A model generated the notes under the pieces. That model was not told the DNA's origin. It did no database searches and was given only the letters and a program-made list of their open reading frames with translations. From an uncultured Eubacteriales bacterium (GTDB taxonomy: Bacteria > Bacillota > Clostridia > Lachnospirales > Lachnospiraceae): a DNA stretch of 64,000 bases. This document shows positions 1 through 64,000 of the stretch, one piece after another (within the stretch, counting starts at the first letter, position 1; every line of letters begins with the position of its first letter). Where the stretch lies: contig OMZA01000001.1 in assembly GCA_900315425.1 (NCBI GenBank), forward strand, positions 1 to 64,000, in the 5' to 3' direction. The position numbers and the translations under genes were made by a program.

Positions 1-120
1 GGCAAAATGGCGGAATTTATAGCTTTTCTACTTTTGAGCAAGCTCCGGACAGCTGATTCGATGCAGCCTTGCAACACTTGTAGAAACGCACAAATTCAAA
101 TTTATCAAGACAACATAAAT

Positions 121-150
121 GAGTTAGGATTAATGTCCTGGCTCTTTTTT
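121..150 (+). terminator. Rho-independent terminator of an upstream gene
   Basis: A 9-bp stem (GAGTTAGGA at 121-129 with TCCTGGCTC at 136-144, two G-T pairs) closes a TTAATG loop and is followed at once by six T. It should end transcription of a gene whose body lies left of the window. Bases 1-120 show no frame I can assign to a known protein. Confidence 0.7.
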
Positions 151-263
151 ATTGCCATCGTGACACTAAAAGTTATTATCATCATGTCACTAACTTTTTC
201 TTTTAATCATAATAAAAGAATCGTAGATTGTATGCAAATATGATTTGAAAATGTTTTAAAATG

Positions 264-292
264 TTGAGTAAACGATAGATTGATGCTAAAAT
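264..292 (+). promoter_or_regulatory. Promoter of the corA-like gene
   Basis: TTGAGT at 264-269 and TAAAAT at 287-292 are separated by 17 bp. A start of transcription near 300 would leave a very short leader holding only the ribosome site GAGAGG (302-307), which supports translation from the ATG at 316 and not from the in-frame ATG at 280. Confidence 0.5.
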
Positions 293-315
293 CAAAAAAA
301 CGAGAGGAACAAAAA

Positions 316-1233
316 ATGTATTTTATTATAGATGAATCGTTACAAGCGGTATCGCGAAAAGAAATACAAAATACGGATAAACAGTACGTTGCAGTAATAG
401 CTTCTGATGAATGGAAGAAGAACTGTGATAGTTTTGAAATGGGCATAGATATTGAATTATTTAGTTCAGAAATATATATAACAAAAGCTGAAGTGAATTA
501 TGATTCTTTAACTGGCTCGTTTTCAATCCCTAATAGAAATGATTTTTCTTTAAGTGATTTTAAATTTAATTTTGCTTTGGATGAAAAGGGAATTGTCTTT
601 ATTGATGATAGTGGAAAAGTCATGGAAATAATTAATAGTATTCAGAGTACAAAGAAATGGAAGTTACCTAGCCTAGAAAGATTCATTTATGATTTTCTTG
701 ACCAGATAGTTATTGATGACCAGAGATTGATGGAAAAATATGAAAGTGAATTAGATTTGATTGAGAAAAATATACTGGAGGAATCTGAAAAATTTCCGAC
801 GGGTAGATTAAATGAAATTAGAAATGATATTCGTGTTTTACGTATCCATTATGAACAGCTCATGGACTTGGGACAGGAACTGGAAGAAAATGAAAATAAT
901 TTCTTTAAACAGGAGAATCTAAGATATTTTAAATTATTCTTAAATCGAATGGCAAGATTGCATGATAACTCAACATCACTAAGGGATTATACTATGCAGC
1001 TAAGAGATTTATATAAAGCACATATAGATATAAAACAGAATCGAATAATGACAGTTCTTACAGTGGTTACAACCATTTTTATGCCGTTGACACTGATTGT
1101 GGGATGGTATGGAATGAATTTTCGTTTTATGCCGGAACTAAAATGGAAGTGGGGATATCCGGTGGTAATAACAATTAGTGTATTAATTGTTTCAGGAAGT
1201 CTTTGGTTTTTTAAAAAGAAAAAATGGTTATAA
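316..1233 (+). CDS. corA: CorA-family divalent cation (Mg2+) transporter
   Basis: The 305-residue protein has the CorA layout: a long acidic, helical cytoplasmic domain, then two C-terminal membrane helices. The signature YGMNF lies at about residues 265-269, at the end of the first membrane helix (about 245-264); the second helix (about 281-300) is followed by a basic tail. CorA proteins form pentameric channels that let Mg2+, sometimes Co2+ or Ni2+, into the cell. The start at 316 is chosen because GAGAGG sits 8 bases upstream, and the earlier in-frame ATG at 280 lies inside the promoter. It appears monocistronic: a short gap and a new ribosome site precede the next gene. The family call is firm; the exact ion is not readable from sequence. 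Confidence 0.9.
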   Translation: MYFIIDESLQAVSRKEIQNTDKQYVAVIASDEWKKNCDSFEMGIDIELFSSEIYITKAEVNYDSLTGSFSIPNRNDFSLSDFKFNFALDEKGIVFIDDSGKVMEIINSIQSTKKWKLPSLERFIYDFLDQIVIDDQRLMEKYESELDLIEKNILEESEKFPTGRLNEIRNDIRVLRIHYEQLMDLGQELEENENNFFKQENLRYFKLFLNRMARLHDNSTSLRDYTMQLRDLYKAHIDIKQNRIMTVLTVVTTIFMPLTLIVGWYGMNFRFMPELKWKWGYPVVITISVLIVSGSLWFFKKKKWL

Positions 1234-1299
1234 TTTATAACGCATAAGAGGATAGTTTTGTGATTGTGGGGACTTATGATTCAGTATGAAGGAGGTAGT

Positions 1300-2271
1300 A
1301 TGAAAAAAATATCTATTACAGAAATTGAAGAGTTTAAAATAGGACAGGTTGAGGACAGAGAAAATGCCACCGGATGTACGTTGGTTATGTGTGAAGAAGG
1401 AATGAAGGCAGGCATTGATGTTAGAGGCGGTGGGCCAGCATCTAGAGATAGTGAACTGTTGAATCCCTTGATGGCAGCCAACTGTATTCACGGAGTTTTA
1501 CTGGCAGGAGGCAGTGCCTTTGGACTTTCTACAGCAACCGGAGTAATGAATTACCTTGAAGAAAAGGACATTGGATTTGATGTTTCTGTAACAAAAGTGC
1601 CCCTTGTTGTTCAAGCAGATCTTTTTGATCTTACAGTCGGAGAGTGTAAGGTAAGACCAGGAGAAAAAATGGGATATGAGGTGGCAAAGCAGACTTTTAA
1701 TAATCCCAATTACAAGGATGGAAACTATGGTGCGGGATGTGGCGCTACTGTGGGTAAGATTCTAGGTATGGATTATTGTATGAAGTCGGGAATTGGAAGT
1801 TATGCTGTTCAGATTGGAGAAGTGAAAATAGGTGCAATAGTTGCGGTAAATGCATTAGGAGATGTTTACAATTATAAAACAGGGAAACAAATAGCTGGGC
1901 TCCTAACAGAAGATAAGAAGTCTCTTAGAAGTACAGTGGATTATATGATTAACCAAAACGAAATAAGAGAAAACAAATTTGTTTCTAATACAACCATAGG
2001 TGTAGTTATGACAAATGCTGATTTTTCAAAGGCAGAACTTTGTAAAATTGCTGGAATGGCCCATGACGGTTATGCTAGATCAATCAATCCTGTACATTCA
2101 ACAGCTGATGGAGATACAATTTTTGCAGTATCAAAAGGTAAAGTAAAAGCCGACATGGATTTGGTTGGAACAGTTGCTGCTATGGTTATGAGTGAGGCCA
2201 TTATAAAAGCTGTAGAATCAGCAGAAGATGCATATGGATTTAAAGCTATGAAATCTATAAATAATATGTAA
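1300..2271 (+). CDS. P1-family (DmpA/BapA-like) self-processing peptidase
   Basis: This 323-residue protein matches the DmpA/BapA aminopeptidase family (peptidase family P1), which folds like ornithine acetyltransferase and cleaves itself to expose an N-terminal nucleophile. Visible hallmarks are the glycine-rich GGSAFGL segment (about 70-76), GYGAGCGATVGK-like glycines (about 142-152), and SNTTIGVV starting at Ser229, the expected self-cleavage point and catalytic serine. Members cut D-amino-acid or beta-amino-acid amides and peptides; the substrate here is unknown. ATG 1300 is preferred over upstream in-frame codons because GGAGG at 1291-1295 is correctly spaced. No signal peptide is seen, so it should act in the cytoplasm. 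Confidence 0.85.
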   Translation: MKKISITEIEEFKIGQVEDRENATGCTLVMCEEGMKAGIDVRGGGPASRDSELLNPLMAANCIHGVLLAGGSAFGLSTATGVMNYLEEKDIGFDVSVTKVPLVVQADLFDLTVGECKVRPGEKMGYEVAKQTFNNPNYKDGNYGAGCGATVGKILGMDYCMKSGIGSYAVQIGEVKIGAIVAVNALGDVYNYKTGKQIAGLLTEDKKSLRSTVDYMINQNEIRENKFVSNTTIGVVMTNADFSKAELCKIAGMAHDGYARSINPVHSTADGDTIFAVSKGKVKADMDLVGTVAAMVMSEAIIKAVESAEDAYGFKAMKSINNM

Positions 2272-2282
2272 GGGGATTTTAT

Positions 2283-3992
2283 ATGCCAAAAAAAAGTTAT
2301 GAAGAAAAATATAATGATTATTCTAAAAAAATGAAAGAATTATTTGACGGAAAAAAATACAATACTTTAAGTAGATATATTTTAAAGGTGTATACTGAGG
2401 GTATGAAAAAGAGGGATATCCAGCGTCAAAATGAAATGGCAAAAAATAACAATGAGATAAAAGCTATAAATGTGGATAAACTTGAAAAAGTAGCAGAAAT
2501 AGATGTAGTAGAGGATTTCTTTCCAGAGGCATTTAGTAATGCTAATGAAGAGGATGTACTTGAATTTTTTGATACCTATAATATAATTCATAATGAAATC
2601 AAGGCGTCTAGATATCCACTATATCAGGTAGTAAAAGAACAGATGAAAAAAGGTGAGATTAAAGAGACAGAGTTTATGAAGGATTCTAATAATATCATTG
2701 ATAAAGTTTCTTTAAATATTACAAAAAACTTAGATGAGGCCTATGATTTAAAAGTTTCCACTAATATTAAAAAAACTATAATGGTTGAAATTATAAATCA
2801 TTGTGATTTAGAAGATATAGATGATCACGAAAAAAAGATTTTTGAAGATGTAAACAAATATTCTGATGATGAAGAAGAATTGCGTTCCATAAAAGGAGAA
2901 ATGGATGCAGAAGCATTCTTAAATTACAAAGAATATGATTTTAAATTAAATGAATTTTATGGTGGACATAATAATGTTTTTTCAAAACGAACACCTGAGA
3001 TGGAAGTGTTTTACAAGGGTTCAAAGGAAGAATTAGATAATTATGTAAATGATTTAAAAACAAATATTCAAAATATTAAGGTATATGAATCTGCTGTAGA
3101 TAATACAACAGAGGAATTTAAAGCTCTGTATAATGAGCTAGAAGATAAATCTGAATTACCGGAATTCAAATCGGTTGTGTATGAACTTGAAAATTTTACT
3201 AAATTTAATGAAAAATATCAGTATGGATATAAAAATGATCAAAGACCTAAAGCTGGGGAAAAAACTGAATTACGAACAACTTTGGATGCATATGAGAAGA
3301 AAGGAATTGATTGGCATTTTAAAGAATTGTCCAACCTTTTAGAACCATTAAAGAAAAAAGATAATGAGACCTATAATAAAGTTAATGACATTCTCATTAA
3401 AAATAAAGAGAGTATTGAATTTGCTTATAACAATTATGCAAAAGAAGTTTATTTAAAAGAAAAGGCTAAGTATAATAATTGTTCTAGCAAAAGATTATGT
3501 GCTATGGGTAAAATGAATGTAAAAGCATTTAAGAATTCTATAGTTGGACTTAATAGTGATATTAATAACTGTTATAAATATTATAGTTCAGATAAGGATA
3601 ATCGTAATGAACTTGAAAGGGATAAACATAAGGAGTACCTTGCTCTTACAGAAAGCCTAGAGAAAATATCAGAGCTCAATAACAATATGGACAAATATAC
3701 ACCAAAACAGATTGTTGAAATGTATAGGAATGCCCGAAATGATGCAAAAAATTATGTCGATACCCACGATGGATTTAGTAATTTCACATCTGGTTGGTCA
3801 AGCAAAGGTCGAGAGCGTATAAAATTTGCAAAAGAAATAATGAGTACTTTGGATATTGCCTTAGAATCTATGGTAAAGGATTACCAGAATCTTACTAAAG
3901 AGTTGGATGAAAAAATCACCATAGAAAATGCGCCAAAGGCATTTGAAGATAAGAAAAATGAGTTGCAACAATTGCAGCAGTGCATTGTGTAA
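2283..3992 (+). CDS. Helical, charge-rich protein of unknown function, probably truncated by a frameshift
   Basis: I do not recognise a named family. The 569 residues are very rich in Lys, Glu, Asp and Asn, have no membrane segment or signal peptide, and read as mostly alpha-helical with likely coiled-coil stretches. It resembles in style the large modular unknown proteins common in Lachnospiraceae (recollection, not a search). AGGGGA at 2272-2277 supports ATG 2283. It stops at 3992, but the reading continues without pause in the minus-one frame to 4243, so the intact protein would be about 650 residues. It lies 11 bases after the peptidase gene and just ahead of a RelA/SpoT-domain gene, suggesting one transcript. 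Confidence 0.6.
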   Translation: MPKKSYEEKYNDYSKKMKELFDGKKYNTLSRYILKVYTEGMKKRDIQRQNEMAKNNNEIKAINVDKLEKVAEIDVVEDFFPEAFSNANEEDVLEFFDTYNIIHNEIKASRYPLYQVVKEQMKKGEIKETEFMKDSNNIIDKVSLNITKNLDEAYDLKVSTNIKKTIMVEIINHCDLEDIDDHEKKIFEDVNKYSDDEEELRSIKGEMDAEAFLNYKEYDFKLNEFYGGHNNVFSKRTPEMEVFYKGSKEELDNYVNDLKTNIQNIKVYESAVDNTTEEFKALYNELEDKSELPEFKSVVYELENFTKFNEKYQYGYKNDQRPKAGEKTELRTTLDAYEKKGIDWHFKELSNLLEPLKKKDNETYNKVNDILIKNKESIEFAYNNYAKEVYLKEKAKYNNCSSKRLCAMGKMNVKAFKNSIVGLNSDINNCYKYYSSDKDNRNELERDKHKEYLALTESLEKISELNNNMDKYTPKQIVEMYRNARNDAKNYVDTHDGFSNFTSGWSSKGRERIKFAKEIMSTLDIALESMVKDYQNLTKELDEKITIENAPKAFEDKKNELQQLQQCIV

Positions 3993-4243
3993 AACAACGC
4001 CAAAGTAGAAATATTTATAAAGATGGCATTGGACTAGATCAGTTTAAAAAAGAAAGGGATGCAATCTTAAAGAGCAAAGCCTTTGCTAAAATGTATGCTG
4101 ATAATGACCCTAAGAAGATTATAGATGATGCATTAGAAGGTAAGGGAGAGAAAATCTGGGAAGAATTAAAAAATAAGGTTAAGGATGTTGCGAAAGATAA
4201 AAATAACAATCAGATAGAAAATGAATTAATAAATAGTATTTAG
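3980..4243 (+). pseudogene. Out-of-frame C-terminal part of the preceding helical protein
   Basis: The 87-codon frame overlaps the end of the previous gene by 13 bases. Its only possible start is GTG at 3980, with no ribosome site in the preceding CAACAATTGCAGCA. Its composition (Lys/Asp/Glu/Asn-rich, helical, segment FKKERDAILKSKAFAKMY) continues that of the previous gene. The frame is open only from 3962, so the shift falls in 3962-3992. No slippery heptamer is visible, so an indel mutation or a sequencing error is more likely than programmed frameshifting. It could also be an independent small gene, which I consider less likely. Confidence 0.55.
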
Positions 4244-4254
4244 AGGAGAAAAAC

Positions 4255-5283
4255 ATGAGAGAATCAACATGCTGTATTTGTGGAAAACGGAAAATGGTTA
4301 CTTTAAATGATTATCTCTATGATGGTGATACCGTTTTAAAAATAATTCAAAAGTATTCTAATGATTTAAAAAAAGACGTTCAAATATCAGGTAACGAAGT
4401 GGATATGATTCACAGTGAATTTTTAATTAGAATGGAAGAATTATTGGTTCACAACGAATTTATGACGTCTCAGTCCCAAAGAATAAGAGAACTGTATAAG
4501 TATATGTCGAATCAGTATCCGTTTCTGGCATTTACATTTAAGGGAAGAATAAAGTCACTAATCAGAGCAGAAGAAAAATTCAACGATTACATAGTAAGCA
4601 CGGTATATGATTGTTATAAAGATACGGGAGAATTTCCTAGCCTTGAAAATATAAAATATAAGATAGATCATTTTAGGGATTTAATAGCCTATAGAATAGT
4701 TGTAGCAATGCCTAAATGTCATCTAAAAGAAGGGCAAAATAGAGAGGAAGAAGAGTTAAAGTATCTTTATGAAATTGCCAATATACTGCCGGAATTCCTT
4801 GATGAAAGGGGATTTGTGGCAGAGGCGTCATATGTTAAAACTAATAAAAATTCAGCCAGACTAGATGATGCTGTTAAGCCATATTTTAGAGATTATATTG
4901 AGAATCCTAATCCTTATGGATATCGTTCGCTACACATAACACTATATGACCGTGAATCTAACGGATATGTAGAGGTTCAGTTAAGAACTAAGGATATGGA
5001 TGACTATGCGGAAATAGGACCGGCAAATCATCTAGGTTACGAGATTAGACAAAAAAAGGAAAGAGAGAAGAGAAACAAGATACCTCAAGGAGAAAACATA
5101 TATTTTGATGAGGCATACGAAAGGTGTAGATTATTACACGAGTTAAATCTTTCCAAAATTGATGTAAATATGTTTGGTGCAATTGATAATAGCCTTATAA
5201 ACGATGGATGTGGGTTGTATAGAGGAAGATTAATCTTACCATACGAGCATTTATCAAGGTTTCAAAACGATGAGATTGATTAG
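4255..5283 (+). CDS. RelA/SpoT-domain protein, candidate small (p)ppGpp synthetase
   Basis: The 342-residue protein carries the motifs of the RelA/SpoT nucleotide pyrophosphokinase domain: FKGRIKSLIRAEEKF (95-109), HFRDLIAYRIVV with Asp142, GYRSLH (222-227), and EVQLRTKDMDDYAE (240-253). It has no HD hydrolase, TGS or ACT domain, so it would be a stand-alone synthetase. Two deviations are notable: the usual EH after the QLRT motif is Asn258-His259, and the glycine of the D..G.R motif is replaced (IAYRI). The first 13 residues contain CCICGK, a possible half zinc site. AGAGGAG before ATG 4255 gives a good ribosome site. A terminator follows directly. Such proteins make alarmones, but some relatives are toxins that modify tRNA; the sequence alone does not decide. 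Confidence 0.75.
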   Translation: MRESTCCICGKRKMVTLNDYLYDGDTVLKIIQKYSNDLKKDVQISGNEVDMIHSEFLIRMEELLVHNEFMTSQSQRIRELYKYMSNQYPFLAFTFKGRIKSLIRAEEKFNDYIVSTVYDCYKDTGEFPSLENIKYKIDHFRDLIAYRIVVAMPKCHLKEGQNREEEELKYLYEIANILPEFLDERGFVAEASYVKTNKNSARLDDAVKPYFRDYIENPNPYGYRSLHITLYDRESNGYVEVQLRTKDMDDYAEIGPANHLGYEIRQKKEREKRNKIPQGENIYFDEAYERCRLLHELNLSKIDVNMFGAIDNSLINDGCGLYRGRLILPYEHLSRFQNDEID

Positions 5284-5298
5284 AAAAAGATAATAGAG

Positions 5299-5326
5299 AC
5301 TGTCGCAGGAGTGCGGCAGTTTTTTT
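5299..5326 (+). terminator. Rho-independent terminator after the RelA/SpoT-domain gene
   Basis: ACTGTCGCA (5299-5307) pairs with TGCGGCAGT (5312-5320), with one G-T pair, around a GGAG loop, followed by seven T. It separates the first gene group from the fatty-acid operon. Confidence 0.85.
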
Positions 5327-5338
5327 ATTTCCATAAAT

Positions 5339-5421
5339 TTACCTAAATATATTGACATAAATTTTTCTGTATGTATAATAAGCTTAAATTATTTATCTAA
5401 ATATATTTAACTAAATAATTT
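5339..5421 (+). promoter_or_regulatory. Fatty-acid operon promoter with three AT-rich operator-like repeats
   Basis: TTGACA (5352-5357) and TATAAT (5374-5379) are spaced 16 bp and form a near-consensus promoter. Three copies of TTANCTAAATAWWTT lie around it: 5339-5353 (ending in the -35 box), 5393-5407 and 5407-5421. The last two are tandem and contain a perfect 12-bp dyad TAAATATATTTA (5398-5409), and AAATTATTTA (5386-5395) is repeated inverted at 5412-5421. This placement suits binding of a repressor, plausibly the MarR-family protein coded at the end of the operon (15542). The promoter is clear; the link to the regulator is inference. Confidence 0.7.
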
Positions 5422-5455
5422 TAAAAATATATTTTATAGAATAGGAGCAAATATT

Positions 5456-5686
5456 ATGTCATTTGAAAAAGTAAAAGAAACTATTGTGGAAATTATTAAT
5501 TGCGATGAGGAAAAAATAACAATGGACGCAAGTCTTAAGGATGATTTAGGAATTGATTCGTTAGATGCAATGGAACTTAGCATGGCTCTTGAAGAGGCAT
5601 ATAACATCACTATTGAAGAAGAAGCACTTCAGGATTTTGATACAGTTAGAAAGATTGTGGAGTACATTGACAAGCAGGTAGCCTAA
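5456..5686 (+). CDS. acpP: Acyl carrier protein
   Basis: A 76-residue acidic protein with the invariant DSLDAMEL motif. Ser35 is the site where 4'-phosphopantetheine is attached so the growing acyl chain can be carried between FAS enzymes. Length and composition are typical of AcpP. The gene is first in the fatty-acid operon, and AGGAG precedes the ATG. Being next to accBCDA and the fab genes, it is almost certainly the carrier for type II fatty-acid synthesis and not one for a secondary metabolite. Confidence 0.97.
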   Translation: MSFEKVKETIVEIINCDEEKITMDASLKDDLGIDSLDAMELSMALEEAYNITIEEEALQDFDTVRKIVEYIDKQVA

Positions 5687-5739
5687 GAAGAGAGTTATCC
5701 GTAAGCAACTATCTTAAAAGATAATCAGGAGATGACAAG

Positions 5740-6168
5740 ATGGAATTAAAGGAATTTTTTGAGATATGGGATCGATTTGAGACTTCTAAGGCCAAGGAAA
5801 TGGAACTTGATATGAACGGGATTCATTTTAGCATAAAAAAGGATTCTGAAGGTACATGTAACAAGGCAGCTGTCACTATGGATAGCCTACAGGAAAAAGC
5901 TTTTAGAAAGGTGGATGAAAAAAGTGATAAATCCCTTAAAGGTGTGAAAGCTCCATTGGTGGGAACCTTTTATCTTGCAGCTTCCCCAGAGGAGGAGCCA
6001 TTTGTAAAAGTTGGTGATTATGTACATTCAGGAGATGTAGTGGGAATTATAGAGGCTATGAAATTGATGAATGAAGTAAAGGCTACCCAGGATGGAAGAG
6101 TAAAAGAGATTCTAGTAGAGGATGAGACCATGGTGGAATTTGGACAGACTCTAATTGTAATAGAATAG
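5740..6168 (+). CDS. accB: Biotin carboxyl carrier protein of acetyl-CoA carboxylase
   Basis: The 142-residue protein ends in a biotinyl domain with EAMKLMNE; Lys108 is the biotinylated lysine. The PLVGTFYLAASPEEEPFV segment (about 72-89) includes the thumb loop typical of bacterial BCCP. The N-terminal half is charged and flexible, as usual. It shuttles carboxybiotin from AccC to the AccDA transferase. The next gene, accC, begins 17 bases downstream, as expected for a shared transcript. Confidence 0.96.
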   Translation: MELKEFFEIWDRFETSKAKEMELDMNGIHFSIKKDSEGTCNKAAVTMDSLQEKAFRKVDEKSDKSLKGVKAPLVGTFYLAASPEEEPFVKVGDYVHSGDVVGIIEAMKLMNEVKATQDGRVKEILVEDETMVEFGQTLIVIE

Positions 6169-6185
6169 GTCTTCGGGAGAAATAA

Positions 6186-7532
6186 ATGTTTAAACGTATA
6201 TTGATTGCAAACAGAGGTGAAATTGCCCTGCGAATTATAAGGTGTTGTAGGGAAATGGACATAGAAAGCGTTATAGTTTATTCCCAGGCAGATGATAAAT
6301 CCCTACCAGTAATTATGGCTACCCATGCTGTATGTATAGGTCCTGCAAAAGCGACAAAGAGTTACCTTAATCAGGAAGCTATTATAGAGACAGCCATTAA
6401 AATGAAGTGTGATGCCATACATCCGGGATATGGCTTTTTATCGGAAAATGCTGAATTTGCTAGAAAATGTGAAGATAATGGGATAGTTTTTATCGGTCCA
6501 TCTTCAGACATTATAAAAAATATGGGAGACAAGCAGTCTGCCAGAAAATTAATGATAGAAAATGATGTACCTGTAGTTCCAGGATCCAAAAATATACTGA
6601 CGTCAATAGAAGAGGCAAAAGATTTGGCAAAAGAAATAGGATATCCAGTTCTTTTAAAAGCCAGTGCCGGTGGCGGAGGCAAGGGTATGAGAAAGGCATA
6701 TTCTAAGGAGGAGCTAGAACATGCTTACAATACTGCTAAGGCAGAAGCCAAGGCTGCCTTTGGAAATGACGATATGTATATGGAAAAACTAATAATAAAT
6801 CCCCATCATATAGAGTTTCAGATATTGGCAGATAAATGTGGTAATACCATTTATTTAGGAGAGAGAGATTGTTCAATACAAAAAAATAATCAGAAGCTAT
6901 TAGAAGAGGCCCCTTCAAATATTTTAGATGAGGGACTAAGGGCAAAAATGGGGGAAGTTGCAGTAAGAGCTGCAAAAGCAGCTAAGTACTTTAGTGCTGG
7001 AACTATAGAGTTTGTGGTAGATGAGGCAAAGAATTTTTATTTCATAGAAATGAACACACGAATACAAGTGGAGCATCCAGTGACTGAGGAAATAACGGGA
7101 ATTGATTTAATTAGAGAACAGCTTCGTATTGCAGCAGGTATGAAACTAAGCATATCCCAGGAAGACATAGTTATACAAAAACATGCAATTGAGTGCAGAA
7201 TAAATGCTCTTACTCCAGGCACCATAAACTTTTTACATTTTCCATGTGGGTACGGTGTCAGAGTGGAAAGTCATGTTTACACAGGATATGAGGTAAGTCC
7301 ATATTATGACTCTATGATTGGAAAAATAATAGTATCAGGAAACACCAGACTAGAAGCTATAAGAAGACTGAGAAGAGCGTTGGAAGAGTTAATAATTGAA
7401 GGTATAGATAGTAATTTTGAATTTATGCATTTGCTAACCTACCATCCTGTTTTTTTAAAGGGAAATTATGATACGGGATTCTGGGAAAAGCACCATGAGA
7501 CAATAGAGAATTGGGACCGAGAAGGAAAGTAA
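6186..7532 (+). CDS. accC: Biotin carboxylase subunit of acetyl-CoA carboxylase
   Basis: A full-length (448 residues) biotin carboxylase: N-terminal IANRGEIALRII, the ATP-grasp glycine loop KASAGGGGKGMRKA, and EMNTRIQVEHPVTEE carrying catalytic residues of the active site. It uses ATP and bicarbonate to carboxylate the biotin on AccB, the first half of malonyl-CoA formation. GGGAGA before ATG 6186 is the ribosome site. It ends 2 bases before the accD start, implying translational coupling. Confidence 0.97.
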   Translation: MFKRILIANRGEIALRIIRCCREMDIESVIVYSQADDKSLPVIMATHAVCIGPAKATKSYLNQEAIIETAIKMKCDAIHPGYGFLSENAEFARKCEDNGIVFIGPSSDIIKNMGDKQSARKLMIENDVPVVPGSKNILTSIEEAKDLAKEIGYPVLLKASAGGGGKGMRKAYSKEELEHAYNTAKAEAKAAFGNDDMYMEKLIINPHHIEFQILADKCGNTIYLGERDCSIQKNNQKLLEEAPSNILDEGLRAKMGEVAVRAAKAAKYFSAGTIEFVVDEAKNFYFIEMNTRIQVEHPVTEEITGIDLIREQLRIAAGMKLSISQEDIVIQKHAIECRINALTPGTINFLHFPCGYGVRVESHVYTGYEVSPYYDSMIGKIIVSGNTRLEAIRRLRRALEELIIEGIDSNFEFMHLLTYHPVFLKGNYDTGFWEKHHETIENWDREGK

Positions 7533-7534
7533 AA

Positions 7535-8374
7535 ATGGGTATTGACGATATTTTTATAAAAAAGAGAAAACGTTGGAATTCCCTTTTAAAGGCAAGAAGA
7601 AAAATAATAGACCAGGAAATAGAATGTCCTTGTTGTAAAAAAATTCTGTCATCAGAGACTCTTAAAGATCGTAGATGGATATGTACTTGCGGACATTATT
7701 TACCAATGCCTGCCACCAAACGAATAGAGATGGTATGTGATGAGGGAAGCTTTAAGGAAATGTTTGACAACATGAAAACCAGGAACCCCATTGATTTTCC
7801 AGGGTATGAGGAAAAACTTGAGGCCATACGTCATAAAACAGGACAGATGGATGCCTTCGTTGCTGGAAAAGCCAGAATTAAAGGGATAAGGATAGCTATT
7901 GGAGTACTAGACAGTCGATTTCTCATGGGAAGTATGGGAACTGTTGTAGGTGAAAAAATAGTGAGACTTACTGAATATGCTGGAAAGAAAAAGATACCAC
8001 TTCTTATTTTTTCTGCCAGTGGAGGAGCCAGAATGCAGGAGGGATTATTTTCCCTAATGCAAATGGCAAAAACCAGTGCAGCTATAGAAAAGTTCAAAAA
8101 AAACGGAGGATTATTTATATCATATCTGACTAATCCAACTACAGGTGGAGTTAGTGCCAGCTATGCCAGCCTTGGAGATATCATAATAGCTGAACCAAAT
8201 GCATTGATTTGTTTTGCAGGTCCTAGAGTGATTGAACAGACTATAGGACAAAAGTTGCCAGAGGAGTTTCAACATTCAGAGTTCTTGCAGGAACATGGAA
8301 TGCTAGACATGATTGTGGAACGAAAAAAAATGAGAAGAACTCTTTATAAGATAATAAAGATTCATACCATGTAG
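7535..8374 (+). CDS. accD: Acetyl-CoA carboxylase carboxyltransferase subunit beta
   Basis: The 279-residue AccD has an N-terminal zinc ribbon (Cys31, Cys33, Cys34 and Cys50, Cys52; CPCC and CTCGHY) followed by the crotonase-fold transferase domain (SASGGARMQEG, then NPTTGGVSASYA). With AccA it moves the carboxyl group from biotin to acetyl-CoA. The start is set at ATG 7535 because GAAGGAA at 7521-7527 fits it; a longer in-frame opening from TTG 7511 would overlap accC without a ribosome site. The spacing of the second cysteine pair (C-T-C) is tighter than the usual CxxC, which may only reflect an adjacent ligand. Confidence 0.95.
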   Translation: MGIDDIFIKKRKRWNSLLKARRKIIDQEIECPCCKKILSSETLKDRRWICTCGHYLPMPATKRIEMVCDEGSFKEMFDNMKTRNPIDFPGYEEKLEAIRHKTGQMDAFVAGKARIKGIRIAIGVLDSRFLMGSMGTVVGEKIVRLTEYAGKKKIPLLIFSASGGARMQEGLFSLMQMAKTSAAIEKFKKNGGLFISYLTNPTTGGVSASYASLGDIIIAEPNALICFAGPRVIEQTIGQKLPEEFQHSEFLQEHGMLDMIVERKKMRRTLYKIIKIHTM

Positions 8375-8384
8375 GAGGATGATT

Positions 8385-9176
8385 GTGGAAGATAGAAAGA
8401 AACTGACATCCTATGAAAGAGTGGTACTGGCTAGGGATATAAACAGACCAAATATAAAAGAATATATAGAATCTCTATTTGAGGACTTTATAGAAATGCA
8501 CGGAGACAGGTTGTTTAGAGATGATCCTTCCATAGTTGGAGGGATAGCTACTTTTCATGAGATTCCGGTAACCATCATAGGACATAAAAAGGGACATAGC
8601 ACAGAAGAGAACATTGCCTGCAATTTTGGTATGGCATCTCCAGAGGGATATAGAAAAGCAAAACGTCTTATGAAGGAGGCGGAAAAGTTTAAAAGACCTG
8701 TAATTACAATTATTGATACACCAGGAGCGTATCCAGGGATGGAGGCTGAAAGCAATGGACAGAGCAACGCTATTGCAGAGAATTTGGCTCTTATGAGCAG
8801 ATTAAAGGTGCCTACAATAGCTATTGTAACCGGCGAGGGAAGCAGTGGTGGTGCGTTGGCACTGGCATTGGCAGATAAAGTGTGGATGTTAGAAAATGCA
8901 GTGTATTCCATACTTTCTCCAGAAGGATTCGCATCCATTATGTGGAAGGATTCCTCTAAAGTAAATGAGGCCAGTGACATTATGAAAATAACAGCTGAGG
9001 AATTAAAGACCTTAGGACTTATTGATGAAATAATCCCAGAAGGAAAAAGGAGCATGGTGGTATTAGATCAAATGCTTATGCAAGCATTGACCGCCCTTAA
9101 AAAATATAGCCCAGAACAGTTAATTGCTAATAGATATCAAAAGTTCAGAGGGATTGATGGTCTAAACAATATATAA
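8385..9176 (+). CDS. accA: Acetyl-CoA carboxylase carboxyltransferase subunit alpha
   Basis: AccA features: ARDINRPNIKEYI near the N-terminus, MHGDRLFRDDPSIVGG, and the oxyanion-region stretch TPGAYPGMEAE with GEGSSGGALALA. About 263 residues, somewhat short but within the range of clostridial AccA, which often lacks the long N-terminal helix. The start is taken as GTG 8385, because AGGAGG (ending at 8378) abuts the ATG at 8379 with no spacer but sits six bases from the GTG. If ATG 8379 is used the protein gains two residues. It forms the carboxyltransferase with AccD. Confidence 0.95.
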   Translation: MEDRKKLTSYERVVLARDINRPNIKEYIESLFEDFIEMHGDRLFRDDPSIVGGIATFHEIPVTIIGHKKGHSTEENIACNFGMASPEGYRKAKRLMKEAEKFKRPVITIIDTPGAYPGMEAESNGQSNAIAENLALMSRLKVPTIAIVTGEGSSGGALALALADKVWMLENAVYSILSPEGFASIMWKDSSKVNEASDIMKITAEELKTLGLIDEIIPEGKRSMVVLDQMLMQALTALKKYSPEQLIANRYQKFRGIDGLNNI

Positions 9177-9199
9177 AACAGAATTGAGAGGACGTTTAA

Positions 9200-10135
9200 G
9201 TGAAAGGAATAAAGATTGTATCCACTGGAAGGTGTTTGCCGGAAAGGTACATAAGTAATGATGATTTTAGCAAAGTGCTGGATACTAACGATGAGTGGAT
9301 AAGAAGTAGAACAGGTATTAAGGGCAGATACAAGTGCCAGGATGAAACCTGTCTGTCAATGGCAACTACAGCTGCAAAAAAGGCCATAGATAAAGCAGGT
9401 ATAGATAAAAATGAAATAGGTGTTTTGCTGGTTGCAACCCAGACGCCTGATTATATATTTCCGTCAACCGCAAGTCTTATACAAAAGAACCTAGGTATGG
9501 ATGAAGAAGTTATGGCATTTGACATATCAGCAGCCTGTACAGGATTCTTGATGGCTTTAGGAACTGCCAGGGGTTTGTTAGAGACTTCGGCTAAAAAATA
9601 TGCATTGGTAATTGGAAGTGAAGAGTTATCAAGAATTCTGGACTATGAAGACAGGTCAACCTGCGTACTATTCGGTGACGGGGCAGGAGCGGTTTTAATA
9701 GAGAATTCCAATAAGGAATTTTACCAAAAGGCCTGGTCTAGAGGAAATGTTTCGGCGCTTAACTGCCTAGGACCTGGCTATGACAATATAAAGCTTTCTA
9801 TGAAGGGAAATGAAGTATTCAAATTCGCAGTAACGGCTTTAGAGCAGGGAATCCAAGAGATAATGACTCAGAAAAAAATCACCATGGAAGATTTGGATTA
9901 CTGTATATGTCATCAGGCCAACGAAAGAATTATCCGCCATGTTATGAAAAAATATCCAGGACATGAGGATAAATTTTACATGAATATTGAAAAATATGGC
10001 AATACCTCAGCGGCTAGTATTCCCATAGTATTAGATGAATTAAACGAAATGGGCAAGCTAAGGGAAGGCATGAAAATATTATGTGTGGCCTTTGGTGCAG
10101 GATTGATTTGGACAGGAGTTTATCTGGAATTATAA
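9200..10135 (+). CDS. fabH: Beta-ketoacyl-ACP synthase III
   Basis: The 311-residue KAS III carries the catalytic triad motifs: Cys113 in SAACTGF, His in CHQANERI and Asn in GNTSAAS. FabH starts fatty-acid synthesis by condensing an acyl-CoA primer with malonyl-ACP, and its primer choice sets straight or branched chains, which cannot be read here. The start is GTG 9200 with GAGAGGA at 9186-9192. It follows accA by 23 bases. Confidence 0.96.
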   Translation: MKGIKIVSTGRCLPERYISNDDFSKVLDTNDEWIRSRTGIKGRYKCQDETCLSMATTAAKKAIDKAGIDKNEIGVLLVATQTPDYIFPSTASLIQKNLGMDEEVMAFDISAACTGFLMALGTARGLLETSAKKYALVIGSEELSRILDYEDRSTCVLFGDGAGAVLIENSNKEFYQKAWSRGNVSALNCLGPGYDNIKLSMKGNEVFKFAVTALEQGIQEIMTQKKITMEDLDYCICHQANERIIRHVMKKYPGHEDKFYMNIEKYGNTSAASIPIVLDELNEMGKLREGMKILCVAFGAGLIWTGVYLEL

Positions 10136-10151
10136 TAGTGAGAGGCAAGAT

Positions 10152-11075
10152 ATGAGATTAGATAAGATGCTAGGGATAAAGTATCCCATTATTCAAGGTG
10201 GAATGGCCAATATAGCCAATGGAGAATTTGCTGCAAGTGTCAGTAATGCAGGTGGATTAGGTATAATAGCAGCAGGTGGTATGGATACAGCTATGCTTCA
10301 AAAGGAGATAAGGATTTGCAAAGAAAAAACTGATAGACCTTTTGGGGTAAACATTATGCTTATGAATCCGGAAGCGGATAATATGGCCGAGATGATAGCA
10401 AAAGAAGGAGTAAAAATAGTTACTACAGGAGCTGGAAGTCCGGCTAAATATATGAGTCTTTGGAAAGAAAATGGAATGAAGATAATTCCTGTTGTGTCTA
10501 GTACCGCATTGGCTATTCGTATGCAACGTCTTGGTGCAGATGCAGTAATAGCTGAAGGATGTGAAAGTGGTGGACATATTGGAGAGATGACTACAATGAC
10601 TCTTGTACCGCAAGTGATTGATGCGGTTAATATTCCTGTTATAGCGGCAGGAGGCATAGCAGATGGTAGAAGTCTTGCAGCAGTATTTGCTTTGGGAGCC
10701 TGTGGAGCTCAGATTGGCACAGTACTTTTAGCGTCAGAAGAATGCCCTATTCATCAAGCTTATAAAGATGCTGTAATAAAAACCAAGGACAATGGAACAA
10801 TTGTTACCGGTAGAATAGCAGGAACCCCAGTAAGAATCATAAAGAATAGCATGGCAAGAGAATATGTGAAAATGGAAAAAGAGGGAGCAGACAAAATGGA
10901 TTTGGAAAAATTCACTCTAGGCTCTCTCAGAAGAGCTGTTACAAATGGTGATACCAAGACTGGATCTTTAATGGCAGGACAGGTGGCAGGACTTGTAAAT
11001 AATATACGTCCTATCAAGGTGATTCTTGAAGATATGTATAATGGATACAAACAAGTACTAGCGGAAATGGAGTGA
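10152..11075 (+). CDS. fabK: FMN-dependent enoyl-ACP reductase II
   Basis: A TIM-barrel flavoprotein of the nitronate monooxygenase superfamily, 307 residues, with PIIQGGMANIA at the N-terminus and the active-site ESGGHIGE. FabK reduces trans-2-enoyl-ACP with NAD(P)H in bacteria without FabI; no FabI-type reductase is present in this operon, which supports the assignment. The C-terminal part (SLMAGQVAGLVNNIRP) matches the substrate-lid region of FabK and separates it from the next gene, a related but distinct paralogue. Confidence 0.93.
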   Translation: MRLDKMLGIKYPIIQGGMANIANGEFAASVSNAGGLGIIAAGGMDTAMLQKEIRICKEKTDRPFGVNIMLMNPEADNMAEMIAKEGVKIVTTGAGSPAKYMSLWKENGMKIIPVVSSTALAIRMQRLGADAVIAEGCESGGHIGEMTTMTLVPQVIDAVNIPVIAAGGIADGRSLAAVFALGACGAQIGTVLLASEECPIHQAYKDAVIKTKDNGTIVTGRIAGTPVRIIKNSMAREYVKMEKEGADKMDLEKFTLGSLRRAVTNGDTKTGSLMAGQVAGLVNNIRPIKVILEDMYNGYKQVLAEME

Positions 11076-11085
11076 ATAATCTCAT

Positions 11086-12132
11086 ATGTTTATTGGTAAA
11101 AAGGAATTAGAAATTCCTATAATCCAGGGAGGAATGGGAGTTGGAGTATCTTTGTCATCCCTAGCTGGAAATGTGGCAAAATGTGGTGGCATGGGAGTTA
11201 TAAGTTCTGTGAATGCAGGATACGGAGAAAAAGATTTTTTTAAAAATCCTTTAGAAGCTAATCTTAGAGCTTTGAAAAATGAAATAAAAAAAGCCAGGGA
11301 GATTGCAGGTGGAAAGGGAATGATTGCAGTAAATATAATGACTGCAGTATCCCATTTTGGAGAGACCTGTAGGTGTGCAGTTCAGGCAGGAGCAGATGCC
11401 ATAATATCAGGAGCAGGACTTCCTATGGATTTGCCAGATTATGTAAAGGGAAGTAGCACTTTGTGTGCCCCTATTGTTTCTAGTGCAAGAGCTGCAAAAC
11501 TATTAATAAAAAGATGGTTAAGACACTATGATTGTAAGCCGGATTTTTTAGTGGTGGAAGGAAGCAAAGCAGGAGGTCATCTGGGATTTTCAAAAGAAGA
11601 GTTATTAGATGAAAGTGCCAAATCCAACGAGGAAATTTTACGAGAGGTGTTGGAAGTTGTAGAGGATATTCCAGTATTTGTGGCAGGTGGAGTCTACGAT
11701 GGAAATGATATGGCAAAGTATTGCAAAATGGGAGCCGCTGGAATTCAGCTTGCCACCAGATTTATAGCAACCCATGAGTGTGACGCCAGCGATGTATTTA
11801 AACAGGCTATTGTAAATGCAAAGAAAGAAGACATTCATATAATAGCAAGTCCTGTAGGAATGCCGGCTAGAGCTATAAAAAGTCCCATGCTTGAAAGAAT
11901 AGAAAAAGGTGAGAAGTTCTTAGCAGTTAGATGTAATGGATGTTTGACTGCCTGTCCTAAAAATGATTCTATACCATATTGCATTAGCAGAGCCCTTATA
12001 GAAGCAGTAAAAGGGAACTGGCAGGATGGGTTGTTTTTTACAGGAAGTAACGCATACAGAGTTACAGAAATCAAAAAGGTTTCAGAAGTAATAGATGAGA
12101 TAATGGGTCAGTATCAGGAGGCAGCGAAATGA
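11086..12132 (+). CDS. FabX-like FMN/[4Fe-4S] acyl-ACP dehydrogenase-isomerase (2-nitropropane dioxygenase superfamily)
   Basis: This 348-residue protein is a second NMO/FabK-superfamily flavoprotein, with PIIQGGMGVGVS (11-22) and an active-site His165 in AGGHLGF. Unlike FabK it has a four-cysteine cluster near the C-terminus, Cys283, Cys286, Cys290 and Cys299, followed by the segment GLFFTGSNAYRV. The same order of features occurs in Helicobacter pylori FabX, an enzyme that dehydrogenates and isomerises acyl-ACP to start unsaturated fatty-acid synthesis. I recognise this from memory of that family. The first Cys spacing (C-x2-C here) differs slightly. A role in anaerobic double-bond formation is inference. 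It overlaps fabD by 4 bases. Confidence 0.7.
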   Translation: MFIGKKELEIPIIQGGMGVGVSLSSLAGNVAKCGGMGVISSVNAGYGEKDFFKNPLEANLRALKNEIKKAREIAGGKGMIAVNIMTAVSHFGETCRCAVQAGADAIISGAGLPMDLPDYVKGSSTLCAPIVSSARAAKLLIKRWLRHYDCKPDFLVVEGSKAGGHLGFSKEELLDESAKSNEEILREVLEVVEDIPVFVAGGVYDGNDMAKYCKMGAAGIQLATRFIATHECDASDVFKQAIVNAKKEDIHIIASPVGMPARAIKSPMLERIEKGEKFLAVRCNGCLTACPKNDSIPYCISRALIEAVKGNWQDGLFFTGSNAYRVTEIKKVSEVIDEIMGQYQEAAK

Positions 12133-13052
12133 GCACAGTTTTTTTATATGCAGGACAGGGCAGTCAGAAAGTTGGAATGGGAAAGGATTTTTATGAAAAA
12201 TATCCTGAGTACAGAGAATTTATAGATTTACTAGACAAAGATTATCATATTAAAGAACTTATGCATGAGGGTCCTCTAGAAGAATTATCAAAAACAGAGA
12301 ATACCCAGGCTTGTATGGCTGCGTTTGCAGCAGGAATAACAAAACTTTTAGAAAAAGAAGGTATAAAACCGGATGCAGCTTGTGGACTTAGCTTAGGAGA
12401 ATATGGTGCTTTGTATGCTGCAGGAGTTTTTAATGCTAAGGATTACGTTTCATTAACAGCATTTAGAGGAAGGGCAATGATGGAAGCTGCAAAAGGCTGT
12501 GATTGTTCAATGAGCGCGGTTCTTGGATTGGATTCTGAAATCGTAGAGGAAACCTGCAAAGAATATCAGGGTAAAGGCTATGTAACACCTACAAATTACA
12601 ACTGCCCGGGACAGGTCGTTATATGTGGTGATGAAGAGGCAGTAGTAAATGTGGAAAAAGCACTTAAGGAAAAAGGAGCCAAACGCTTAGTGAGACTTAA
12701 TGTAAGTGGACCTTTCCATACAAAATATATGAAGCCAGCTGCAGAAGAACTTAGAAAATATTTTGAAAAAATGGAATTTATGACACCATCTATTCCGGTA
12801 GCTTTAAATGTTACCGGTGATATATACAAATATGGAGAAGACCTAAAAGAGTTATTAGTCAAACAAGTTCAATCAGGAGTGCGCTTAGAAGATGAGCTTA
12901 GTTTGTTTATAAATAAAGGATATGACAGATTTATTGAAATAGGACCTGGCAATACAATCGCAGGATTTTTAAAGAAGACAGCAAGGAAATTAGGAAAAGA
13001 AATAAGTGTTATGTCCATAGATAAAGTTGAAGATTTTGAAAAATTAATATAA
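12129..13052 (+). CDS. fabD: Malonyl-CoA:ACP transacylase
   Basis: The 307-residue FabD has YAGQGSQKVGMG near the N-terminus, the nucleophile Ser88 in GLSLGEY, and the catalytic histidine in SGPFHTKYM. The usual GHSLGE nucleophile elbow has Leu instead of His at the second position, a tolerated variation. It transfers malonyl from CoA to ACP for elongation. The start ATG overlaps the stop of the previous gene (ATGA), indicating translational coupling. Confidence 0.95.
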   Translation: MSTVFLYAGQGSQKVGMGKDFYEKYPEYREFIDLLDKDYHIKELMHEGPLEELSKTENTQACMAAFAAGITKLLEKEGIKPDAACGLSLGEYGALYAAGVFNAKDYVSLTAFRGRAMMEAAKGCDCSMSAVLGLDSEIVEETCKEYQGKGYVTPTNYNCPGQVVICGDEEAVVNVEKALKEKGAKRLVRLNVSGPFHTKYMKPAAEELRKYFEKMEFMTPSIPVALNVTGDIYKYGEDLKELLVKQVQSGVRLEDELSLFINKGYDRFIEIGPGNTIAGFLKKTARKLGKEISVMSIDKVEDFEKLI

Positions 13053-13078
13053 TTGCAGGATTATTTATCAGGCGGAAA

Positions 13079-13834
13079 GTGTTAGGTGTAAAAGTGACAG
13101 AGAGAAAAGTTGCATTGGTAACAGGAGGAAGCAGAGGTATAGGTAGGGCTATTTGCAAAAGGTTGGCAGAAGATGGAATGGACATTGTATTTAGTTACAG
13201 AAATGGCAAAGAATCTGCCATGGAAACTGAAGAGATGTGTAAAAAGGCAGGAGCCAGGGTATTAGCCTTATGTGAGGATGTAAGTAATCCTCTGGCATGT
13301 AAAGAATTAATAGAAAAGACCATGGAATTTGGTGGACGCATTGATGTACTGGTAAACAATGCAGGTATTACAAAGGATAATCTTTTAGCCAGAATTAAAG
13401 ATGAGGATATGGATTCTGTTTTAGATGTGAATTTAAAAGGTCCGTTTTATATGATGAGAAGCGTTGTTAAGGTTATGCTTAAACAGAAATCAGGAAGAAT
13501 AATAAATATGAGTTCTGTTGTGGGAATCATGGGAAATGCCGGTCAGGTTAATTATGCAGCCAGCAAAGCAGGAGTTATTGGTATGACAAAATCTTTAGCC
13601 AGAGAAGTGGCTTCCAGACAGATTACTGTAAATGCCATAGCTCCTGGAATGATTGAAACAGACATGACAGCTTCTTTAAATGAAGTTAGCAAGAAGAAAA
13701 TATGTGATTCAATTCCTTTAGGAAAAATGGGAAAAGCTGAAGATGTAGCAGGAGTTGTATCTTTCTTGGCAGGTAATGACGGAAGTTATATAACAGGTCA
13801 GGTTATTAGTGTAGACGGAGGAATGGCAATATGA
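13079..13834 (+). CDS. fabG: 3-oxoacyl-ACP reductase
   Basis: A short-chain dehydrogenase with the NADPH-binding TGGSRGIG (15-22), NNAG (93-96), and the catalytic Ser145/Ser146, Tyr159 and Lys163 (YAASK). It reduces 3-ketoacyl-ACP in each elongation cycle. Two GTG starts are possible: 13079 and 13094. The second would give the more typical FabG beginning (MTERKVALVTGG), but AGGCGG upstream of 13079 favours the longer form. It overlaps fabF by 4 bases. Confidence 0.94.
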   Translation: MLGVKVTERKVALVTGGSRGIGRAICKRLAEDGMDIVFSYRNGKESAMETEEMCKKAGARVLALCEDVSNPLACKELIEKTMEFGGRIDVLVNNAGITKDNLLARIKDEDMDSVLDVNLKGPFYMMRSVVKVMLKQKSGRIINMSSVVGIMGNAGQVNYAASKAGVIGMTKSLAREVASRQITVNAIAPGMIETDMTASLNEVSKKKICDSIPLGKMGKAEDVAGVVSFLAGNDGSYITGQVISVDGGMAI

Positions 13835-15066
13835 GAAGAGTAGTTGTAACCGGCCTTGGAGCCATAACGCCTATAGGTAATAATGTTGAAGAATTGTGGA
13901 ATTCAGTTGTAAATGGAGTATGTGGAATAGCTCCAATAACAAACTACGATACGACTGACAGGAAAGTAACATTAGCTGGTGAGGTGAAGAACTTTAATCC
14001 GGAAACGGTGTTGGAAAAGGCTGAACTTAGAAAAATGGACAAATACACTGTATTTGCCCTTACTGCCGCAAAGGAAGCTATGGAAGATTCACTTTTAGAT
14101 ATAAGTAAAGAAGATTCTCTTAGATGTGGTGTTATATTTTCCAGTGGAATAGGAGGTCTTGGAACTATACAGACCGAGTGTGAAAGAGGAAATGCCAAGG
14201 GATTTGACAGAGTATCACCACATTTCATACCTATGGCTATAAGTAATATGGCTGCCGGTCATATAGCTATAAAATACGGTTTTCACGGAATGTGTAGCTG
14301 TGTGGTTACAGCCTGTGCCGGAGCCAGCAATGCCATAGGGGATGCCTTTAGACAAATAAGAGATGGTTACTTAGATGTATGTATGTGCGGTGGAAGTGAA
14401 GCTAGTATAACTCCTTTTGGAATTGGAGGATTTACATCCCTTCATGCCTTAAGTACACAGACAGATTCAAACAGAGCATCAATTCCTTTTGACAAAGAAA
14501 GAAATGGATTTGTAATGGGAGAAGGAGCAGGTGCCTTGATTCTTGAGGAGTACGAACATGCCATGGCAAGAGGAGCTAAGATTTATTGTGAAATAGGTGG
14601 TTATGGGGCAACATGTGATGCCAATCATGTAACAGCACCTTTAGAGGACGGAAGTATGGCAGCAAAATGCATGGAAATGGCTATGGAAGATGCCAAAGTA
14701 AGTCCTGAAAAAATTCAATATATAAATGCCCATGGAACTTCTACCAAATTAAATGACAAAGGCGAAACAGCTGCTATTAAACTGGCCTTTAAAGATCATG
14801 CCTATAAATTATGTGTAAGTTCTACAAAATCCATGACAGGACATTTGCTAGGGGCTAGTGGTGGAGTTGAGGCTATAATTACTGCCCTTAGTGTTAAAAA
14901 TGATGTGGTGCCGGCCACAATAAATTATAAGAATCCTGATGAGGAATGTGATTTGGATATAGTTCCTAACGAAAGTCGTAAGCAGGCGGTAGATTATGCA
15001 TTATCCAATTCTTTGGGATTTGGTGGGCATAATGCATCTATTCTTTTTAAGAAAGTAGGTAAATAA
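13831..15066 (+). CDS. fabF: Beta-ketoacyl-ACP synthase II
   Basis: The 411-residue KAS II has Cys162 in VVTACAGA and the two catalytic histidines in [11 protein letters not shown] and [12 protein letters not shown]. It elongates acyl-ACP with malonyl-ACP. No fabB-type or fabA-type gene is present in this operon, so the double bond of unsaturated fatty acids must come from another route, possibly the FabX-like enzyme. The start overlaps the fabG stop by ATGA. Confidence 0.96.
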
Positions 15067-15067
15067 A

Positions 15068-15502
15068 GTGATTTTAAATTCAAATCAGATTCAGGAAATA
15101 ATTCCCCACAGATATCCATTTTTACTGGTGGATAAAATAGTTGATTTAGAACCTGGAAAAATGGCAAAGGGAATAAAATGTGTAACAGCCAATGAGATGC
15201 AGTTTTTGGGACATTTTCCGCAAAAACATGTAATGCCGGGTGTTCTTATAATAGAAGCATTAGCCCAGACAGGAGCAGTTGCTCTCTTAATGGAGGAAAA
15301 TAATAAAGGGAAAATAGCTTTATTTGGTGGTATAAAAAATGCAAAGTTTAAAGCCCAGGTTGTACCAGGAGATGTTTTGGAATTAAAGTGTGAAATAGTA
15401 TCCAGCAAGGGTGCTGTGGGAATAGGAAATGCTGAGGCTTATGTAGACGGAAAGTTGGTTTGTTCTGCTCAGTTGATATTTGCAATAGATAAAGATAGTT
15501 GA
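15068..15502 (+). CDS. fabZ: 3-hydroxyacyl-ACP dehydratase
   Basis: The 144-residue hot-dog fold dehydratase shows [11 protein letters not shown] near the N-terminus, His49 in [11 protein letters not shown] and Glu63 in [10 protein letters not shown], the catalytic pair of FabZ. It removes water from 3-hydroxyacyl-ACP. It begins at GTG 15068, one base after the fabF stop, so it is probably coupled to fabF translation. Confidence 0.95.
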
Positions 15503-15541
15503 TATAATACCCATATCTTGAAGATAAGGGAGATAGATTAT

Positions 15542-15991
15542 ATGTTACATAAAGAATTTATGAATGTATATACTAAATTCAAATTGCACTTCTATCAGAG
15601 AGTATTTGAAAGACTTAATGATAGAGAAGCTTCCCTTACTACAGTTGAAACATTTTGTATGGAAATAATATATGCTTTAAATAATCCGACAGTTGCTGAG
15701 TTTTCCAAGATTGCCAATTTATCTTCACCTAATGCGGCATACAAAATTAATAACTTAGTAAAAAAGGGATATTTACGAAAAGTTCAGTCTGATGAAGATA
15801 AGAGAGAATATCATCTTGAGGTAACAGAAAAATACATGAGTTATTATAACATCAGTTATAATTATATGGAGACTGTTATGAAAAGAATTGACGACAGGTT
15901 CAGCAAAAAGGAGTTAAAAATTCTTGAAGAATTCTTTAACATTATTGATAAAGAGCTTATGCCTGAGATTGATGTTGAAATAAAACATTAG
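15542..15991 (+). CDS. MarR-family regulator, candidate fatty-acid operon repressor
   Basis: A 149-residue winged-helix protein: helical dimerisation ends, the helix-turn-helix in VAEFSKIANLSSPNAAYKI, then the wing (VQSDEDKREYHLEVTEK). AAGGGAG at 15526-15532 lies nine bases before ATG 15542, so an upstream TTG at 15518 is rejected as start. Being last in the FAS operon, it resembles in context FabT, the MarR-type repressor that senses acyl-ACP. Binding to the AT-rich repeats at 5339-5421 is a testable inference; it is not shown by sequence. Confidence 0.75.
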   Translation: MLHKEFMNVYTKFKLHFYQRVFERLNDREASLTTVETFCMEIIYALNNPTVAEFSKIANLSSPNAAYKINNLVKKGYLRKVQSDEDKREYHLEVTEKYMSYYNISYNYMETVMKRIDDRFSKKELKILEEFFNIIDKELMPEIDVEIKH

Positions 15992-16008
15992 AGAATATTG
16001 GAGAATAT

Positions 16009-16806
16009 ATGAGAACAGCATTAAGTATAGCAGGAAGTGATTGCAGCGGTGGAGCTGGAATTCAGGCGGATTTAAAAACCATGACCATGAATGGTGTATA
16101 TGCCATGAGTGTAATAACTGCGTTAACTGCTCAGAACACCATGGGAGTAAAAGCTATTATGGAAGCTAGCCCGGAATTTTTAAAGCAGCAGATAGATGCC
16201 GTGTTTGAAGATATTTATCCTGACGCAGTTAAGATAGGTATGGTTTCTTCTATGGAACTTATACAGGTTATTGTAGATAGGCTTAGGTATTACGAAGCAA
16301 AAAATGTTGTAGTGGATCCGGTTATGGTATCCACCTCTGGCTCAAGATTGTTAAAAGAGGATGCCATACAGATACTGACTCAGGAATTATTTCCAATTGC
16401 GTCGCTAATAACTCCTAATATTTTAGAAGCAGAGATTATAGCAGACATAAAGATTGATTCAAAAGAGGATATGCTTACAGCTGCAAAAAATATAGGGGAT
16501 AAATACAATTGTAAGGTATTGTTAAAGGGTGGACACAGTATAAATGATGCTAATGACCTTTTGTATAATAAAGGAGAGGCAACATGGTTTCAGGGCAAGA
16601 AAATTGACAATCCTAATACCCACGGAACAGGGTGTACTTTGTCTAGTGCCATTGTCGCTAATTTAGCTAAGGGTTATTCAGTAAAAGAAGCCGTAGAAAA
16701 AGCCAAAGAATATATATCTAATGCGTTGAATGCAATGTTAGATTTGGGGAAAGGTTCAGGTCCAATGAATCACGCCTTTGCCTTACCAGATAAATATAAA
16801 AAATAA
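16009..16806 (+). CDS. thiD: Hydroxymethylpyrimidine/phosphomethylpyrimidine kinase
   Basis: A ribokinase-fold enzyme of 265 residues with the ThiD start ALSIAGSDCSGGAGIQADLKT, KIGMVSS, and the C-terminal phosphate/anion-hole motif NTHGTGCTLSSA. It phosphorylates HMP to HMP-PP in thiamine synthesis and salvage. It follows the marR gene by 17 bases and could be read from the FAS transcript. No TPP riboswitch is visible ahead of it. Other ribokinases (pyridoxal kinase) are close relatives but the QADLKT pattern fits ThiD best. Confidence 0.9.
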   Translation: MRTALSIAGSDCSGGAGIQADLKTMTMNGVYAMSVITALTAQNTMGVKAIMEASPEFLKQQIDAVFEDIYPDAVKIGMVSSMELIQVIVDRLRYYEAKNVVVDPVMVSTSGSRLLKEDAIQILTQELFPIASLITPNILEAEIIADIKIDSKEDMLTAAKNIGDKYNCKVLLKGGHSINDANDLLYNKGEATWFQGKKIDNPNTHGTGCTLSSAIVANLAKGYSVKEAVEKAKEYISNALNAMLDLGKGSGPMNHAFALPDKYKK

Positions 16807-16810
16807 AACT

Positions 16811-16900
16811 GCCACCGGGTAGTAGATGCTAAAAGCATCCGTTTGTACATCGTTAGGTCTTAGAAGATGTACTTTCGGATGCTTATTTTATGGAGGATTA
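16811..16900 (+). promoter_or_regulatory. Hairpin leader upstream of the PnuC-family gene, possible attenuator
   Basis: Two nested perfect 7-bp stems form a long hairpin: GCATCCG (16835-16841) with CGGATGC (16876-16882), and GTACATC (16845-16851) with GATGTAC (16866-16872), separated by a TTT/TTT internal loop. A competing small hairpin, GATGC (16825-16829) with GCATC (16835-16839), shares one strand with the long one, so the two folds exclude each other. The long hairpin is followed by TTATTTTAT and then the TGGAGGA ribosome site. It may be a terminator for thiD, an attenuator, or a ligand-sensing leader; I could not match it to a known riboswitch class. Confidence 0.5.
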
Positions 16901-17587
16901 ATGAAATACATATTAGATTATTTTTCCAAAACAGAGATGTATTTGTGGAGTGTATCAGTACTTATGATAGTTATATCTTTTTGCGTCTTTGACAGAAGCA
17001 ATTACATGACATTGTTTGCCTCACTCATTGGGGTTACATCTCTTATATTTAATGCTAAAGGCAATCCCATAGGACAAATTCTAATGGTAGTATTTAGCCT
17101 GATATACGGCTTAATTTCCTATAAAATCGCATATTATGGGGAAATGGCTACATATATTGGAATGACTATGCCCATGGCATTATTTGCCCTTGTTTCGTGG
17201 CTTAGACATCCTTATAAAGGTAATAAATCGGAAGTGGAAGTAAATGATATCACTAAAATAGAGATTTGCTTTATGTGTGTATTGACTCTTGTGGTTACAA
17301 CGATTTTTTATTTTATATTAAAATACTTTAATACTGCTCAGGTGTTTTTTAGTACACTTTCAGTAACTACCAGTTTTATAGCGGTATATCTTACATTTAG
17401 AAGAAGCTCTTTTTATGCTATTGCATATGCAGCTAATGATGTGATTCTAATGGTATTATGGACAATGGCAAGTATTAAAGATATAAGATATATATCTGTG
17501 TGTGTTTGTTTTATGGCTTTTTTTGTAAATGATATATATGGATTTATAAGTTGGCAAAGAATGAAAATAAGACAGAAAAGGGTTTAA
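16901..17587 (+). CDS. pnuC: PnuC-family vitamin precursor transporter
   Basis: The 228-residue membrane protein has seven or so hydrophobic helices and the C-terminal NDVILMVLW and NDIYGFISWQRM segments typical of the PnuC family, which takes up nicotinamide riboside, thiamine (PnuT) or riboflavin (PnuX) by facilitated diffusion. Being just downstream of thiD, thiamine or a precursor is an attractive substrate, but nicotinamide riboside cannot be excluded. TGGAGGA at 16891-16897 sets the start at ATG 16901; the frame is open upstream only because it crosses the hairpin leader. Confidence 0.8.
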   Translation: MKYILDYFSKTEMYLWSVSVLMIVISFCVFDRSNYMTLFASLIGVTSLIFNAKGNPIGQILMVVFSLIYGLISYKIAYYGEMATYIGMTMPMALFALVSWLRHPYKGNKSEVEVNDITKIEICFMCVLTLVVTTIFYFILKYFNTAQVFFSTLSVTTSFIAVYLTFRRSSFYAIAYAANDVILMVLWTMASIKDIRYISVCVCFMAFFVNDIYGFISWQRMKIRQKRV

Positions 17588-17614
17588 AATTGTGAATGAA
17601 ATTTTAAAATAAGG

Positions 17615-17666
17615 TTGACATTTTCTGAAAAATTATTATTGTATAATTAGTTAGGTAAAACTAATT
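17615..17666 (+). promoter_or_regulatory. feo operon promoter with overlapping dyad operator
   Basis: TTGACA (17615-17620) precedes TATAAT (17642-17647) by 21 bp, too far for an ideal pair; TATTGT (17637-17642) at 16 bp is the alternative -10. An inverted repeat AATTAGTT (17645-17652) / AACTAATT (17659-17666) overlaps the start region. The core TTAGTTAGGTAAAACTAA resembles DtxR/IdeR-type iron boxes, which would fit iron repression of feoAB. The dyad is directly seen; the regulator is inferred. Confidence 0.55.
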
Positions 17667-17688
17667 TCGTTGAAGGAAAGGAAGAATT

Positions 17689-17901
17689 ATGACTTTAAAT
17701 GATGCAGAATTAGGAAAAGAATACATCATCAAAGACGTGAATACACAGGGAGATGATGAAATGGAAAGCTTTCTTTTTTCTTTAGGCTGTTATAGTGGAG
17801 AACCTATTACAGTTGTAGATAAAAAGAGAAATCTTGTTGTATCTATAAAGGACGCTCGTTACAATATTGACCCAGAACTAGCGACCGCTATATTGATATA
17901 A
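17689..17901 (+). CDS. feoA: FeoA-type ferrous iron transport accessory protein
   Basis: A 70-residue SH3-like FeoA domain (MTLNDAELGKEY, then ITVVDKKRNLVVSIKDARYNI). FeoA is a small cytoplasmic partner that modulates FeoB. It is immediately upstream of feoB with its own ribosome site (GGAAAGGAAG). The sequence is short and diverges at the N-terminus from the common G/L-rich FeoA motif, but gene order makes the assignment safe. Confidence 0.88.
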   Translation: MTLNDAELGKEYIIKDVNTQGDDEMESFLFSLGCYSGEPITVVDKKRNLVVSIKDARYNIDPELATAILI

Positions 17902-17904
17902 AAC

Positions 17905-17955
17905 GTCTGCCTTTTGGCAGACAAAAAAATGCAGTATGGTTAGTGAATACTAACC
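17905..17955 (+). promoter_or_regulatory. feoA-feoB intergenic hairpin and dyad
   Basis: Two symmetrical elements lie between feoA and feoB. GTCTGCC (17905-17911) pairs with GGCAGAC (17916-17922) around TTTT and is followed by seven A, so on the plus strand it is a hairpin without a T tail, perhaps an mRNA processing or stability element. GGTTAGT (17938-17944) and ACTAACC (17949-17955) form a perfect dyad around GAAT, just ahead of the feoB ribosome site, sharing TTAGT/ACTAA arms with the dyad before feoA. Confidence 0.5.
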
Positions 17956-17975
17956 AAAAGTAAGGAGGAATTAAT

Positions 17976-19973
17976 ATGCGTATTGCGTTGACGGGGAATC
18001 CTAATAGCGGAAAAACAACTATGTACAACGCATTAACTGGCCGTAATGAGAAAATTGGTAACTGGGCCGGGGTTACTGTTGACAAGAAGGAAAGTGAAAT
18101 TAAGAAAAACTATAATGAAACTGGTAAAGAAATAATTGCAGTTGATTTACCAGGTGCATATTCAATGTCACCATTTACATCAGAGGAAAGCATCACAAGC
18201 GCTTACGTTAAGAATGAGCATCCGGATGCAATTATTAATATTGTGGATGCTACAAACCTAAGTAGAAGTTTATTCTTTACAACACAGTTATTGGAGTTGG
18301 GGATTCCAGTAGTTGTAGCATTGAATAAAAGTGATATTAATGATAAAAAAGGCAACAAAATTGATGAGAAGAAACTTTCAGAAAAACTTGGATGTCCTGT
18401 AATTAAGACAGTTTCTACTTCAGAGACTGGAATCAAAGAAGCAGTTAAAGCTGCAGCTGAACTTGAAGGCAAGGGTCAGAAAGCTCCTTATGATGAAGGA
18501 AAGGTCAATCTTCTTGACAAAGCTGAAGTTGAAGCTTCAGACCGTAAGCGTTTCGAATTTGTAAATTCAATTGTTAAAGAAGTAGAGAATCGTAAAGTTC
18601 TTACAAAGGATAAGACGGTTGGAGATACAATTGATAAGATTATTACAAATCCTATTTTAGGTATTTTAATATTTGCCGGAATCATGTGGGTAGTATTCTA
18701 CATTTCCCAGACAACAGTTGGTACATGGCTTGCTGATATTTTAGTAGGTTGGATTGAAACATTCCAGGGATGGGTTGGCGACAAGATGTCAAATGCAAAT
18801 CCACTACTCTATGCTTTATTAGTAGACGGTATCATCGGTGGTGTTGGAGCCGTTGTCGGTTTCTTACCACTTGTTATGGTTATGTATTTCCTTATTGCTT
18901 TACTTGAAGATTGTGGTTATATGTCAAGAGCAACAGTAGTTCTTGATCCTATCTTTAAGAGAGTAGGTCTTTCGGGAAAATCTGTTATTCCAATGATTAT
19001 TGGTACAGGGTGTGGCATTCCGGCTATTATGGCCTGTCGTACAATTCGTAATGAACGTGAAAGACGATCAACAGCTATGTTGGCAACATTTATGCCATGT
19101 GGAGCTAAGCTTCCGGTTATCGCTTTGTTTGCCGGAGCATTTTTCCCAAAATCAAAGTGGATAAGCTTTGTATGTTACATGGGTGGTATAGTATTAATCC
19201 TTTTAGGAGCATTAATTATTAAAGCTGTTACAGGTATGAAGTATAGAAAATCATTCTTCATTATTGAGCTTCCTGAGTACAAAGTTCCAAGCCTTTGGTT
19301 TGCAATTAAGTCTATGCTTGAAAGAGGTAAGGCTTATATTATCAAGGCTGGTACAGTTATTCTTGTATGTAACACAGTAGTTCAGATTATGCAGACATTT
19401 GACTGGAGCTTCAAGGTGGTTGAAGAAGGAATGGAAGATACATCAATTCTTGCCAGCGTTGCAGGTCCATTCTCATATTTACTTATTCCTGTTATTGGTA
19501 TTGCTTCATGGCAGCTTGCTGCAGCAGCAATTACAGGATTTATCGCAAAGGAAAATGTAGTAGGTACAATCGCTACAGTTTATGCACTTACAAACTTCAT
19601 TGATCCAGATGAACTTGCGTTAGTTGGTGAAGGTAACCAAGTTATGGCAGCTATGGCAATCACAAAGGTTGCAGCTCTTGCATATCTTATGTTCAACCTT
19701 TATTCACCACCATGTTTCGCAGCTCTTGGAGCTATGAACTCAGAGATGAAGTCAGCTAAATGGCTTTGGGGTGCAATTGCACTCCAGCTTGCATCAGGAT
19801 TTACAGTTGGATACCTTGTATATCAGATTGGTACACTTATTACAACAGGTAAATTAGGTGCTGGATTTGTTCCGGGATTAATTGCTTTAATTGTATTTGC
19901 AGCAATCATTGTTTACCTTATTAAGTCAAATCAGAAGAAGATGGCAGTTGAGTACAAATTAGCAGCTGATTAG
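17976..19973 (+). CDS. feoB: Ferrous iron transport protein B
   Basis: The 665-residue FeoB has an N-terminal GTPase domain (G1 GNPNSGKTT at 7-15, G3 DLPGAYS, G4 NKSD), a helical linker, and a C-terminal membrane part with the two gate motifs containing conserved cysteines (GTGCGIPA and PCGAKLPV) and the PPCFAALG stretch. It is the main Fe2+ importer of anaerobes. AAGGAGG and ATG 17976 are well spaced. Codon use (CTT, ACA, GCA) is more biased than in the FAS genes, compatible with high expression. Confidence 0.97.
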   Translation: MRIALTGNPNSGKTTMYNALTGRNEKIGNWAGVTVDKKESEIKKNYNETGKEIIAVDLPGAYSMSPFTSEESITSAYVKNEHPDAIINIVDATNLSRSLFFTTQLLELGIPVVVALNKSDINDKKGNKIDEKKLSEKLGCPVIKTVSTSETGIKEAVKAAAELEGKGQKAPYDEGKVNLLDKAEVEASDRKRFEFVNSIVKEVENRKVLTKDKTVGDTIDKIITNPILGILIFAGIMWVVFYISQTTVGTWLADILVGWIETFQGWVGDKMSNANPLLYALLVDGIIGGVGAVVGFLPLVMVMYFLIALLEDCGYMSRATVVLDPIFKRVGLSGKSVIPMIIGTGCGIPAIMACRTIRNERERRSTAMLATFMPCGAKLPVIALFAGAFFPKSKWISFVCYMGGIVLILLGALIIKAVTGMKYRKSFFIIELPEYKVPSLWFAIKSMLERGKAYIIKAGTVILVCNTVVQIMQTFDWSFKVVEEGMEDTSILASVAGPFSYLLIPVIGIASWQLAAAAITGFIAKENVVGTIATVYALTNFIDPDELALVGEGNQVMAAMAITKVAALAYLMFNLYSPPCFAALGAMNSEMKSAKWLWGAIALQLASGFTVGYLVYQIGTLITTGKLGAGFVPGLIALIVFAAIIVYLIKSNQKKMAVEYKLAAD

Positions 19974-20023
19974 TGTATAATAGAAACAGTTGATTGATAC
20001 AGACTATTTGTGAGGTGAGTGGT

Positions 20024-20212
20024 ATGGAGATTATATTGGTAAATGTAATTTCTGCGTTGATCGTCTTATGTATCGTTGGAGCTGCTAGTTATTACATCTA
20101 TAAGGAAAAGAAAAAGGGTACAAAGTGCATAGGTTGTCCGATGGCAGGTAATTGCGCAAAAGCCAGGGCAAAAATGGAATGCTCTTCTTCTAGAAAAACA
20201 ACTAAAGAATAA
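20024..20212 (+). CDS. FeoB-associated cysteine-rich membrane protein
   Basis: A 62-residue peptide with one N-terminal membrane helix (about 4-24), then a basic linker and GTKCIGCPMAGNCAKA, the pattern of the short cysteine-rich proteins that follow feoB in many Firmicutes. GAGGTGAG before ATG 20024 sets the start; a TTG start at 19994 is less likely. It may bind iron or help FeoB, playing the part of FeoC. A strong terminator follows and ends the feo operon. Confidence 0.85.
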   Translation: MEIILVNVISALIVLCIVGAASYYIYKEKKKGTKCIGCPMAGNCAKARAKMECSSSRKTTKE

Positions 20213-20217
20213 TATTC

Positions 20218-20250
20218 ACAGGCAATCGAGATAATCGATTGCCTGTGTTT
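20218..20250 (+). terminator. Rho-independent terminator of the feo operon
   Basis: A perfect 12-bp stem, ACAGGCAATCGA (20218-20229) with TCGATTGCCTGT (20235-20246), a short loop, and GTTTTAC downstream. Confidence 0.85.
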
Positions 20251-20267
20251 TACTAATGGAGGATGCC

Positions 20268-20339
20268 ATGGAAACTGAAAATATAATAATTATCGTTGTA
20301 TTAGCAATTATATTAATACCTGGCAAACCAAAGAAGTAA
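20268..20339 (+). CDS. 23-residue hydrophobic micro-ORF, possibly a remnant of a FeoB-associated peptide
   Basis: GGAGGATGCC precedes ATG 20268, giving a good ribosome site. The predicted peptide METENIIIIVVLAIILIPGK plus PKK is a single short membrane helix with a basic tail. It looks like the N-terminal helix of the cysteine-rich peptide coded just upstream but lacks the cysteine part, so it may be a decayed duplicate. In another frame the following 60 bases read NTWQTKEVIKETIEKLDF and so on to a stop at about 20395, again like a gene remnant. It may be translated or may be debris. Confidence 0.35.
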   Translation: METENIIIIVVLAIILIPGKPKK

Positions 20340-20424
20340 TAAAAGAAACGATTGAGAAATTGGATTTCAAGGTTACAGACATTAAAGAACTGTAAAAATA
20401 AAAGCTAAAACGTAGTAGTAATGA

Positions 20425-20466
20425 AATAAGCATTCGCTTAAAATGAGCGTGTGCTTATTTTCTTTT
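20425..20466 (+). terminator. Rho-independent terminator within the gene-debris interval
   Basis: AATAAGCA (20425-20432) pairs with TGCTTATT (20452-20459), with an inner CGCT/AGCG stem, followed by TTTTCTTTT. It lies immediately before the aldo/keto reductase fragment, so it belongs to whatever gene once ended here. Confidence 0.7.
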
Positions 20467-20470
20467 ATCT

Positions 20471-20620
20471 GCATTTAAAATCCCGGGAAAAATTCAGGCT
20501 ATTGTAGGAACTACAAAATGTGATAGAATAAAAGAGGTGGCTAAAGCCAATGAGATATCTCTTACCAGACCACAGTGGTATAGAATATATCTGGCAGTAG
20601 AAGGAAATTACCTGCCTTAA
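20471..20620 (+). pseudogene. 3' fragment of an aldo/keto reductase gene
   Basis: Bases 20471-20620 translate to about 49 residues ending at a TAA, containing GKIQAIVGTTKCDRIKEVAK and LTRPQWYRIYLAVEGNYLP. This is the typical C-terminus of YdhF-type aldo/keto reductases (KIQ.IVGTT..ERI.........LTR.EWY.IY.AAGN.LP). There is no start codon, and a stop closes the frame at 20444, so about five sixths of the gene is missing. The remainder of 20251-20657 (about 400 bases between feo and pyk) holds only the terminator, the micro-ORF and similar debris. Confidence 0.75.
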
Positions 20621-20657
20621 TGAAGACAGGATGTAATAGAAAACGGAGGAACACATA

Positions 20658-22076
20658 ATGCGAAAAACCAAAATAATATGTACCATAGGACCAGCATCAG
20701 AGACTGAGGAAGTGTTAACAGAGATGTGCCATGCAGGTATGAATGTGGCAAGATTAAATTTTTCTCATGGTACTTTAGAAGAACATCAAAAGAAGATTGA
20801 TACCATAAAGAAGGTAAGAGAAAAATTAGACTATCCTTTAGCTATTATGTTGGATACTAAGGGACCGGAATATAGAATTAAAACCTTTAAAGATAAAAAG
20901 GCTTTTCTTGAAGAGGGACAGACTTTTGTATTTACCACAGCAGATATAGAAGGGGATAATACAAGGGTTTCAGTTAATTACAAGAAGCTTATGCAAGAGA
21001 TTCAGGTGGGAGATAAGATTCTTGTAAATAATGGGTTGTTAATATTTGAAGTTATGTCTATTAATGAAACTGAAGCTGAGTGCAAGGTGTTAAATGGCGG
21101 AGAAATATCTGATCATAAAAGCATGAATTTCCCAAATCATGTATTTGCTGAGGATTACTTAAGTGATCAGGATAAGACAGATATATTATTTGGAATTAAA
21201 AATGATGTGGACTTTGTTGCAGCATCCTTTGTATCAAATAAGAAAAATATTCAGGAATTAAGAGATTTCCTGGATATTAACGGTGGAAAAGATATTGATA
21301 TTATTGCAAAGATTGAGAATCGTTCTGGCGTTGATAACATTGATGAAATATGTGAGATTGCAGATGGAATCATGGTTGCCAGAGGAGATTTGGGAGTAGA
21401 GATTCCTTTTGTGGAAGTTCCTGCAATTCAAAAGTATTTAATAAAAAAATGTCGTCTCTTAGGAAAGAGAGTTATAACTGCCACAGAGATGTTGGAGTCA
21501 ATGATTTACAATCCAAGACCAACAAGGGCGGAAATATCAGATGTTGCCAATGCAGTATATGACGGATCTTCGGCAATTATGTTATCTGGTGAATCGGCAG
21601 CAGGTAAGTACCCTGTGGATGCAGTAAAAAATATGGCTGAGATTTCAAAATATACAGAGAAAAATATTGATTACGCAAAGCGTTTCTTTGAAAACAATAA
21701 TTATGTGATTAAAAATAATCAGGATGCTGTTTCCCATGCCACATGTGCCATGGCTATTGATACTAAAGCCAAGGGAATCGTTATTAGCTCTTTATCAGGA
21801 GTTACAGTACGAATGGTTAGTAGATTCAGATGTCCGGTAGATATTATAGGAATGACAACATCTAAAAAGGCATGGAGAAAACTTAATCTTAGCTGGGGTG
21901 TAACACCGGTGTTAAGTGAAGAGTTCGATTCAGTAGATGTAATGTTCTATCACGCAGTAAGATATGCAAAAAAGATATTTGATGTGGAAAAGGGAGACAA
22001 TATTATTCTCACTGGTGGAAGAACAAGTGGACAGTCAGGCAATACTAATACTATAAGGTTGGAAACAATTAAATAG
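20658..22076 (+). CDS. pyk: Pyruvate kinase
   Basis: The 472-residue enzyme has the full pyruvate kinase core: TKIICTIGPAS at the start, ARLNFSHG, MLDTKGPE, the signature IAKIENRSGVDNID, ARGDLGVEIPFVEVP, and TATEMLESMIYNPRPTRAE. It lacks the extra PEP-utiliser domain found at the C-terminus of Bacillus enzymes, and so is the short form. It converts phosphoenolpyruvate and ADP to pyruvate and ATP at the end of glycolysis. GGAGGAAC before the ATG is a strong ribosome site. Confidence 0.97.
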   Translation: MRKTKIICTIGPASETEEVLTEMCHAGMNVARLNFSHGTLEEHQKKIDTIKKVREKLDYPLAIMLDTKGPEYRIKTFKDKKAFLEEGQTFVFTTADIEGDNTRVSVNYKKLMQEIQVGDKILVNNGLLIFEVMSINETEAECKVLNGGEISDHKSMNFPNHVFAEDYLSDQDKTDILFGIKNDVDFVAASFVSNKKNIQELRDFLDINGGKDIDIIAKIENRSGVDNIDEICEIADGIMVARGDLGVEIPFVEVPAIQKYLIKKCRLLGKRVITATEMLESMIYNPRPTRAEISDVANAVYDGSSAIMLSGESAAGKYPVDAVKNMAEISKYTEKNIDYAKRFFENNNYVIKNNQDAVSHATCAMAIDTKAKGIVISSLSGVTVRMVSRFRCPVDIIGMTTSKKAWRKLNLSWGVTPVLSEEFDSVDVMFYHAVRYAKKIFDVEKGDNIILTGGRTSGQSGNTNTIRLETIK

Positions 22077-22165
22077 TCACATATAATAAAAATGTGATAT
22101 ACTATGACTTTAGGGGTTTAATATAACTAACAATGAAGGACAAAAATGAAAAGGATGGTTAAACT

Positions 22166-22753
22166 ATGGAAAAGTCAAAAAACAAACTTTTGTTGGTAAT
22201 ATTTGCATGTGCCGCAATTTTTATGTTGGTAACAGGAATAATGGATTTAACTAACAAAAAAGATGTAAAAAATGAGAAGGCACTTTTTGCTGTCGAGGTA
22301 GTTGAGGTTGAGCATAGAGTTGGAGGCTTCATTCCTTTGGGAAAGGATCATTATTATCTTGCAGCTAATGAAGATGGTGCATTTCTTATAACGACATCTA
22401 AGTCTTGGTATGAGAAGAATTTTAATTCAGATGGTTATTCTAAGAAAGAGACTGGAGTAAACGTTAAAGGATTAGCAAAAGACATCAGCGATTATGAAAC
22501 TAGAAACAAAATTGAATCTGAGATACAGGAGAATATTGGAGAAGTTTCATTTATAGTTTCAGAGAAAAAAGCAATTGATGTTTACTATAAACTTGGAATA
22601 CTCTTAAAATTTGTATTTATATTTTTGGTGCTTATTGTGGGAGGAATACTTGTAAAATTCCCGGATATCAAAAATGATGCTCCAGCAGTTATTAGAGTGA
22701 TTTTTATAGTTGCTGCACTGGGAGCACTTTTAATAATAGTGAATGTATTATAA
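22166..22753 (+). CDS. Membrane protein of unknown function
   Basis: I do not recognise the family. The 195 residues contain one N-terminal membrane helix (about 8-26), an extracytoplasmic domain of about 110 residues, and two C-terminal helices (about 147-165 and 175-194). The middle domain (VEVEHRVGGFIPLGKDHYYL) is mixed alpha/beta with no cysteines. The preceding intergenic stretch has a small dyad, TCACAT (22077-22082) / ATGTGA (22092-22097). It may share a transcript with the antiporter that follows. Confidence 0.6.
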   Translation: MEKSKNKLLLVIFACAAIFMLVTGIMDLTNKKDVKNEKALFAVEVVEVEHRVGGFIPLGKDHYYLAANEDGAFLITTSKSWYEKNFNSDGYSKKETGVNVKGLAKDISDYETRNKIESEIQENIGEVSFIVSEKKAIDVYYKLGILLKFVFIFLVLIVGGILVKFPDIKNDAPAVIRVIFIVAALGALLIIVNVL

Positions 22754-22795
22754 AAGGCACTTTGCCAGTAAAAATATGTCTTGATGGAGGGGACT

Positions 22796-24055
22796 ATGGA
22801 AGGATTTCTACCTCAGTTGGTTTTAATTCTACTACTAATTGTTTTATTTGGATTTTTCAATGAAAAAGTTACAAAGCTAAATTATGAAATATCTTTAATG
22901 TTATTTACTATAATTCTTATGTTTGTAGCGTTAGCTGTAAGTTTATTACTTGGTGGAAACGCTGAAAGAATTATAAAAGAAGTTCAGACAATTAATATCA
23001 ATGAATTTCTTATGGAAGGCGTAATTTGTTTTATGCTTTTTGCAGGATGCTGTAATATTAGGTTAGAGGATTTTGAAAAGAATGCCAGACAGGTTACAGT
23101 ATTAGCTATTGTAGCTACTTTGTTAGGTGCTTTAATATATGGATTTATGTTTTATGGTTTGTCGTATTTGTTTGGGGCAAAATTATCAATACCGGTATGT
23201 TTAATGTTTGGTAGTATTGTGGCTCCAACAGATCCAATTGCGGCAACAGGTATTTTAAAGAAATTCGGATTACCTAAGGGAATTAGTTTTTTAATCGAGG
23301 CAGAATCCTTATTAAATGACGGTGTTGGAGCTGCATTGTTTGTATTTTTTTCAAGCATGGTGGTTGCAGACAGTAATGTAAAATTCTTTGAAGTTATGGG
23401 AAAACAATTATTTGGTGCGGTATTAGTAGGGGTGTTAGTTACTCTAGTATGCTACATCGTATTTGCCAAAACGAAGGATAATACAAGAAGAATAACTGTA
23501 AGCCTTTTGGCAGTTTCAGCATCGTATTTATTGTGCGAGATATTTGGATTTTCAGGTCCGATAGCTTCGGTGGTATGTGGAGTTTTATTTGCATATCTAC
23601 GAAGAGTAGAAAAGAAGAGAAAAAACATTGAAATAGAAACCAAGGAATATACTACATTTTGGGAAATTGCAGATTATTTATTTAATTCAGTACTGTATAT
23701 TATGTTGGGCTTGAGTTTTCTAAGAATTTTAAATATGCCTCATGTATTAATGACTTCCATTGGAGCTATTATTTGTAATACAGTGGCAAGATTTGTAAGT
23801 TTATTTATATCTAGTAACATAATGGGAGAAATACCAGATGGTTATGATAAATTAAGCTTTGTTAAATTACTTTCCTGGGGAGCTCTTAGAGGTGGACTTA
23901 GCATCGCCTTGGCAATGAGTACTCAGAACATGTTAGATGCAGACACTTATCATATTGTCCTTGGGGGAACTTATGCGGTGGTATTCTTTACAACAGTGGT
24001 TCAGGGATTAAGTATGAAGCAGGTTTATAATAGAATTAGTAAAAAAGTAGGATAA
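22796..24055 (+). CDS. CPA1-type (NhaP-like) cation/proton antiporter
   Basis: About 419 residues with roughly twelve membrane helices. Motifs of the CPA1 family are seen: GSIVAPTDPIAATGILK (the unwound ion-site helix with Asp), EAESLLNDGVGAALFV (the NDG motif), and LLSWGALRGGLSIALA near the end. It should swap Na+ or K+ for protons and so help pH and salt balance. The start is ATG 22796, with GGAGG (22787-22791) at proper spacing; two earlier in-frame codons (22781, 22784) are too close to or before that site. Confidence 0.88.
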   Translation: MEGFLPQLVLILLLIVLFGFFNEKVTKLNYEISLMLFTIILMFVALAVSLLLGGNAERIIKEVQTININEFLMEGVICFMLFAGCCNIRLEDFEKNARQVTVLAIVATLLGALIYGFMFYGLSYLFGAKLSIPVCLMFGSIVAPTDPIAATGILKKFGLPKGISFLIEAESLLNDGVGAALFVFFSSMVVADSNVKFFEVMGKQLFGAVLVGVLVTLVCYIVFAKTKDNTRRITVSLLAVSASYLLCEIFGFSGPIASVVCGVLFAYLRRVEKKRKNIEIETKEYTTFWEIADYLFNSVLYIMLGLSFLRILNMPHVLMTSIGAIICNTVARFVSLFISSNIMGEIPDGYDKLSFVKLLSWGALRGGLSIALAMSTQNMLDADTYHIVLGGTYAVVFFTTVVQGLSMKQVYNRISKKVG

Positions 24056-24066
24056 GGTTCTTGCAT

Positions 24067-25140
24067 ATGAGAGATATGTTTGGTTTTGATATTTCTACAT
24101 TAACTGCATATCAAGGATACTTTTTAGATGAAGATAAGCTAAAGGCTTCTGCCTCTGGTGGAGGAGCAACTATCTTAAGTGAAACTGTTATTGATATGGG
24201 TGGAGTTGTGTTTGGAGTTGTATACTCGGATGATTTTAAAAATTCTGAGTATTATTGTGCGGATACAAAGGATAAGCTTAATAAGCTTAAGAGTTCCAAA
24301 TACATTTATAGTAAAAAAGAAATTTGTATAGACGGTGAGTATAAGTCGGTTTATCAAGTGGTAGCAGACTATTTAAATCAAGGAAGATATGTTTTGTATA
24401 CAGGACTTGGTTGTGATACCTATGCCTTGGACATGTATCTTAAAAAAAATAATGTGAATACAGATAAGCTGTATTTGGTGGATTTAATATGTCATGGACC
24501 TACGGATCCGGTTGTAGCTAAGGAATACATAGAGAATCTTGAGAAACGTTTTAAGTCTAAAGTTGTGGATTTTAACGTGAGGTATAAAAAGAAAGGTTGG
24601 ACACCGCCGTATATTTATGCAGCTTTTGAAAATGGACAAATATTTACAGAACGTTTTTACGATTCGGATTATGGATATGCTTTTGGAAAGTATTCCAGAC
24701 AGGGATGTTATAGCTGTAGGTTTAAAGGGGCTAATCATGTGGCAGATATTACCCTGGGAGACTACTGGGGTATTACTAAGAAAATGAAGGGATTTAATCC
24801 TAACGGAGTTTCGCTTTTTATAGTTAAAAGTAAAAAGGGAAAGAATCTTCTTAAAAAGATTGATACCAATAAATTCAAATTAAGAAATGCTGATCTTGAA
24901 TTTGCTCTTAAATATAATCATTCGTATTATGAAATTAAAAGTAAGTATAAAAGATACGATAGCTTTGTGGCAGATATTAGGGACATAGGTTTAAACAAAG
25001 CAGTGTATAAAGATATGGGATTTTTAAAATATTATATAACCAAAAGTGGTATGAAATCTCTTATAATTACTATACTTGAGGCTGTTAATCTTAAGAATTT
25101 TTTTAGAGAGTGCAAGAAAAAATTGACATCAAGAGGGTAG
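24067..25140 (+). CDS. FrhB-like (F420 hydrogenase beta subunit C-terminal domain) protein without ferredoxin domain
   Basis: The 357-residue protein matches the bacterial FrhB/FdhB C-terminal domain seen beside polysaccharide pyruvyl transferases: KASASGGGATILSE, LVDLICHGPTDP, and RQGCYSCRFKGANHVADITLGDYWG. Normally an N-terminal ferredoxin domain with two Fe-S cysteine motifs precedes this; here it is absent, and the usual GTPCQ is GLGCD. It is thus a variant whose redox role is doubtful. No glycan genes adjoin it. ATG 24067 is favoured over TTG 24061. Confidence 0.7.
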   Translation: MRDMFGFDISTLTAYQGYFLDEDKLKASASGGGATILSETVIDMGGVVFGVVYSDDFKNSEYYCADTKDKLNKLKSSKYIYSKKEICIDGEYKSVYQVVADYLNQGRYVLYTGLGCDTYALDMYLKKNNVNTDKLYLVDLICHGPTDPVVAKEYIENLEKRFKSKVVDFNVRYKKKGWTPPYIYAAFENGQIFTERFYDSDYGYAFGKYSRQGCYSCRFKGANHVADITLGDYWGITKKMKGFNPNGVSLFIVKSKKGKNLLKKIDTNKFKLRNADLEFALKYNHSYYEIKSKYKRYDSFVADIRDIGLNKAVYKDMGFLKYYITKSGMKSLIITILEAVNLKNFFRECKKKLTSRG

Positions 25141-25197
25141 GTTATATAAAATTGAAAGAGTGGCATATATGCAAAATAAAGTTTTGAGAGGTTTATT

Positions 25198-26790
25198 ATG
25201 AATTCAACACAGATTTTAAGTTCAGTGCTGTTGATTATTTTCTTCGCTTTAATGATAGCGGTAGGATTTTACACCAGAAGAAAAGCAACAGACGTAGCAG
25301 GTTTTGTATTAGGAGGTCGTTCTGTAGGACCATGGCTTACGGCATTTGCCTTTGGAACATCTTATTTTTCAGCGGTTATCTTTGTAGGTTACGCTGGACA
25401 GTTTGGATGGTTATATGGTATGTCGGCTACCTGGGCTGGACTTGGAAATGCTTTTATTGGCTCGCTTCTTGCCTGGAATATTTTAGGAAGAAGAACAAGA
25501 ATAATGACTCAGGCATTGGATGCAAAGACCATGCCGGATTTTTTTGGTAAAAGATTTTTATCTACCCCACTTAAAGTTATCGCATCAATAATAGTTTTTA
25601 TTTTCTTAATTCCATACACAGCATCATTATACAATGGTCTTTCTAGTTTGTTTGGATTGGTGTTTGATATTCCATATTGGGTAGTTATTCTTATTATGGC
25701 TGTACTTACAGGTATCTATGTAATCTTTGGTGGCTACATGGCAACAGCTATAAATGATTTTATTCAGGGTATTATAATGTTGTTTGGTATAAGTGCTGTT
25801 ATCATGGCGGTATTACATGATAATGGTGGTCTGTTGGCTGCTACAAAGGCGCTTTCACAGATTCCAACAGACGATGGAAGCTGGGCTACAGGTGCATTTT
25901 CTTCATTTTTTGGTCCGGATCCATTGGCATTATTATTTGTGGTTATTCTTACATCCCTTGGTACATGGGGATTGCCACAGATGGTTGGTAAATTTTACGC
26001 AATTAAAAGTGAAAAAGATATTCACAAGGGAACAATTATTTCTACAGTTTTTGCCATTGTTGTGGCAGGTGGATGTTATTTCCTTGGAGGTTTTGGAAGA
26101 CTTTATGCAGATAAAATCACATATGATCCTAACACAGGAAGACCTATGTTTGACACAATAGTTCCTGCAATGTTATCAACGCTTCCATCAGTTATTATTG
26201 CTATTGTTATTGTGTTAGTACTTGCTGCATCCATGTCTACACTTTCGTCTTTGGTTCTTACATCAAGTTCTACATTTACTCTTGATGTTATCAAGGCAAA
26301 ATTTAAGAAAGACATGAAAGAGGATCATCAGGTTTTATATATGAGAATATTTATTGTATTCTTTATTGTGATTTCAGCAGCTATTGCTATCATTAAAGAT
26401 TCATATCCAGGTCTTACATTTATTGCTCAGATGATGGGTGTATCCTGGGGAGCTCTTGCAGGTGCATTTCTCGCTCCATTCCTTTATGGATTATATTGGA
26501 AAAAGACAACTAAAGCAGGCGTTGCAGTTTGTTATGTTTGGGGTGTAGGAATAGCAGTTATTCAGCTTATAGTTACATTTGCAGAGCTTGATGTAACCAA
26601 ATGGGGTACAGTGTTGAGTTACATTTTCAAATCATCTATTAATTCAGGTGTTGTTGCAATGGTAGGAGGACTTATTATTGTTCCATTGGTAAGTTTATTA
26701 ACACCTAAGTTTGAAAACAATGTTGTGGACGAGATGTTTGAATGTTTTGATGAAAAAGTTGAAGTTGCTAAAAAAGAGGCATTAGATTAA
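25198..26790 (+). CDS. Sodium:solute symporter family transporter
   Basis: A 530-residue, roughly 13-helix transporter of the SSS (PutP-like) family: GFVLGGRSVGPWLTAFAFG near the start, GGYMATAINDFIQG in the middle, and LAASMSTLSSLVLTSSSTFTLD, the sodium-site serine-rich helix. Substrates of the family include proline, pantothenate, sugars and monocarboxylates. It ends 26 bases before the HPr-dehydrogenase fusion, so the two are likely co-transcribed, and a hydroxy- or keto-acid substrate would fit. A 10-codon ORF (25169-25201) overlaps its start by ATGA. Confidence 0.85.
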   Translation: MNSTQILSSVLLIIFFALMIAVGFYTRRKATDVAGFVLGGRSVGPWLTAFAFGTSYFSAVIFVGYAGQFGWLYGMSATWAGLGNAFIGSLLAWNILGRRTRIMTQALDAKTMPDFFGKRFLSTPLKVIASIIVFIFLIPYTASLYNGLSSLFGLVFDIPYWVVILIMAVLTGIYVIFGGYMATAINDFIQGIIMLFGISAVIMAVLHDNGGLLAATKALSQIPTDDGSWATGAFSSFFGPDPLALLFVVILTSLGTWGLPQMVGKFYAIKSEKDIHKGTIISTVFAIVVAGGCYFLGGFGRLYADKITYDPNTGRPMFDTIVPAMLSTLPSVIIAIVIVLVLAASMSTLSSLVLTSSSTFTLDVIKAKFKKDMKEDHQVLYMRIFIVFFIVISAAIAIIKDSYPGLTFIAQMMGVSWGALAGAFLAPFLYGLYWKKTTKAGVAVCYVWGVGIAVIQLIVTFAELDVTKWGTVLSYIFKSSINSGVVAMVGGLIIVPLVSLLTPKFENNVVDEMFECFDEKVEVAKKEALD

Positions 26791-26816
26791 AGTATGATGT
26801 ATTTATAGGAGGTATT

Positions 26817-28115
26817 ATGCAAGTATTTGATTATGAGGTAAAAGACCCACTAGGATTTCATGCAAGACCAGCGGCTAAGGTTGCTCAGGCCAGCATCGAG
26901 TTTAAAAGCTCGGTAACATTAAGTAGTAACGGGAAGGTGGCCAATGGAGGAAATGTTATTCAGATTCTTCAGCTGGAGGCTAAGAAGGGGGCTGTTGTTC
27001 ATTTTGAAATAGAAGGTCCCGATGAAGAGGCAGCTTGTACAAAAATAAAAGATGTTTTAACCAAGGCAGAGCCTAGAGGAAGAAAAGTTGATATTTTAAA
27101 GATTGCATTCTTTGGAACAAAGTCTTATGACAGAATATTTTTTAGCGAATTAAGTAAGGATTACGGCGAAGGTGCATATAATGTAAGTATTAAATATATC
27201 AAATCACGTTTAACTGAAGAAACCGTGGATTTGGCAAAGGGATTCGATGCAATATGTATCTTTGTAAATGATGAAGCACCTAGAAGTGTAATTGAGAAAC
27301 TTCATGATTACGGAGTTAAGCTTATTTTGCTTAGATGTGCCGGATTTAATAATGTTGATTATACTGCAGCAAATGAATGTGGAATGACGGTTCTTCGTGT
27401 ACCTGCATACTCACCATATGCTGTAGCAGAGCATGCCATGACAATTATACAGGCGGCAAATCGTCGTATTCATAAAGCTTACAATAGAGTAAATGATAAT
27501 AACTTCCGTTTGGGAGGACTCCTAGGTATTGACTTGCATAATAAGATTGCAGGTATTATGGGAACCGGAAGAATCGGCGTATGTATGGCAAGAATATGTA
27601 AAGGCTATGGTATGACAGTTATTGGTTGGGATGCATATCCTAACAAAGCCTTAGAGGAGGAAGGACTTCTTACTTACGTTTCAAAAGAAGAACTGTTACA
27701 AAGAGCAGATTTGATTTCCATTCATGCACCATTGATAATGGGAAAAGGCGGAACTTATCATTTGATAGATGATGATGCTATAAGTTTAATGAAGCAAAAT
27801 GTTATGTTGGTTAATACTTCTAGAGGAGGATTAATAGACGTAGAGGCTCTTATTAAAGGGTTGAAAGCGAATAAATTCCATGCAGTTGCCCTGGATGTAT
27901 ATGAAGGGGAAGATGAAAATGTGTATAATGATCGTTCTGAAGATATGTTAAGTAACGATATAGTGGCTAGACTTACAATGTTTCCTAATCTTATTCTTAC
28001 ATCACATCAGGCATTCTTTACCAGAGAGGCAATGCAGGCAATTGCGGCTGTAACTATGGAAAATGCCCGTAACTTTAACGAATCGTTGCCATACGGACAG
28101 GCAGAAGTAAAGTAA
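26817..28115 (+). CDS. HPr domain fused to a D-2-hydroxyacid (D-lactate type) dehydrogenase
   Basis: Residues 1-85 are an HPr-like phosphocarrier domain with LGFHARPA, His15 being the phosphorylated histidine of PTS HPr. At position 46, where HPr kinase modifies Ser in Firmicutes, there is Asn. Residues 93-432 are a D-isomer 2-hydroxyacid dehydrogenase: RCAGFNNVD (173-181), the NAD loop GTGRIG (249-254), catalytic Arg336 in NTSRGG, Glu363 in DVYEGE, and His397 in TSHQAF. The dehydrogenase half is full-length and most like D-lactate dehydrogenase. The gene has its own AGGAGG and follows a sodium:solute symporter by 26 bases. The fused form suggests phosphorylation-dependent control of the dehydrogenase or a link to sugar uptake, which is inference. 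Confidence 0.9.
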   Translation: MQVFDYEVKDPLGFHARPAAKVAQASIEFKSSVTLSSNGKVANGGNVIQILQLEAKKGAVVHFEIEGPDEEAACTKIKDVLTKAEPRGRKVDILKIAFFGTKSYDRIFFSELSKDYGEGAYNVSIKYIKSRLTEETVDLAKGFDAICIFVNDEAPRSVIEKLHDYGVKLILLRCAGFNNVDYTAANECGMTVLRVPAYSPYAVAEHAMTIIQAANRRIHKAYNRVNDNNFRLGGLLGIDLHNKIAGIMGTGRIGVCMARICKGYGMTVIGWDAYPNKALEEEGLLTYVSKEELLQRADLISIHAPLIMGKGGTYHLIDDDAISLMKQNVMLVNTSRGGLIDVEALIKGLKANKFHAVALDVYEGEDENVYNDRSEDMLSNDIVARLTMFPNLILTSHQAFFTREAMQAIAAVTMENARNFNESLPYGQAEVK

Positions 28116-28138
28116 AATTACACAAATGTGATAAAAGT

Positions 28139-28167
28139 TTGTCATTTATGTGAAAATATGGTAAAAT
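28139..28167 (+). promoter_or_regulatory. Promoter of the small membrane-anchored protein gene
   Basis: TTGTCA (28139-28144), a 17-bp spacer and TAAAAT (28162-28167). The start of transcription would fall near 28175, just before a T-rich run and the AGGAGG at 28189-28194. Confidence 0.55.
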
Positions 28168-28202
28168 GTTTTTACAAAATATTTTTTTAGGAGGAAATGA
28201 TT

Positions 28203-28583
28203 ATGGCAGATGAATTCAACAACGTTCCAGTGGAACCAATTGAGCCAAGTACTGGAGGAAGTAAGAAAGGCCTTATAATTGGAATTGTTGCTGCAGTTGC
28301 AGTAATCGCGATCATTGTAGTTGTATGTGTACTTGTATTTGGTAAAAACAAAGTAGAAGGAAAATACAAAGGCGAGTTCGTGGGCATTGAGATGACGCTT
28401 GAGATTAAAGGTAGCAAATTCACCATGGATATGGGTGGAGACAAGCAGACAGGTAAAGCTAAAATCGATGGCAACAAAGTTACTTTAACAGCAGAAGGAG
28501 AATCTATTAAAGGAACATACAAAGACGGAACATTGACACTTGATTTTGGCGAAGGTATAAAAGTTGATTTTAAGAAACAGTAA
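28203..28583 (+). CDS. Membrane-anchored small beta-rich protein of unknown function
   Basis: A 126-residue protein: 21 hydrophilic residues, one membrane helix (about 24-46), then a basic-acidic repeated pattern such as GKYKGEFVGIEMTLEIKG and GTYKDGTLTLDFGEG, which reads as a small beta barrel exposed outside. This resembles the lipocalin-like DUF5640-type proteins common in Lachnospiraceae (recollection). ATG 28203 is chosen over 28197, since AGGAGG ends only two bases before the latter. It is flanked by its own promoter and terminator, so it is a single gene. Confidence 0.65.
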   Translation: MADEFNNVPVEPIEPSTGGSKKGLIIGIVAAVAVIAIIVVVCVLVFGKNKVEGKYKGEFVGIEMTLEIKGSKFTMDMGGDKQTGKAKIDGNKVTLTAEGESIKGTYKDGTLTLDFGEGIKVDFKKQ

Positions 28584-28597
28584 TTTTTCAAATACGG

Positions 28598-28629
28598 AAG
28601 CACCAGAGTTTAAAACTCTGGTGCTTTTT
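28598..28629 (+). terminator. Rho-independent terminator
   Basis: GCACCAGAGTTT (28600-28611) pairs perfectly with AAACTCTGGTGC (28613-28624), flanked by A and followed by TTTTTA. Confidence 0.85.
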
Positions 28630-28683
28630 AGTATTTAGATGTATACTCAAACAGTACAGAAAATACCTTAAAGGGAGGTTTGT

Positions 28684-29451
28684 ATGGCTATTACAGATAT
28701 AGTTAAATGTGAGGACGAAAAGGAGTTTCTTATATGGAAATATCCTGAGGAGATTTTTAAGACGACAACCAAGTTAATAGTTGGAGCTGGTAAGGAAGCA
28801 GTATTTTATAAAAAAGGTAACAGCTATGATGTATTACCGGAAGGTGAATATGTATTAAACTCACTGACCTTACCGTTGTTAGATAAAGTAAGTCCATTAC
28901 CTGTAGAGTCCGGAGAAGTTTTTTCTGTGGAGATATGGTTTGATGATAAAAATTATAAAATTGAAAGTATGTGGGAAAATAAAAGGCCTATAACCTTAAC
29001 AGATACGGAAACAGGAGAGCATACATCTTATGAATTTAAAGGTGAATTTGTTTTAAAAATTACTAATTCATCAAAGTTTGTGAAATATGCAACCACATTT
29101 GACGAGTATGAAAAAGAAAGTATAGAAAAACATATAAAGACAAAATTTATGGACAGGTTAAAAGACGTCCTGGTTTTCTATGTAAAGAAAAATGAAGTAG
29201 ATCTAAAGGAACTTACAACACATAAAGTGGAGATTTCAAAGGCTATAAAGAGTAGCTTGGAAAGTATGATATTTGAATATGGCATTAAGATTATGGACTT
29301 TAAATTGAATACATTTAGCATGATTAATGTGGATATTTCCAGATATGAAGAATTGCCAAAAATGAAAAATGTTTGTAAGAATTGTGGTACAATATTACCT
29401 GAAGGTGCCGCCTTTTGTTATAAATGCGGTGAAAAGACAAATAATTGGTAA
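28684..29451 (+). CDS. SPFH-type protein with C-terminal zinc ribbon
   Basis: The 255-residue protein starts with VKCEDEKEFLIWKYPEE and GKEAVFYKKGNSYDVLPEGEY, typical of SPFH/virion-core-like proteins (YdjL/YdjI type), which bear a band-7 fold without a membrane anchor. The end has two CxxC pairs, CKNCGTILPEGAAFCYKCG (233-251), a zinc ribbon. Such proteins are thought to act in membrane stress or scaffold assemblies, but the function is not set. It is 18 bases ahead of another zinc-ribbon protein, which suggests a shared task. Confidence 0.75.
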   Translation: MAITDIVKCEDEKEFLIWKYPEEIFKTTTKLIVGAGKEAVFYKKGNSYDVLPEGEYVLNSLTLPLLDKVSPLPVESGEVFSVEIWFDDKNYKIESMWENKRPITLTDTETGEHTSYEFKGEFVLKITNSSKFVKYATTFDEYEKESIEKHIKTKFMDRLKDVLVFYVKKNEVDLKELTTHKVEISKAIKSSLESMIFEYGIKIMDFKLNTFSMINVDISRYEELPKMKNVCKNCGTILPEGAAFCYKCGEKTNNW

Positions 29452-29469
29452 CTTAGGAGGAACAAAGAA

Positions 29470-30861
29470 ATGTTTTGTTGGAAATGTGGAAAAGAGATTC
29501 CAGAAGACAGCTTAGTCTGTACTTTTTGTGGACAGTCAATGGAGGGAGTACAGAATTTAAAAAATACAGCGCAAACTCAGCCAGAAGTTGAGTCGCAGCC
29601 AACATCCAATAACAAGTCAGGGTCAACCATGAATATAGCTGGTTTTGTTGCAACGAGTTTGTTTGTTTTATGTAATATTTTTCTTGTTGTATCTGCTTTT
29701 TTGAGATTTGAATACATCTATACAAAGGTTGGAATTTTTAAATATATAAAGAATTACGTAAAGGATGTTAATGCTGTCGAGAATTTTAAAGAATTGTCAG
29801 CTAATTATGGAAAAGGACATTTTATTTCCTATGTGTTTGCAAGTTACGAGGTAATGATTTTGTATTTACCTATAGTTGTAATGGCTTTATTGGTATTAGT
29901 AGCTTTTATAGGGATTATAGTTAATATAGTTTCCTTAATTACCATGAGGTTTAAGGTTTCTAAGCTTGGTAATCAGTTAATTCTTCCTACAATAGCATTG
30001 TTGATAGCAAGTATTTCCCCTATGGAAGGAGAGTTTTATAAAATGTTTGTAATTATTCTTCTTTCAATGTATGGAATATATTTTGTTTATTCCTTTATCA
30101 ATGGAGTTAAATGTACTAAGGGAAATAGAATAACATTTTTTGTTCAGTATATTTTAAATGTTACAGTGGCAATATTGGCTTTAATTATGCTTTTTAGCTA
30201 TCGCAAATTCGTTATTGCATTGGAGAAAGAATATTTAGCATCCATGTTTTTAATGGTGGGATTACCTTTAATAGTCATTGTGGCCTTAGATATGGGTAAT
30301 TTATTTTCTTGTATAAATAGTATTAAGGAAAGATTTAATCTTGGATCATCTGTATTTGTTAGAAGTTTGATACAGGTGGGATTGGTGGTGTTTTCAATTA
30401 TTATGATAGCAGGAGAAGACATACCAATGTTTTTCGTAATGACTGTTATTTTGAATCTTGTTATCATTGTTATGTGGATTATTAAGAAAATTCTCGAGGA
30501 AGAAGTTCCGGTTACTTGCAAAGAGGTGTCTGATAACGGACATGAAATAACCATTAAAAAGACTATGGCAGCAATTATATTGGATACTTTTGTGGTATGT
30601 GCAACATTAGTGTTCTTATTAGCTGTTTGGGCTTTGGATGAGGATAAAGCGTACAGATTGGATAAGAAAACCATAAAACATTCTGTAGGCATAGCCAATG
30701 GTTCTGAAGAAGAGGATTCTTATAGCGAAGATTATTCAGAGGATTATTACGATGATTATAGTGACGACTATAATGATGACTATTATGATTATTTTGGGGA
30801 TGACTTTAGTGATTTCTATGGGGATGATTTTGAGTCTTTTGACGATTATTATAACTACTAA
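29470..30861 (+). CDS. Multi-pass membrane protein with N-terminal zinc ribbon and acidic Asp/Tyr tail
   Basis: The 463 residues begin with a zinc ribbon (CWKCGKEIPEDSLVCTFCG, 3-21), then a linker and about ten membrane helices from residue 57 to 395. The last 60 residues form a low-complexity tail dominated by Asp, Tyr, Ser and Glu. I do not recognise a family. The zinc ribbon matches that of the upstream SPFH gene, and both probably belong to one operon. GGAGGAAC at 29457-29464 precedes the ATG. Confidence 0.6.
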   Translation: MFCWKCGKEIPEDSLVCTFCGQSMEGVQNLKNTAQTQPEVESQPTSNNKSGSTMNIAGFVATSLFVLCNIFLVVSAFLRFEYIYTKVGIFKYIKNYVKDVNAVENFKELSANYGKGHFISYVFASYEVMILYLPIVVMALLVLVAFIGIIVNIVSLITMRFKVSKLGNQLILPTIALLIASISPMEGEFYKMFVIILLSMYGIYFVYSFINGVKCTKGNRITFFVQYILNVTVAILALIMLFSYRKFVIALEKEYLASMFLMVGLPLIVIVALDMGNLFSCINSIKERFNLGSSVFVRSLIQVGLVVFSIIMIAGEDIPMFFVMTVILNLVIIVMWIIKKILEEEVPVTCKEVSDNGHEITIKKTMAAIILDTFVVCATLVFLLAVWALDEDKAYRLDKKTIKHSVGIANGSEEEDSYSEDYSEDYYDDYSDDYNDDYYDYFGDDFSDFYGDDFESFDDYYNY

Positions 30862-30884
30862 TTTTAAATTACAAGGAGGTTTTT

Positions 30885-31427
30885 ATGGAGTTAGCAGAAT
30901 GCATTAAAACAAGAAGAAGTGTACGCAGATACACAGATGAGATGGTGGATCATGATACTATTGAAAAGATAATAGATCTGGCTAGAATGTCACCATCTTG
31001 GAAGAACACACAGACAGCAAGATATATTATTGTGGAGGATGAGGCCAAATTAGCTGAATTAGCAAATAAAGCAGTTCTTGGATTTGAAGGAAATATGAAG
31101 ACTATTTCCAAATCTCACCAGATGTTAGTATTGTGTTCAAAAGCAAAGAGAAGTGGATACGAAAGAGACGGTTCTTTTACCACTGACAAGGGAATCAGTT
31201 GGGAAATGTTTGATGCGGGAATTGCAGCGCAGACATTTTCGTTAGCAGCACACAGCATGGGTGTTGGCTCGGTTATGATGGGAATATTTGATGAAAATAA
31301 AGTTAAGGAAATATTAGATATTCCTGAAGATTTAAATGTATCATGCCTTATTTCTTTTGGATATCCAAAGTTTGAAGTAGAAGCAGTACCTAGAAAAGAA
31401 GTCTCAGACCTTCTTTCATACCAGTAA
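30885..31427 (+). CDS. Nitroreductase-family flavoprotein
   Basis: A 180-residue FMN-binding nitroreductase fold: the N-terminal TRRSVRRYTDEMV motif, ARMSPSWKNTQ, and AHSMGVGSVMMG near the flavin. It should use NAD(P)H to reduce nitro, quinone or other acceptors. AAGGAGG lies seven bases before the ATG. It ends one base before the surE-like pseudogene, so both were once translated from one transcript. Its substrate is not readable. Confidence 0.88.
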   Translation: MELAECIKTRRSVRRYTDEMVDHDTIEKIIDLARMSPSWKNTQTARYIIVEDEAKLAELANKAVLGFEGNMKTISKSHQMLVLCSKAKRSGYERDGSFTTDKGISWEMFDAGIAAQTFSLAAHSMGVGSVMMGIFDENKVKEILDIPEDLNVSCLISFGYPKFEVEAVPRKEVSDLLSYQ

Positions 31428-31428
31428 T

Positions 31429-32047
31429 ATGGATATATTAATAACAAATGATGATGGTATAGCATCAAGGGGAATTATTAAGCTGGCAAAATTAGCAAAA
31501 GCTTTTGGAAATGTCACTGTTATAGCACCAAAAAGGCAATGTTCAGCAATGTCTCAAATGATTACTTTACGATGTGATATTAAAGTTGAAAAGGAAGATT
31601 TTCCAGTGGAAGGCGTTAAGGCATATAGCATAACCGGAACTCCTGCAGATTGTATTAAAGTTGGAATTGCCTACCTTAAACTTAAACCTGATTATGTTTT
31701 TTCAGGTATAAATAACGGGTACAATACCGGATTTGACATTGCTTATTCGGGAACAGTGGCAGCGGGTATGGAAGCAGTTATGAATGGAATTCCAGCGATT
31801 GCATTTTCCGTGGAGGTTGATGGTGAGTTTGATATTATTGATGGATATTTACAAGATATCACCAAGAAACTGATTGAAAGACAACCATTAACAGATGGAA
31901 TATGGAATGTTAATTTTCCGGGGTCTTTTATAGGTGAATTAAAAGGGAATAAAACTTGATATTGATAGAATTCCTAAGGATACTGACCTTAGAGCTGTTA
32001 TGGAAGGATACATTTCCGTAGGAAAAATAAAATGCATGGTTTTATAA
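31429..32047 (+). pseudogene. surE: Broken surE (5'/3'-nucleotidase) gene with internal deletion and frameshift
   Basis: The first 176 codons are a clear SurE: MDILITNDDGIASRGI with the metal-binding DD pair, VIAPKRQCSAMSQMIT, GTPADC, FSGINNGYNTGFDIAYSGTVAAGMEA, and WNVNFPG. The frame then meets a TGA at 31957. The true C-terminus continues in the plus-one frame from about 31955, as RIPKDTDLRAVMEGYISVGK, and ends at 32047. Compared with usual SurE (about 250 residues), some 35-40 codons are missing around 31950, so a deletion removed them out of frame. The catalytic residues remain in the truncated product. Confidence 0.75.
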
Positions 32048-32064
32048 AAAATTTACAAATTTCC

Positions 32065-32093
32065 TTGATGAAGTGATTTAAAGGGTGTATAAC
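32065..32093 (+). promoter_or_regulatory. Promoter of the 103-residue protein gene
   Basis: TTGATG (32065-32070), a 17-bp spacer and TATAAC (32088-32093), about 55 bases ahead of the GTG start at 32158. Confidence 0.45.
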
Positions 32094-32157
32094 TTTATTT
32101 GGACTGCCATTATTAAAATGGTAATTTATTTTCTATGAAAAATGTGAGGGTTAAAAA

Positions 32158-32469
32158 GTGAAAACAATTCGTATTATTTTAGATTACGGAGCATATCCTG
32201 TATGGATATATAACGAAAAAGATGAATTCATTTCCAATGCAATGCCTGAAGATGTTAAAGATTATGACAATCTAGATAAGATTTTTAAAGAAATCGAGGA
32301 AGAATATGAATCATTATTCTTAAATAATCAGATTGAATTCGATTATATTGGTTTTGAAAATGAAGCTGATAAAGAAATTTTTATTGATAAAATTAATAAA
32401 GCTGTGGAAAGCTTAAAGGAAAATGTTGGACCAGAATATAAAGTAAAGAATCCTAAATTGGATTTATAA
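32158..32469 (+). CDS. Small acidic protein of unknown function
   Basis: A 103-residue, soluble, acidic protein starting at GTG 32158 after GTGAGGG. It has no motif I recognise. IILDYGAYPVWIYNEKDEF and IFKEIEEEYESLFL suggest an alpha/beta fold. Size, acidity and isolation resemble immunity proteins of contact-dependent toxins, but no toxin gene is near, so this is only a thought. A strong terminator follows directly. Confidence 0.6.
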   Translation: MKTIRIILDYGAYPVWIYNEKDEFISNAMPEDVKDYDNLDKIFKEIEEEYESLFLNNQIEFDYIGFENEADKEIFIDKINKAVESLKENVGPEYKVKNPKLDL

Positions 32470-32476
32470 AAATACA

Positions 32477-32509
32477 GAGGCTTAGCACTAAAAGTGCTGA
32501 GCCTCTTTT
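32477..32509 (+). terminator. Terminator between convergent genes
   Basis: GAGGCTTAGCACT (32477-32489) pairs with AGTGCTGAGCCTC (32493-32505) with one G-T pair, followed by TTTT. It should stop the plus-strand gene, and on the minus strand, where TGTATTTTTA follows, it may also stop the amylase gene. Confidence 0.85.
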
Positions 32510-32516
32510 GTATCCA

Positions 32517-33824
32517 TTATACTTGAATAAACATTGCTGAATATGGTGGCATTGTGAGTCCACCGCCAAAATCCACTTTATCTCCGGTTATTAAATCTAT
32601 TCCACAACCACTTTGATAGTCTGCATGAGCTGTATATTCATTTTCATCTGCATTAATTGCAACAAAGACTCTGTCTCCGTCACAGTTTCTTTCAAATACA
32701 CATTGTTTGTTAGTAAGCACCTTTGATAGGAATCCGCCATAATTTAAGGCCTTGCTTTCTTTATGAGCTTTAGAAAGCTTTGATATAAATTTTGTGAGTT
32801 CATTGCTTACAGGTTCGTCGAAACATGGTCTAAGGGCAGGATCACCCTGACTCTTATCAGCCTTTGTACCCCATTCGCTTCCATAGTAAACACAAGGAAT
32901 TCCTGGCATTCCATACATAAGTGCATATATAAGCGGAAGGTGTTTTTCGTTGTTAAGAATGCTGGCAACTCTTGTAACATCGTGATTATCTACGAAGTTA
33001 AAGAAGTGTTTGCCCTTATACATAGTCCATTCTTCCGGACCAAATTGTCTTAAAAGTGAATGGATAATTTCAAACATATTCATAGAATTAAAGCTGGAGA
33101 ATAAGCCTTTATAGCATTGATAATTGGTGCAACTATCCAACATGGCATCATTTACAAGCTGATTGTAATCTCCGTGGAGAGTTTCTCCCATTAGCCAGAA
33201 ATCAGGTTTTAGACCTTTGCAAAAGCTTCTTAGGCGCTTTATAAAATCCCAGTCTAAACAGTAAGCTACATCAAGTCTTAAACCATCGATATCAAATTCT
33301 TCAACCCATTTCTTTATGCTGTCAAATAAATAGTTAACCACTTCATCATTTTTTAGGTTAAGCTTTACCAAATCATAATTGCCTTCCCAGCCTTCATACC
33401 ACAGTCCATCGTTATATGTAGAATTGCCTTCAAAGGAAATGTTCTGAAACCAATATCTGTAAGGGGAGTTTTCACGATTTTTTAATACGTCCTCAAAGGC
33501 AAAGAATCCTCGACCAACATGGTTAAACACTCCATCTAAAACTACTTTAATACCATTTTTATGAAGATTATCACATACTTCTTTAAAATCCTCGTTGGTA
33601 CCAAGTCTACAATCAATCTTCTGATAGTCCCTGGTGTTATATCCATGAGTATCTGATTCGAATACCGGTGAAAAATAAATAGCATTTGCACCTAAATCAA
33701 GGATATGATCAATCCAGTTGTTGACCTTTAAGATTCTGTGTTGTAATACACCATCATTTTCGTAAGGTGCACCACAAAAACCTAAAGGATAGATTTGATA
33801 AAATACACTTTCGTCTGCCCACAT
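32517..33824 (-). CDS. GH13 alpha-amylase family protein (cyclomaltodextrinase/neopullulanase-like)
   Basis: The 435-residue protein is a compact (beta/alpha)8 GH13 enzyme: DGVFNHVGRGFF, the nucleophile in GLRLDVAYCLD, the acid/base Glu in LMGETLHGD, and FVDNHDVTR with the transition-state Asp. There is no signal peptide, so it works in the cytoplasm on imported malto-oligosaccharides. The absence of an N-terminal beta domain sets it apart from classic neopullulanases. It is the last gene of the minus-strand group with glgB and rlmH. AGGAGG lies before the ATG. Confidence 0.85.
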   Translation of the reverse strand: MWADESVFYQIYPLGFCGAPYENDGVLQHRILKVNNWIDHILDLGANAIYFSPVFESDTHGYNTRDYQKIDCRLGTNEDFKEVCDNLHKNGIKVVLDGVFNHVGRGFFAFEDVLKNRENSPYRYWFQNISFEGNSTYNDGLWYEGWEGNYDLVKLNLKNDEVVNYLFDSIKKWVEEFDIDGLRLDVAYCLDWDFIKRLRSFCKGLKPDFWLMGETLHGDYNQLVNDAMLDSCTNYQCYKGLFSSFNSMNMFEIIHSLLRQFGPEEWTMYKGKHFFNFVDNHDVTRVASILNNEKHLPLIYALMYGMPGIPCVYYGSEWGTKADKSQGDPALRPCFDEPVSNELTKFISKLSKAHKESKALNYGGFLSKVLTNKQCVFERNCDGDRVFVAINADENEYTAHADYQSGCGIDLITGDKVDFGGGLTMPPYSAMFIQV

Positions 33825-33870
33825 AATTATATTCCTCCATATGTAATATTTTGTATGTTATCACAATTAA

Positions 33871-34350
33871 TTATTTGTGATAAGGTTCGTTGTTAATTAT
33901 TTTAAATGCTCTGTATATCTGCTCTGATAATATAACTCTCATAAGCTGATGAGGAAAAGTCATATTTGAAAAGCTCAGGTGATAATTGGATTTACTGATT
34001 ACACTGTCTGATAGTCCCAGGGAACCGCCAATTATAAAAGTAATATGGCTATATCCGTTTAAGGTTATCTCTTTGATTTTTTCTGCCAACCCTACAGAGT
34101 CAGGGGTCTTTCCATTAATTTCCAAGGTGATAACATAGGAATCTTCGTTAAGTTTATTAAGAATTTTTTCGCCTTCTTGATCCTTAACTATGGATATCTC
34201 CTTATCAGATGCATTCTCCTTGGTTTTTTCGTCTGCCACTTCAATGATTTCGTATTTTGTAAATCTTGACAGGCGTTTGGAATATTCTAAAATGGCGTCT
34301 CTATAAAATTTTTCTTTTATTTTGCCAACGCATAAAACTGTAATCTTCAA
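33871..34350 (-). CDS. rlmH: 23S rRNA (pseudouridine1915-N3)-methyltransferase
   Basis: The 159-residue SPOUT methyltransferase has MKITVLCVGKIKEKF at the start, FIIGGSLGLSD (SAM site) and SNMTFPHQLMRVILSEQIYRA at the end, diagnostic of RlmH. It methylates pseudouridine 1915 in helix 69 of 23S rRNA. It is placed between two alpha-glucan enzyme genes, an odd setting for an rRNA modifier. The gap to glgB is 19 bases, so it likely shares its transcript. Confidence 0.96.
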   Translation of the reverse strand: MKITVLCVGKIKEKFYRDAILEYSKRLSRFTKYEIIEVADEKTKENASDKEISIVKDQEGEKILNKLNEDSYVITLEINGKTPDSVGLAEKIKEITLNGYSHITFIIGGSLGLSDSVISKSNYHLSFSNMTFPHQLMRVILSEQIYRAFKIINNEPYHK

Positions 34351-34369
34351 GAATAAACTCCTTTTTTAT

Positions 34370-36133
34370 TTATTTAAAAATTATACCAGAGAAAGGAGCT
34401 AATTCAAAATTTATATTGCCATTTGTGGTTTTTAAAGTTTTTCCAACATCAGAAGTGTTGCCACCGTATTTTTTCCAGTCTGAGTTAAGAAGAATCTTAA
34501 CATCCTCTGAATATGGTAGAGAATAGCTTTGTGCCTTGTCGCTAAAATTGAATATGGCTTTTATGTCACCTTTATTTCCGTGGCGATTTATAACATAAAT
34601 ACATTTATCCTCCTGATGGCAGTCTATCCAGCTAAATCCATCATTAGAAAAGTCGTTTTTCCAAAATGCATCATTTTTTAGGTAAATGGAATTTAGTTTT
34701 GCCATGTAATTGTGGAAGGCATCATGGAGAGGGTATTCCATAAGTAACCAATCCTGACTTCGCTTTTCATCCCATTCCCTAAACTGACCGAATTCATTTC
34801 CCATGAAATTAAGTTTTTTACCTGGGTGCATCATCATATACATATATAATGCTCTAGCCTGTGGGAATTTTATGTCGTAATCACCGTTCATCTTCTGGAT
34901 GATGGTAGCTTTTCCGTGAACAACTTCGTCGTGGGAAAGAGGAAGCAGATATTTTTCGTTGTAAAAATACATCATAGAAAACGTAAGTTTATGGTATTTA
35001 TCATATCTATCGCCAGCTGGTGATGCAAAATAATCCAATGTGTCGTGCATCCATCCCAAATCCCATTTATAATCAAAGCCTAGGCCACCTTCTTCAACAG
35101 ATTTTGTAACGTTAGGAAAGTTGGTGGAATCCTCTGCAATAAGCATGATTCCCTTGTTTCTTTCCTTAAGACCTTTGTTCATAAACTTTAAGAATTCAAC
35201 AGTATTGCCGTTGACACCTCGACGTTCATCGCCCTGCCAGTACAACAATCTTGATACAGCATCAAATCGAATTCCATCAAAGTGGAATTCTTGAAGCCAA
35301 TAGTTAACAGAGGTTTGAAGGAAACTTCTAATTTCTCCTCTGGAGTGCATGAAGTTGCAGCTGCCCCATTCGCTAACACCTACATCATTATGAGGATATT
35401 CATATAGACAGGTACCATCATAATTTTTAAGGGCATAGTCATCTATGGCAAAGTGAGCCGGAACAAAATCTAAGATAACACCTATTCCGTTTTGGTGGAA
35501 CATATCAATGGCCATCTGAAGCTGTTTAGCAGTTCCATATCTGGATGTTGGAGAAAAGTAACCTGTGCATTGATATCCCCAGCTTTCATCGCTAGGATAT
35601 TCACATAGAGGTAAAAACTCAATGTAGTTATAACCATACTCCTTTAAGTAAGGGATAAGTTCTGTGGCAAGTTCATCATAAGTGAACCAGTCGTCATTTG
35701 CTTCTCCAGGTTTTTTCCAGGAACCGGCATGTATTTCATAGATGTTTAAAGGTGCATCCATCATGTTGTTTCTTTTGTTCATCCACTTTGAATCATTAAA
35801 AGTATAAGAAGAGATATTTCTTACAATGGATTTGTGATTTGGTCTTAGTTCCATTCCATATCCGTAGGGATCGCAGTGATCTACATAATTGCCATTGCCC
35901 GAAAAAATTCTATATTCATAGCAATCGCCGTCTTTAACGCCGTCTATTGTGATTTCATAGAAGTTGCCGTTGTAAATTTGATTCATCTGGTAAATATTAC
36001 CATTGATTAAAAGTTGCACACTGTTAGCAGATGGAGCAAAGGTTCTAAAGGTACATTTGTTTCCATCAAGATGGGCGCCTAACCATGTGTAATCATCAAA
36101 GTTCTGACCAGTATAAAATCCGTAAAAATCCAT
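34370..36133 (-). CDS. glgB: 1,4-alpha-glucan branching enzyme
   Basis: The 587-residue GH13 enzyme has an N-terminal CBM48-type domain (TWLGAHLDGNKCTFRTFAPSA) and a catalytic barrel with GIRFDAVSRLLYW, LIAEDSTNFPNV and LPLSHDEVVHGK, as in GlgB. It cuts alpha-1,4 chains and re-joins them as alpha-1,6 branches in glycogen. It is slightly short, lacking the long N1 module of E. coli GlgB. AGGAGGATGAT precedes the ATG. No glgA, glgC or glgP is nearby. Confidence 0.9.
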   Translation of the reverse strand: MDFYGFYTGQNFDDYTWLGAHLDGNKCTFRTFAPSANSVQLLINGNIYQMNQIYNGNFYEITIDGVKDGDCYEYRIFSGNGNYVDHCDPYGYGMELRPNHKSIVRNISSYTFNDSKWMNKRNNMMDAPLNIYEIHAGSWKKPGEANDDWFTYDELATELIPYLKEYGYNYIEFLPLCEYPSDESWGYQCTGYFSPTSRYGTAKQLQMAIDMFHQNGIGVILDFVPAHFAIDDYALKNYDGTCLYEYPHNDVGVSEWGSCNFMHSRGEIRSFLQTSVNYWLQEFHFDGIRFDAVSRLLYWQGDERRGVNGNTVEFLKFMNKGLKERNKGIMLIAEDSTNFPNVTKSVEEGGLGFDYKWDLGWMHDTLDYFASPAGDRYDKYHKLTFSMMYFYNEKYLLPLSHDEVVHGKATIIQKMNGDYDIKFPQARALYMYMMMHPGKKLNFMGNEFGQFREWDEKRSQDWLLMEYPLHDAFHNYMAKLNSIYLKNDAFWKNDFSNDGFSWIDCHQEDKCIYVINRHGNKGDIKAIFNFSDKAQSYSLPYSEDVKILLNSDWKKYGGNTSDVGKTLKTTNGNINFELAPFSGIIFK

Positions 36134-36215
36134 ATCATCCTCCTAAAATTCAATCATCGTTTCGCTTTATGTAATCAATCTAACAAAAAGAAATTTAAAA
36201 ATAAATCGTTAATAT

Positions 36216-36244
36216 TTGAAAAAGGTAAAATAATTTACTATAAT
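36216..36244 (+). promoter_or_regulatory. Promoter of the TetR-type regulator gene
   Basis: TTGAAA (36216-36221), a 17-bp spacer and TATAAT (36239-36244), in the divergent gap opposite glgB. A start near 36251 gives a leader of about 30 bases. Confidence 0.65.
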
Positions 36245-36282
36245 CAAAAAAAGTCTATTATTTTGCATAAAAAGGAGGGAAT

Positions 36283-36816
36283 ATGGATTTAAGAGAAAAG
36301 AAAACCAAGAGAAGTATATACAATGCCTTTTTGGAACTTCGTTCAAAAAAGCCTCTTGAAAAGATAACTATTAAAGAATTATCAGAAAAGGCGGAAATCA
36401 GTAAAGCCACCTTTTATCTGCATTATCAGGATATATATGAACTATCACAACAATTGCAGTTAGAGGTTTTAAAAAGAATATACGATTCCGTGCAAGATCC
36501 CATGGATATGTTTGTTAATCCCAGTAAAACATTTAGGGAAATTAAAGATGCTTTTTTAGCTAATATCAATATGATTAATATATTATTTTCCGGAAAGCAG
36601 GAGGCCAGGTTACCTATTCTTGTGGAAAATGAGTTAATGAAAGTGTTGGTAGAATTGCGTCCCGAATTAAAGGATAATCCGGTTGCTTATACAAAAATGA
36701 GCTTTCTAATAATGGGAGCATTTTATTCCTATCTTCACAATACTAAAATGTTTGATGAACAAATAGTTTCAGATACAATAATAGATATGATGGAAGTATA
36801 TAGTTTTGAAAAATAA
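36283..36816 (+). CDS. TetR/AcrR-family transcriptional regulator
   Basis: The 177-residue protein has the TetR helix-turn-helix at the N-terminus (TKRSIYNAFLELRSKKPLEK, then ITIKELSEKAEISKATFYLHY), followed by a helical ligand domain of the TetR_C_8 (DhaS-like) type. It may act on its own promoter, the divergent glgB, or the downstream glycan genes; no clear operator was found. AAGGAGGG precedes the ATG. Confidence 0.85.
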   Translation: MDLREKKTKRSIYNAFLELRSKKPLEKITIKELSEKAEISKATFYLHYQDIYELSQQLQLEVLKRIYDSVQDPMDMFVNPSKTFREIKDAFLANINMINILFSGKQEARLPILVENELMKVLVELRPELKDNPVAYTKMSFLIMGAFYSYLHNTKMFDEQIVSDTIIDMMEVYSFEK

Positions 36817-36855
36817 AATATATGATGAATATATGGTGAAGAAAAAACAGTTTTA

Positions 36856-36884
36856 TTGATAATTTGTTTTTTTTGAGTTATTAT
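36856..36884 (+). promoter_or_regulatory. Promoter of the PAP2-GT2-glf group
   Basis: TTGATA (36856-36861), a 17-bp spacer and TATTAT (36879-36884), within the 113-base gap after the TetR gene. Confidence 0.5.
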
Positions 36885-36929
36885 ACAAAAGTATGTTTAG
36901 GTTTATTTTTGAAAGTGTTGGGATAAGTT

Positions 36930-37628
36930 ATGAAAGAACGAAAAAATATATTGGATTATATTGTTTCATACATAAAGAATAACAAGCAGATTTTGTGGGT
37001 ATTATATGTACCGGCTTATTTTGAGTTTTTTACTTATTTGGAAAATAGGGATAATGTGACTTTTCATTTGATACATTCGAAAATAGATGACAAGATTCCT
37101 TTTATAAAGGAATTTATAATACCATATTATTTATGGTTTGCGTATATAGCGATAGCGGTGGTGTTATTCTATATATATGACATAGAAAACTTTAAAAAAT
37201 TAGCAGTTTATTTAGCAACAGGTATGACAATGTTTTTGGTAGTATCTTATGTATATCCGAATGTGCTTAATCTTAGACCGGGAGTAATATCCGGAAATGG
37301 TATTATTGATAAAATGGTAAAGGGTATATATAACAATGATACGCCTACTAACGTATTTCCATCTATACATGTGTATAATTCTATTGTGGTATATGTTGCT
37401 ATTTTCAAATCAGATTTTAGAAATAAATATAAGGCATTAAATGTATTATGTTTTGTGCTTTCGGTATTAATTATTATGTCCACGGTATTTTTAAAACAGC
37501 ATTCAATAGTTGACGTGGTAGGGGCATTTTTAATGGCTGCAGTTTTTTACATCCCGGTATATGTTATTAATGCAGAGAAAGTAACTAAGATTAATAGTAT
37601 AAAAACTTTAGAAAATAGTCAGGAATAA
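36930..37628 (+). CDS. PAP2-family membrane phosphatase
   Basis: A 232-residue protein with about six membrane helices and the PAP2 motifs FPSIHVYNS and KQHSIVDVVGA, matching (P)SxxH and the last SRxxxxxHxxxD-type motif. PAP2 enzymes remove phosphate from lipid phosphates such as undecaprenyl pyrophosphate or phosphatidic acid. Followed by a glycosyltransferase and UDP-galactopyranose mutase, it likely serves lipid-linked glycan synthesis or a glycolipid. It starts at ATG 36930 without a strong AGGAGG. Confidence 0.75.
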   Translation: MKERKNILDYIVSYIKNNKQILWVLYVPAYFEFFTYLENRDNVTFHLIHSKIDDKIPFIKEFIIPYYLWFAYIAIAVVLFYIYDIENFKKLAVYLATGMTMFLVVSYVYPNVLNLRPGVISGNGIIDKMVKGIYNNDTPTNVFPSIHVYNSIVVYVAIFKSDFRNKYKALNVLCFVLSVLIIMSTVFLKQHSIVDVVGAFLMAAVFYIPVYVINAEKVTKINSIKTLENSQE

Positions 37629-37647
37629 GGACTATTGGAGGATAATT

Positions 37648-38673
37648 ATGTCTGATAATAAGATTTTAACAGTTGTAATACCAAGCTATAATTCTCAAGA
37701 ATACCTGGAAAGAGCGGTTAAAACAACGCTTATAAATGCCGATGATATTGAAGTTATTATAGTTGATGATGGTTCTACAGACAACACACCCCAATTAGCA
37801 GATGACTTAGCTAAAAAATATCAAAACATTGTGAGAGTTATTCACAAGGAAAACGGCGGACACGGAGATGCGGTTATGACCGGTCTTAAAAATGCAAAAG
37901 GAATGTATTTCAAAGTATTAGACAGTGATGATTGGTTTAATACAAAGGCTTTGAATGCAATCCTTGTTTTTTTGCGTGCGAATAGTAAAGTTGGAGAACA
38001 ATTTGACATGGTTATCTCTGACTATGTATACGATAAAGTTGGTAAAAAGAAAAAGAAGAGAGTATCTTATAGAGATGTAATGCCGGTAAGAACTTCTTTT
38101 GAGTGGAATTCTATTGGAACATTTAAACCATGGCAAAATATTTTAATGCATTCAGTTATTTACAGAACAAAGCTTCTTAGAGATACAGGCATAGAACTTC
38201 CAAAGCATACATTTTACGTGGATAATATCTATGTATATCACCCACTTCCATATGTAAAGAGAATGTATTATTTGGATGTGGATTTATATCATTACTTCAT
38301 AGGTCGTGATGATCAGTCTGTAAGTGAAGATAATATGATGAAGAGAATTGATCAGCAGTTATTGGTTACAAGATTGATGATTGAGGATCATCAGTTACGA
38401 ACTATTGAAAATAAAAAACTAAGAAATTATATGAGTTCATACCTGTCTGTAATGATGGCTGTATCCACTTCATTTCTTTTGAAAATCAATACAGAAGAAA
38501 GCTTGGCAAAAAGAGATGAGTTATGGGATTTTTTGAAAACAAAACACCATGGACAATACAGATATATCATGCACACGTTATTGGGAAAATGTGTAAAAAT
38601 GAGAAGCTGGCTTGGAAGAAAGATTATAGTAATTGGATATACTATTGCTCAAAAGAAAATGGGCTTTAACTAA
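37648..38673 (+). CDS. Glycosyltransferase family 2
   Basis: The 341-residue enzyme begins with TVVIPSYNSQEYLERAV, followed by EVIIVDDGSTDNT and KVLDSDDWF (the DxD-like metal site), all GT2/GT-A features. There is no membrane segment. The C-terminal half is charged and helical. It may transfer a galactofuranosyl residue, given that glf follows by 9 bases, but sugar specificity is not legible. TTGGAGG lies before the ATG. Confidence 0.88.
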   Translation: MSDNKILTVVIPSYNSQEYLERAVKTTLINADDIEVIIVDDGSTDNTPQLADDLAKKYQNIVRVIHKENGGHGDAVMTGLKNAKGMYFKVLDSDDWFNTKALNAILVFLRANSKVGEQFDMVISDYVYDKVGKKKKKRVSYRDVMPVRTSFEWNSIGTFKPWQNILMHSVIYRTKLLRDTGIELPKHTFYVDNIYVYHPLPYVKRMYYLDVDLYHYFIGRDDQSVSEDNMMKRIDQQLLVTRLMIEDHQLRTIENKKLRNYMSSYLSVMMAVSTSFLLKINTEESLAKRDELWDFLKTKHHGQYRYIMHTLLGKCVKMRSWLGRKIIVIGYTIAQKKMGFN

Positions 38674-38682
38674 GGAGAATTT

Positions 38683-39795
38683 ATGTACGACTATCTTATT
38701 GTAGGGGCAGGGCTTTATGGAGCTGTATTTGCCAGTCAGGCGATAAAAAAAGGAAAAAGTGTATTGGTTATAGACAGACGTCCAAATGTGGCAGGAAATG
38801 TCTATACAGAAGAAATAGAGGGCATTCATGTTCATAAATATGGTGCTCATATTTTTCACACCAACAATAAGGAGGTGTGGGATTTTGTAAATGAGTTTGC
38901 TGAATTTAACAGATTTACCAACAGTCCGGTAGCTAATTACAAAGGAGAGATTTATTCATTACCATTTAACATGTACACATTTAATAAAATGTGGGGTGTT
39001 ACAACTCCTGAGGAGGCTTTATCGGTAATTGAAAAACAAAGAGAAGAATCAGGTATAACAAATCCTCAAAACCTTGAGGAACAGGCTATTTCTCTGGTGG
39101 GAAGAGATATTTACGAAAAATTGATAAAAGGTTATACAAAAAAACAGTGGGGAAGACCATGTAATGAGTTGCCGGCTTTTATTATAAAAAGACTACCGGT
39201 AAGACTTACGTATGACAACAATTATTTTAATGCAAAATATCAGGGAATCCCTATAGGAGGCTATACAAAGCTTGTTAGAAATATGCTTCAGGGAGCGGAT
39301 ATAATACTGGGAACAGACTATTTTGATGAAAAAGAAAAGTACGATAAAATGGCTAAAAAAGTTATATACACAGGAGCTATTGACGAGTACTTTGGTTACG
39401 AGTTTGGTAATCTTGAATATAGATCAGTAAGCTTTGAAACAGAGCTTTTGAATCAAAGTAATTATCAGGGCAATGCTGCAGTTAATTATACAGATGAAGA
39501 AACTCCATGGACAAGAATTATCGAGCATAAATGGTTTCAGTTTGGGCTAGATGATATGGGAAATGAAATTCCTAAAACGGTTATTTCCAAAGAATATTCA
39601 AGGGAATGGACGCCTAAAGATGAGCCATATTATCCTGTAAATGATGAAAAGAACAACCAATTATATAACAGATATAAGGAACTGGCAGACAAAGAAGAAA
39701 AGGTTATATTTGGAGGACGCCTGGGCCAATATAAATATTTAGACATGGATGCAGTAATTGCAGAATCACTTAATAAAGCAAAGGAAGAATTATAA
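38683..39795 (+). CDS. glf: UDP-galactopyranose mutase
   Basis: A 370-residue flavoenzyme with the Rossmann start DYLIVGAGLYGAVFA, RRPNVAGN, KYGAHIFHTNNKEVW, and KGYTKKQWGRP, with active-site residues of Glf. It isomerises UDP-galactopyranose to UDP-galactofuranose, the donor for galactofuranose in surface glycans or glycolipids. It follows the GT2 gene closely, and a strong terminator follows. Galactofuranose-containing glycolipids are known in related Firmicutes; whether this trio makes them is inference. Confidence 0.95.
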   Translation: MYDYLIVGAGLYGAVFASQAIKKGKSVLVIDRRPNVAGNVYTEEIEGIHVHKYGAHIFHTNNKEVWDFVNEFAEFNRFTNSPVANYKGEIYSLPFNMYTFNKMWGVTTPEEALSVIEKQREESGITNPQNLEEQAISLVGRDIYEKLIKGYTKKQWGRPCNELPAFIIKRLPVRLTYDNNYFNAKYQGIPIGGYTKLVRNMLQGADIILGTDYFDEKEKYDKMAKKVIYTGAIDEYFGYEFGNLEYRSVSFETELLNQSNYQGNAAVNYTDEETPWTRIIEHKWFQFGLDDMGNEIPKTVISKEYSREWTPKDEPYYPVNDEKNNQLYNRYKELADKEEKVIFGGRLGQYKYLDMDAVIAESLNKAKEEL

Positions 39796-39850
39796 AAGGG
39801 GCTGTCGCTTTAGATGATTAAATCATCTGGGCGAAGCCCCTTAATTTTTT
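39796..39850 (+). terminator. Rho-independent terminator of the glycan operon
   Basis: AAGGGGCT (39796-39803) pairs with AGCCCCTT (39835-39842), with an inner AGATGAT/ATCATCT stem around TTA, and a six-T tail. Confidence 0.85.
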
Positions 39851-39897
39851 ATGTAAGTAGCTTTATTACATTTGCCAACTGTTTTTACAAATGATTC

Positions 39898-41142
39898 TTA
39901 CCAAGCGCCTTTACCGCCCATTTGGCCACCTTGGCCGCTCATCCCACCACCAAACTGATTAGTCATTTCGGTTACTGTTTCACCGTTTACTGTAATAGCA
40001 CCACCGTTGATTTCTCCAGTTGTATCATAGTCAAATGGTGAATTAGCTGTTATTGTAACGGTACCACCGTTGATTATAATTGAGCCGTTTGAATCAATGG
40101 CATCAGTGTCGCCTGCTCCCATTTCAATGGTTAGCTCACCACCGTTAATAACTGTTGATGCGTCGTATTCTGTGCTCTTAGAAGTTGAATTTATACCATC
40201 GTCTGTAGCGTATATATCTATGGAACCGCCATTTATTTCTATGTAAGTAGATTCAAGTGCCTCTGTACATGTTGAAACATTGATAGTTCCACCATCTATA
40301 ATAAGGGTTGTAGTTGCCTGAATAGCATCACTTTCAGTGGTGATATTGATGGCACCGTCAGCAATGTAGATTGCACCTTTGCTATCATCCTGGTTATCAT
40401 TGGCATTTATGCCATCGCCAACAGAATCAATTGTTATTGTGGAATCTGTAATTGCTATGTAATCGTTGGCTTCAAGCCCTTTGTTACCGGCAGTAATATT
40501 ATATGTTCCACCAGTTACTTTGAGGGCATCTTTGCTGCTAACTGCATTTCCCTCTGTTGAGTTTATGGTAAGAGTTCCTGTTCCGTTAAGGACTAAATTT
40601 GATTTTGCAAATATAACCGCATCAAGATTAGTTTCTCCATCTGCTGTGAAAGTTCCTGTAACACTAAGGGAATTCTCTGAATCAGTAGTTGTTACCAATA
40701 CCTTGTCTGCGTTTTTAACATAAATGGCAGGAGAGTCAGTATTTTCAATTGTAACACCGTCCAGTACAATCTGAACTTTTGCTTCATCATCGGTATCTAC
40801 AATGATGGTTGTATCTGTATAATCTCCTAATACTACGTACACACCTTCTTCTGTAATGGTGGTATCTTTACCACTGGTTAATGTAAGTGTTGTGCTTTCT
40901 CTGTCTGATATTGTTTGCTCAAGATCTCTGTCAGTAAATACATCTGTTGAATTAACTTCAGTAACACCGGAAGTGTCGGATGTTGAATCAGAAGATGTAT
41001 CGGTTGTTGTACTTGAAGATGAATCTGACGAACTTGTGGATGTAGAAGAGTTGCTGGATGTACTTGTACAAGCTGTAAGAGCTGCGGCCAGAGTAACGTA
41101 CCCGGCAAATAAACCTATCCTTTTAATTATTGTTTTTCTCAT
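39898..41142 (-). CDS. Lipoprotein with beta-helical carbohydrate-binding (Cthe_2159-like) domain
   Basis: The 414-residue protein starts with a lipoprotein signal (LAAALTAC, lipidated Cys25), then 40 residues almost all Ser, Thr and Asp, then many short repeats such as ITDSTITIDSVGDGINAND and INGGEL that stack into a right-handed beta helix. This is the DUF4353 / carbohydrate-binding Cthe_2159 type. The tail is Gly-rich. It should be on the cell surface, binding an acidic or cellulosic polysaccharide. ATG 41142 with GGAAGGAGTG is the start; a frame open to 41274 crosses the promoter. Confidence 0.8.
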   Translation of the reverse strand: MRKTIIKRIGLFAGYVTLAAALTACTSTSSNSSTSTSSSDSSSSTTTDTSSDSTSDTSGVTEVNSTDVFTDRDLEQTISDRESTTLTLTSGKDTTITEEGVYVVLGDYTDTTIIVDTDDEAKVQIVLDGVTIENTDSPAIYVKNADKVLVTTTDSENSLSVTGTFTADGETNLDAVIFAKSNLVLNGTGTLTINSTEGNAVSSKDALKVTGGTYNITAGNKGLEANDYIAITDSTITIDSVGDGINANDNQDDSKGAIYIADGAINITTESDAIQATTTLIIDGGTINVSTCTEALESTYIEINGGSIDIYATDDGINSTSKSTEYDASTVINGGELTIEMGAGDTDAIDSNGSIIINGGTVTITANSPFDYDTTGEINGGAITVNGETVTEMTNQFGGGMSGQGGQMGGKGAW

Positions 41143-41193
41143 AATAATCACTCCTTCCCTATGAATTAAAGTTGTTTGCTTCTTGTAAAAAGC

Positions 41194-41222
41194 ATGATAA
41201 AAGAAAAAAAATAATAAGGCAA
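41194..41222 (-). promoter_or_regulatory. Promoter of the beta-helical lipoprotein gene (minus strand)
   Basis: On the minus strand TTGCCT (41222-41217) and TATCAT (41199-41194) are spaced 17 bp. This lies upstream of ATG 41142 and argues against a longer protein. Confidence 0.5.
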
Positions 41223-41294
41223 TAGACTTTATTTGAAGTTCAAGAAAACTTTTCACGGTTTTCACATAGGACACAAAAAGGACATAAAATATAT

Positions 41295-41327
41295 AAAAAA
41301 GACATGAGATAGATAAACTATCTCATG
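41295..41327 (-). terminator. Terminator of the amino-acid ABC transporter operon (minus strand)
   Basis: CATGAGATAG (41303-41312) and CTATCTCATG (41318-41327) form a perfect 10-bp stem; on the minus strand it is followed by TCTTTTTTAT. Confidence 0.8.
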
Positions 41328-41359
41328 CCTGATTGTCTTAATCCTTAAGTAGAATTAAA

Positions 41360-42142
41360 TTATTCTGCTGTTGAACCGGCTTCTGCATACTTTTCAGCTA
41401 ATTTATCAATGGTGCCATCTTCTTTGAATTTTTCGATAGATTTGTTGATGGCATCGAGAGTTTCTTTGTCGCCCTTCTTTACTGCAATAGCATACTCTTC
41501 TGATGAGAATGCATCTTTGTCTTCAACAATAGCAAGACCTTTATTCTCATTAAGATAAGCAGCGGCTGTAGCTGAATCTATAACTACAACGTCGCATTTC
41601 TTATTCTTAAGTTCCTCTATAGCCTCTGTACCCTTTTTGAAAGCTTCATATTCATAGCCTAACTCCTTAACAACAGTTTCGCCTGTGTATCCCTGAACTA
41701 CAGCAATTGTCTTGTCTTTCATATCAGTAGCTTTTTCAATGTCAGATCCTTCATTTACAATCATAACCTGGGTAGCTACATAGTAAGGAGTAGAGAAGTC
41801 AACTTCCTCTTTTCTCTCATCAGTTACAGTCATACCTGCGATACAAGCATCAACCTGTTTGTTGTTAAGAGAGATAATAAGGGAATCAAATTCCATGTTA
41901 TTTATTGTAACTGTTTTATCGTTGTCCTCAGCGATGAGTTTAATAAGCTCCATGTCGATACCGGCATAGTTATCAATAACACCGTCTGCCTTGGAAATGT
42001 ATTCAAATGGAGGGAATTCAGCATTTGTACCGATTACCCATTTGCTAGAATCCTTTTTTTTGCTACTGCAGCCTGTTAATAAAGCAGCTGTCATGCTAAG
42101 AGCTAGTATACCGACAACTAATTTTCCAAAATGTTTTCTCAT
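41360..42142 (-). CDS. Amino-acid ABC transporter substrate-binding lipoprotein
   Basis: The 260-residue family 3 solute-binding protein has a lipoprotein signal (AALLTGC, Cys25), the start of the lobe WVIGTNAEFPPFEYI, GIDMELIKLIAED, and AGMTVTDERKEEVDFSTPYY, which binds the amino-acid carboxylate and amine. Polar amino acids or cystine are usual ligands; Arg in TDERK fits an amino acid. It is the last gene of the minus-strand ABC operon, after a hairpin that may let it be expressed at a higher level than the permease. Confidence 0.92.
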   Translation of the reverse strand: MRKHFGKLVVGILALSMTAALLTGCSSKKKDSSKWVIGTNAEFPPFEYISKADGVIDNYAGIDMELIKLIAEDNDKTVTINNMEFDSLIISLNNKQVDACIAGMTVTDERKEEVDFSTPYYVATQVMIVNEGSDIEKATDMKDKTIAVVQGYTGETVVKELGYEYEAFKKGTEAIEELKNKKCDVVVIDSATAAAYLNENKGLAIVEDKDAFSSEEYAIAVKKGDKETLDAINKSIEKFKEDGTIDKLAEKYAEAGSTAE

Positions 42143-42172
42143 AATAAATCACCTATCCTTAATAATATATTT

Positions 42173-42198
42173 TTCCAATAACCAAATGTGTATTGGAA
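42173..42198 (-). promoter_or_regulatory. Intercistronic hairpin in the ABC operon
   Basis: TTCCAATA (42173-42180) and TATTGGAA (42191-42198) form an 8-bp stem between the ATPase and binding-protein genes, without a long T tail. Such hairpins can protect or set the level of the downstream message. Confidence 0.4.
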
Positions 42199-42222
42199 TT
42201 TATCAGCAATGATTTGCCGATA

Positions 42223-42957
42223 TTAAACATTTAAAACTTTGCTTAAAAAGCTTTGGGTTCTTGGGTTTTCCGGGTTATCAAAAATCTGTTCAGGAGAACC
42301 CTCTTCCTGAATAATTCCTTCATCCATAAATAAAATTCTAGTTCCAACTCGTCTGGCAAATCCCATTTCATGGGTAACCACTACCATGGTCATTCCGCCT
42401 TCTGCAAGTTCTTGCATAACTTCAAGAACATCGCCTACCATTTCAGGGTCAAGAGCAGAAGTAGGTTCATCAAAGAGCATAATCTCAGGATCCATTTCTA
42501 AAGCTCTGGCAATAGCTACACGCTGTTTTTGACCACCTGATAGCTGAGATGGATAATCATTTGCCCTATCTTTAAGACCAACCTTATCTAGAAGTTCAAG
42601 CCCTTTTTTTATGGCTTCATCTTTGGAAAGTTTCTTTAATTTAACAGGAGCAAGTGTAATGTTTTCCATGATTGTAAGGTGTGGAAAAAGATTGAACTGC
42701 TGAAAAACCATTCCCATTTTTTGACGAATTTTGTTAATGTCAACATTTGAATCAGTAATGTTTTCATCGTCAATGGTTATCTGACCTTTAGTAGGGGTCT
42801 CTAAAAGATTAAGGCATCTAAGAAAAGTACTTTTTCCTGAGCCGGAAGGGCCGATAACAACGACAACTTCTCCTTTGTCAATATGTTGATTAATTCCCTT
42901 TAAAACCTCTTTGTCGCCAAATTTTTTTTCTAATCCGGTTATTTGAATCATTGCCAT
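42223..42957 (-). CDS. Amino-acid ABC transporter ATP-binding protein
   Basis: A GlnQ/HisP-type ATPase of 244 residues: Walker [21 protein letters not shown] (Q-loop), the [15 protein letters not shown] signature, Walker [13 protein letters not shown] and the switch histidine in [13 protein letters not shown] 42957 is preferred to ATG 42963 because AGAGGAA is too close to the latter. It powers the permease coded just upstream. Confidence 0.95.
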
Positions 42958-42991
42958 ATGCATTTCCTCTTATTCTTAAATATTTCTATAA

Positions 42992-43678
42992 TTATCGCTG
43001 GTCTGCCTTTCTAAGACGTTTTTCAAAAAGTCCAAGAAGTATAGTAAGAATCTTTATTAAAACGAAATAAATAATTGCAACTCCGAAGAGAGGCATTGCA
43101 GGTTTGTAAGTTGCAGATTTAATGAAGTCTGCAGCTTTTTGAAGATCCATAAGACCAATATAACCAACGATGGAAGTTTCTTTAACCAGAGTTATGAATT
43201 CATTTCCAAAGGCTGGTAAAATATTTTTGATTGCCTGAGGTATTATGATGTTAATCATTGTTTGAGACTCTGAAAGTCCTAAAGAACGTCCGGCTTCTGT
43301 CTGACCTTTGTCAACAGATAGAATACCACCACGAATTATCTCGGACTGATAAGCACCGGAATTGATTCCAAATGCAATAGCTGCGATAATCCATTTTGGC
43401 CAGAATACCTGAGCAAATATAACGAAATAAATTATGAATAACTGGGTAACACTAGGTGTTCCACGGATGATATCGGTATAAACCTTACCAATTAGATTTA
43501 ATGGTTTGTGTTTAGAAAGCTTACATAAAGCTATAAGTAAACCAATAGCCATACCAATGACTACGGCTAGAAGAGAGATTTTGATTGTCACTCCAAGACC
43601 TTCTAGTAGGAGTTTGTATCGATCTTCTCTAATGAAACATTTAATGAAGGATAATTTAAAATCTTCAAACCAACTCAT
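42992..43678 (-). CDS. Amino-acid ABC transporter permease
   Basis: The 228-residue HisMQ-type permease has about five membrane helices, LLEGLGVTIKISLLAVVIG at the start, the EAA loop EAGRSLGLSESQTMINIIIPQ, and FITLVKETSIVGYIG. It pairs with the ATPase and binding protein to import a polar amino acid; as only one permease gene is present it should act as a homodimer. It is first in the operon; its promoter in the 43679-43858 gap was not clear. Confidence 0.93.
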   Translation of the reverse strand: MSWFEDFKLSFIKCFIREDRYKLLLEGLGVTIKISLLAVVIGMAIGLLIALCKLSKHKPLNLIGKVYTDIIRGTPSVTQLFIIYFVIFAQVFWPKWIIAAIAFGINSGAYQSEIIRGGILSVDKGQTEAGRSLGLSESQTMINIIIPQAIKNILPAFGNEFITLVKETSIVGYIGLMDLQKAADFIKSATYKPAMPLFGVAIIYFVLIKILTILLGLFEKRLRKADQR

Positions 43679-43858
43679 ATCAATCTCCTTTTAGATTAGG
43701 ATATATTTTGTATTTTTATACACATCCATAAGAGTATAACACATTATAAATAAACAACCAATTAAATTTCTCAAGCATTTCTTTGATAATTATATGTATA
43801 TAATTTATAATAAAGGGAAGTGTGTTTTGTAATGGACATGATAAGGAGGTTTTTATAT

Positions 43859-44437
43859 ATGGATATTACGTCGATAGATAAAGAGATTTTAATGTTTATT
43901 CAAACTAATGTTAGATGTAATTTTTTAACTCCCATAATGAAAGCTATTACTTATCTTGGCAATTCAGGTCTTATTTGGATTATTATCACATTGTTATTAC
44001 TTATGTTTAAAAAGACCAGGAAAATAGGTATTTTATCAGCTATTGCTTTGATTGAAAATTTATTGATTTGCAATGTTTTCTTGAAACAAATTATAAAAAG
44101 AATGCGACCATACGATAGATTTAGCGATTTAACAAGGATTATAGCAAAACAATCAGATTACTCATTTCCGTCAGGACACTCGGCAGCAGCCTTTGCCTCG
44201 GCAATGGTTATTTTCAAAAATGGAGACAAGAAGATTGGGATACCGGCTTTGGTGTTGGCAATTTTGATTTCGGCATCCAGGTTATATGTGGGAGTTCATT
44301 ATCCCTCAGATGTAATTGGTGGAATTATTGTAGGTATGGTGTGTAGTTATCTTGCAGAATTCACATTAAAGGGAATTCAAAAGTTATTTAACAAAAAGAC
44401 TGAGGACAAGGAAGTTAGTAAAGAAGGAGAAGAGTAG
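43859..44437 (+). CDS. PAP2-family phosphatase (undecaprenyl-diphosphatase BcrC-like)
   Basis: A 192-residue membrane protein with the three PAP2 motifs: KQIIKRMRPYD, YSFPSGHSAAAF and SRLYVGVHYPSDVIGG. This set matches lipid phosphatases such as undecaprenyl pyrophosphate phosphatase. The start ATG 43859 is set by AAGGAGG at 43845-43850; an earlier frame start at 43820 is discounted. The last 25 residues are charged. It stands just before a pRiA4b ORF-3 gene with a 4-base gap. Confidence 0.88.
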   Translation: MDITSIDKEILMFIQTNVRCNFLTPIMKAITYLGNSGLIWIIITLLLLMFKKTRKIGILSAIALIENLLICNVFLKQIIKRMRPYDRFSDLTRIIAKQSDYSFPSGHSAAAFASAMVIFKNGDKKIGIPALVLAILISASRLYVGVHYPSDVIGGIIVGMVCSYLAEFTLKGIQKLFNKKTEDKEVSKEGEE

Positions 44438-44441
44438 GAGA

Positions 44442-45905
44442 ATGAAAGCTTATAAGATAAAGCTAGAGGTGAAAAATTCCCATCCACCAGTGTGGAGAAG
44501 AGCTATGATACCGGTGGCTTTGACGTTTCATCAGTTGAATATAGTACTTAATAAGATATTAGAACTGGACAAGAAAGATAGGGGTCTTTTTGAGTTCTAT
44601 CACATTAACATTCGTATATGCGAAAAGCCGGACAGAAACATAGATGGGGGCTATGCATATTATGATTCTAAAATGACGCTTATTGAAGCTTACTTTGATT
44701 CACAGAATTGGTTCACCTTTAAGAATAAAGATGTGGCGTGGAGAGTTACCATTGAAGAAGTTGTAAATGATTATAAATATGACTATCCAAGAATTCTTGA
44801 AGATAAACCAGGAGCCTCTACAAAAAATCCTTTGGATGAAAAAGGTATTGGAAAACTCAACAGATATCTTCGAAAAAATCCCATGGAAAAAATTGAATTT
44901 GAAAATGAAACCGGGGATTTTTGGGAGGTTGCAGATATTGATGCCTGGAGAGAATTATATAAATACGCAGTAATTATTAGCGAACAAAAGCCCTGGGAAA
45001 AGGCTGATAAATTAGGTTTTTATTTCCTGGATCACAGTGATATTCCAGGGAAAGAAGATACTTTTATAAGCATTTTAGGAAGTGATAAGGATGCGATAGT
45101 ACTGGCTTTTTATGAGGGAGTTGAGGCATTTAATAAATTGTTTATGCTACCGGAAATGAAGAAGCTTAATATACCCGAAGCCTATGCCATAGGGGAACAA
45201 GAAGCCATGTATCTAAGTTTTGGTAGCAGAACGGATATAGATAATGAGCAATATGAAGTAATTAAAGAGTTAGGATATAGATTTAGAGGTAAGAATCATT
45301 GGATATATTTTTCTAAGGCAAAACCAGGATTTTTCCCAATGATACTTAACAAACATGAAGTGGAAAAAATGACCACATATTTAAAGGAACTAACTGAGGG
45401 ACTGCAGCAGTTTGAAAAACAATCCATTGAATTTAAAGAGCATAATATGCTTTATATAAATCCAAGGGAAGGAAAAGTTGAACCATCAAATTTGCCTTTT
45501 ACAACCTACCAGTATATGCCATTAAAAAGCAATGATAGGAAACTAAAGTTTGCCTTGAGAAGCGTACCGGAGAGCAATGACGAGGTGGAGGCAGATATCA
45601 GATATATTAATGCGCAGGTGGATGATGACAGATATCCTGTTCCTATAAATCCGAGAATATGTATGATAGCAGATAGTTATGGTGGAGAATTATTTGATTT
45701 CTCCATAGCAGGTCCGGATGATGATTCAGGAGTAATGCTCCTAGATATATTGATAGACTTTATTTTTAAAAAGGGAAGACCTAAGACGCTATATGTGTCC
45801 AGCGAGATAGTGGGAAGCATGGTTAAGGAAATATGCGATATTTGCAAAATCAATCTTATTTATAAAAAAAGATTAAAAGTAATAGATAGGCAGATGAATT
45901 TTTAA
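44442..45905 (+). CDS. pRiA4b ORF-3 domain protein with DUF7309/DUF6930-like C-terminus
   Basis: The N-terminal 180 residues (YKIKLEVKNSHPPVWRRAMI, then LTFHQLNIVLNKIL) are the plasmid pRiA4b ORF-3 family, found as passenger protein in some transposons but often chromosomal in Firmicutes. The remainder contains PWEKADKLGFYFLDH and a last domain with YINAQVDDDRYPVPINPRI, which recall DUF7309 and DUF6930. The biochemical function is unknown. No transposase is near. It overlaps the next gene by one base (TAATG), so both are translated together. Confidence 0.7.
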   Translation: MKAYKIKLEVKNSHPPVWRRAMIPVALTFHQLNIVLNKILELDKKDRGLFEFYHINIRICEKPDRNIDGGYAYYDSKMTLIEAYFDSQNWFTFKNKDVAWRVTIEEVVNDYKYDYPRILEDKPGASTKNPLDEKGIGKLNRYLRKNPMEKIEFENETGDFWEVADIDAWRELYKYAVIISEQKPWEKADKLGFYFLDHSDIPGKEDTFISILGSDKDAIVLAFYEGVEAFNKLFMLPEMKKLNIPEAYAIGEQEAMYLSFGSRTDIDNEQYEVIKELGYRFRGKNHWIYFSKAKPGFFPMILNKHEVEKMTTYLKELTEGLQQFEKQSIEFKEHNMLYINPREGKVEPSNLPFTTYQYMPLKSNDRKLKFALRSVPESNDEVEADIRYINAQVDDDRYPVPINPRICMIADSYGGELFDFSIAGPDDDSGVMLLDILIDFIFKKGRPKTLYVSSEIVGSMVKEICDICKINLIYKKRLKVIDRQMNF

Positions 45906-46945
45906 TGAAGACTGAACTTACAACACTTTGTTATATAGAAAAAGATGAAAAATATCTTCTTTTGCATAGAAATAAAAAAGATAAGGATAGAAGTAAAGAT
46001 CTGTGGATAGGTCTGGGAGGACATTTTTTAGAAGGTGAATCTCCGGAAGAATGTGTCCTTAGAGAGGTTAAAGAAGAAAGCGGTTTAACATTAACTAACT
46101 ACAAACTAAGAGGTATAGTTACTTTTAGAGATCCCCAGGGAATTGAGTATATGTTTTTATATTCGGCCACTGAATTTGAAGGAGATATTCCAGATAAGGA
46201 TTACAACGATGAAGGAGAACTTTTCTGGATAGATAAAAATGAAATAATTGGTAAATTGCCTTTATGGGCAGGAGACCAGATTTTTTTGAATCTTTTGATG
46301 AATGAAAAAGAATATTTTTCCTTAAAATTAGACTATAATCATAACAGACGATTAGAAAGAGCAATTTTAAATGGAAAAGAAATGGAACTGTTTGATGAAT
46401 TAGATGAACAGGGGAATCCTACAGGTTTAACTGTGGAAAGAAATGTTGCTCACAGCATTGGAACCTATCACAGAACAGCTCATATCTGGATATTAAGACC
46501 TGATGAAGACAAAGATGACTTTCAGGTGTTACTACAAAAAAGAAGTAAAAACAAGGATTCTTTTCCAGGGTGTTATGATATTTCCAGTGCGGGCCATGTT
46601 CAGGCAGGAGATGAATACGAGATTTCTGCAATACGTGAAATGAAAGAAGAACTGGGAATTACTGCAAAACCAGAAGACTTACAGTATATCGGGCTCCACA
46701 AAGGATTTGAAGATACGCTATGCAGAGGTAAAAGATTTTTTAATAGAGAGTTTGCCAGAGTTTATGTGTATTGTGGTGATGTTAATGATGATGAAATCAA
46801 GATTCAACCGGAAGAAGTGGAATCCGTTATGTGGGTAAGTTATAAGAAATGTTCCAAGATGATTAAGGAAAAAACTATTAAAGAATCCATACCTAAGGAT
46901 GAGTGGAAATTGTTGGGGAATGTGGTACCGGAATTATTTAAATAA
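45905..46945 (+). CDS. Double Nudix hydrolase protein
   Basis: The 346 residues hold two Nudix domains. The first has an intact box, GHFLEGESPEECVLREVKEE plus SGL, in an 8-oxo-dGTPase-like context; the second has GHVQAGDEYEISAIREMKEE plus LGI, where the fifth-position Glu is Asp, and resembles IPP isomerase/YfcD-type Nudix proteins (QKRSKNKDSFPGCYD). Both keep the REXXEE core, so both may be active. Fused double Nudix proteins are rare; substrates cannot be read. The start overlaps the previous stop. Confidence 0.85.
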   Translation: MKTELTTLCYIEKDEKYLLLHRNKKDKDRSKDLWIGLGGHFLEGESPEECVLREVKEESGLTLTNYKLRGIVTFRDPQGIEYMFLYSATEFEGDIPDKDYNDEGELFWIDKNEIIGKLPLWAGDQIFLNLLMNEKEYFSLKLDYNHNRRLERAILNGKEMELFDELDEQGNPTGLTVERNVAHSIGTYHRTAHIWILRPDEDKDDFQVLLQKRSKNKDSFPGCYDISSAGHVQAGDEYEISAIREMKEELGITAKPEDLQYIGLHKGFEDTLCRGKRFFNREFARVYVYCGDVNDDEIKIQPEEVESVMWVSYKKCSKMIKEKTIKESIPKDEWKLLGNVVPELFK

Positions 46946-46997
46946 CCGGCGTTTTATGTTATAGTTAAAAAATCCATGACACAAGGAGTGAAGTGAA

Positions 46998-48278
46998 ATG
47001 ACAATACAAGAAATGGCAAAAACAATGAAATTAGCATCACCATTTATGGCAGCTACTGATGTTTCTGTGAGAAACAGGGCATTACAGGCAGTTGCAGATA
47101 AAATTTTGGAAAAAAAAGATGCTATTATTGAAGCAAATGAAAAAGATTTAGCAAAGGCAAAGGAGGATGGAATACCGGATTCTGTTCAAAAGAGACTTCG
47201 TTTTGGAGATAAGAAAATAAATGATGTTGTTGCTGGAATCAAAGATTTAATAGGTTTAGAGGATCCTGTAGGAAAAGTTCAATTACAAAGAGAATTGGAT
47301 GTGGATTTACTTCTTACAAGAGTATCCTGCCCAATAGGAGTAATAGGCGTTATCTTTGAATCAAGACCAGATGCAATGGTTCAGATTTCAACACTTTGTA
47401 TTAAAAGTGGAAACTGTGCGATTTTAAAGGGCGGAAGCGAAGCTCTTAATACTAACAGAGTGGTTTTTAACATCATTAAAGAAGCAGCAGTTAGAGCCGG
47501 AATCCCTGAGGGTGCATTGTTTCAGGTAGAAGCAAGAGAAGAAATTAATGAACTTTTATCTTGTCATGAATATGTTGATTTGCTGATTCCTAGGGGCTCG
47601 AATTCCTTTGTACAGTATATTATGAATAACACCAAGATACCTGTAATGGGACACGCCGATGGAATTTGTCATATTTATGCTGATAAGTCATTGGACATTG
47701 ACCAAGCGATAAAGGTTATAGTGGATTCAAAGACTCAGTATACATCGGTATGCAATGCAACCGAAACATTACTTGTCCACAAGGATATTGCAAATGAACT
47801 TTTGCCAGAACTTAACAAAGTATTTAAGGAAAAAATGGTAGAAGTAAGAGGAACAAAGGAAGTTAAGGATATTATTGATTGTAATGACGCTACAGAAGAG
47901 GATTTTGCAACAGAATATCTTGATCTTATTATTTCTATAAAAAATGTTAATGACATTGACGAAGCTATTGACCACATTAATAAATACGGATCTCATCATA
48001 CAGATTGTATAGTGACAAAAGATGCAGCCGCTGCAGAAAAATTCATGAATCTCGTGGATTCCGCAGGAGTATATTGGAATTGTTCAACAAGATTTGCAGA
48101 CGGTTACAGATATGGATTTGGTGCGGAAGTTGGCATTAGTACAGGAAAGATTCATGCCAGAGGTCCGGTTGGTCTTGAAGGTTTATGTACCTACAAATAT
48201 AAGCTTGTAGGCCATGGAAATATTGTGGCAGATTATGCAGAGGGTAGAAAACAGTTTAATTTTAAAGACATAAAGTAA
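46998..48278 (+). CDS. proA: Gamma-glutamyl phosphate reductase
   Basis: The 426-residue aldehyde-dehydrogenase-fold enzyme has SCPIGVIGVIFESRPDA, KSGNCAILKGGSEA and the catalytic cysteine in TQYTSVCNATE, characteristic of ProA. It converts gamma-glutamyl phosphate to the semialdehyde in proline synthesis. ProB is not adjacent, so this organism keeps the pathway dispersed. CAAGGAGTG precedes the ATG. Confidence 0.96.
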   Translation: MTIQEMAKTMKLASPFMAATDVSVRNRALQAVADKILEKKDAIIEANEKDLAKAKEDGIPDSVQKRLRFGDKKINDVVAGIKDLIGLEDPVGKVQLQRELDVDLLLTRVSCPIGVIGVIFESRPDAMVQISTLCIKSGNCAILKGGSEALNTNRVVFNIIKEAAVRAGIPEGALFQVEAREEINELLSCHEYVDLLIPRGSNSFVQYIMNNTKIPVMGHADGICHIYADKSLDIDQAIKVIVDSKTQYTSVCNATETLLVHKDIANELLPELNKVFKEKMVEVRGTKEVKDIIDCNDATEEDFATEYLDLIISIKNVNDIDEAIDHINKYGSHHTDCIVTKDAAAAEKFMNLVDSAGVYWNCSTRFADGYRYGFGAEVGISTGKIHARGPVGLEGLCTYKYKLVGHGNIVADYAEGRKQFNFKDIK

Positions 48279-48308
48279 GGTAAAACTAAGAAAGGATGAT
48301 TATACAAA

Positions 48309-50060
48309 ATGAGAAAATTTAAAAGTTTTTACACAACTGCCTTGGCTCTTGTGATGACTTCAGCCATTATTATGACAGGCTGTACATCATCTAAGAGTGA
48401 TTCAAAAAAGAAGGCAACGACTTCTACAGAGGAAAGTAGCGAAAAGGAAACAGAGCAGGAGACAACTGAAAGAGTTCTAGAAACATACGATGAACCAAAA
48501 CTTACAGGAACAGAGGTTCCTCTTAATATCCAGACAGAAGAAAATGTAATTGATGACAAGTACAGAAACTATTACGAAATTTTCGTGGCATCTTTCTGTG
48601 ACAGTGATGGAGATGGAATGGGAGACATTCAAGGTCTTATTAGTAAGCTTGATTATATTAACGATGGAGATCCAACAACAGATGATGATTTAGGATACAA
48701 TGCAATTTGGCTTATGCCAATACATCCTTCGGCTTCATATCATAAATATGATGTAATGGATTATCAAGATATTGATGAAGCTTATGGAACTCTTGATGAT
48801 TACAAGCAACTTGTAGAAGAGTGCCACAAGAGAGGAATTGATCTTATCATCGATTTGGTTATGAATCATTCATCAGTAGCTCATCCATGGTTTAAGGAAG
48901 CAAAGACTTATTTACAGAATCTTCCGGAAGGACAGCAGCCAAATGCAGCTGATTGTAAATATGTAGACTATTATACATTTACAACAGAGCAGGTTAATAA
49001 TAAGTATTATCCGGTGGGATCATCTTCATATTATTATGACGGCGAGTTTTCTCAGATGATGCCGGATTTAAATTTGGACAATCCTGATGTTAGAGCAGAA
49101 TTTGAACAGATTGCAAAATTCTGGTTAGATCTCGGAACTGATGGATTCAGACTTGATGCTGTAAAAGAATATTATTCAGGAGATACAGAGCATAACGTAG
49201 ATGTATTAACATGGTTTAACGGTTATGTTAAAGGGGTAAATCCGGATGCTTACATAGTAGGTGAGACATGGACCGGAGATAACTATGAATACGTAGCAAG
49301 TGGTATGGATAGTGCCTTTGACTTCTTATATTCTCAGAATGCGGGAATGATTCAGATGGTTGTAAATGAAGCCTATACAGGAGAGTTCCTTGCAGACTGC
49401 TATGGAGATAGCGTTGATATGCTTGAAGAGATTAATCCTGATGCTATATTTGCTTCATTTATTGGAAATCATGATATCGACAGAGTAACAGCTATACTTG
49501 GATACAATGAGAATAAGATTAAATTTGCCCATGGTCTTATGGCCTTAATGCCTGGTAATATTTTTGAATATTACGGTGATGAAATCGGAACAGGCGGTTC
49601 AGGTGCTGATGAGAATAAGAGATCAGCTATGAGATGGGTTGCCGACGAAGATGCAGAAGGTATGACAACAGGCCCTTCAGGAATGCAGAAGGATTATGTA
49701 ATTAATAAATTTGGAAGCGTTGAAGAGCAGTTAGCTGATGAGGGTTCAATCCTTAATTATGTAAAGAAAACTATTAAGTTAAGAAATGTATTCCCAGAAA
49801 TTTCAAGGGGAGATATTGATCTTACAATACAAGATGACATTGAAGATGAAGCTATATTTGCAACAATAAGAAAATACAATGATAGTAGCATCATAGTTCT
49901 TGCAAATACATCTTCAGAAGAATTCAAAACTGTAACTTTACCAAGAGATAAATATGGATATACAGATATTGAAGGTGTAGTAACAATTGGAGAGCAGCAG
50001 CCATACCAGTATGACGATACAATTGCTCTTCCACCACAGTCAATTGTAGTATTAAAATAA
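48309..50060 (+). CDS. GH13 alpha-amylase lipoprotein
   Basis: The 583-residue protein is a cell-surface lipoprotein (IIMTGC, Cys25) with a Ser/Glu-rich linker and a GH13 catalytic domain. Visible are YEIFVASFCDSDGDGMGDIQG (calcium/metal loop), the catalytic trio Asp283 (FRLDAV), Glu319 (VGETWTG), Asp389 (GNHDID), and a C-terminal beta domain. It should hydrolyse starch or maltodextrins outside the cell. It shares its neighbourhood with three secreted proteins and an L,D-transpeptidase. Confidence 0.92.
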   Translation: MRKFKSFYTTALALVMTSAIIMTGCTSSKSDSKKKATTSTEESSEKETEQETTERVLETYDEPKLTGTEVPLNIQTEENVIDDKYRNYYEIFVASFCDSDGDGMGDIQGLISKLDYINDGDPTTDDDLGYNAIWLMPIHPSASYHKYDVMDYQDIDEAYGTLDDYKQLVEECHKRGIDLIIDLVMNHSSVAHPWFKEAKTYLQNLPEGQQPNAADCKYVDYYTFTTEQVNNKYYPVGSSSYYYDGEFSQMMPDLNLDNPDVRAEFEQIAKFWLDLGTDGFRLDAVKEYYSGDTEHNVDVLTWFNGYVKGVNPDAYIVGETWTGDNYEYVASGMDSAFDFLYSQNAGMIQMVVNEAYTGEFLADCYGDSVDMLEEINPDAIFASFIGNHDIDRVTAILGYNENKIKFAHGLMALMPGNIFEYYGDEIGTGGSGADENKRSAMRWVADEDAEGMTTGPSGMQKDYVINKFGSVEEQLADEGSILNYVKKTIKLRNVFPEISRGDIDLTIQDDIEDEAIFATIRKYNDSSIIVLANTSSEEFKTVTLPRDKYGYTDIEGVVTIGEQQPYQYDDTIALPPQSIVVLK

Positions 50061-50074
50061 AATTATAAAATTTA

Positions 50075-50108
50075 CGGGGTTGCCGCTAATTGGACAACCC
50101 CGTTTTTA
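50075..50108 (+). terminator. Terminator between convergent genes
   Basis: ACGGGGTTG (50075-50083) pairs with CAACCCCGT (50095-50103), followed by five T. It lies between the amylase gene and the minus-strand gene that ends at 50106; both may use it. Confidence 0.85.
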
Positions 50109-50861
50109 GTTGAGTTTAAAGAAATAGTCTATGAATAATCGAATCTCTTGTATCTTGTAAGCACTTGAAGGAATGCAAAGGATGGCATCGTGTATTTCTT
50201 TGCCACCGGTAGTATTATCTCTTAATTGTACAACGGTATTCTCTAATAAAATGCCATAGGCGGTTTCACCTTTGTTGGTAGTTACATAAATAATTCTGTC
50301 TTGAAGTTGTTGAAGCTGGTCAGTTGTTAAGACTTTGGTAAGGTCCATAACGTCTCCGGTGGAAATCAAATCTTCAAATCTTTCCTGTTTACATGCAATG
50401 ACATCAAATCGTTTCTTTTCCAACAATCCGGTAAATTTGTTATTATCAGTAATTGAATTGTAGTCGTAGTTATAAATAAAGAATTTTTCTGTCTTTTCTT
50501 TGTTGGTACCTGTGTAGGATTTATTATCTTTAAGAGAGTTTAAAAAATCTTTTCTTACGATTTTTTCATCTTCTAATGTAAAACGTATTCCATCCATTAA
50601 GGCAATTGCAGTCACATGAGGTCTGTCTACAGGTCTGCATAAATAAAAGATACAGGACCCAACGGCTATAAGTACTGCCAGGAAGGTTAATAGAGCTTTT
50701 ACTCTGTAATCAAATCGATAGGACATTCTTTCTTTGAAGGGCATATTAGCTATCTCTTCTTCTGTAGGAGTGTCGTTTCTATCATGGTCGTATATTAAAG
50801 AATCCTTTTCTACTTTGTCATCAAATTTAAAATCATAGTCGTTGTTTTTTTTTGTTGCCAT
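50106..50861 (-). CDS. Single-pass membrane protein of unknown function
   Basis: The 251-residue protein has about 55 acidic cytoplasmic residues, one membrane helix (about 56-76), and an external domain of 170 residues. The external part (FDVIACKQERFEDLISTGDV, VMDLTKVLTTDQL) is similar in flavour to a periplasmic-binding-protein fold without the signal sequence, an observation and not an assignment. It starts at ATG 50861 with TAGGAGATT on the minus strand. It lies between the amylase gene and the surface-protein block, but on the other strand. Confidence 0.55.
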   Translation of the reverse strand: MATKKNNDYDFKFDDKVEKDSLIYDHDRNDTPTEEEIANMPFKERMSYRFDYRVKALLTFLAVLIAVGSCIFYLCRPVDRPHVTAIALMDGIRFTLEDEKIVRKDFLNSLKDNKSYTGTNKEKTEKFFIYNYDYNSITDNNKFTGLLEKKRFDVIACKQERFEDLISTGDVMDLTKVLTTDQLQQLQDRIIYVTTNKGETAYGILLENTVVQLRDNTTGGKEIHDAILCIPSSAYKIQEIRLFIDYFFKLN

Positions 50862-51007
50862 AAAAATCTCCTAAATTAAGACATCTTTTTTTGTTGAAAA
50901 TTAATTGAAACATATTTTATCATAGTACACTCTGAATAACAAGAACATATAAAATTTATTAAAATTACACAAAAACATATTCGATTTACAAAAAAATTAT
51001 AAATAAC

Positions 51008-51036
51008 TTGCAAGAAAAAAATAAATATAATATAAT
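51008..51036 (+). promoter_or_regulatory. Promoter of the first surface protein gene
   Basis: TTGCAA (51008-51013), a 17-bp spacer and TATAAT (51031-51036) preceded by TAA. The promoters at 53899 and 55074 have the same layout. Confidence 0.75.
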
Positions 51037-51097
51037 AAGTGTCACAAAAGGCATAACTATGTAATTTTATACAAAAGAAAGGGATGGAATTATAATT

Positions 51098-52165
51098 ATG
51101 AGAAAATCAATGAAGAGATTTGTAGCAGTTGCTCTTACAGCTGTTATGGCAATGGGAATGACAGTTACTTCATTTGCAGAAGAAACAACAACTCCTAAAA
51201 AAGATGACCTTATCGATGTAGTAGGAGCAGATACAATGTTTACAGCTTGTACAGGTATGACAGGTACAGAGTGGACAAACTGGGCACCTGCAGACTCAAG
51301 AAACTTACTTAAAGATACTGCAATATCAGATAGTAATGGTGGAAAGATTAAGAGTTTTGTAGTTACAGTACCTTCTAAAGCAGATGTAGCAGCTCTTGAA
51401 GCAGAAAGAGCAGGTGCAGGATATTCAGGATATCGCTTCGGTGTCACACAGTTTAATGAAGATGTAGTTGGAAGTTATCCAAGAATCTTCTTAGGACGTC
51501 CAGATTTAGGACCAGCAGAAGTAGATCAGAACGGTGGATCATCAGGATACAACTCACAGATCAGACTTACAGATGATTGTATTGGAGATTCTTCATACAA
51601 AGCAACAGTATTCTTTGATGCTAGCACATATGCATTAACAATCTTCAAAGGAACATCAGCTGATGATTTCACAGAAGAGAACAAACTTGATTATTTAGTT
51701 GAATATTTCGGAAATGATGATGCAGGTGTAACATGGGCTACTCCTAAAGAAATCAGCGGTTTAACAATTCAGGCATATGCTGATAAGTATGTAAAACAAG
51801 ATAAGGACCAAAGAATTAAAGATATTGCAAAAATTGGAATTTCAACATCAGATAAGATTCCTGATCTTGCAAAGCTTGATAGTGACCTCGCTTCACTTGT
51901 TATGACAAAGAAATCAGAGGCAGCTGAGACAACTGAGCAGACAGGAACTGCTTCAACATCATCTAGTTCTTCAGCTTCATCATCAAGCACAGGCACAGGC
52001 ACAAGTACAAGCTCAGGCACAACAGCTTCATCAGGAAATGCAACAACAACAGCAGCAAACGCTTCTACAAAAACAGGTGATAGTGCTCCAATCGCATTAT
52101 TCGGTGGATTAATGGTAGCAGTTGCAGTAGTAGCAGTTGCAGCTAGAAAGAGAAGCGAAGCTTAA
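51098..52165 (+). CDS. Secreted cell-wall-anchored protein with sorting signal-like C-terminus
   Basis: The 355-residue protein has a signal peptide cut after SFA (25-27), a globular region of about 240 residues with acidic and aromatic residues (VGADTMFTACTGMTGTEW, then YPRIFLGRPDLGPAE), a 65-residue Ser/Thr/Gly linker, and a C-terminus TKTGD (324-328), hydrophobic helix and RKR tail, as in sortase substrates. It lacks the SPKTG Pro but is otherwise alike. Beyond a generic carbohydrate-binding resemblance, no domain is recognised. RBS AAAGGGATGG is before ATG 51098. Confidence 0.7.
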   Translation: MRKSMKRFVAVALTAVMAMGMTVTSFAEETTTPKKDDLIDVVGADTMFTACTGMTGTEWTNWAPADSRNLLKDTAISDSNGGKIKSFVVTVPSKADVAALEAERAGAGYSGYRFGVTQFNEDVVGSYPRIFLGRPDLGPAEVDQNGGSSGYNSQIRLTDDCIGDSSYKATVFFDASTYALTIFKGTSADDFTEENKLDYLVEYFGNDDAGVTWATPKEISGLTIQAYADKYVKQDKDQRIKDIAKIGISTSDKIPDLAKLDSDLASLVMTKKSEAAETTEQTGTASTSSSSSASSSSTGTGTSTSSGTTASSGNATTTAANASTKTGDSAPIALFGGLMVAVAVVAVAARKRSEA

Positions 52166-52196
52166 TCAGCAATATAAAAATATATGTTAACTATAG

Positions 52197-52229
52197 GCGC
52201 AACGGATGTTTCCGTTGCGCTTTCTTTTT
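52197..52229 (+). terminator. Rho-independent terminator
   Basis: GCGCAACGG (52197-52205) pairs with CCGTTGCGC (52212-52220) around ATGTTT, followed by TTTCTTTTT. Confidence 0.9.
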
Positions 52230-52260
52230 ATTTGATTAAATATAAAAATTTGTCAAAAGG

Positions 52261-52289
52261 TTGCTTATTTTATTGAATTATTATATAAA
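52261..52289 (+). promoter_or_regulatory. Promoter of the L,D-transpeptidase gene
   Basis: TTGCTT (52261-52266), a 17-bp spacer and TATAAA (52284-52289), about 55 bases before ATG 52344. Confidence 0.6.
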
Positions 52290-52343
52290 TATAGTTGTGT
52301 TTAAAAAAGAATTAACTATATGAATAGAAAGGTCGCAAATTAA

Positions 52344-53810
52344 ATGAGTGGTGATTCAAAGACAGGAAACAAGGGAAAGCTAGCCCTTAAGATTATTATA
52401 CCTGTTGTTGCGGTTATATTAGTTGCTTACGTTGCAGGTGTTGTATATGCAAAAGGGCATTTTATGTATGGAACATCTATTAACAACACTGATGTTAGCT
52501 ACATGACTGCAAATAAAGCTGAAGAATCTGTGGCAAAAGATGCTGAAAACTATGTTTTAGAAATTGATTTTAGAAACGATAAAGTCGAATATTTTCAAGG
52601 AGACGAATTTGGCTATACATATGTTTCAGATGGAAGTATCGATAAATTATTAGATGAACAAAATGAGTTTCTGTGGTTTACTTATTTTTTTGACAAAACT
52701 GAAGATGAGATTCCATCAAATATGAAATATGATTCAAATCTTTTGGACGGTATGGTTTCATCTCTTATAGAGTTAGATGAGGAATATATGGAAGCACCGG
52801 TGGACGCCCATATAACCTTAGGAGATGATAATAAATTTACCATTGTTAAAGAATCCCAAGGAACAACTATTGCTAAAGACGTACTAATGAAAAAACTTGA
52901 TGAAGCAATCCTTGCAAGGGAAGAAATTATCAATCTTGATGAAGTGGATGGTGTATATATTAAACCGGAAATTACAGATGATAATGAAGAATTAAAGAAA
53001 AACCTGGATAAATTCACAACCATGGGAAATACTGTTGTTAATTATATCCTTCCAGATACAACTACCACAACAGTAGATATTAGTGTGATTAAAGATTGGT
53101 TTGATGTTGATGAAAATGGAGCATACAGCTACAACGTTACCAATTTTAATACTAAGGCAATTGAATACATAGCTAACCTTGCTGCTCAGGTAAACAATAC
53201 AGGACAGCCAAGAGTGTTTAGTACCACAGGAGCAGGCCAGGTTACTGTTACAGGTGGAGAATACGGGTGGTGTATAGATCAGGATGCGGAACTTACACAA
53301 TTAGTAGCAGATATTGATGCAGGAACACAATGCGACAGAGAACCTATTTATTCAAGTAGAGAATTTGCGGATCTTAAGGACAACAATGGAATAGGCGTAA
53401 GTTACGTTGAAATAGATGTAAGCAGACAACATTTGTGGATATACAAAGAAGGAAATATGGTTTGCGAGACGGACATAGTATCAGGTCTTATGACAAAGGA
53501 AAAGTATACACCAACAGGTATTTACTATATAGATTATAAGCAAAGAGATAGAGTCCTTAAAGGAGAAAGACAGCCAAACGGCCAATATGAATATCATACA
53601 TTAGTTCATTACTGGTTACCATTTAATGGCGGAATAGGAATGCATGATGCGTATTGGAAAACAAAATTCGGTGGAACCGAATATTTAACAAGGGGTTCTC
53701 ACGGATGTATAAATCTTCCTAAAGAAATTGCACCAACTATCTATGAATTGGTGGATACTACAATGCCGGTTATAGTATATAATACACAGCCATACGCTCC
53801 GGCAGGTTAA
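52344..53810 (+). CDS. Membrane-anchored L,D-transpeptidase
   Basis: The 488-residue protein has an N-terminal membrane helix (about 13-34), a putative peptidoglycan-binding region (TVTGGEYGWCIDQDAE resembles the PG_binding_4 module), and a C-terminal YkuD domain with SYVEIDVSRQHLWIYKEG, GIGMHDA and SHGCINLPKE, where Cys is the nucleophile. It forms 3-3 cross-links in peptidoglycan or attaches proteins. It is surrounded by genes for secreted, wall-targeted proteins, a fitting setting. AGAAAGGTCGCAAATTAA lies before ATG 52344. Confidence 0.92.
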   Translation: MSGDSKTGNKGKLALKIIIPVVAVILVAYVAGVVYAKGHFMYGTSINNTDVSYMTANKAEESVAKDAENYVLEIDFRNDKVEYFQGDEFGYTYVSDGSIDKLLDEQNEFLWFTYFFDKTEDEIPSNMKYDSNLLDGMVSSLIELDEEYMEAPVDAHITLGDDNKFTIVKESQGTTIAKDVLMKKLDEAILAREEIINLDEVDGVYIKPEITDDNEELKKNLDKFTTMGNTVVNYILPDTTTTTVDISVIKDWFDVDENGAYSYNVTNFNTKAIEYIANLAAQVNNTGQPRVFSTTGAGQVTVTGGEYGWCIDQDAELTQLVADIDAGTQCDREPIYSSREFADLKDNNGIGVSYVEIDVSRQHLWIYKEGNMVCETDIVSGLMTKEKYTPTGIYYIDYKQRDRVLKGERQPNGQYEYHTLVHYWLPFNGGIGMHDAYWKTKFGGTEYLTRGSHGCINLPKEIAPTIYELVDTTMPVIVYNTQPYAPAG

Positions 53811-53822
53811 TTAAAAAATTTT

Positions 53823-53872
53823 AGGCACGACTGTGCCTGGGGCTATATCGTCGCCTTTTTGACGATGATATA
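53823..53872 (+). promoter_or_regulatory. Two adjacent hairpins after the L,D-transpeptidase gene
   Basis: AGGCAC (53823-53828) pairs with GTGCCT (53833-53838); TATATCGTCG (53844-53853) pairs with CGATGATATA (53863-53872) with one G-T pair. Neither ends in a clean T run, though the loop of the second contains five T. They may end or stabilise the message, or form a small RNA element; I could not assign them. Confidence 0.4.
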
Positions 53873-53898
53873 TTGTGCAATTGTAACAATAAAAGGGA

Positions 53899-53927
53899 TT
53901 GCAAATTAAAATGAATTGTAATATAAT
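53899..53927 (+). promoter_or_regulatory. Promoter of the second surface protein gene
   Basis: TTGCAA (53899-53904), a 17-bp spacer and TATAAT (53922-53927), nearly the same boxes as at 51008. Confidence 0.75.
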
Positions 53928-53979
53928 TACATGGAGACAAGGTCAGAGGACCGTAATATGAAAGGAGAAATTTTCTATT

Positions 53980-54867
53980 ATGAGGAAACTTTTTAAAAGA
54001 GTTGCTACAGTAGCAGCTACAGTTGGAATTATGGCAGCAATGACAGTTAGTGCATTTGCAGATGAAGACAGCACATATTCATTCGTTGGTAATCCATATC
54101 TTTTTGGGTCAGACAATTTTGATGATAACTCAACATTAGGTTGGTGCCCAACATCTGAGGAACAGATTATGACAGCTGTTGATGGTATGGAAGGTGTTTA
54201 TAGTTACACAGGTAATGCTGTTAAGAGTTCAGCAGACGCTCTTGCAGAAAGTGATGGAACAGAGCAGGAAATTGCTGATAGCAAAGGTCAAAAAGCAGAC
54301 CATACATTGACATTTAAGATTCTTAAAGATGCAACTGATTTCGCATGGAACTATCAGATGCAGATTGGTAACCCAGATGCAGCTTGGGGTGACAATAAGA
54401 CACAGTTCAGAGCTACATCTTTAGAGGCTGGTGAATATACAGTTTATGTAAATCCATCAACAGGATATGTATGTATGATCCAGAATGGTAAAAATGTTGA
54501 TATCGCTTCAAGATTTAACTCAAGAGATGAGGATTCTTGGAACTATGTAGATACAACAGAGGCTGCTTTCAAGGGTGACGGATATGATGATATCGGTAAC
54601 TTCACAGATGATGCTTATCTTGAGTTCATTAACTCATGTCTTGAAAATGAAGGTGCAGAACCTATTGAGTATGTAAAAGGAAATGAAGGCAAGGGATCAG
54701 GAGATGATGCTTCTACAACAGATTCTTCATCAAGCTCAAAGAAATCTTCAAGCAGCAAGAAGTCAGAAGAAAAAGAGTCAAGCAATGCTACAGTAATCAT
54801 CATTGTTGTTGTAGTAGTAGCAATCATCGCAGCTTGCGCAGTTGTATTAGGAAAGAAGAAAAAATAA
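53980..54867 (+). CDS. Secreted, membrane-anchored surface protein, possibly carbohydrate-binding
   Basis: The 295-residue protein has a signal peptide cut after AFA (25-27) nearly identical to the two neighbours. The globular region has GNPYLFGSDNFDDNS, GWCP, DGMEGVYSYTG, WNYQMQIGNPDAAWGDN and GEYTVYVNPSTGYV, a pattern like starch-binding or pullulanase accessory domains. A Ser/Lys linker leads to a C-terminal membrane helix and a lysine tail, so it is anchored in the membrane without a sortase motif. Binding of starch is inference from resemblance and from the amylase nearby. Confidence 0.65.
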   Translation: MRKLFKRVATVAATVGIMAAMTVSAFADEDSTYSFVGNPYLFGSDNFDDNSTLGWCPTSEEQIMTAVDGMEGVYSYTGNAVKSSADALAESDGTEQEIADSKGQKADHTLTFKILKDATDFAWNYQMQIGNPDAAWGDNKTQFRATSLEAGEYTVYVNPSTGYVCMIQNGKNVDIASRFNSRDEDSWNYVDTTEAAFKGDGYDDIGNFTDDAYLEFINSCLENEGAEPIEYVKGNEGKGSGDDASTTDSSSSSKKSSSSKKSEEKESSNATVIIIVVVVVAIIAACAVVLGKKKK

Positions 54868-54922
54868 TTAGAATCTAAACTGACAGACGAAACTGTTATT
54901 AGATAATAAAAATAAGATGTTA

Positions 54923-54957
54923 AGCGTAGCAGTTTTAGTAACTGCTACGCTGTTTTT
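54923..54957 (+). terminator. Rho-independent terminator
   Basis: AGCGTAGCAGTT (54923-54934) pairs perfectly with AACTGCTACGCT (54940-54951), followed by GTTTTTG. Confidence 0.9.
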
Positions 54958-55000
54958 GTGCACTCAAAAGGCGTGGGAGTGCATTGTATTTGACAGATAA

Positions 55001-55020
55001 CAGATGAAAAAAATCATCTG
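55001..55020 (+). promoter_or_regulatory. Inverted repeat upstream of the third surface protein gene
   Basis: CAGATGA (55001-55007) and TCATCTG (55014-55020) flank AAAAAA. It is a perfect 7-bp dyad about 54 bases ahead of the -35 box; an upstream regulator site is possible. Confidence 0.4.
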
Positions 55021-55073
55021 AAAAATGTTGAAGGTAAATGAAAAAGAGAATTTTAAAATTATATATAAAAATA

Positions 55074-55102
55074 TTGAAAAAAAGAATAATATGTAATATA
55101 AT
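55074..55102 (+). promoter_or_regulatory. Promoter of the third surface protein gene
   Basis: TTGAAA (55074-55079), a 17-bp spacer and TATAAT (55097-55102), again with TAA before the -10. Confidence 0.75.
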
Positions 55103-55164
55103 ATCAACAATTGAAGAACTAGCGGTTCTTTAAAAAATATTATAATTAAAAAGGAGAAGTAAAG

Positions 55165-55944
55165 ATGAGAAGTTTCAAAAAGGTAGCTGCAGTTGCATTA
55201 TCAGCAGTTATGACATTAGCTATGGGTGTTTCAGCTTTCGCAGATCAGACAATTACATTCCATTTCCAGAATAGTAGTAATTGGAATCCATGCGGAGCTT
55301 GGATTTATCAGGGTATCGCATTCACAACAAACGTAACACCAATCGACAAGAGCCCAGTTGTAACAGATGAGGTACTTGAAGATGGAACACCTAATAAGAA
55401 GATTGTATGGCCAGGTGCTAAAATGGATGCCGATTCAAAACAAGGTTGGGTATCAGTTTCTGCTACATTCACAGATTCATATACAACAGACGGTATCGTA
55501 GCAATTTTCAACAACTTCGTTGCTGATTCAGAGACTAACGATACAACAACAGAGGCAGATCTTGCATCAATCGCAGCATCAGGACTTCCTACAACTGCAA
55601 CAGCTACAAAGGAACAGACACCAAACGTACTTGTTAACAAGAAAATGATTAGCAAAGTAGGTGCAGCTATCACAGATATCTATGTTGAGTTTGATGGCTC
55701 AGCAACAACAGTTTCTCTTAATGAAGCTCCTGCAGCTTACACAAGCGCAGCAGATGTTGTTACAGAGACAGCTACAACAACAGCAGCAGCTACAGAAGCA
55801 GCTACAACAAAAGCAGCTACAGGCGTTAAGTCTACAACAACATCACCTAAGACAGGTGACACACTTGCTGTATCAGTAGTATTATTTGGTATCGCTTCAG
55901 CAGTTGCATTCGTAGCAGCTAACAAGAAGAAAGTAAATGCATAA
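55165..55944 (+). CDS. Sortase-anchored (SPKTG) surface protein with CBM26-like module
   Basis: The 259-residue protein has a signal peptide (AFA at 24-26), a beta-rich domain with ITFHFQNSSNWNPCGAWIY, VWPGAKMDAD, GWVSVSATF and GIVAIFNNF, a pattern like starch-binding CBM25/26 modules (W and WPG..M), a Thr/Ala linker, and the sorting signal SPKTG at 227-231 with a hydrophobic helix and KKK tail. SPKTG is a known target of class B sortases of clostridia. Starch-binding is inference. GGAGAAG lies before the ATG. Confidence 0.75.
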   Translation: MRSFKKVAAVALSAVMTLAMGVSAFADQTITFHFQNSSNWNPCGAWIYQGIAFTTNVTPIDKSPVVTDEVLEDGTPNKKIVWPGAKMDADSKQGWVSVSATFTDSYTTDGIVAIFNNFVADSETNDTTTEADLASIAASGLPTTATATKEQTPNVLVNKKMISKVGAAITDIYVEFDGSATTVSLNEAPAAYTSAADVVTETATTTAAATEAATTKAATGVKSTTTSPKTGDTLAVSVVLFGIASAVAFVAANKKKVNA

Positions 55945-55966
55945 TTAACTAACAACTGAATATTTT

Positions 55967-55998
55967 AAAAGAGAAGTCAGCAATGACTTCTCTTTTTT
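55967..55998 (+). terminator. Rho-independent terminator
   Basis: GAGAAGTCA (55971-55979) pairs with TGACTTCTC (55984-55992) around GCAA, flanked by A and followed by six T. Confidence 0.9.
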
Positions 55999-56012
55999 CT
56001 CATTTTTAAAAA

Positions 56013-56073
56013 CCTATGTATTATTGAATACATAGGATAGTTTATGTTATAAGAGTTTTTGATTTGATCAAAT
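56013..56073 (+). promoter_or_regulatory. Promoter with two dyads ahead of the lipid kinase-sigma factor operon
   Basis: CCTATGTATT (56013-56022) and AATACATAGG (56027-56036) form a perfect 10-bp inverted repeat around ATTG. TTGAAT (56024-56029), with TTATAA 17 bp on (56047-56052), is a likely promoter and overlaps that repeat. A second perfect palindrome, ATTTGATCAAAT, lies at 56062-56073, just past the start. Both are plausible operators for the operon bearing the primary sigma factor gene. Confidence 0.5.
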
Positions 56074-56100
56074 AACAAGCATATAAAGAGGTAGACGAGT

Positions 56101-57006
56101 ATGAAGAAACTGTTATTTGTTTATAATCCACATTCTGGAAAAGGCCAGATAGCGTCCTATTTATCGGATATAATTGATGTGTTTGTAAAAAATGAATATG
56201 AAGTTACTGTATATCCTACTCAGAGTAGAGGTTACGCCAAGAAATTAGTATCAGATGTTGGTTCAAATTACGACATGATTGTCTGCAGCGGTGGTGATGG
56301 TACTTTGAATGAAACAATAAGTGGTATGATGACCCTTTCTGAGAAGCCTACTTTAGGATATATACCTGCGGGATCTACAAATGATTTTGCGCAAAGTATA
56401 AAGTTATCTAAGGATATGGTGGAATCAGCTAATATGGCAATGGAAGGAATGCCTATAGCTGTAGATATTGGATCATTTAACAAGAAAAACTTTGTATATG
56501 TCGCAGCATTTGGAACTTTTACAAATGTATCGTATGCAACACCACAGGATATGAAAAATGTATTAGGGCATTCGGCGTATGTTGTGGAGGCTGTTAAGGA
56601 ATTGGCATCTATCCAGTCATATCATCTTAGGGTGAAACATAACAATGGAATAGAAGAAGGAGAATACATATACGGTATGATATCTAATTCTATTTCTGTA
56701 GGTGGATTAAAGGGGATAACAGGTAAAAATATAGTTCTAGATGATGGTTTGTTTGAGATGACGCTTGTGAAAAAGCCTAAGAATCCGTTGGACCTTAATC
56801 TTATAATCGGCAACTTGTTGGGAATAGATGTAAAGTCAGATTGTGTAACCACGGTTAAGGCATCAAAGATAAGAATAGAATCGACAGAAAAGATACCATG
56901 GGTACTTGATGGAGAGTTTGGTGGCGATTTAAAGAAAGTCAATATTGAGAATAATAAACGTGCTATAAAGATCATGTCAGGCATAACTAAGACGAAGACT
57001 AATTAG
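56101..57006 (+). CDS. Diacylglycerol kinase-family lipid kinase (YegS/BmrU-like)
   Basis: The 301-residue enzyme has FVYNPHSGKGQI, the GGDGTLNE signature and PAGSTNDFA of the DAGK catalytic domain, then a C-terminal beta domain with DDGLFEMTLV. These soluble kinases phosphorylate diacylglycerol or related lipids. It is directly followed by the primary sigma factor, 15 bases away, an unusual partnership. The start ATG follows AAAGAGGTAGACGAGT. Confidence 0.92.
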   Translation: MKKLLFVYNPHSGKGQIASYLSDIIDVFVKNEYEVTVYPTQSRGYAKKLVSDVGSNYDMIVCSGGDGTLNETISGMMTLSEKPTLGYIPAGSTNDFAQSIKLSKDMVESANMAMEGMPIAVDIGSFNKKNFVYVAAFGTFTNVSYATPQDMKNVLGHSAYVVEAVKELASIQSYHLRVKHNNGIEEGEYIYGMISNSISVGGLKGITGKNIVLDDGLFEMTLVKKPKNPLDLNLIIGNLLGIDVKSDCVTTVKASKIRIESTEKIPWVLDGEFGGDLKKVNIENNKRAIKIMSGITKTKTN

Positions 57007-57021
57007 AAAGGACCGTTTTTC

Positions 57022-58335
57022 GTGAGCAAAAAAGAAGTTTTAGAATCAAATGTAGAGGAAGAAGTTTCAAAGAAAACGACAGGAACTAAAACCAAAGCAT
57101 CTAGTTCGAAGTCAACAAAGACAAAGAAAACAACAAAAGAGACAAAGGCAACAGAAGAAACTAAGCCAAAGACAACAAGAAAACGTACATCCAAAAAGAC
57201 AGCTGAAAAAGAAGAGAAAAAAAAGGATGATTTTGAACAAAAATATGATTCTGTCATTGATGAAATGATAAAGAGAGCCAAGGAGAATAACAATGTTATT
57301 AATATTTCAGAAATGGAAGAAATATTAAATGACGATGATATAACTGGCGAAATAGTTGAAAAAATATATGATAAATTAGAGAGTCAGGGAATAGAGATTC
57401 CTGGAAGAGAGATAGATATTGAACCAACTGATGAGCCTACAGAAGAGGAACTTGAGGAAGAAGAAAATGTAGATCTTGATGCAGTTGATCTTCTTGATGG
57501 AGTTGGAACAGAAGATCCTGTAAGAATGTATCTCAAAGAAATAGGTACAGTTCCATTGTTATCTCCTGAAGAAGAGAAGAAGCTTGCAAAGATGAAGGCT
57601 GAAGGAAGTGAATGGGCTAAACAGAGACTTATTGAAGCTAACCTTCGACTTGTTGTAAGTATTGCAAAGAGATATACCGGAAGAGGAATGAGTTTCTTGG
57701 ACCTTGTTCAGGAAGGAAATCTTGGACTAATAAAAGGTGTTGAGAAATTTGACTATGACAAGGGATTTAAGTTAAGTACATATGCAACATGGTGGATTAG
57801 ACAGTCAGTTACTAGAGCATTAGCTGATCAGGCTAGAACTATTCGTGTGCCTGTTCATATGGTTGAGACTATTAATAGAATGTCTAAGATGCAACGTAAG
57901 CTTACATTGGAATTAGGATATGAGCCTTCAAGTAAAGAACTTGCAGAGGCTTTAGATATGCCTGAGAACAAAGTATTAGACATCATGCAGATTGCTAGAG
58001 AACCAGCATCTTTGGAAACACCAATTGGTGAGGAAGATGATTCAAATCTTGGAGATTTTGTTGCGGATAATAACACAGTAACACCAGAGGCTAATATAGA
58101 AGCAGTTATGCTTAGAGAACATATTGATCAGCTTTTGCAGGATCTTAAGGAAAGAGAGAGACAGGTTATTATCCTTAGATTTGGATTAGAGGATGGACAT
58201 CCAAGAACTCTTGAGGAAGTTGGAAAAGAGTTTAGTGTAACAAGAGAACGAATCAGACAGATTGAAGCAAAGGCCCTTAGGAAGCTTCGTAATCCAGTTA
58301 GAAGTAAAAAGATTAAAGACTTTTTGGAGAGCTAA
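57022..58335 (+). CDS. rpoD: Primary RNA polymerase sigma factor
   Basis: The 437-residue sigma-70 protein has region 1.2 ([17 protein letters not shown]), 2 ([37 protein letters not shown]), 3 and 4.2 ([18 protein letters not shown]). The first 70 residues are an unusual Lys/Thr-rich tail that precedes region 1.1. Start GTG 57022 is served by GAAAGGA (57006-57012). Instead of the usual dnaG neighbour, it is flanked by the lipid kinase and a small unknown gene 2 bases downstream, suggesting one operon. Confidence 0.96.
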
Positions 58336-58337
58336 TA

Positions 58338-58712
58338 ATGGTTTACTCGATTATTTATGATGCTGTTAATAAAAAAGTTGAGACAGAGATTCCTAACAAG
58401 CTGATAAGTAACTTAGAGATGGTGGCAGCGATTTATCAGGTGCTTGCAGAACTAGGTGTGGATGACATATCAGAAACTCTTAAGATACAAGAATTGATGG
58501 ATGAGATAAATGATGAAAAATCAAAGGACACCAAGAAAAATATATTGCTTGCTACTAAACTTAAAGAAAAATTTTTGTTATTAGATGTTGATGAGAATAG
58601 AAGCAAAGGGATAAGTGTAAGGACAGAACTTATAAAAAAATATAAGATTCTAGATCCGGATCACGGAGAAGTTGATGACCTTTTAAAAGTAGTCACAGGA
58701 AAGATTGAATAA
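58338..58712 (+). CDS. Small protein of unknown function in the rpoD operon
   Basis: A 124-residue soluble, mixed-charge protein (YSIIYDAVNKKVETEIPNK; LDPDHGEVDDLLKVV). I do not recognise a family. Being 2 bases behind rpoD and ahead of a terminator, it is the last gene of that operon. Its helical, acidic nature would suit an adaptor or a regulator, but nothing specific is visible. The start is ATG 58338. Confidence 0.6.
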   Translation: MVYSIIYDAVNKKVETEIPNKLISNLEMVAAIYQVLAELGVDDISETLKIQELMDEINDEKSKDTKKNILLATKLKEKFLLLDVDENRSKGISVRTELIKKYKILDPDHGEVDDLLKVVTGKIE

Positions 58713-58718
58713 ATGGAA

Positions 58719-58752
58719 AATGAGCTGCAAATATATGCAGCTCATTTCTTAT
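58719..58752 (+). terminator. Rho-independent terminator after the rpoD operon
   Basis: AATGAGCTGCA (58719-58729) pairs with TGCAGCTCATT (58736-58746) around AATATA, followed by TTCTTATAT. Confidence 0.75.
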
Positions 58753-58820
58753 ATCTTGGATATGGAGTATAATATGAAATATAATTTAGCATCAGATTGA
58801 TGGGAATAATGGAGAGTTTG

Positions 58821-60086
58821 ATGGATTTATTTGAATACGTAAAAAATAATAATCAAAATAAAACCTCACCCCTAGCTTCCAGAATGAGACCTAAAAGCCT
58901 GGAAGAAATGGTGGGACAACAACATATAATTGGCGAAAACAAAATGCTTTATAGAGCTATTAAAGCAGACAAATTGAGCTCAGTGATTTTCTATGGTCCT
59001 CCGGGTTCCGGAAAGACATCCTTGGCGAAAGTTATAGCAGATACATCCAATTGTATTTTTTGTCAGATTAACGCCACATCTGCAGGAAAGAAGGATATGG
59101 AGGACGTTATTAAAGAGGCAAAAAGTAATCTGGGAATGTATGGTAAGAGAACTATATTGTTCATTGACGAGATTCACAGATTTAATAAAGGACAGCAGGA
59201 TTATCTTTTGCCATATGTTGAAGATGGAACGGTTATAATGATAGGTGCCACCACGGAGAATCCATACTTCGAGGTAAACTCAGCTTTGATATCCAGGTCA
59301 ACGATATTTGAATTAAAGGAGCTTACTAAAAGCGAAGTAAAGGTACTTATACTCAGAGCGTTAAACGATAAGGAAAAAGGGCTGGGAGCATACAATCCTG
59401 TAATGGATGAGGATGCTATAGATTTTCTATCGGACGTAGCTAATGGGGATGCTAGAACCGCCTTAAATGCGTTGGAGTTAGCTGTTTTAACCACTAATAT
59501 GGATAAAGAAGGTAAGATACATGTAACCCTGGAAGTAATAGAAGATTGTATACAACAGAGAAATCCAAGATACGATAAGGATGGAGATAATCACTATGAT
59601 ACGATTTCGGCATTTATAAAAAGTATGAGGGGGTCAGATCCGGATGCTGTTGTTTATTATCTTGCAAGAATGTTAGAAGCAGGGGAGAGTATCGAATTTA
59701 TAGCGAGAAGAATAGTGATATGTGCGGCGGAGGATGTGGGATTAGCAGATCCTGAGGCTTTAAATGTTGCGGTATCATGTAGCAGAGCAGTGAGAGAATT
59801 AGGAATGCCAGAGGCAAGAATACCACTAGCTATGGCAGCTCTTTATATAGCTAAAGCGCCTAAAAGCAATGCAGCCTACGTAGCCATTGATAAGGCCTTG
59901 GGATATGTAAGAGAGCATAAACCATATCAGATACCGGCTTACTTAAAAGATGCACACTATAAGGGAGCTGCCCAATTAGGTCATGGAATAGGGTATAAAT
60001 ATCCTCATGATTTTCCGGGACATTATGTAGAACAGCAGTATTTGCCGGACGAGGTTAAAGACGTGAGATTTTTTGACGAAGAATAG
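58821..60086 (+). CDS. rarA: Replication-associated recombination AAA+ ATPase
   Basis: The 421-residue RarA/MgsA protein has ASRMRPKSLEEMVGQQHI, Walker A FYGPPGSGKTSLA, Walker B TILFIDEIHRFNKGQQD, ATTENP, and the C-terminal tetramerisation part with IPAYLKDAHYKGA. It acts on stalled replication forks and recombination. Of several in-frame starts, ATG 58821 fits GGAGAG at 58811-58816 and gives the usual MDLFEY beginning. The upstream frame from TTG 58797 adds eight doubtful residues. Confidence 0.95.
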   Translation: MDLFEYVKNNNQNKTSPLASRMRPKSLEEMVGQQHIIGENKMLYRAIKADKLSSVIFYGPPGSGKTSLAKVIADTSNCIFCQINATSAGKKDMEDVIKEAKSNLGMYGKRTILFIDEIHRFNKGQQDYLLPYVEDGTVIMIGATTENPYFEVNSALISRSTIFELKELTKSEVKVLILRALNDKEKGLGAYNPVMDEDAIDFLSDVANGDARTALNALELAVLTTNMDKEGKIHVTLEVIEDCIQQRNPRYDKDGDNHYDTISAFIKSMRGSDPDAVVYYLARMLEAGESIEFIARRIVICAAEDVGLADPEALNVAVSCSRAVRELGMPEARIPLAMAALYIAKAPKSNAAYVAIDKALGYVREHKPYQIPAYLKDAHYKGAAQLGHGIGYKYPHDFPGHYVEQQYLPDEVKDVRFFDEE

Positions 60087-60139
60087 GAAATATGATAATA
60101 TCTTAGTATATATGTGCTGTTATTCAGGAGATAATCGTA

Positions 60140-63100
60140 GTGAAAGAATTTATAGGTAAATTATCAAGAGGAACAATTGAATACGATGTCAAAACGGCCA
60201 ATTCATCTGTAAATAAAATAAATGTTTCTATGAGACCGGGAGAAGTTTATAAGGGAACATTTGAGGTAAATAGTTCGGATGAAAATGCAATCAAGGGGAT
60301 AATTTACGCATCTGAGGAACATTTAGAAATAATTAACAATCAATTCTCAGGTGTTAAGAATACTATAGATTATCAGATTGATGGCAGCTATTTCGAAGGC
60401 GGTCAGGAGATAAATGGCCGCATTAATATTGTCAGTAACGGTGGAGAGCTAAACATTCCTTACAGTGTTAAAGTAACCGTTAACAGCCTAGACTCAGAGT
60501 CTGGTCCTATCGACAGCATATTTTCATTTGTAGAATTAGCAAAAAAAGATATAGATGCTGCAGTTAAAGTGTTTTTGTCTGCAGATTTTCAGAAGGTGGT
60601 TCTAAAGGATGATTTGGAACTGGCCTGTATTTATCATGGAGTTTTAAAAGGTAATAATGCAAGACTTGCATTGGAAGAATTCCTGGTAACTATTAACAAA
60701 AAGCAGGATGTTGAGATAAGTATTAGTGATACAAAAAAGGATTATGAATATCTACAGGAGTCCTATGGAGATAGTATAAGTATTTCTATGACTAACAGAG
60801 GATATGTGGACATAAAAGTAGAAGTTCAGGGAGACTTTATCACTAATTACAAGGATGAAATAACAGATGAAGATTTCGCAGGAAATGTACACGAATTTTC
60901 ATATCTCATAGATGTAGCCCGTTTGCATGCTGGTATGAACTATGGAACTATTACATTTAAAACCATAAATGAAACCTATACGTGTAGAATTTCAGTTGAT
61001 AACAGAAAAGAACGAGATAAATCAAAACTTGAGATTAAGAAATGTTTTAATACTATAAATTGTTTATATATTCAATTCAGACTTCACGAGATTTCAGTGG
61101 ACACCTGGGGAGAAAAAACACTAGAGGCAATAGAGCGTGCTAGAGGCTTTAATGATAATATACCATTTTTAAAACTTCTTCAGGCACAGGTATATGTTAC
61201 AAAGGGAAGAGATGAAGAAGCAAAATGGCTTTTGGATAGTGTGGCTGATGAAGTGATAGAGAACAAAGACAAAGATGTAGTTATCTATTGCTATTATTTA
61301 TATGTTAGAACATTGCATAGAAAAGAATTAGAGCAAACTATCAGAACAACGGAAATCATAAGAAAATATTATGAAAATGGATACGACAGTTGGAAGTTAC
61401 TATGGATTCTATTGTTTATAGACACATCTTATGAGAATAATAAGAGTCTCAAGTTAACAAGAATAAAAGAACAATACAACATAGGATGCAGATCTAATCT
61501 TATGTATTATGAAGCGTTATATGTTCTTAATAAACAACCTGTATTGATGAGAGTTATAAATGATTTTGAATTGCAGGTATTAAACTTTGGGGCAAAATAT
61601 AATGCTATAGATTTCAGACTCGCAATGCAGATAACTGAAGTGGCTGCAGTTGAAAAGAAATTCAGACCTTTATTATTTAATGTCCTTAGAAAACTTTATG
61701 AAAAATATAAGGATAAGAATATACTGGCATCAATGGTATCAATTCTTATCAAGGGAAATGTAACAGATTCCAGATATTTTGAATATTATGCGTTGGCTAT
61801 AAAGGAAGATATACAGATTACAAGATTGTATGAGTATTATGTATTTTCAATGCCACAGGATTACGATGGAGATATACCTAATACAATACTTATGTATTAC
61901 GTATACAACGGAAGTCAATTATTTACGAAAGAAGCATTTTTCTACACCCTCATTATTAAGAATAAGGATAGGTATCCTAATGTTTATAATAATTATAAAC
62001 GAGGTATGGAATTCTTTGCCTTGGAAAAAATAAGACATGGCGAGATAGATGAGAATCTTGCTATAGTATATAAAGACGTATTACTTCCAGAAATGGTAAG
62101 GGATGAAAATGCGGCCCAGTTAATATCAATAATGAATACCTGGGTAATTAAATGTGACAATAAAAATATAAGATCAGTAACAGTGATTTACAAAGAGGTT
62201 CAGGGAGAAAAGACCTATCTTCTTAACGAAGGAAAGGCTTATATACAACTCTATACACAGGATGCATTTATATTATTATCAGATGTGAATGGTAACGTAT
62301 ATAATCATTCAGTGGATTATGAATTAAAGAAGCTATACGATGATCCAAAGATAAGAGAAGCGATTCCGGACAATGTAAGTAATTCGGTTTATATCCTTGC
62401 ATCAAAATGCGAGAAAATAGTAAAGCAAGGTGGAATACAGACCTTGAAAGATGCAGAAATACTCAGAAGTATTGACAGCAACGAAGAATTTAGAAGACTG
62501 TATAAAAAACAGATTGTTAACATGATAGTTGACTACTATTACAATAACTATGATGGAGAGGACATTATAGATTATCTTAAGAGTCTCAACGTGTCTGTGT
62601 TAGGTAATAAAGAGCGAAACAAACTGATAGAAGTTATGATAACAGTTGGAATGTATAATTATGCTGGGGATATAATGGATAAATATGGATTCCAGGGAAT
62701 AGACTCCAGAAAGATAATGAAATATTGTGTAAGAATCCTCAGAACTCCAAGGGGAGAAAATGAAGATAAATATCTGTTGAGATATTGTAATTATGCATTC
62801 TCAGATGGAAAATACAATGAGCCAATCCTTTCTTATCTGTGTACGTACTTTAATGGAACTACCGGGGAAATGTTGGAAATGTGGAGAATTTCCAAGAGTT
62901 TTGCCTTTGAAAGCAGAGATCTTGAAGAGAGACTTATTGCTCAGATGTTATTTACCAGAACGCATTTAGGAAGTTTAACTACAGTATATGATTCTTATTA
63001 CAAAAAAGGTGGAATAGAAATGATAAGATATGCATATCTATTCTATTTATCATATAGTTATTTTGTAAATGAAGAATATATTGACGAGATGTTTTTTAAG

Positions 63101-63685
63101 CATTTAGGTGACGAGTTATCTAGAAGCAGCAGATTGATGGACCTTTGTAAATGTGCATATTTAAAGCATTATTCAGAGAAAAAGAATTTAAGTGAAGGTA
63201 TCAAAGAAGTTGCAAAGGAATGCATAGAATATCTCGAAAAGAGAAAGATAATATTTGATTTTTATAAAAAATATGCAAGATTTTTCAGAATATCTGCCAA
63301 TATCGCAGATAAGACAACCATTGTTTATAAGACAAGACCAAAGGACAAGGTACTTATTAACTACTACATAGATAATGGCTATGACGAACATGGAGAATAC
63401 GTAACTGAAGAAATGAACAGGTATTTTGCAGGAGTTTATGTAAAGGCCTTTACATTATTCTATGGGGAAAAAATCAATTATTATATAAGCCAAGTAGAAG
63501 ATGGCAAGATGACATTTTCTGAACAAATGGTATATGAAGCAGGCAAGGAAGAAATAAATACAGATTCCAGATACGGAATGCTTAATAAATTATCGATTTC
63601 CTTAAGAGGAAAGGAAAAAGATAAAATTGCCAAGACGTCAGATAAATATTTCATGGAAAAAAATATAATAGACAAATTGTTTTAA
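60140..63685 (+). CDS. Very large DUF5717-type protein of unknown function
   Basis: The 1181-residue protein has an N-terminal beta-rich part (about 1-330; GTIEYDVKTANSS, VSMRPGEVYKGTFE, with a repeat of similar beta strands near 215-320), then about 850 residues of helical repeats reminiscent of TPR/HEAT arrays (EAKWLLDSVADEVIE, LEQTIRTTEIIRKYYENGY). It matches in size and layout the DUF5717 family of Lachnospiraceae (recollection). No signal peptide, so it is cytoplasmic. It starts at GTG 60140 after AGGAG and is followed 23 bases later by an Hsp70-like gene. Confidence 0.7.
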   Translation: MKEFIGKLSRGTIEYDVKTANSSVNKINVSMRPGEVYKGTFEVNSSDENAIKGIIYASEEHLEIINNQFSGVKNTIDYQIDGSYFEGGQEINGRINIVSNGGELNIPYSVKVTVNSLDSESGPIDSIFSFVELAKKDIDAAVKVFLSADFQKVVLKDDLELACIYHGVLKGNNARLALEEFLVTINKKQDVEISISDTKKDYEYLQESYGDSISISMTNRGYVDIKVEVQGDFITNYKDEITDEDFAGNVHEFSYLIDVARLHAGMNYGTITFKTINETYTCRISVDNRKERDKSKLEIKKCFNTINCLYIQFRLHEISVDTWGEKTLEAIERARGFNDNIPFLKLLQAQVYVTKGRDEEAKWLLDSVADEVIENKDKDVVIYCYYLYVRTLHRKELEQTIRTTEIIRKYYENGYDSWKLLWILLFIDTSYENNKSLKLTRIKEQYNIGCRSNLMYYEALYVLNKQPVLMRVINDFELQVLNFGAKYNAIDFRLAMQITEVAAVEKKFRPLLFNVLRKLYEKYKDKNILASMVSILIKGNVTDSRYFEYYALAIKEDIQITRLYEYYVFSMPQDYDGDIPNTILMYYVYNGSQLFTKEAFFYTLIIKNKDRYPNVYNNYKRGMEFFALEKIRHGEIDENLAIVYKDVLLPEMVRDENAAQLISIMNTWVIKCDNKNIRSVTVIYKEVQGEKTYLLNEGKAYIQLYTQDAFILLSDVNGNVYNHSVDYELKKLYDDPKIREAIPDNVSNSVYILASKCEKIVKQGGIQTLKDAEILRSIDSNEEFRRLYKKQIVNMIVDYYYNNYDGEDIIDYLKSLNVSVLGNKERNKLIEVMITVGMYNYAGDIMDKYGFQGIDSRKIMKYCVRILRTPRGENEDKYLLRYCNYAFSDGKYNEPILSYLCTYFNGTTGEMLEMWRISKSFAFESRDLEERLIAQMLFTRTHLGSLTTVYDSYYKKGGIEMIRYAYLFYLSYSYFVNEEYIDEMFFKHLGDELSRSSRLMDLCKCAYLKHYSEKKNLSEGIKEVAKECIEYLEKRKIIFDFYKKYARFFRISANIADKTTIVYKTRPKDKVLINYYIDNGYDEHGEYVTEEMNRYFAGVYVKAFTLFYGEKINYYISQVEDGKMTFSEQMVYEAGKEEINTDSRYGMLNKLSISLRGKEKDKIAKTSDKYFMEKNIIDKLF

Positions 63686-63708
63686 AATAAGCTAATGGAG
63701 GTGAGGAT

Positions 63709-64000
63709 ATGAGTATTGATGCTACGTATAATGTTGTGGCTATTGATTTGTGTAAAGACTATACCCAGGTAGCATATTGTAGAGAGAAAATGTCCGAGCC
63801 TGAGTCAGTATCCACAATACCAGGAGAACAAAGATTCCTTATACCTACTGTGGTAGGAAGAACAAAGGATGAAGAAGTTTCAAAATGGCTTGTGGGAGAT
63901 GAAGCTGAAAGGTTGTCTAAAGAGGGAACGGCAAAAAAAACGGGAGATATTCTGGGAGCCATTCTCAGTGAAGATGGGATATATATAGGGGACGAGAAGT
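63709..64000 (+). CDS. Hsp70/actin-fold-like protein, partial at the window end
   Basis: The reading frame is open from ATG 63709 to the window edge, 97 residues, with GGAGGTGAGGAT as ribosome site. The start NVVAIDLCKDYTQVAYC, then FLIPTVVGRT and WLVGDEAERLS, resemble the first phosphate loop and following strands of Hsp70/actin-fold ATPases, though the usual DLGTT is changed to DLCKD. It sits 23 bases after the DUF5717-type gene. The C-terminus is beyond the window, so the class is uncertain. Confidence 0.7.
   Translation, partial: MSIDATYNVVAIDLCKDYTQVAYCREKMSEPESVSTIPGEQRFLIPTVVGRTKDEEVSKWLVGDEAERLSKEGTAKKTGDILGAILSEDGIYIGDEK

Follow-up and report, generated by a model that had tools for sequence, protein, structure and literature searches.

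PTS domains can be built into non-PTS proteins, as in LacS with its IIA domain and in the PRD regulators. Fusions of HPr with IIA and EI are listed in PMC2405797, whose main text contains the word 'dehydrogenase' 0 times. HPr can also act on an enzyme of the pyruvate node: in Vibrio vulnificus, HPr left unphosphorylated when glucose is available binds the pyruvate kinase PykA and stimulates it (PMC5987630). This effect is stated to be absent in E. coli (PMC5987630), and such control is therefore not general. For a fusion of HPr with a dehydrogenase, no description was found in searches of the CC-licensed PMC literature. The locus analysed here, in a stretch of 64,000 nucleotides of DNA that we refer to as the window, encodes such a fusion.

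Two domains in one reading frame

The fusion gene is real and conserved. An earlier note on this DNA had described an HPr domain joined in one frame to a full D-lactate-type dehydrogenase, and both the frame and its two halves were recovered here. ORF analysis of 26817-28115 (+) gave a single frame of 432 codons plus the stop, with an ATG start and no internal stops. The features of the locus, all on the forward strand, are as follows.

25198..26790, + strand: sodium:solute symporter (Pfam SSF), ending 26 bases before the fusion start
26817..28115, + strand: HPr-D-2-hydroxyacid dehydrogenase fusion gene, 432 aa, with the stop inside the coordinates
26817..27068, + strand: HPr domain, residues 1-84, with Pfam PF00381 at residues 5-82
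26859..26861, + strand: His15 codon, the presumed phosphorylation site, followed by Ala16, Arg17 and Pro18; invariant in 47/47 fusions covering it
26952..26954, + strand: Asn46 codon, replacing the HPr-kinase serine; Ser in 0/47 fusions
27069..27095, + strand: linker, residues 85-93; pLDDT falls to 69 in the block 81-90, and residue 94 is Leu (TTA), not Met
27096..28082, + strand: LdhA-type D-2-hydroxyacid dehydrogenase domain, residues 94-422, from PDB and Foldseek matches
27165..27179, + strand: fusion-specific loop G-E-G-A-Y, residues 117-121, in 48/48 fusions
27738..27746, + strand: second fusion-specific insertion M-G-K, residues 308-310, in 39/48 fusions

Pfam matched PTS-HPr (PF00381) to residues 5-82 (7.4e-21; 74.4 bits against a cut-off of 23), covering positions 4-80 of the 81 in the profile, and assigned the C-terminal part to 2-Hacid_dh (residues 123-422, 1.9e-28) and 2-Hacid_dh_C (residues 210-399, 1.4e-42). 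PTS domains other than HPr were not found in the fusion by Pfam, and the protein does not class as a multiphosphoryl transfer protein. The AlphaFold2 model had a mean pLDDT of 84.3 and a pTM of 0.69, with blocks up to residue 80 of the HPr half at pLDDT 90 or more and residues 219-234 and 363-377 below 50. The strands and helices of the modelled HPr half follow what we take to be the canonical HPr order.

His15 and Arg17 of the fused HPr sit in LGFHARPA, and the His15 pointed out previously proved to be conserved in all 47 fusions covering it. Gly13, His15, Ala16, Arg17 and Pro18 (G-x-H-A-R-P) were invariant in 47/47, as were Ala23, Gln24 and Ala42, and five of the 11 near-invariant positions within residues 2-85 lay in 13-18 (hypergeometric p = 8e-5). 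Position 46 was Asn in 31 of the 47 fusions, Asp in 14, Glu in 1, Arg in 1 and Ser in 0. When the fusions were aligned together with 34 free HPr-like proteins (four from the window's genome and the best one per carrier for 30 carriers), the same column held Ser in 29, Gly in 2, Arg in 2 and Lys in 1. A second change lies beside the kinase site, Lys45 being present in 34/34 free HPr-like proteins versus 3/47 fusions. His15 was found in 24 of the 34 free proteins; the other ten carried Glu (7), Arg (2) or a gap (1) and all had Ser46. The fusion pattern, His15 kept and Ser46 lost, is thus the reverse of that in these ten proteins. S46D is a mimic of Ser-P HPr, and the 14 fusion rows with Asp46 recall it.

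The Ser46-to-Asn replacement stood and was extended by these data: with Asn46, the window's fusion lacks the serine of an HPr-kinase substrate. Its meaning has to be qualified, since the free HPr beside EI in the window's genome combines His15 with Gly46, whilst a Crh-like protein there combines Glu15 with Ser46. The two HPr inputs are already split among these paralogues, so Asn46 alone is no special mark of the fusion, and the fusion is not alone in this genome in escaping HPr kinase. Across 12 chosen pairs of fusions, dN was higher in the HPr half than in the enzyme half in every pair (12/12); in the nine pairs where dS was not saturated and the ratio could be computed, HPr-half dN/dS was 0.03-0.37, indicative of purifying selection on the HPr half.

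Residues 94-421 had LdhA-type D-lactate dehydrogenases as their best PDB matches (E about 1e-90), and the top Foldseek matches of the AlphaFold2 model were the D-LDHs of Salmonella, Pseudomonas, E. coli and Fusobacterium. The fusion has the two Pfam domains of an LdhA-type D-2-hydroxyacid dehydrogenase together with its catalytic Arg/Glu/His set. R336, E365 and H397, which we take to be the catalytic residues, and D272, presumably the NAD-site Asp, were invariant in 48/48 fusions, in agreement with the complete active site previously proposed. Homology points to a D-lactate dehydrogenase activity with pyruvate and NADH, although the substrate may be a 2-oxoacid other than pyruvate, the clade having private residues (W271, A304, R403). 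A VanH-like resistance enzyme was considered separately and rejected, the best NCBIfam vanH model reaching 210 bits against a cut-off of 540.

Several features of the enzyme half set the fusions apart from 37 stand-alone LDHs. Residues 118-120 of the 117-121 loop were gapped in 37/37 of these, whereas the loop was lacking in 0/48 fusions; the 308-310 insertion, also gapped in 37/37, was present in 39/48. W271, G364, K290 and R403 were fixed or nearly so in fusions but seldom seen among the stand-alone enzymes, and position 304 was Cys in 37/37 stand-alone enzymes and Ala or Val in fusions. Such loops and residues may serve to couple the two domains, or else to change which substrate is used. 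The position of residue 94 is the initiating Met in 27/37 stand-alone enzymes and Met in 0/48 fusions. Within codons 82-98, ATG, GTG and TTG were all absent in 34/46 fusions, nine had only GTG or TTG, and three had ATG; in most fusions the dehydrogenase is therefore not separately startable there.

Recurrence and descent of the fusion

A search for the two-domain architecture across genomes, as proposed in the earlier note, found it at 47 further loci, or 48 with the window's own. These comprised 44 loci on genome contigs (L036-L079), one in a carrier among the window's relatives (G018) and two from an even phylum sample (G247 and G326). The genome-contig scan returned 56 relatives, of which 44 were fusions and 12 stand-alone dehydrogenases, the figure of 44 being a lower bound because the scan requires exact peptide matches. 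One of the loci (L075) is truncated by the start of its contig, the first residue present being 42. In the even phylum sample, at least two fusions besides the window's own occurred among 398 genomes, up to four candidates having been scored in each genome. The fusion was found in 0/8 sampled congeners of the window's genome. By record title, hosts belonged to Lachnospiraceae, Erysipelotrichaceae, Oscillospiraceae/Ruminococcaceae and Selenomonas; some were titled only Clostridia, Eubacteriales or Firmicutes, and many records named rumen or gut samples. Titled strains also carried the fusion, namely Selenomonas bovis DSM 23594, S. montiformis and Floccifex porci.

A dehydrogenase-part tree (85 rows; a quick method with SH-aLRT support only) grouped 48/48 fusions in one clade with support of 100, nested among LdhA-type enzymes and adjoining eight stand-alone enzymes of the window's family. 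A tree of the HPr part with 33 free HPrs likewise placed 47 fused HPrs in one clade (98), albeit with few columns and weak resolution. A single clade for each half suggests that the fusion probably arose once and then spread. Erysipelotrichaceae and Selenomonas rows lay inside a starred group of the dehydrogenase-part tree together with Lachnospiraceae rows, and this mixing of families suggests horizontal transfer.

Neighbourhood and carrier genomes

The symporter upstream of the fusion was identified as Pfam SSF, reaches no NCBIfam cut-off, and ends 26 bases before the fusion start, as had been described. The two genes are possibly co-transcribed in the window. The further suggestion of a transport-metabolism pair was rejected as a general feature: a symporter homologue was present at 0/45 other fusion loci searched (L125 and L126 lay outside the search and several flanks were short), and the ten annotated upstream neighbours were of nine kinds. 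These ten, from 46 loci, were a DUF438/hemerythrin protein, two MATE transporters, an Ig-like protein, a phosphoesterase, a family 5 solute-binding protein, PGA_cap, a phosphomannomutase, an M32 peptidase and a xanthine/uracil permease. Neighbour genes were heuristic ORF picks, and the upstream gene was absent from the data at L059, L075, L078 and L079. MATE-like genes adjoined the fusion in six loci (L036, L038, L055, L056, L057 and L060), with 24-29% identity to the L038 copy in four matches and with differing sides or strands. They are too diverged and too variably placed to be called partners, but their recurrence counts against a wholly random neighbourhood. Seven Erysipelotrichaceae-group loci (L051, L053, L054, L058, L064, L065 and L068) had the fusion standing alone between opposite-strand genes. 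A promoter/terminator scan gave counts not above the shuffled background. In sum, the neighbourhood of the fusion yields no pathway.

Other genes near the fusions were also observed. A second, different 2-hydroxyacid dehydrogenase gene lay 8-63 bases 3' of the fusion in a Merdimonas-like group (L056, L057, L059, L060 and L078) and was absent in the window. The window encodes another pyruvate-node enzyme, pyruvate kinase, at 20658-22076 (+), on the same strand and 4.7 kb upstream of the fusion. A frame at 31429-31959 (+), presumably surE-like, ends at 176 codons, and a surE-like stretch continues in the next frame, which may reflect a frameshift or a misreading.

The Enzyme I (EI) N-terminal domain was found in 45/46 carriers versus 42/58 non-fusion relatives (p = 3e-4) and a separate LdhA-type enzyme (E<=1e-80) in 1/46 carriers (G083) versus 22/58 (Fisher p = 7e-6), both comparisons being confounded by taxonomy (many carriers are Erysipelotrichaceae, and the comparison set is from the window's order) and by completeness (part of the comparison set is 60-80% complete). 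The window's genome encodes EI; the sole carrier without an EI match was a metagenome bin (G102). HPr kinase was present in 43/46 carriers, the exceptions being G065 and the two genomes titled Selenomonas. Each of the 46 carriers had at least two HPr matches, so sugar transport need not use the fused copy. In six carriers (G061, G063, G069, G070, G071 and G076) there was one more dehydrogenase, with 33-34% identity (E 1e-44 to 1e-57), conceivably a D-LDH of a different type. The window's genome (96% complete) had no other match to the fusion dehydrogenase at E<=1e-40 and no Ldh_1-type enzyme, and the next best relatives were weak, at E 1e-20 and below in rank. The fusion is accordingly the only LdhA-type enzyme found there and perhaps this genome's only lactate dehydrogenase.

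Further HPr-like genes were noticed elsewhere in these genomes. At G000:C13:118363-118602 (L003) lies a divergent HPr-like protein with G-I-H-F-R-P and Ser46 kept, directly before a gene that we take to be glmM-like and overlapping its start by one base. A short HPr-like protein at G000:C18:17876-18019 (L005), beside a presumably transposase-like gene, lacks the His15 region and has the Ser46 motif KSIMG. Two genomes, both titled Selenomonas, had an HPr match in an open frame of ~565 codons near EI (G067:C21:147625 and G101:C4:49421), possibly another HPr fusion.

Regulation, rival readings and known systems

The architecture, its conservation, the single clade, the co-occurrence with EI and HPr kinase and the near-absence of a separate LdhA-type enzyme are established at the level of sequence. 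The reading we prefer, at about even odds, is that the HPr half is an in-cis PTS phospho-acceptor domain that would regulate the lactate-type dehydrogenase via EI and His15. It is plausible that EI passes phosphate from PEP to His15 of the fused HPr, yielding pyruvate, and that the enzyme is thereby controlled. Through the phosphorylation state of His15, the PEP/pyruvate ratio and PTS flux would alter the activity of the attached dehydrogenase, itself expected to consume pyruvate, the product of EI. HPr kinase would be unable to make the Ser-P form of the fused HPr, which would read the EI branch only, because position 46 is never Ser; the free HPr and Crh-like paralogues of the same genomes would handle transport and catabolite control. 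The unphosphorylated, sugar-replete fusion would be expected to be the more active form. In favour of this reading are the invariant His15 motif in the faster-changing half, the opposite pattern in the ten free HPr-like proteins, the EI and LdhA contrasts between carriers and relatives, the additional HPr matches of every carrier and the PykA precedent; against it stand the Gly46 of the free HPr in the window's genome, the confounding of those contrasts, the more distant dehydrogenases of six carriers, the possibility of another substrate and the absence of the PykA effect in E. coli.

The main rival, unlikely in our estimation, is docking or channelling: bound to Enzyme I (or to EII complexes) through its HPr domain, the pyruvate reductase would sit where EI releases pyruvate from PEP, with NADH re-oxidised at source and phosphorylation control secondary. 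In its favour, the His15 loop is intact, EI co-occurs in 45/46 carriers, and pyruvate is both the product of EI and the expected substrate of an LdhA-type enzyme. HPr-EI complexes are transient, however, and docking alone explains the invariance of His15 less well than phosphorylation does. The sequences do not separate the two, and docking may act jointly with phosphorylation control. Slightly less likely again is a bifunctional carrier, in which the fused HPr would be an ordinary phosphocarrier for one given EII or PRD regulator, with the dehydrogenase only as a passenger or stabiliser. Its active-site motif is a full phosphocarrier motif, and PMC2405797 describes multiphosphoryl transfer proteins with HPr domains, but at least two HPr matches in 46/46 carriers count against such a role. 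Among the ten annotated upstream neighbours there was no EII and no PRD protein; the rest were clustered only and may include a PTS neighbour. That the HPr part is a structural remnant, serving as a tag for folding or oligomerisation and having no PTS function, would fit the faster divergence of this half than of the enzyme but is very improbable, G-x-H-A-R-P being invariant in 47/47 fusions and HPr-half dN/dS below 1 in 9/9 pairs. An assembly or annotation artefact joining two genes, in favour of which nothing was found, is practically excluded, since an assembly join is ruled out by recurrence of the architecture at 47 further loci, titled strains among them, and Met occurs at residue 94 in 0/48 fusions.

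Control through phosphorylation of the fused HPr would mean that the PTS is joined covalently to an enzyme making a fermentation end product, and could tie lactate fermentation directly to sugar import in some gut bacteria. The fusion also illustrates how evolution divides the two HPr inputs, EI at His15 and HPr kinase at Ser46, among the paralogues of a single genome. A broader proposal, which we advance tentatively and at somewhat less than even odds, is that the fusions are EI-phosphorylated, HPr-kinase-free fermentation enzymes that make D-lactate a direct readout of PEP/pyruvate and have spread horizontally among gut Firmicutes, replacing LdhA. How much D-lactate rumen and gut Firmicutes produce is relevant to acidosis and to cross-feeding.

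Compared with the HPr family (PF00381), the fused domain shares the profile match, His15, Arg17 and Pro18, but it is not free, has Asn or Asp at position 46 in 45/47 fusions and is joined to a metabolic enzyme. With the LdhA-type D-LDHs it shares the RCAGFNNVD and GTGRIG motifs, the R/E/H catalytic set and the NAD-type Asp, whose functional roles we assume. The likeness to the enzymes of E. coli, Salmonella, Fusobacterium and Pseudomonas (PDB 3wx0, 4cuj, 5z21, 5z20) extends over the whole catalytic part, at 41-44% identity over about 320-340 columns. The fusion differs from them in its added N-terminal HPr, in the private loops 117-121 (48/48) and 308-310 (39/48), and in W271, A304 and R403, where the 37 stand-alone enzymes have mostly Y, C and E/K. 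LacS and the PRD regulators likewise carry a PTS-phosphorylated domain covalently on a non-PTS protein (phosphorylation of the fusion being presumed), but here the attached domain is HPr and its partner a fermentation enzyme. In multiphosphoryl transfer proteins (FruB, EI-HPr, IIA-HPr; PMC2405797), HPr is also one domain of a longer chain, but the partners are PTS phosphotransfer domains, whereas here the partner is a redox enzyme. As with PykA of V. vulnificus (PMC5987630), the phosphorylation state of HPr would act on an enzyme of the pyruvate node; there HPr acts in trans, whereas here it would exert its putative control in cis, on the dehydrogenase to which it is joined.
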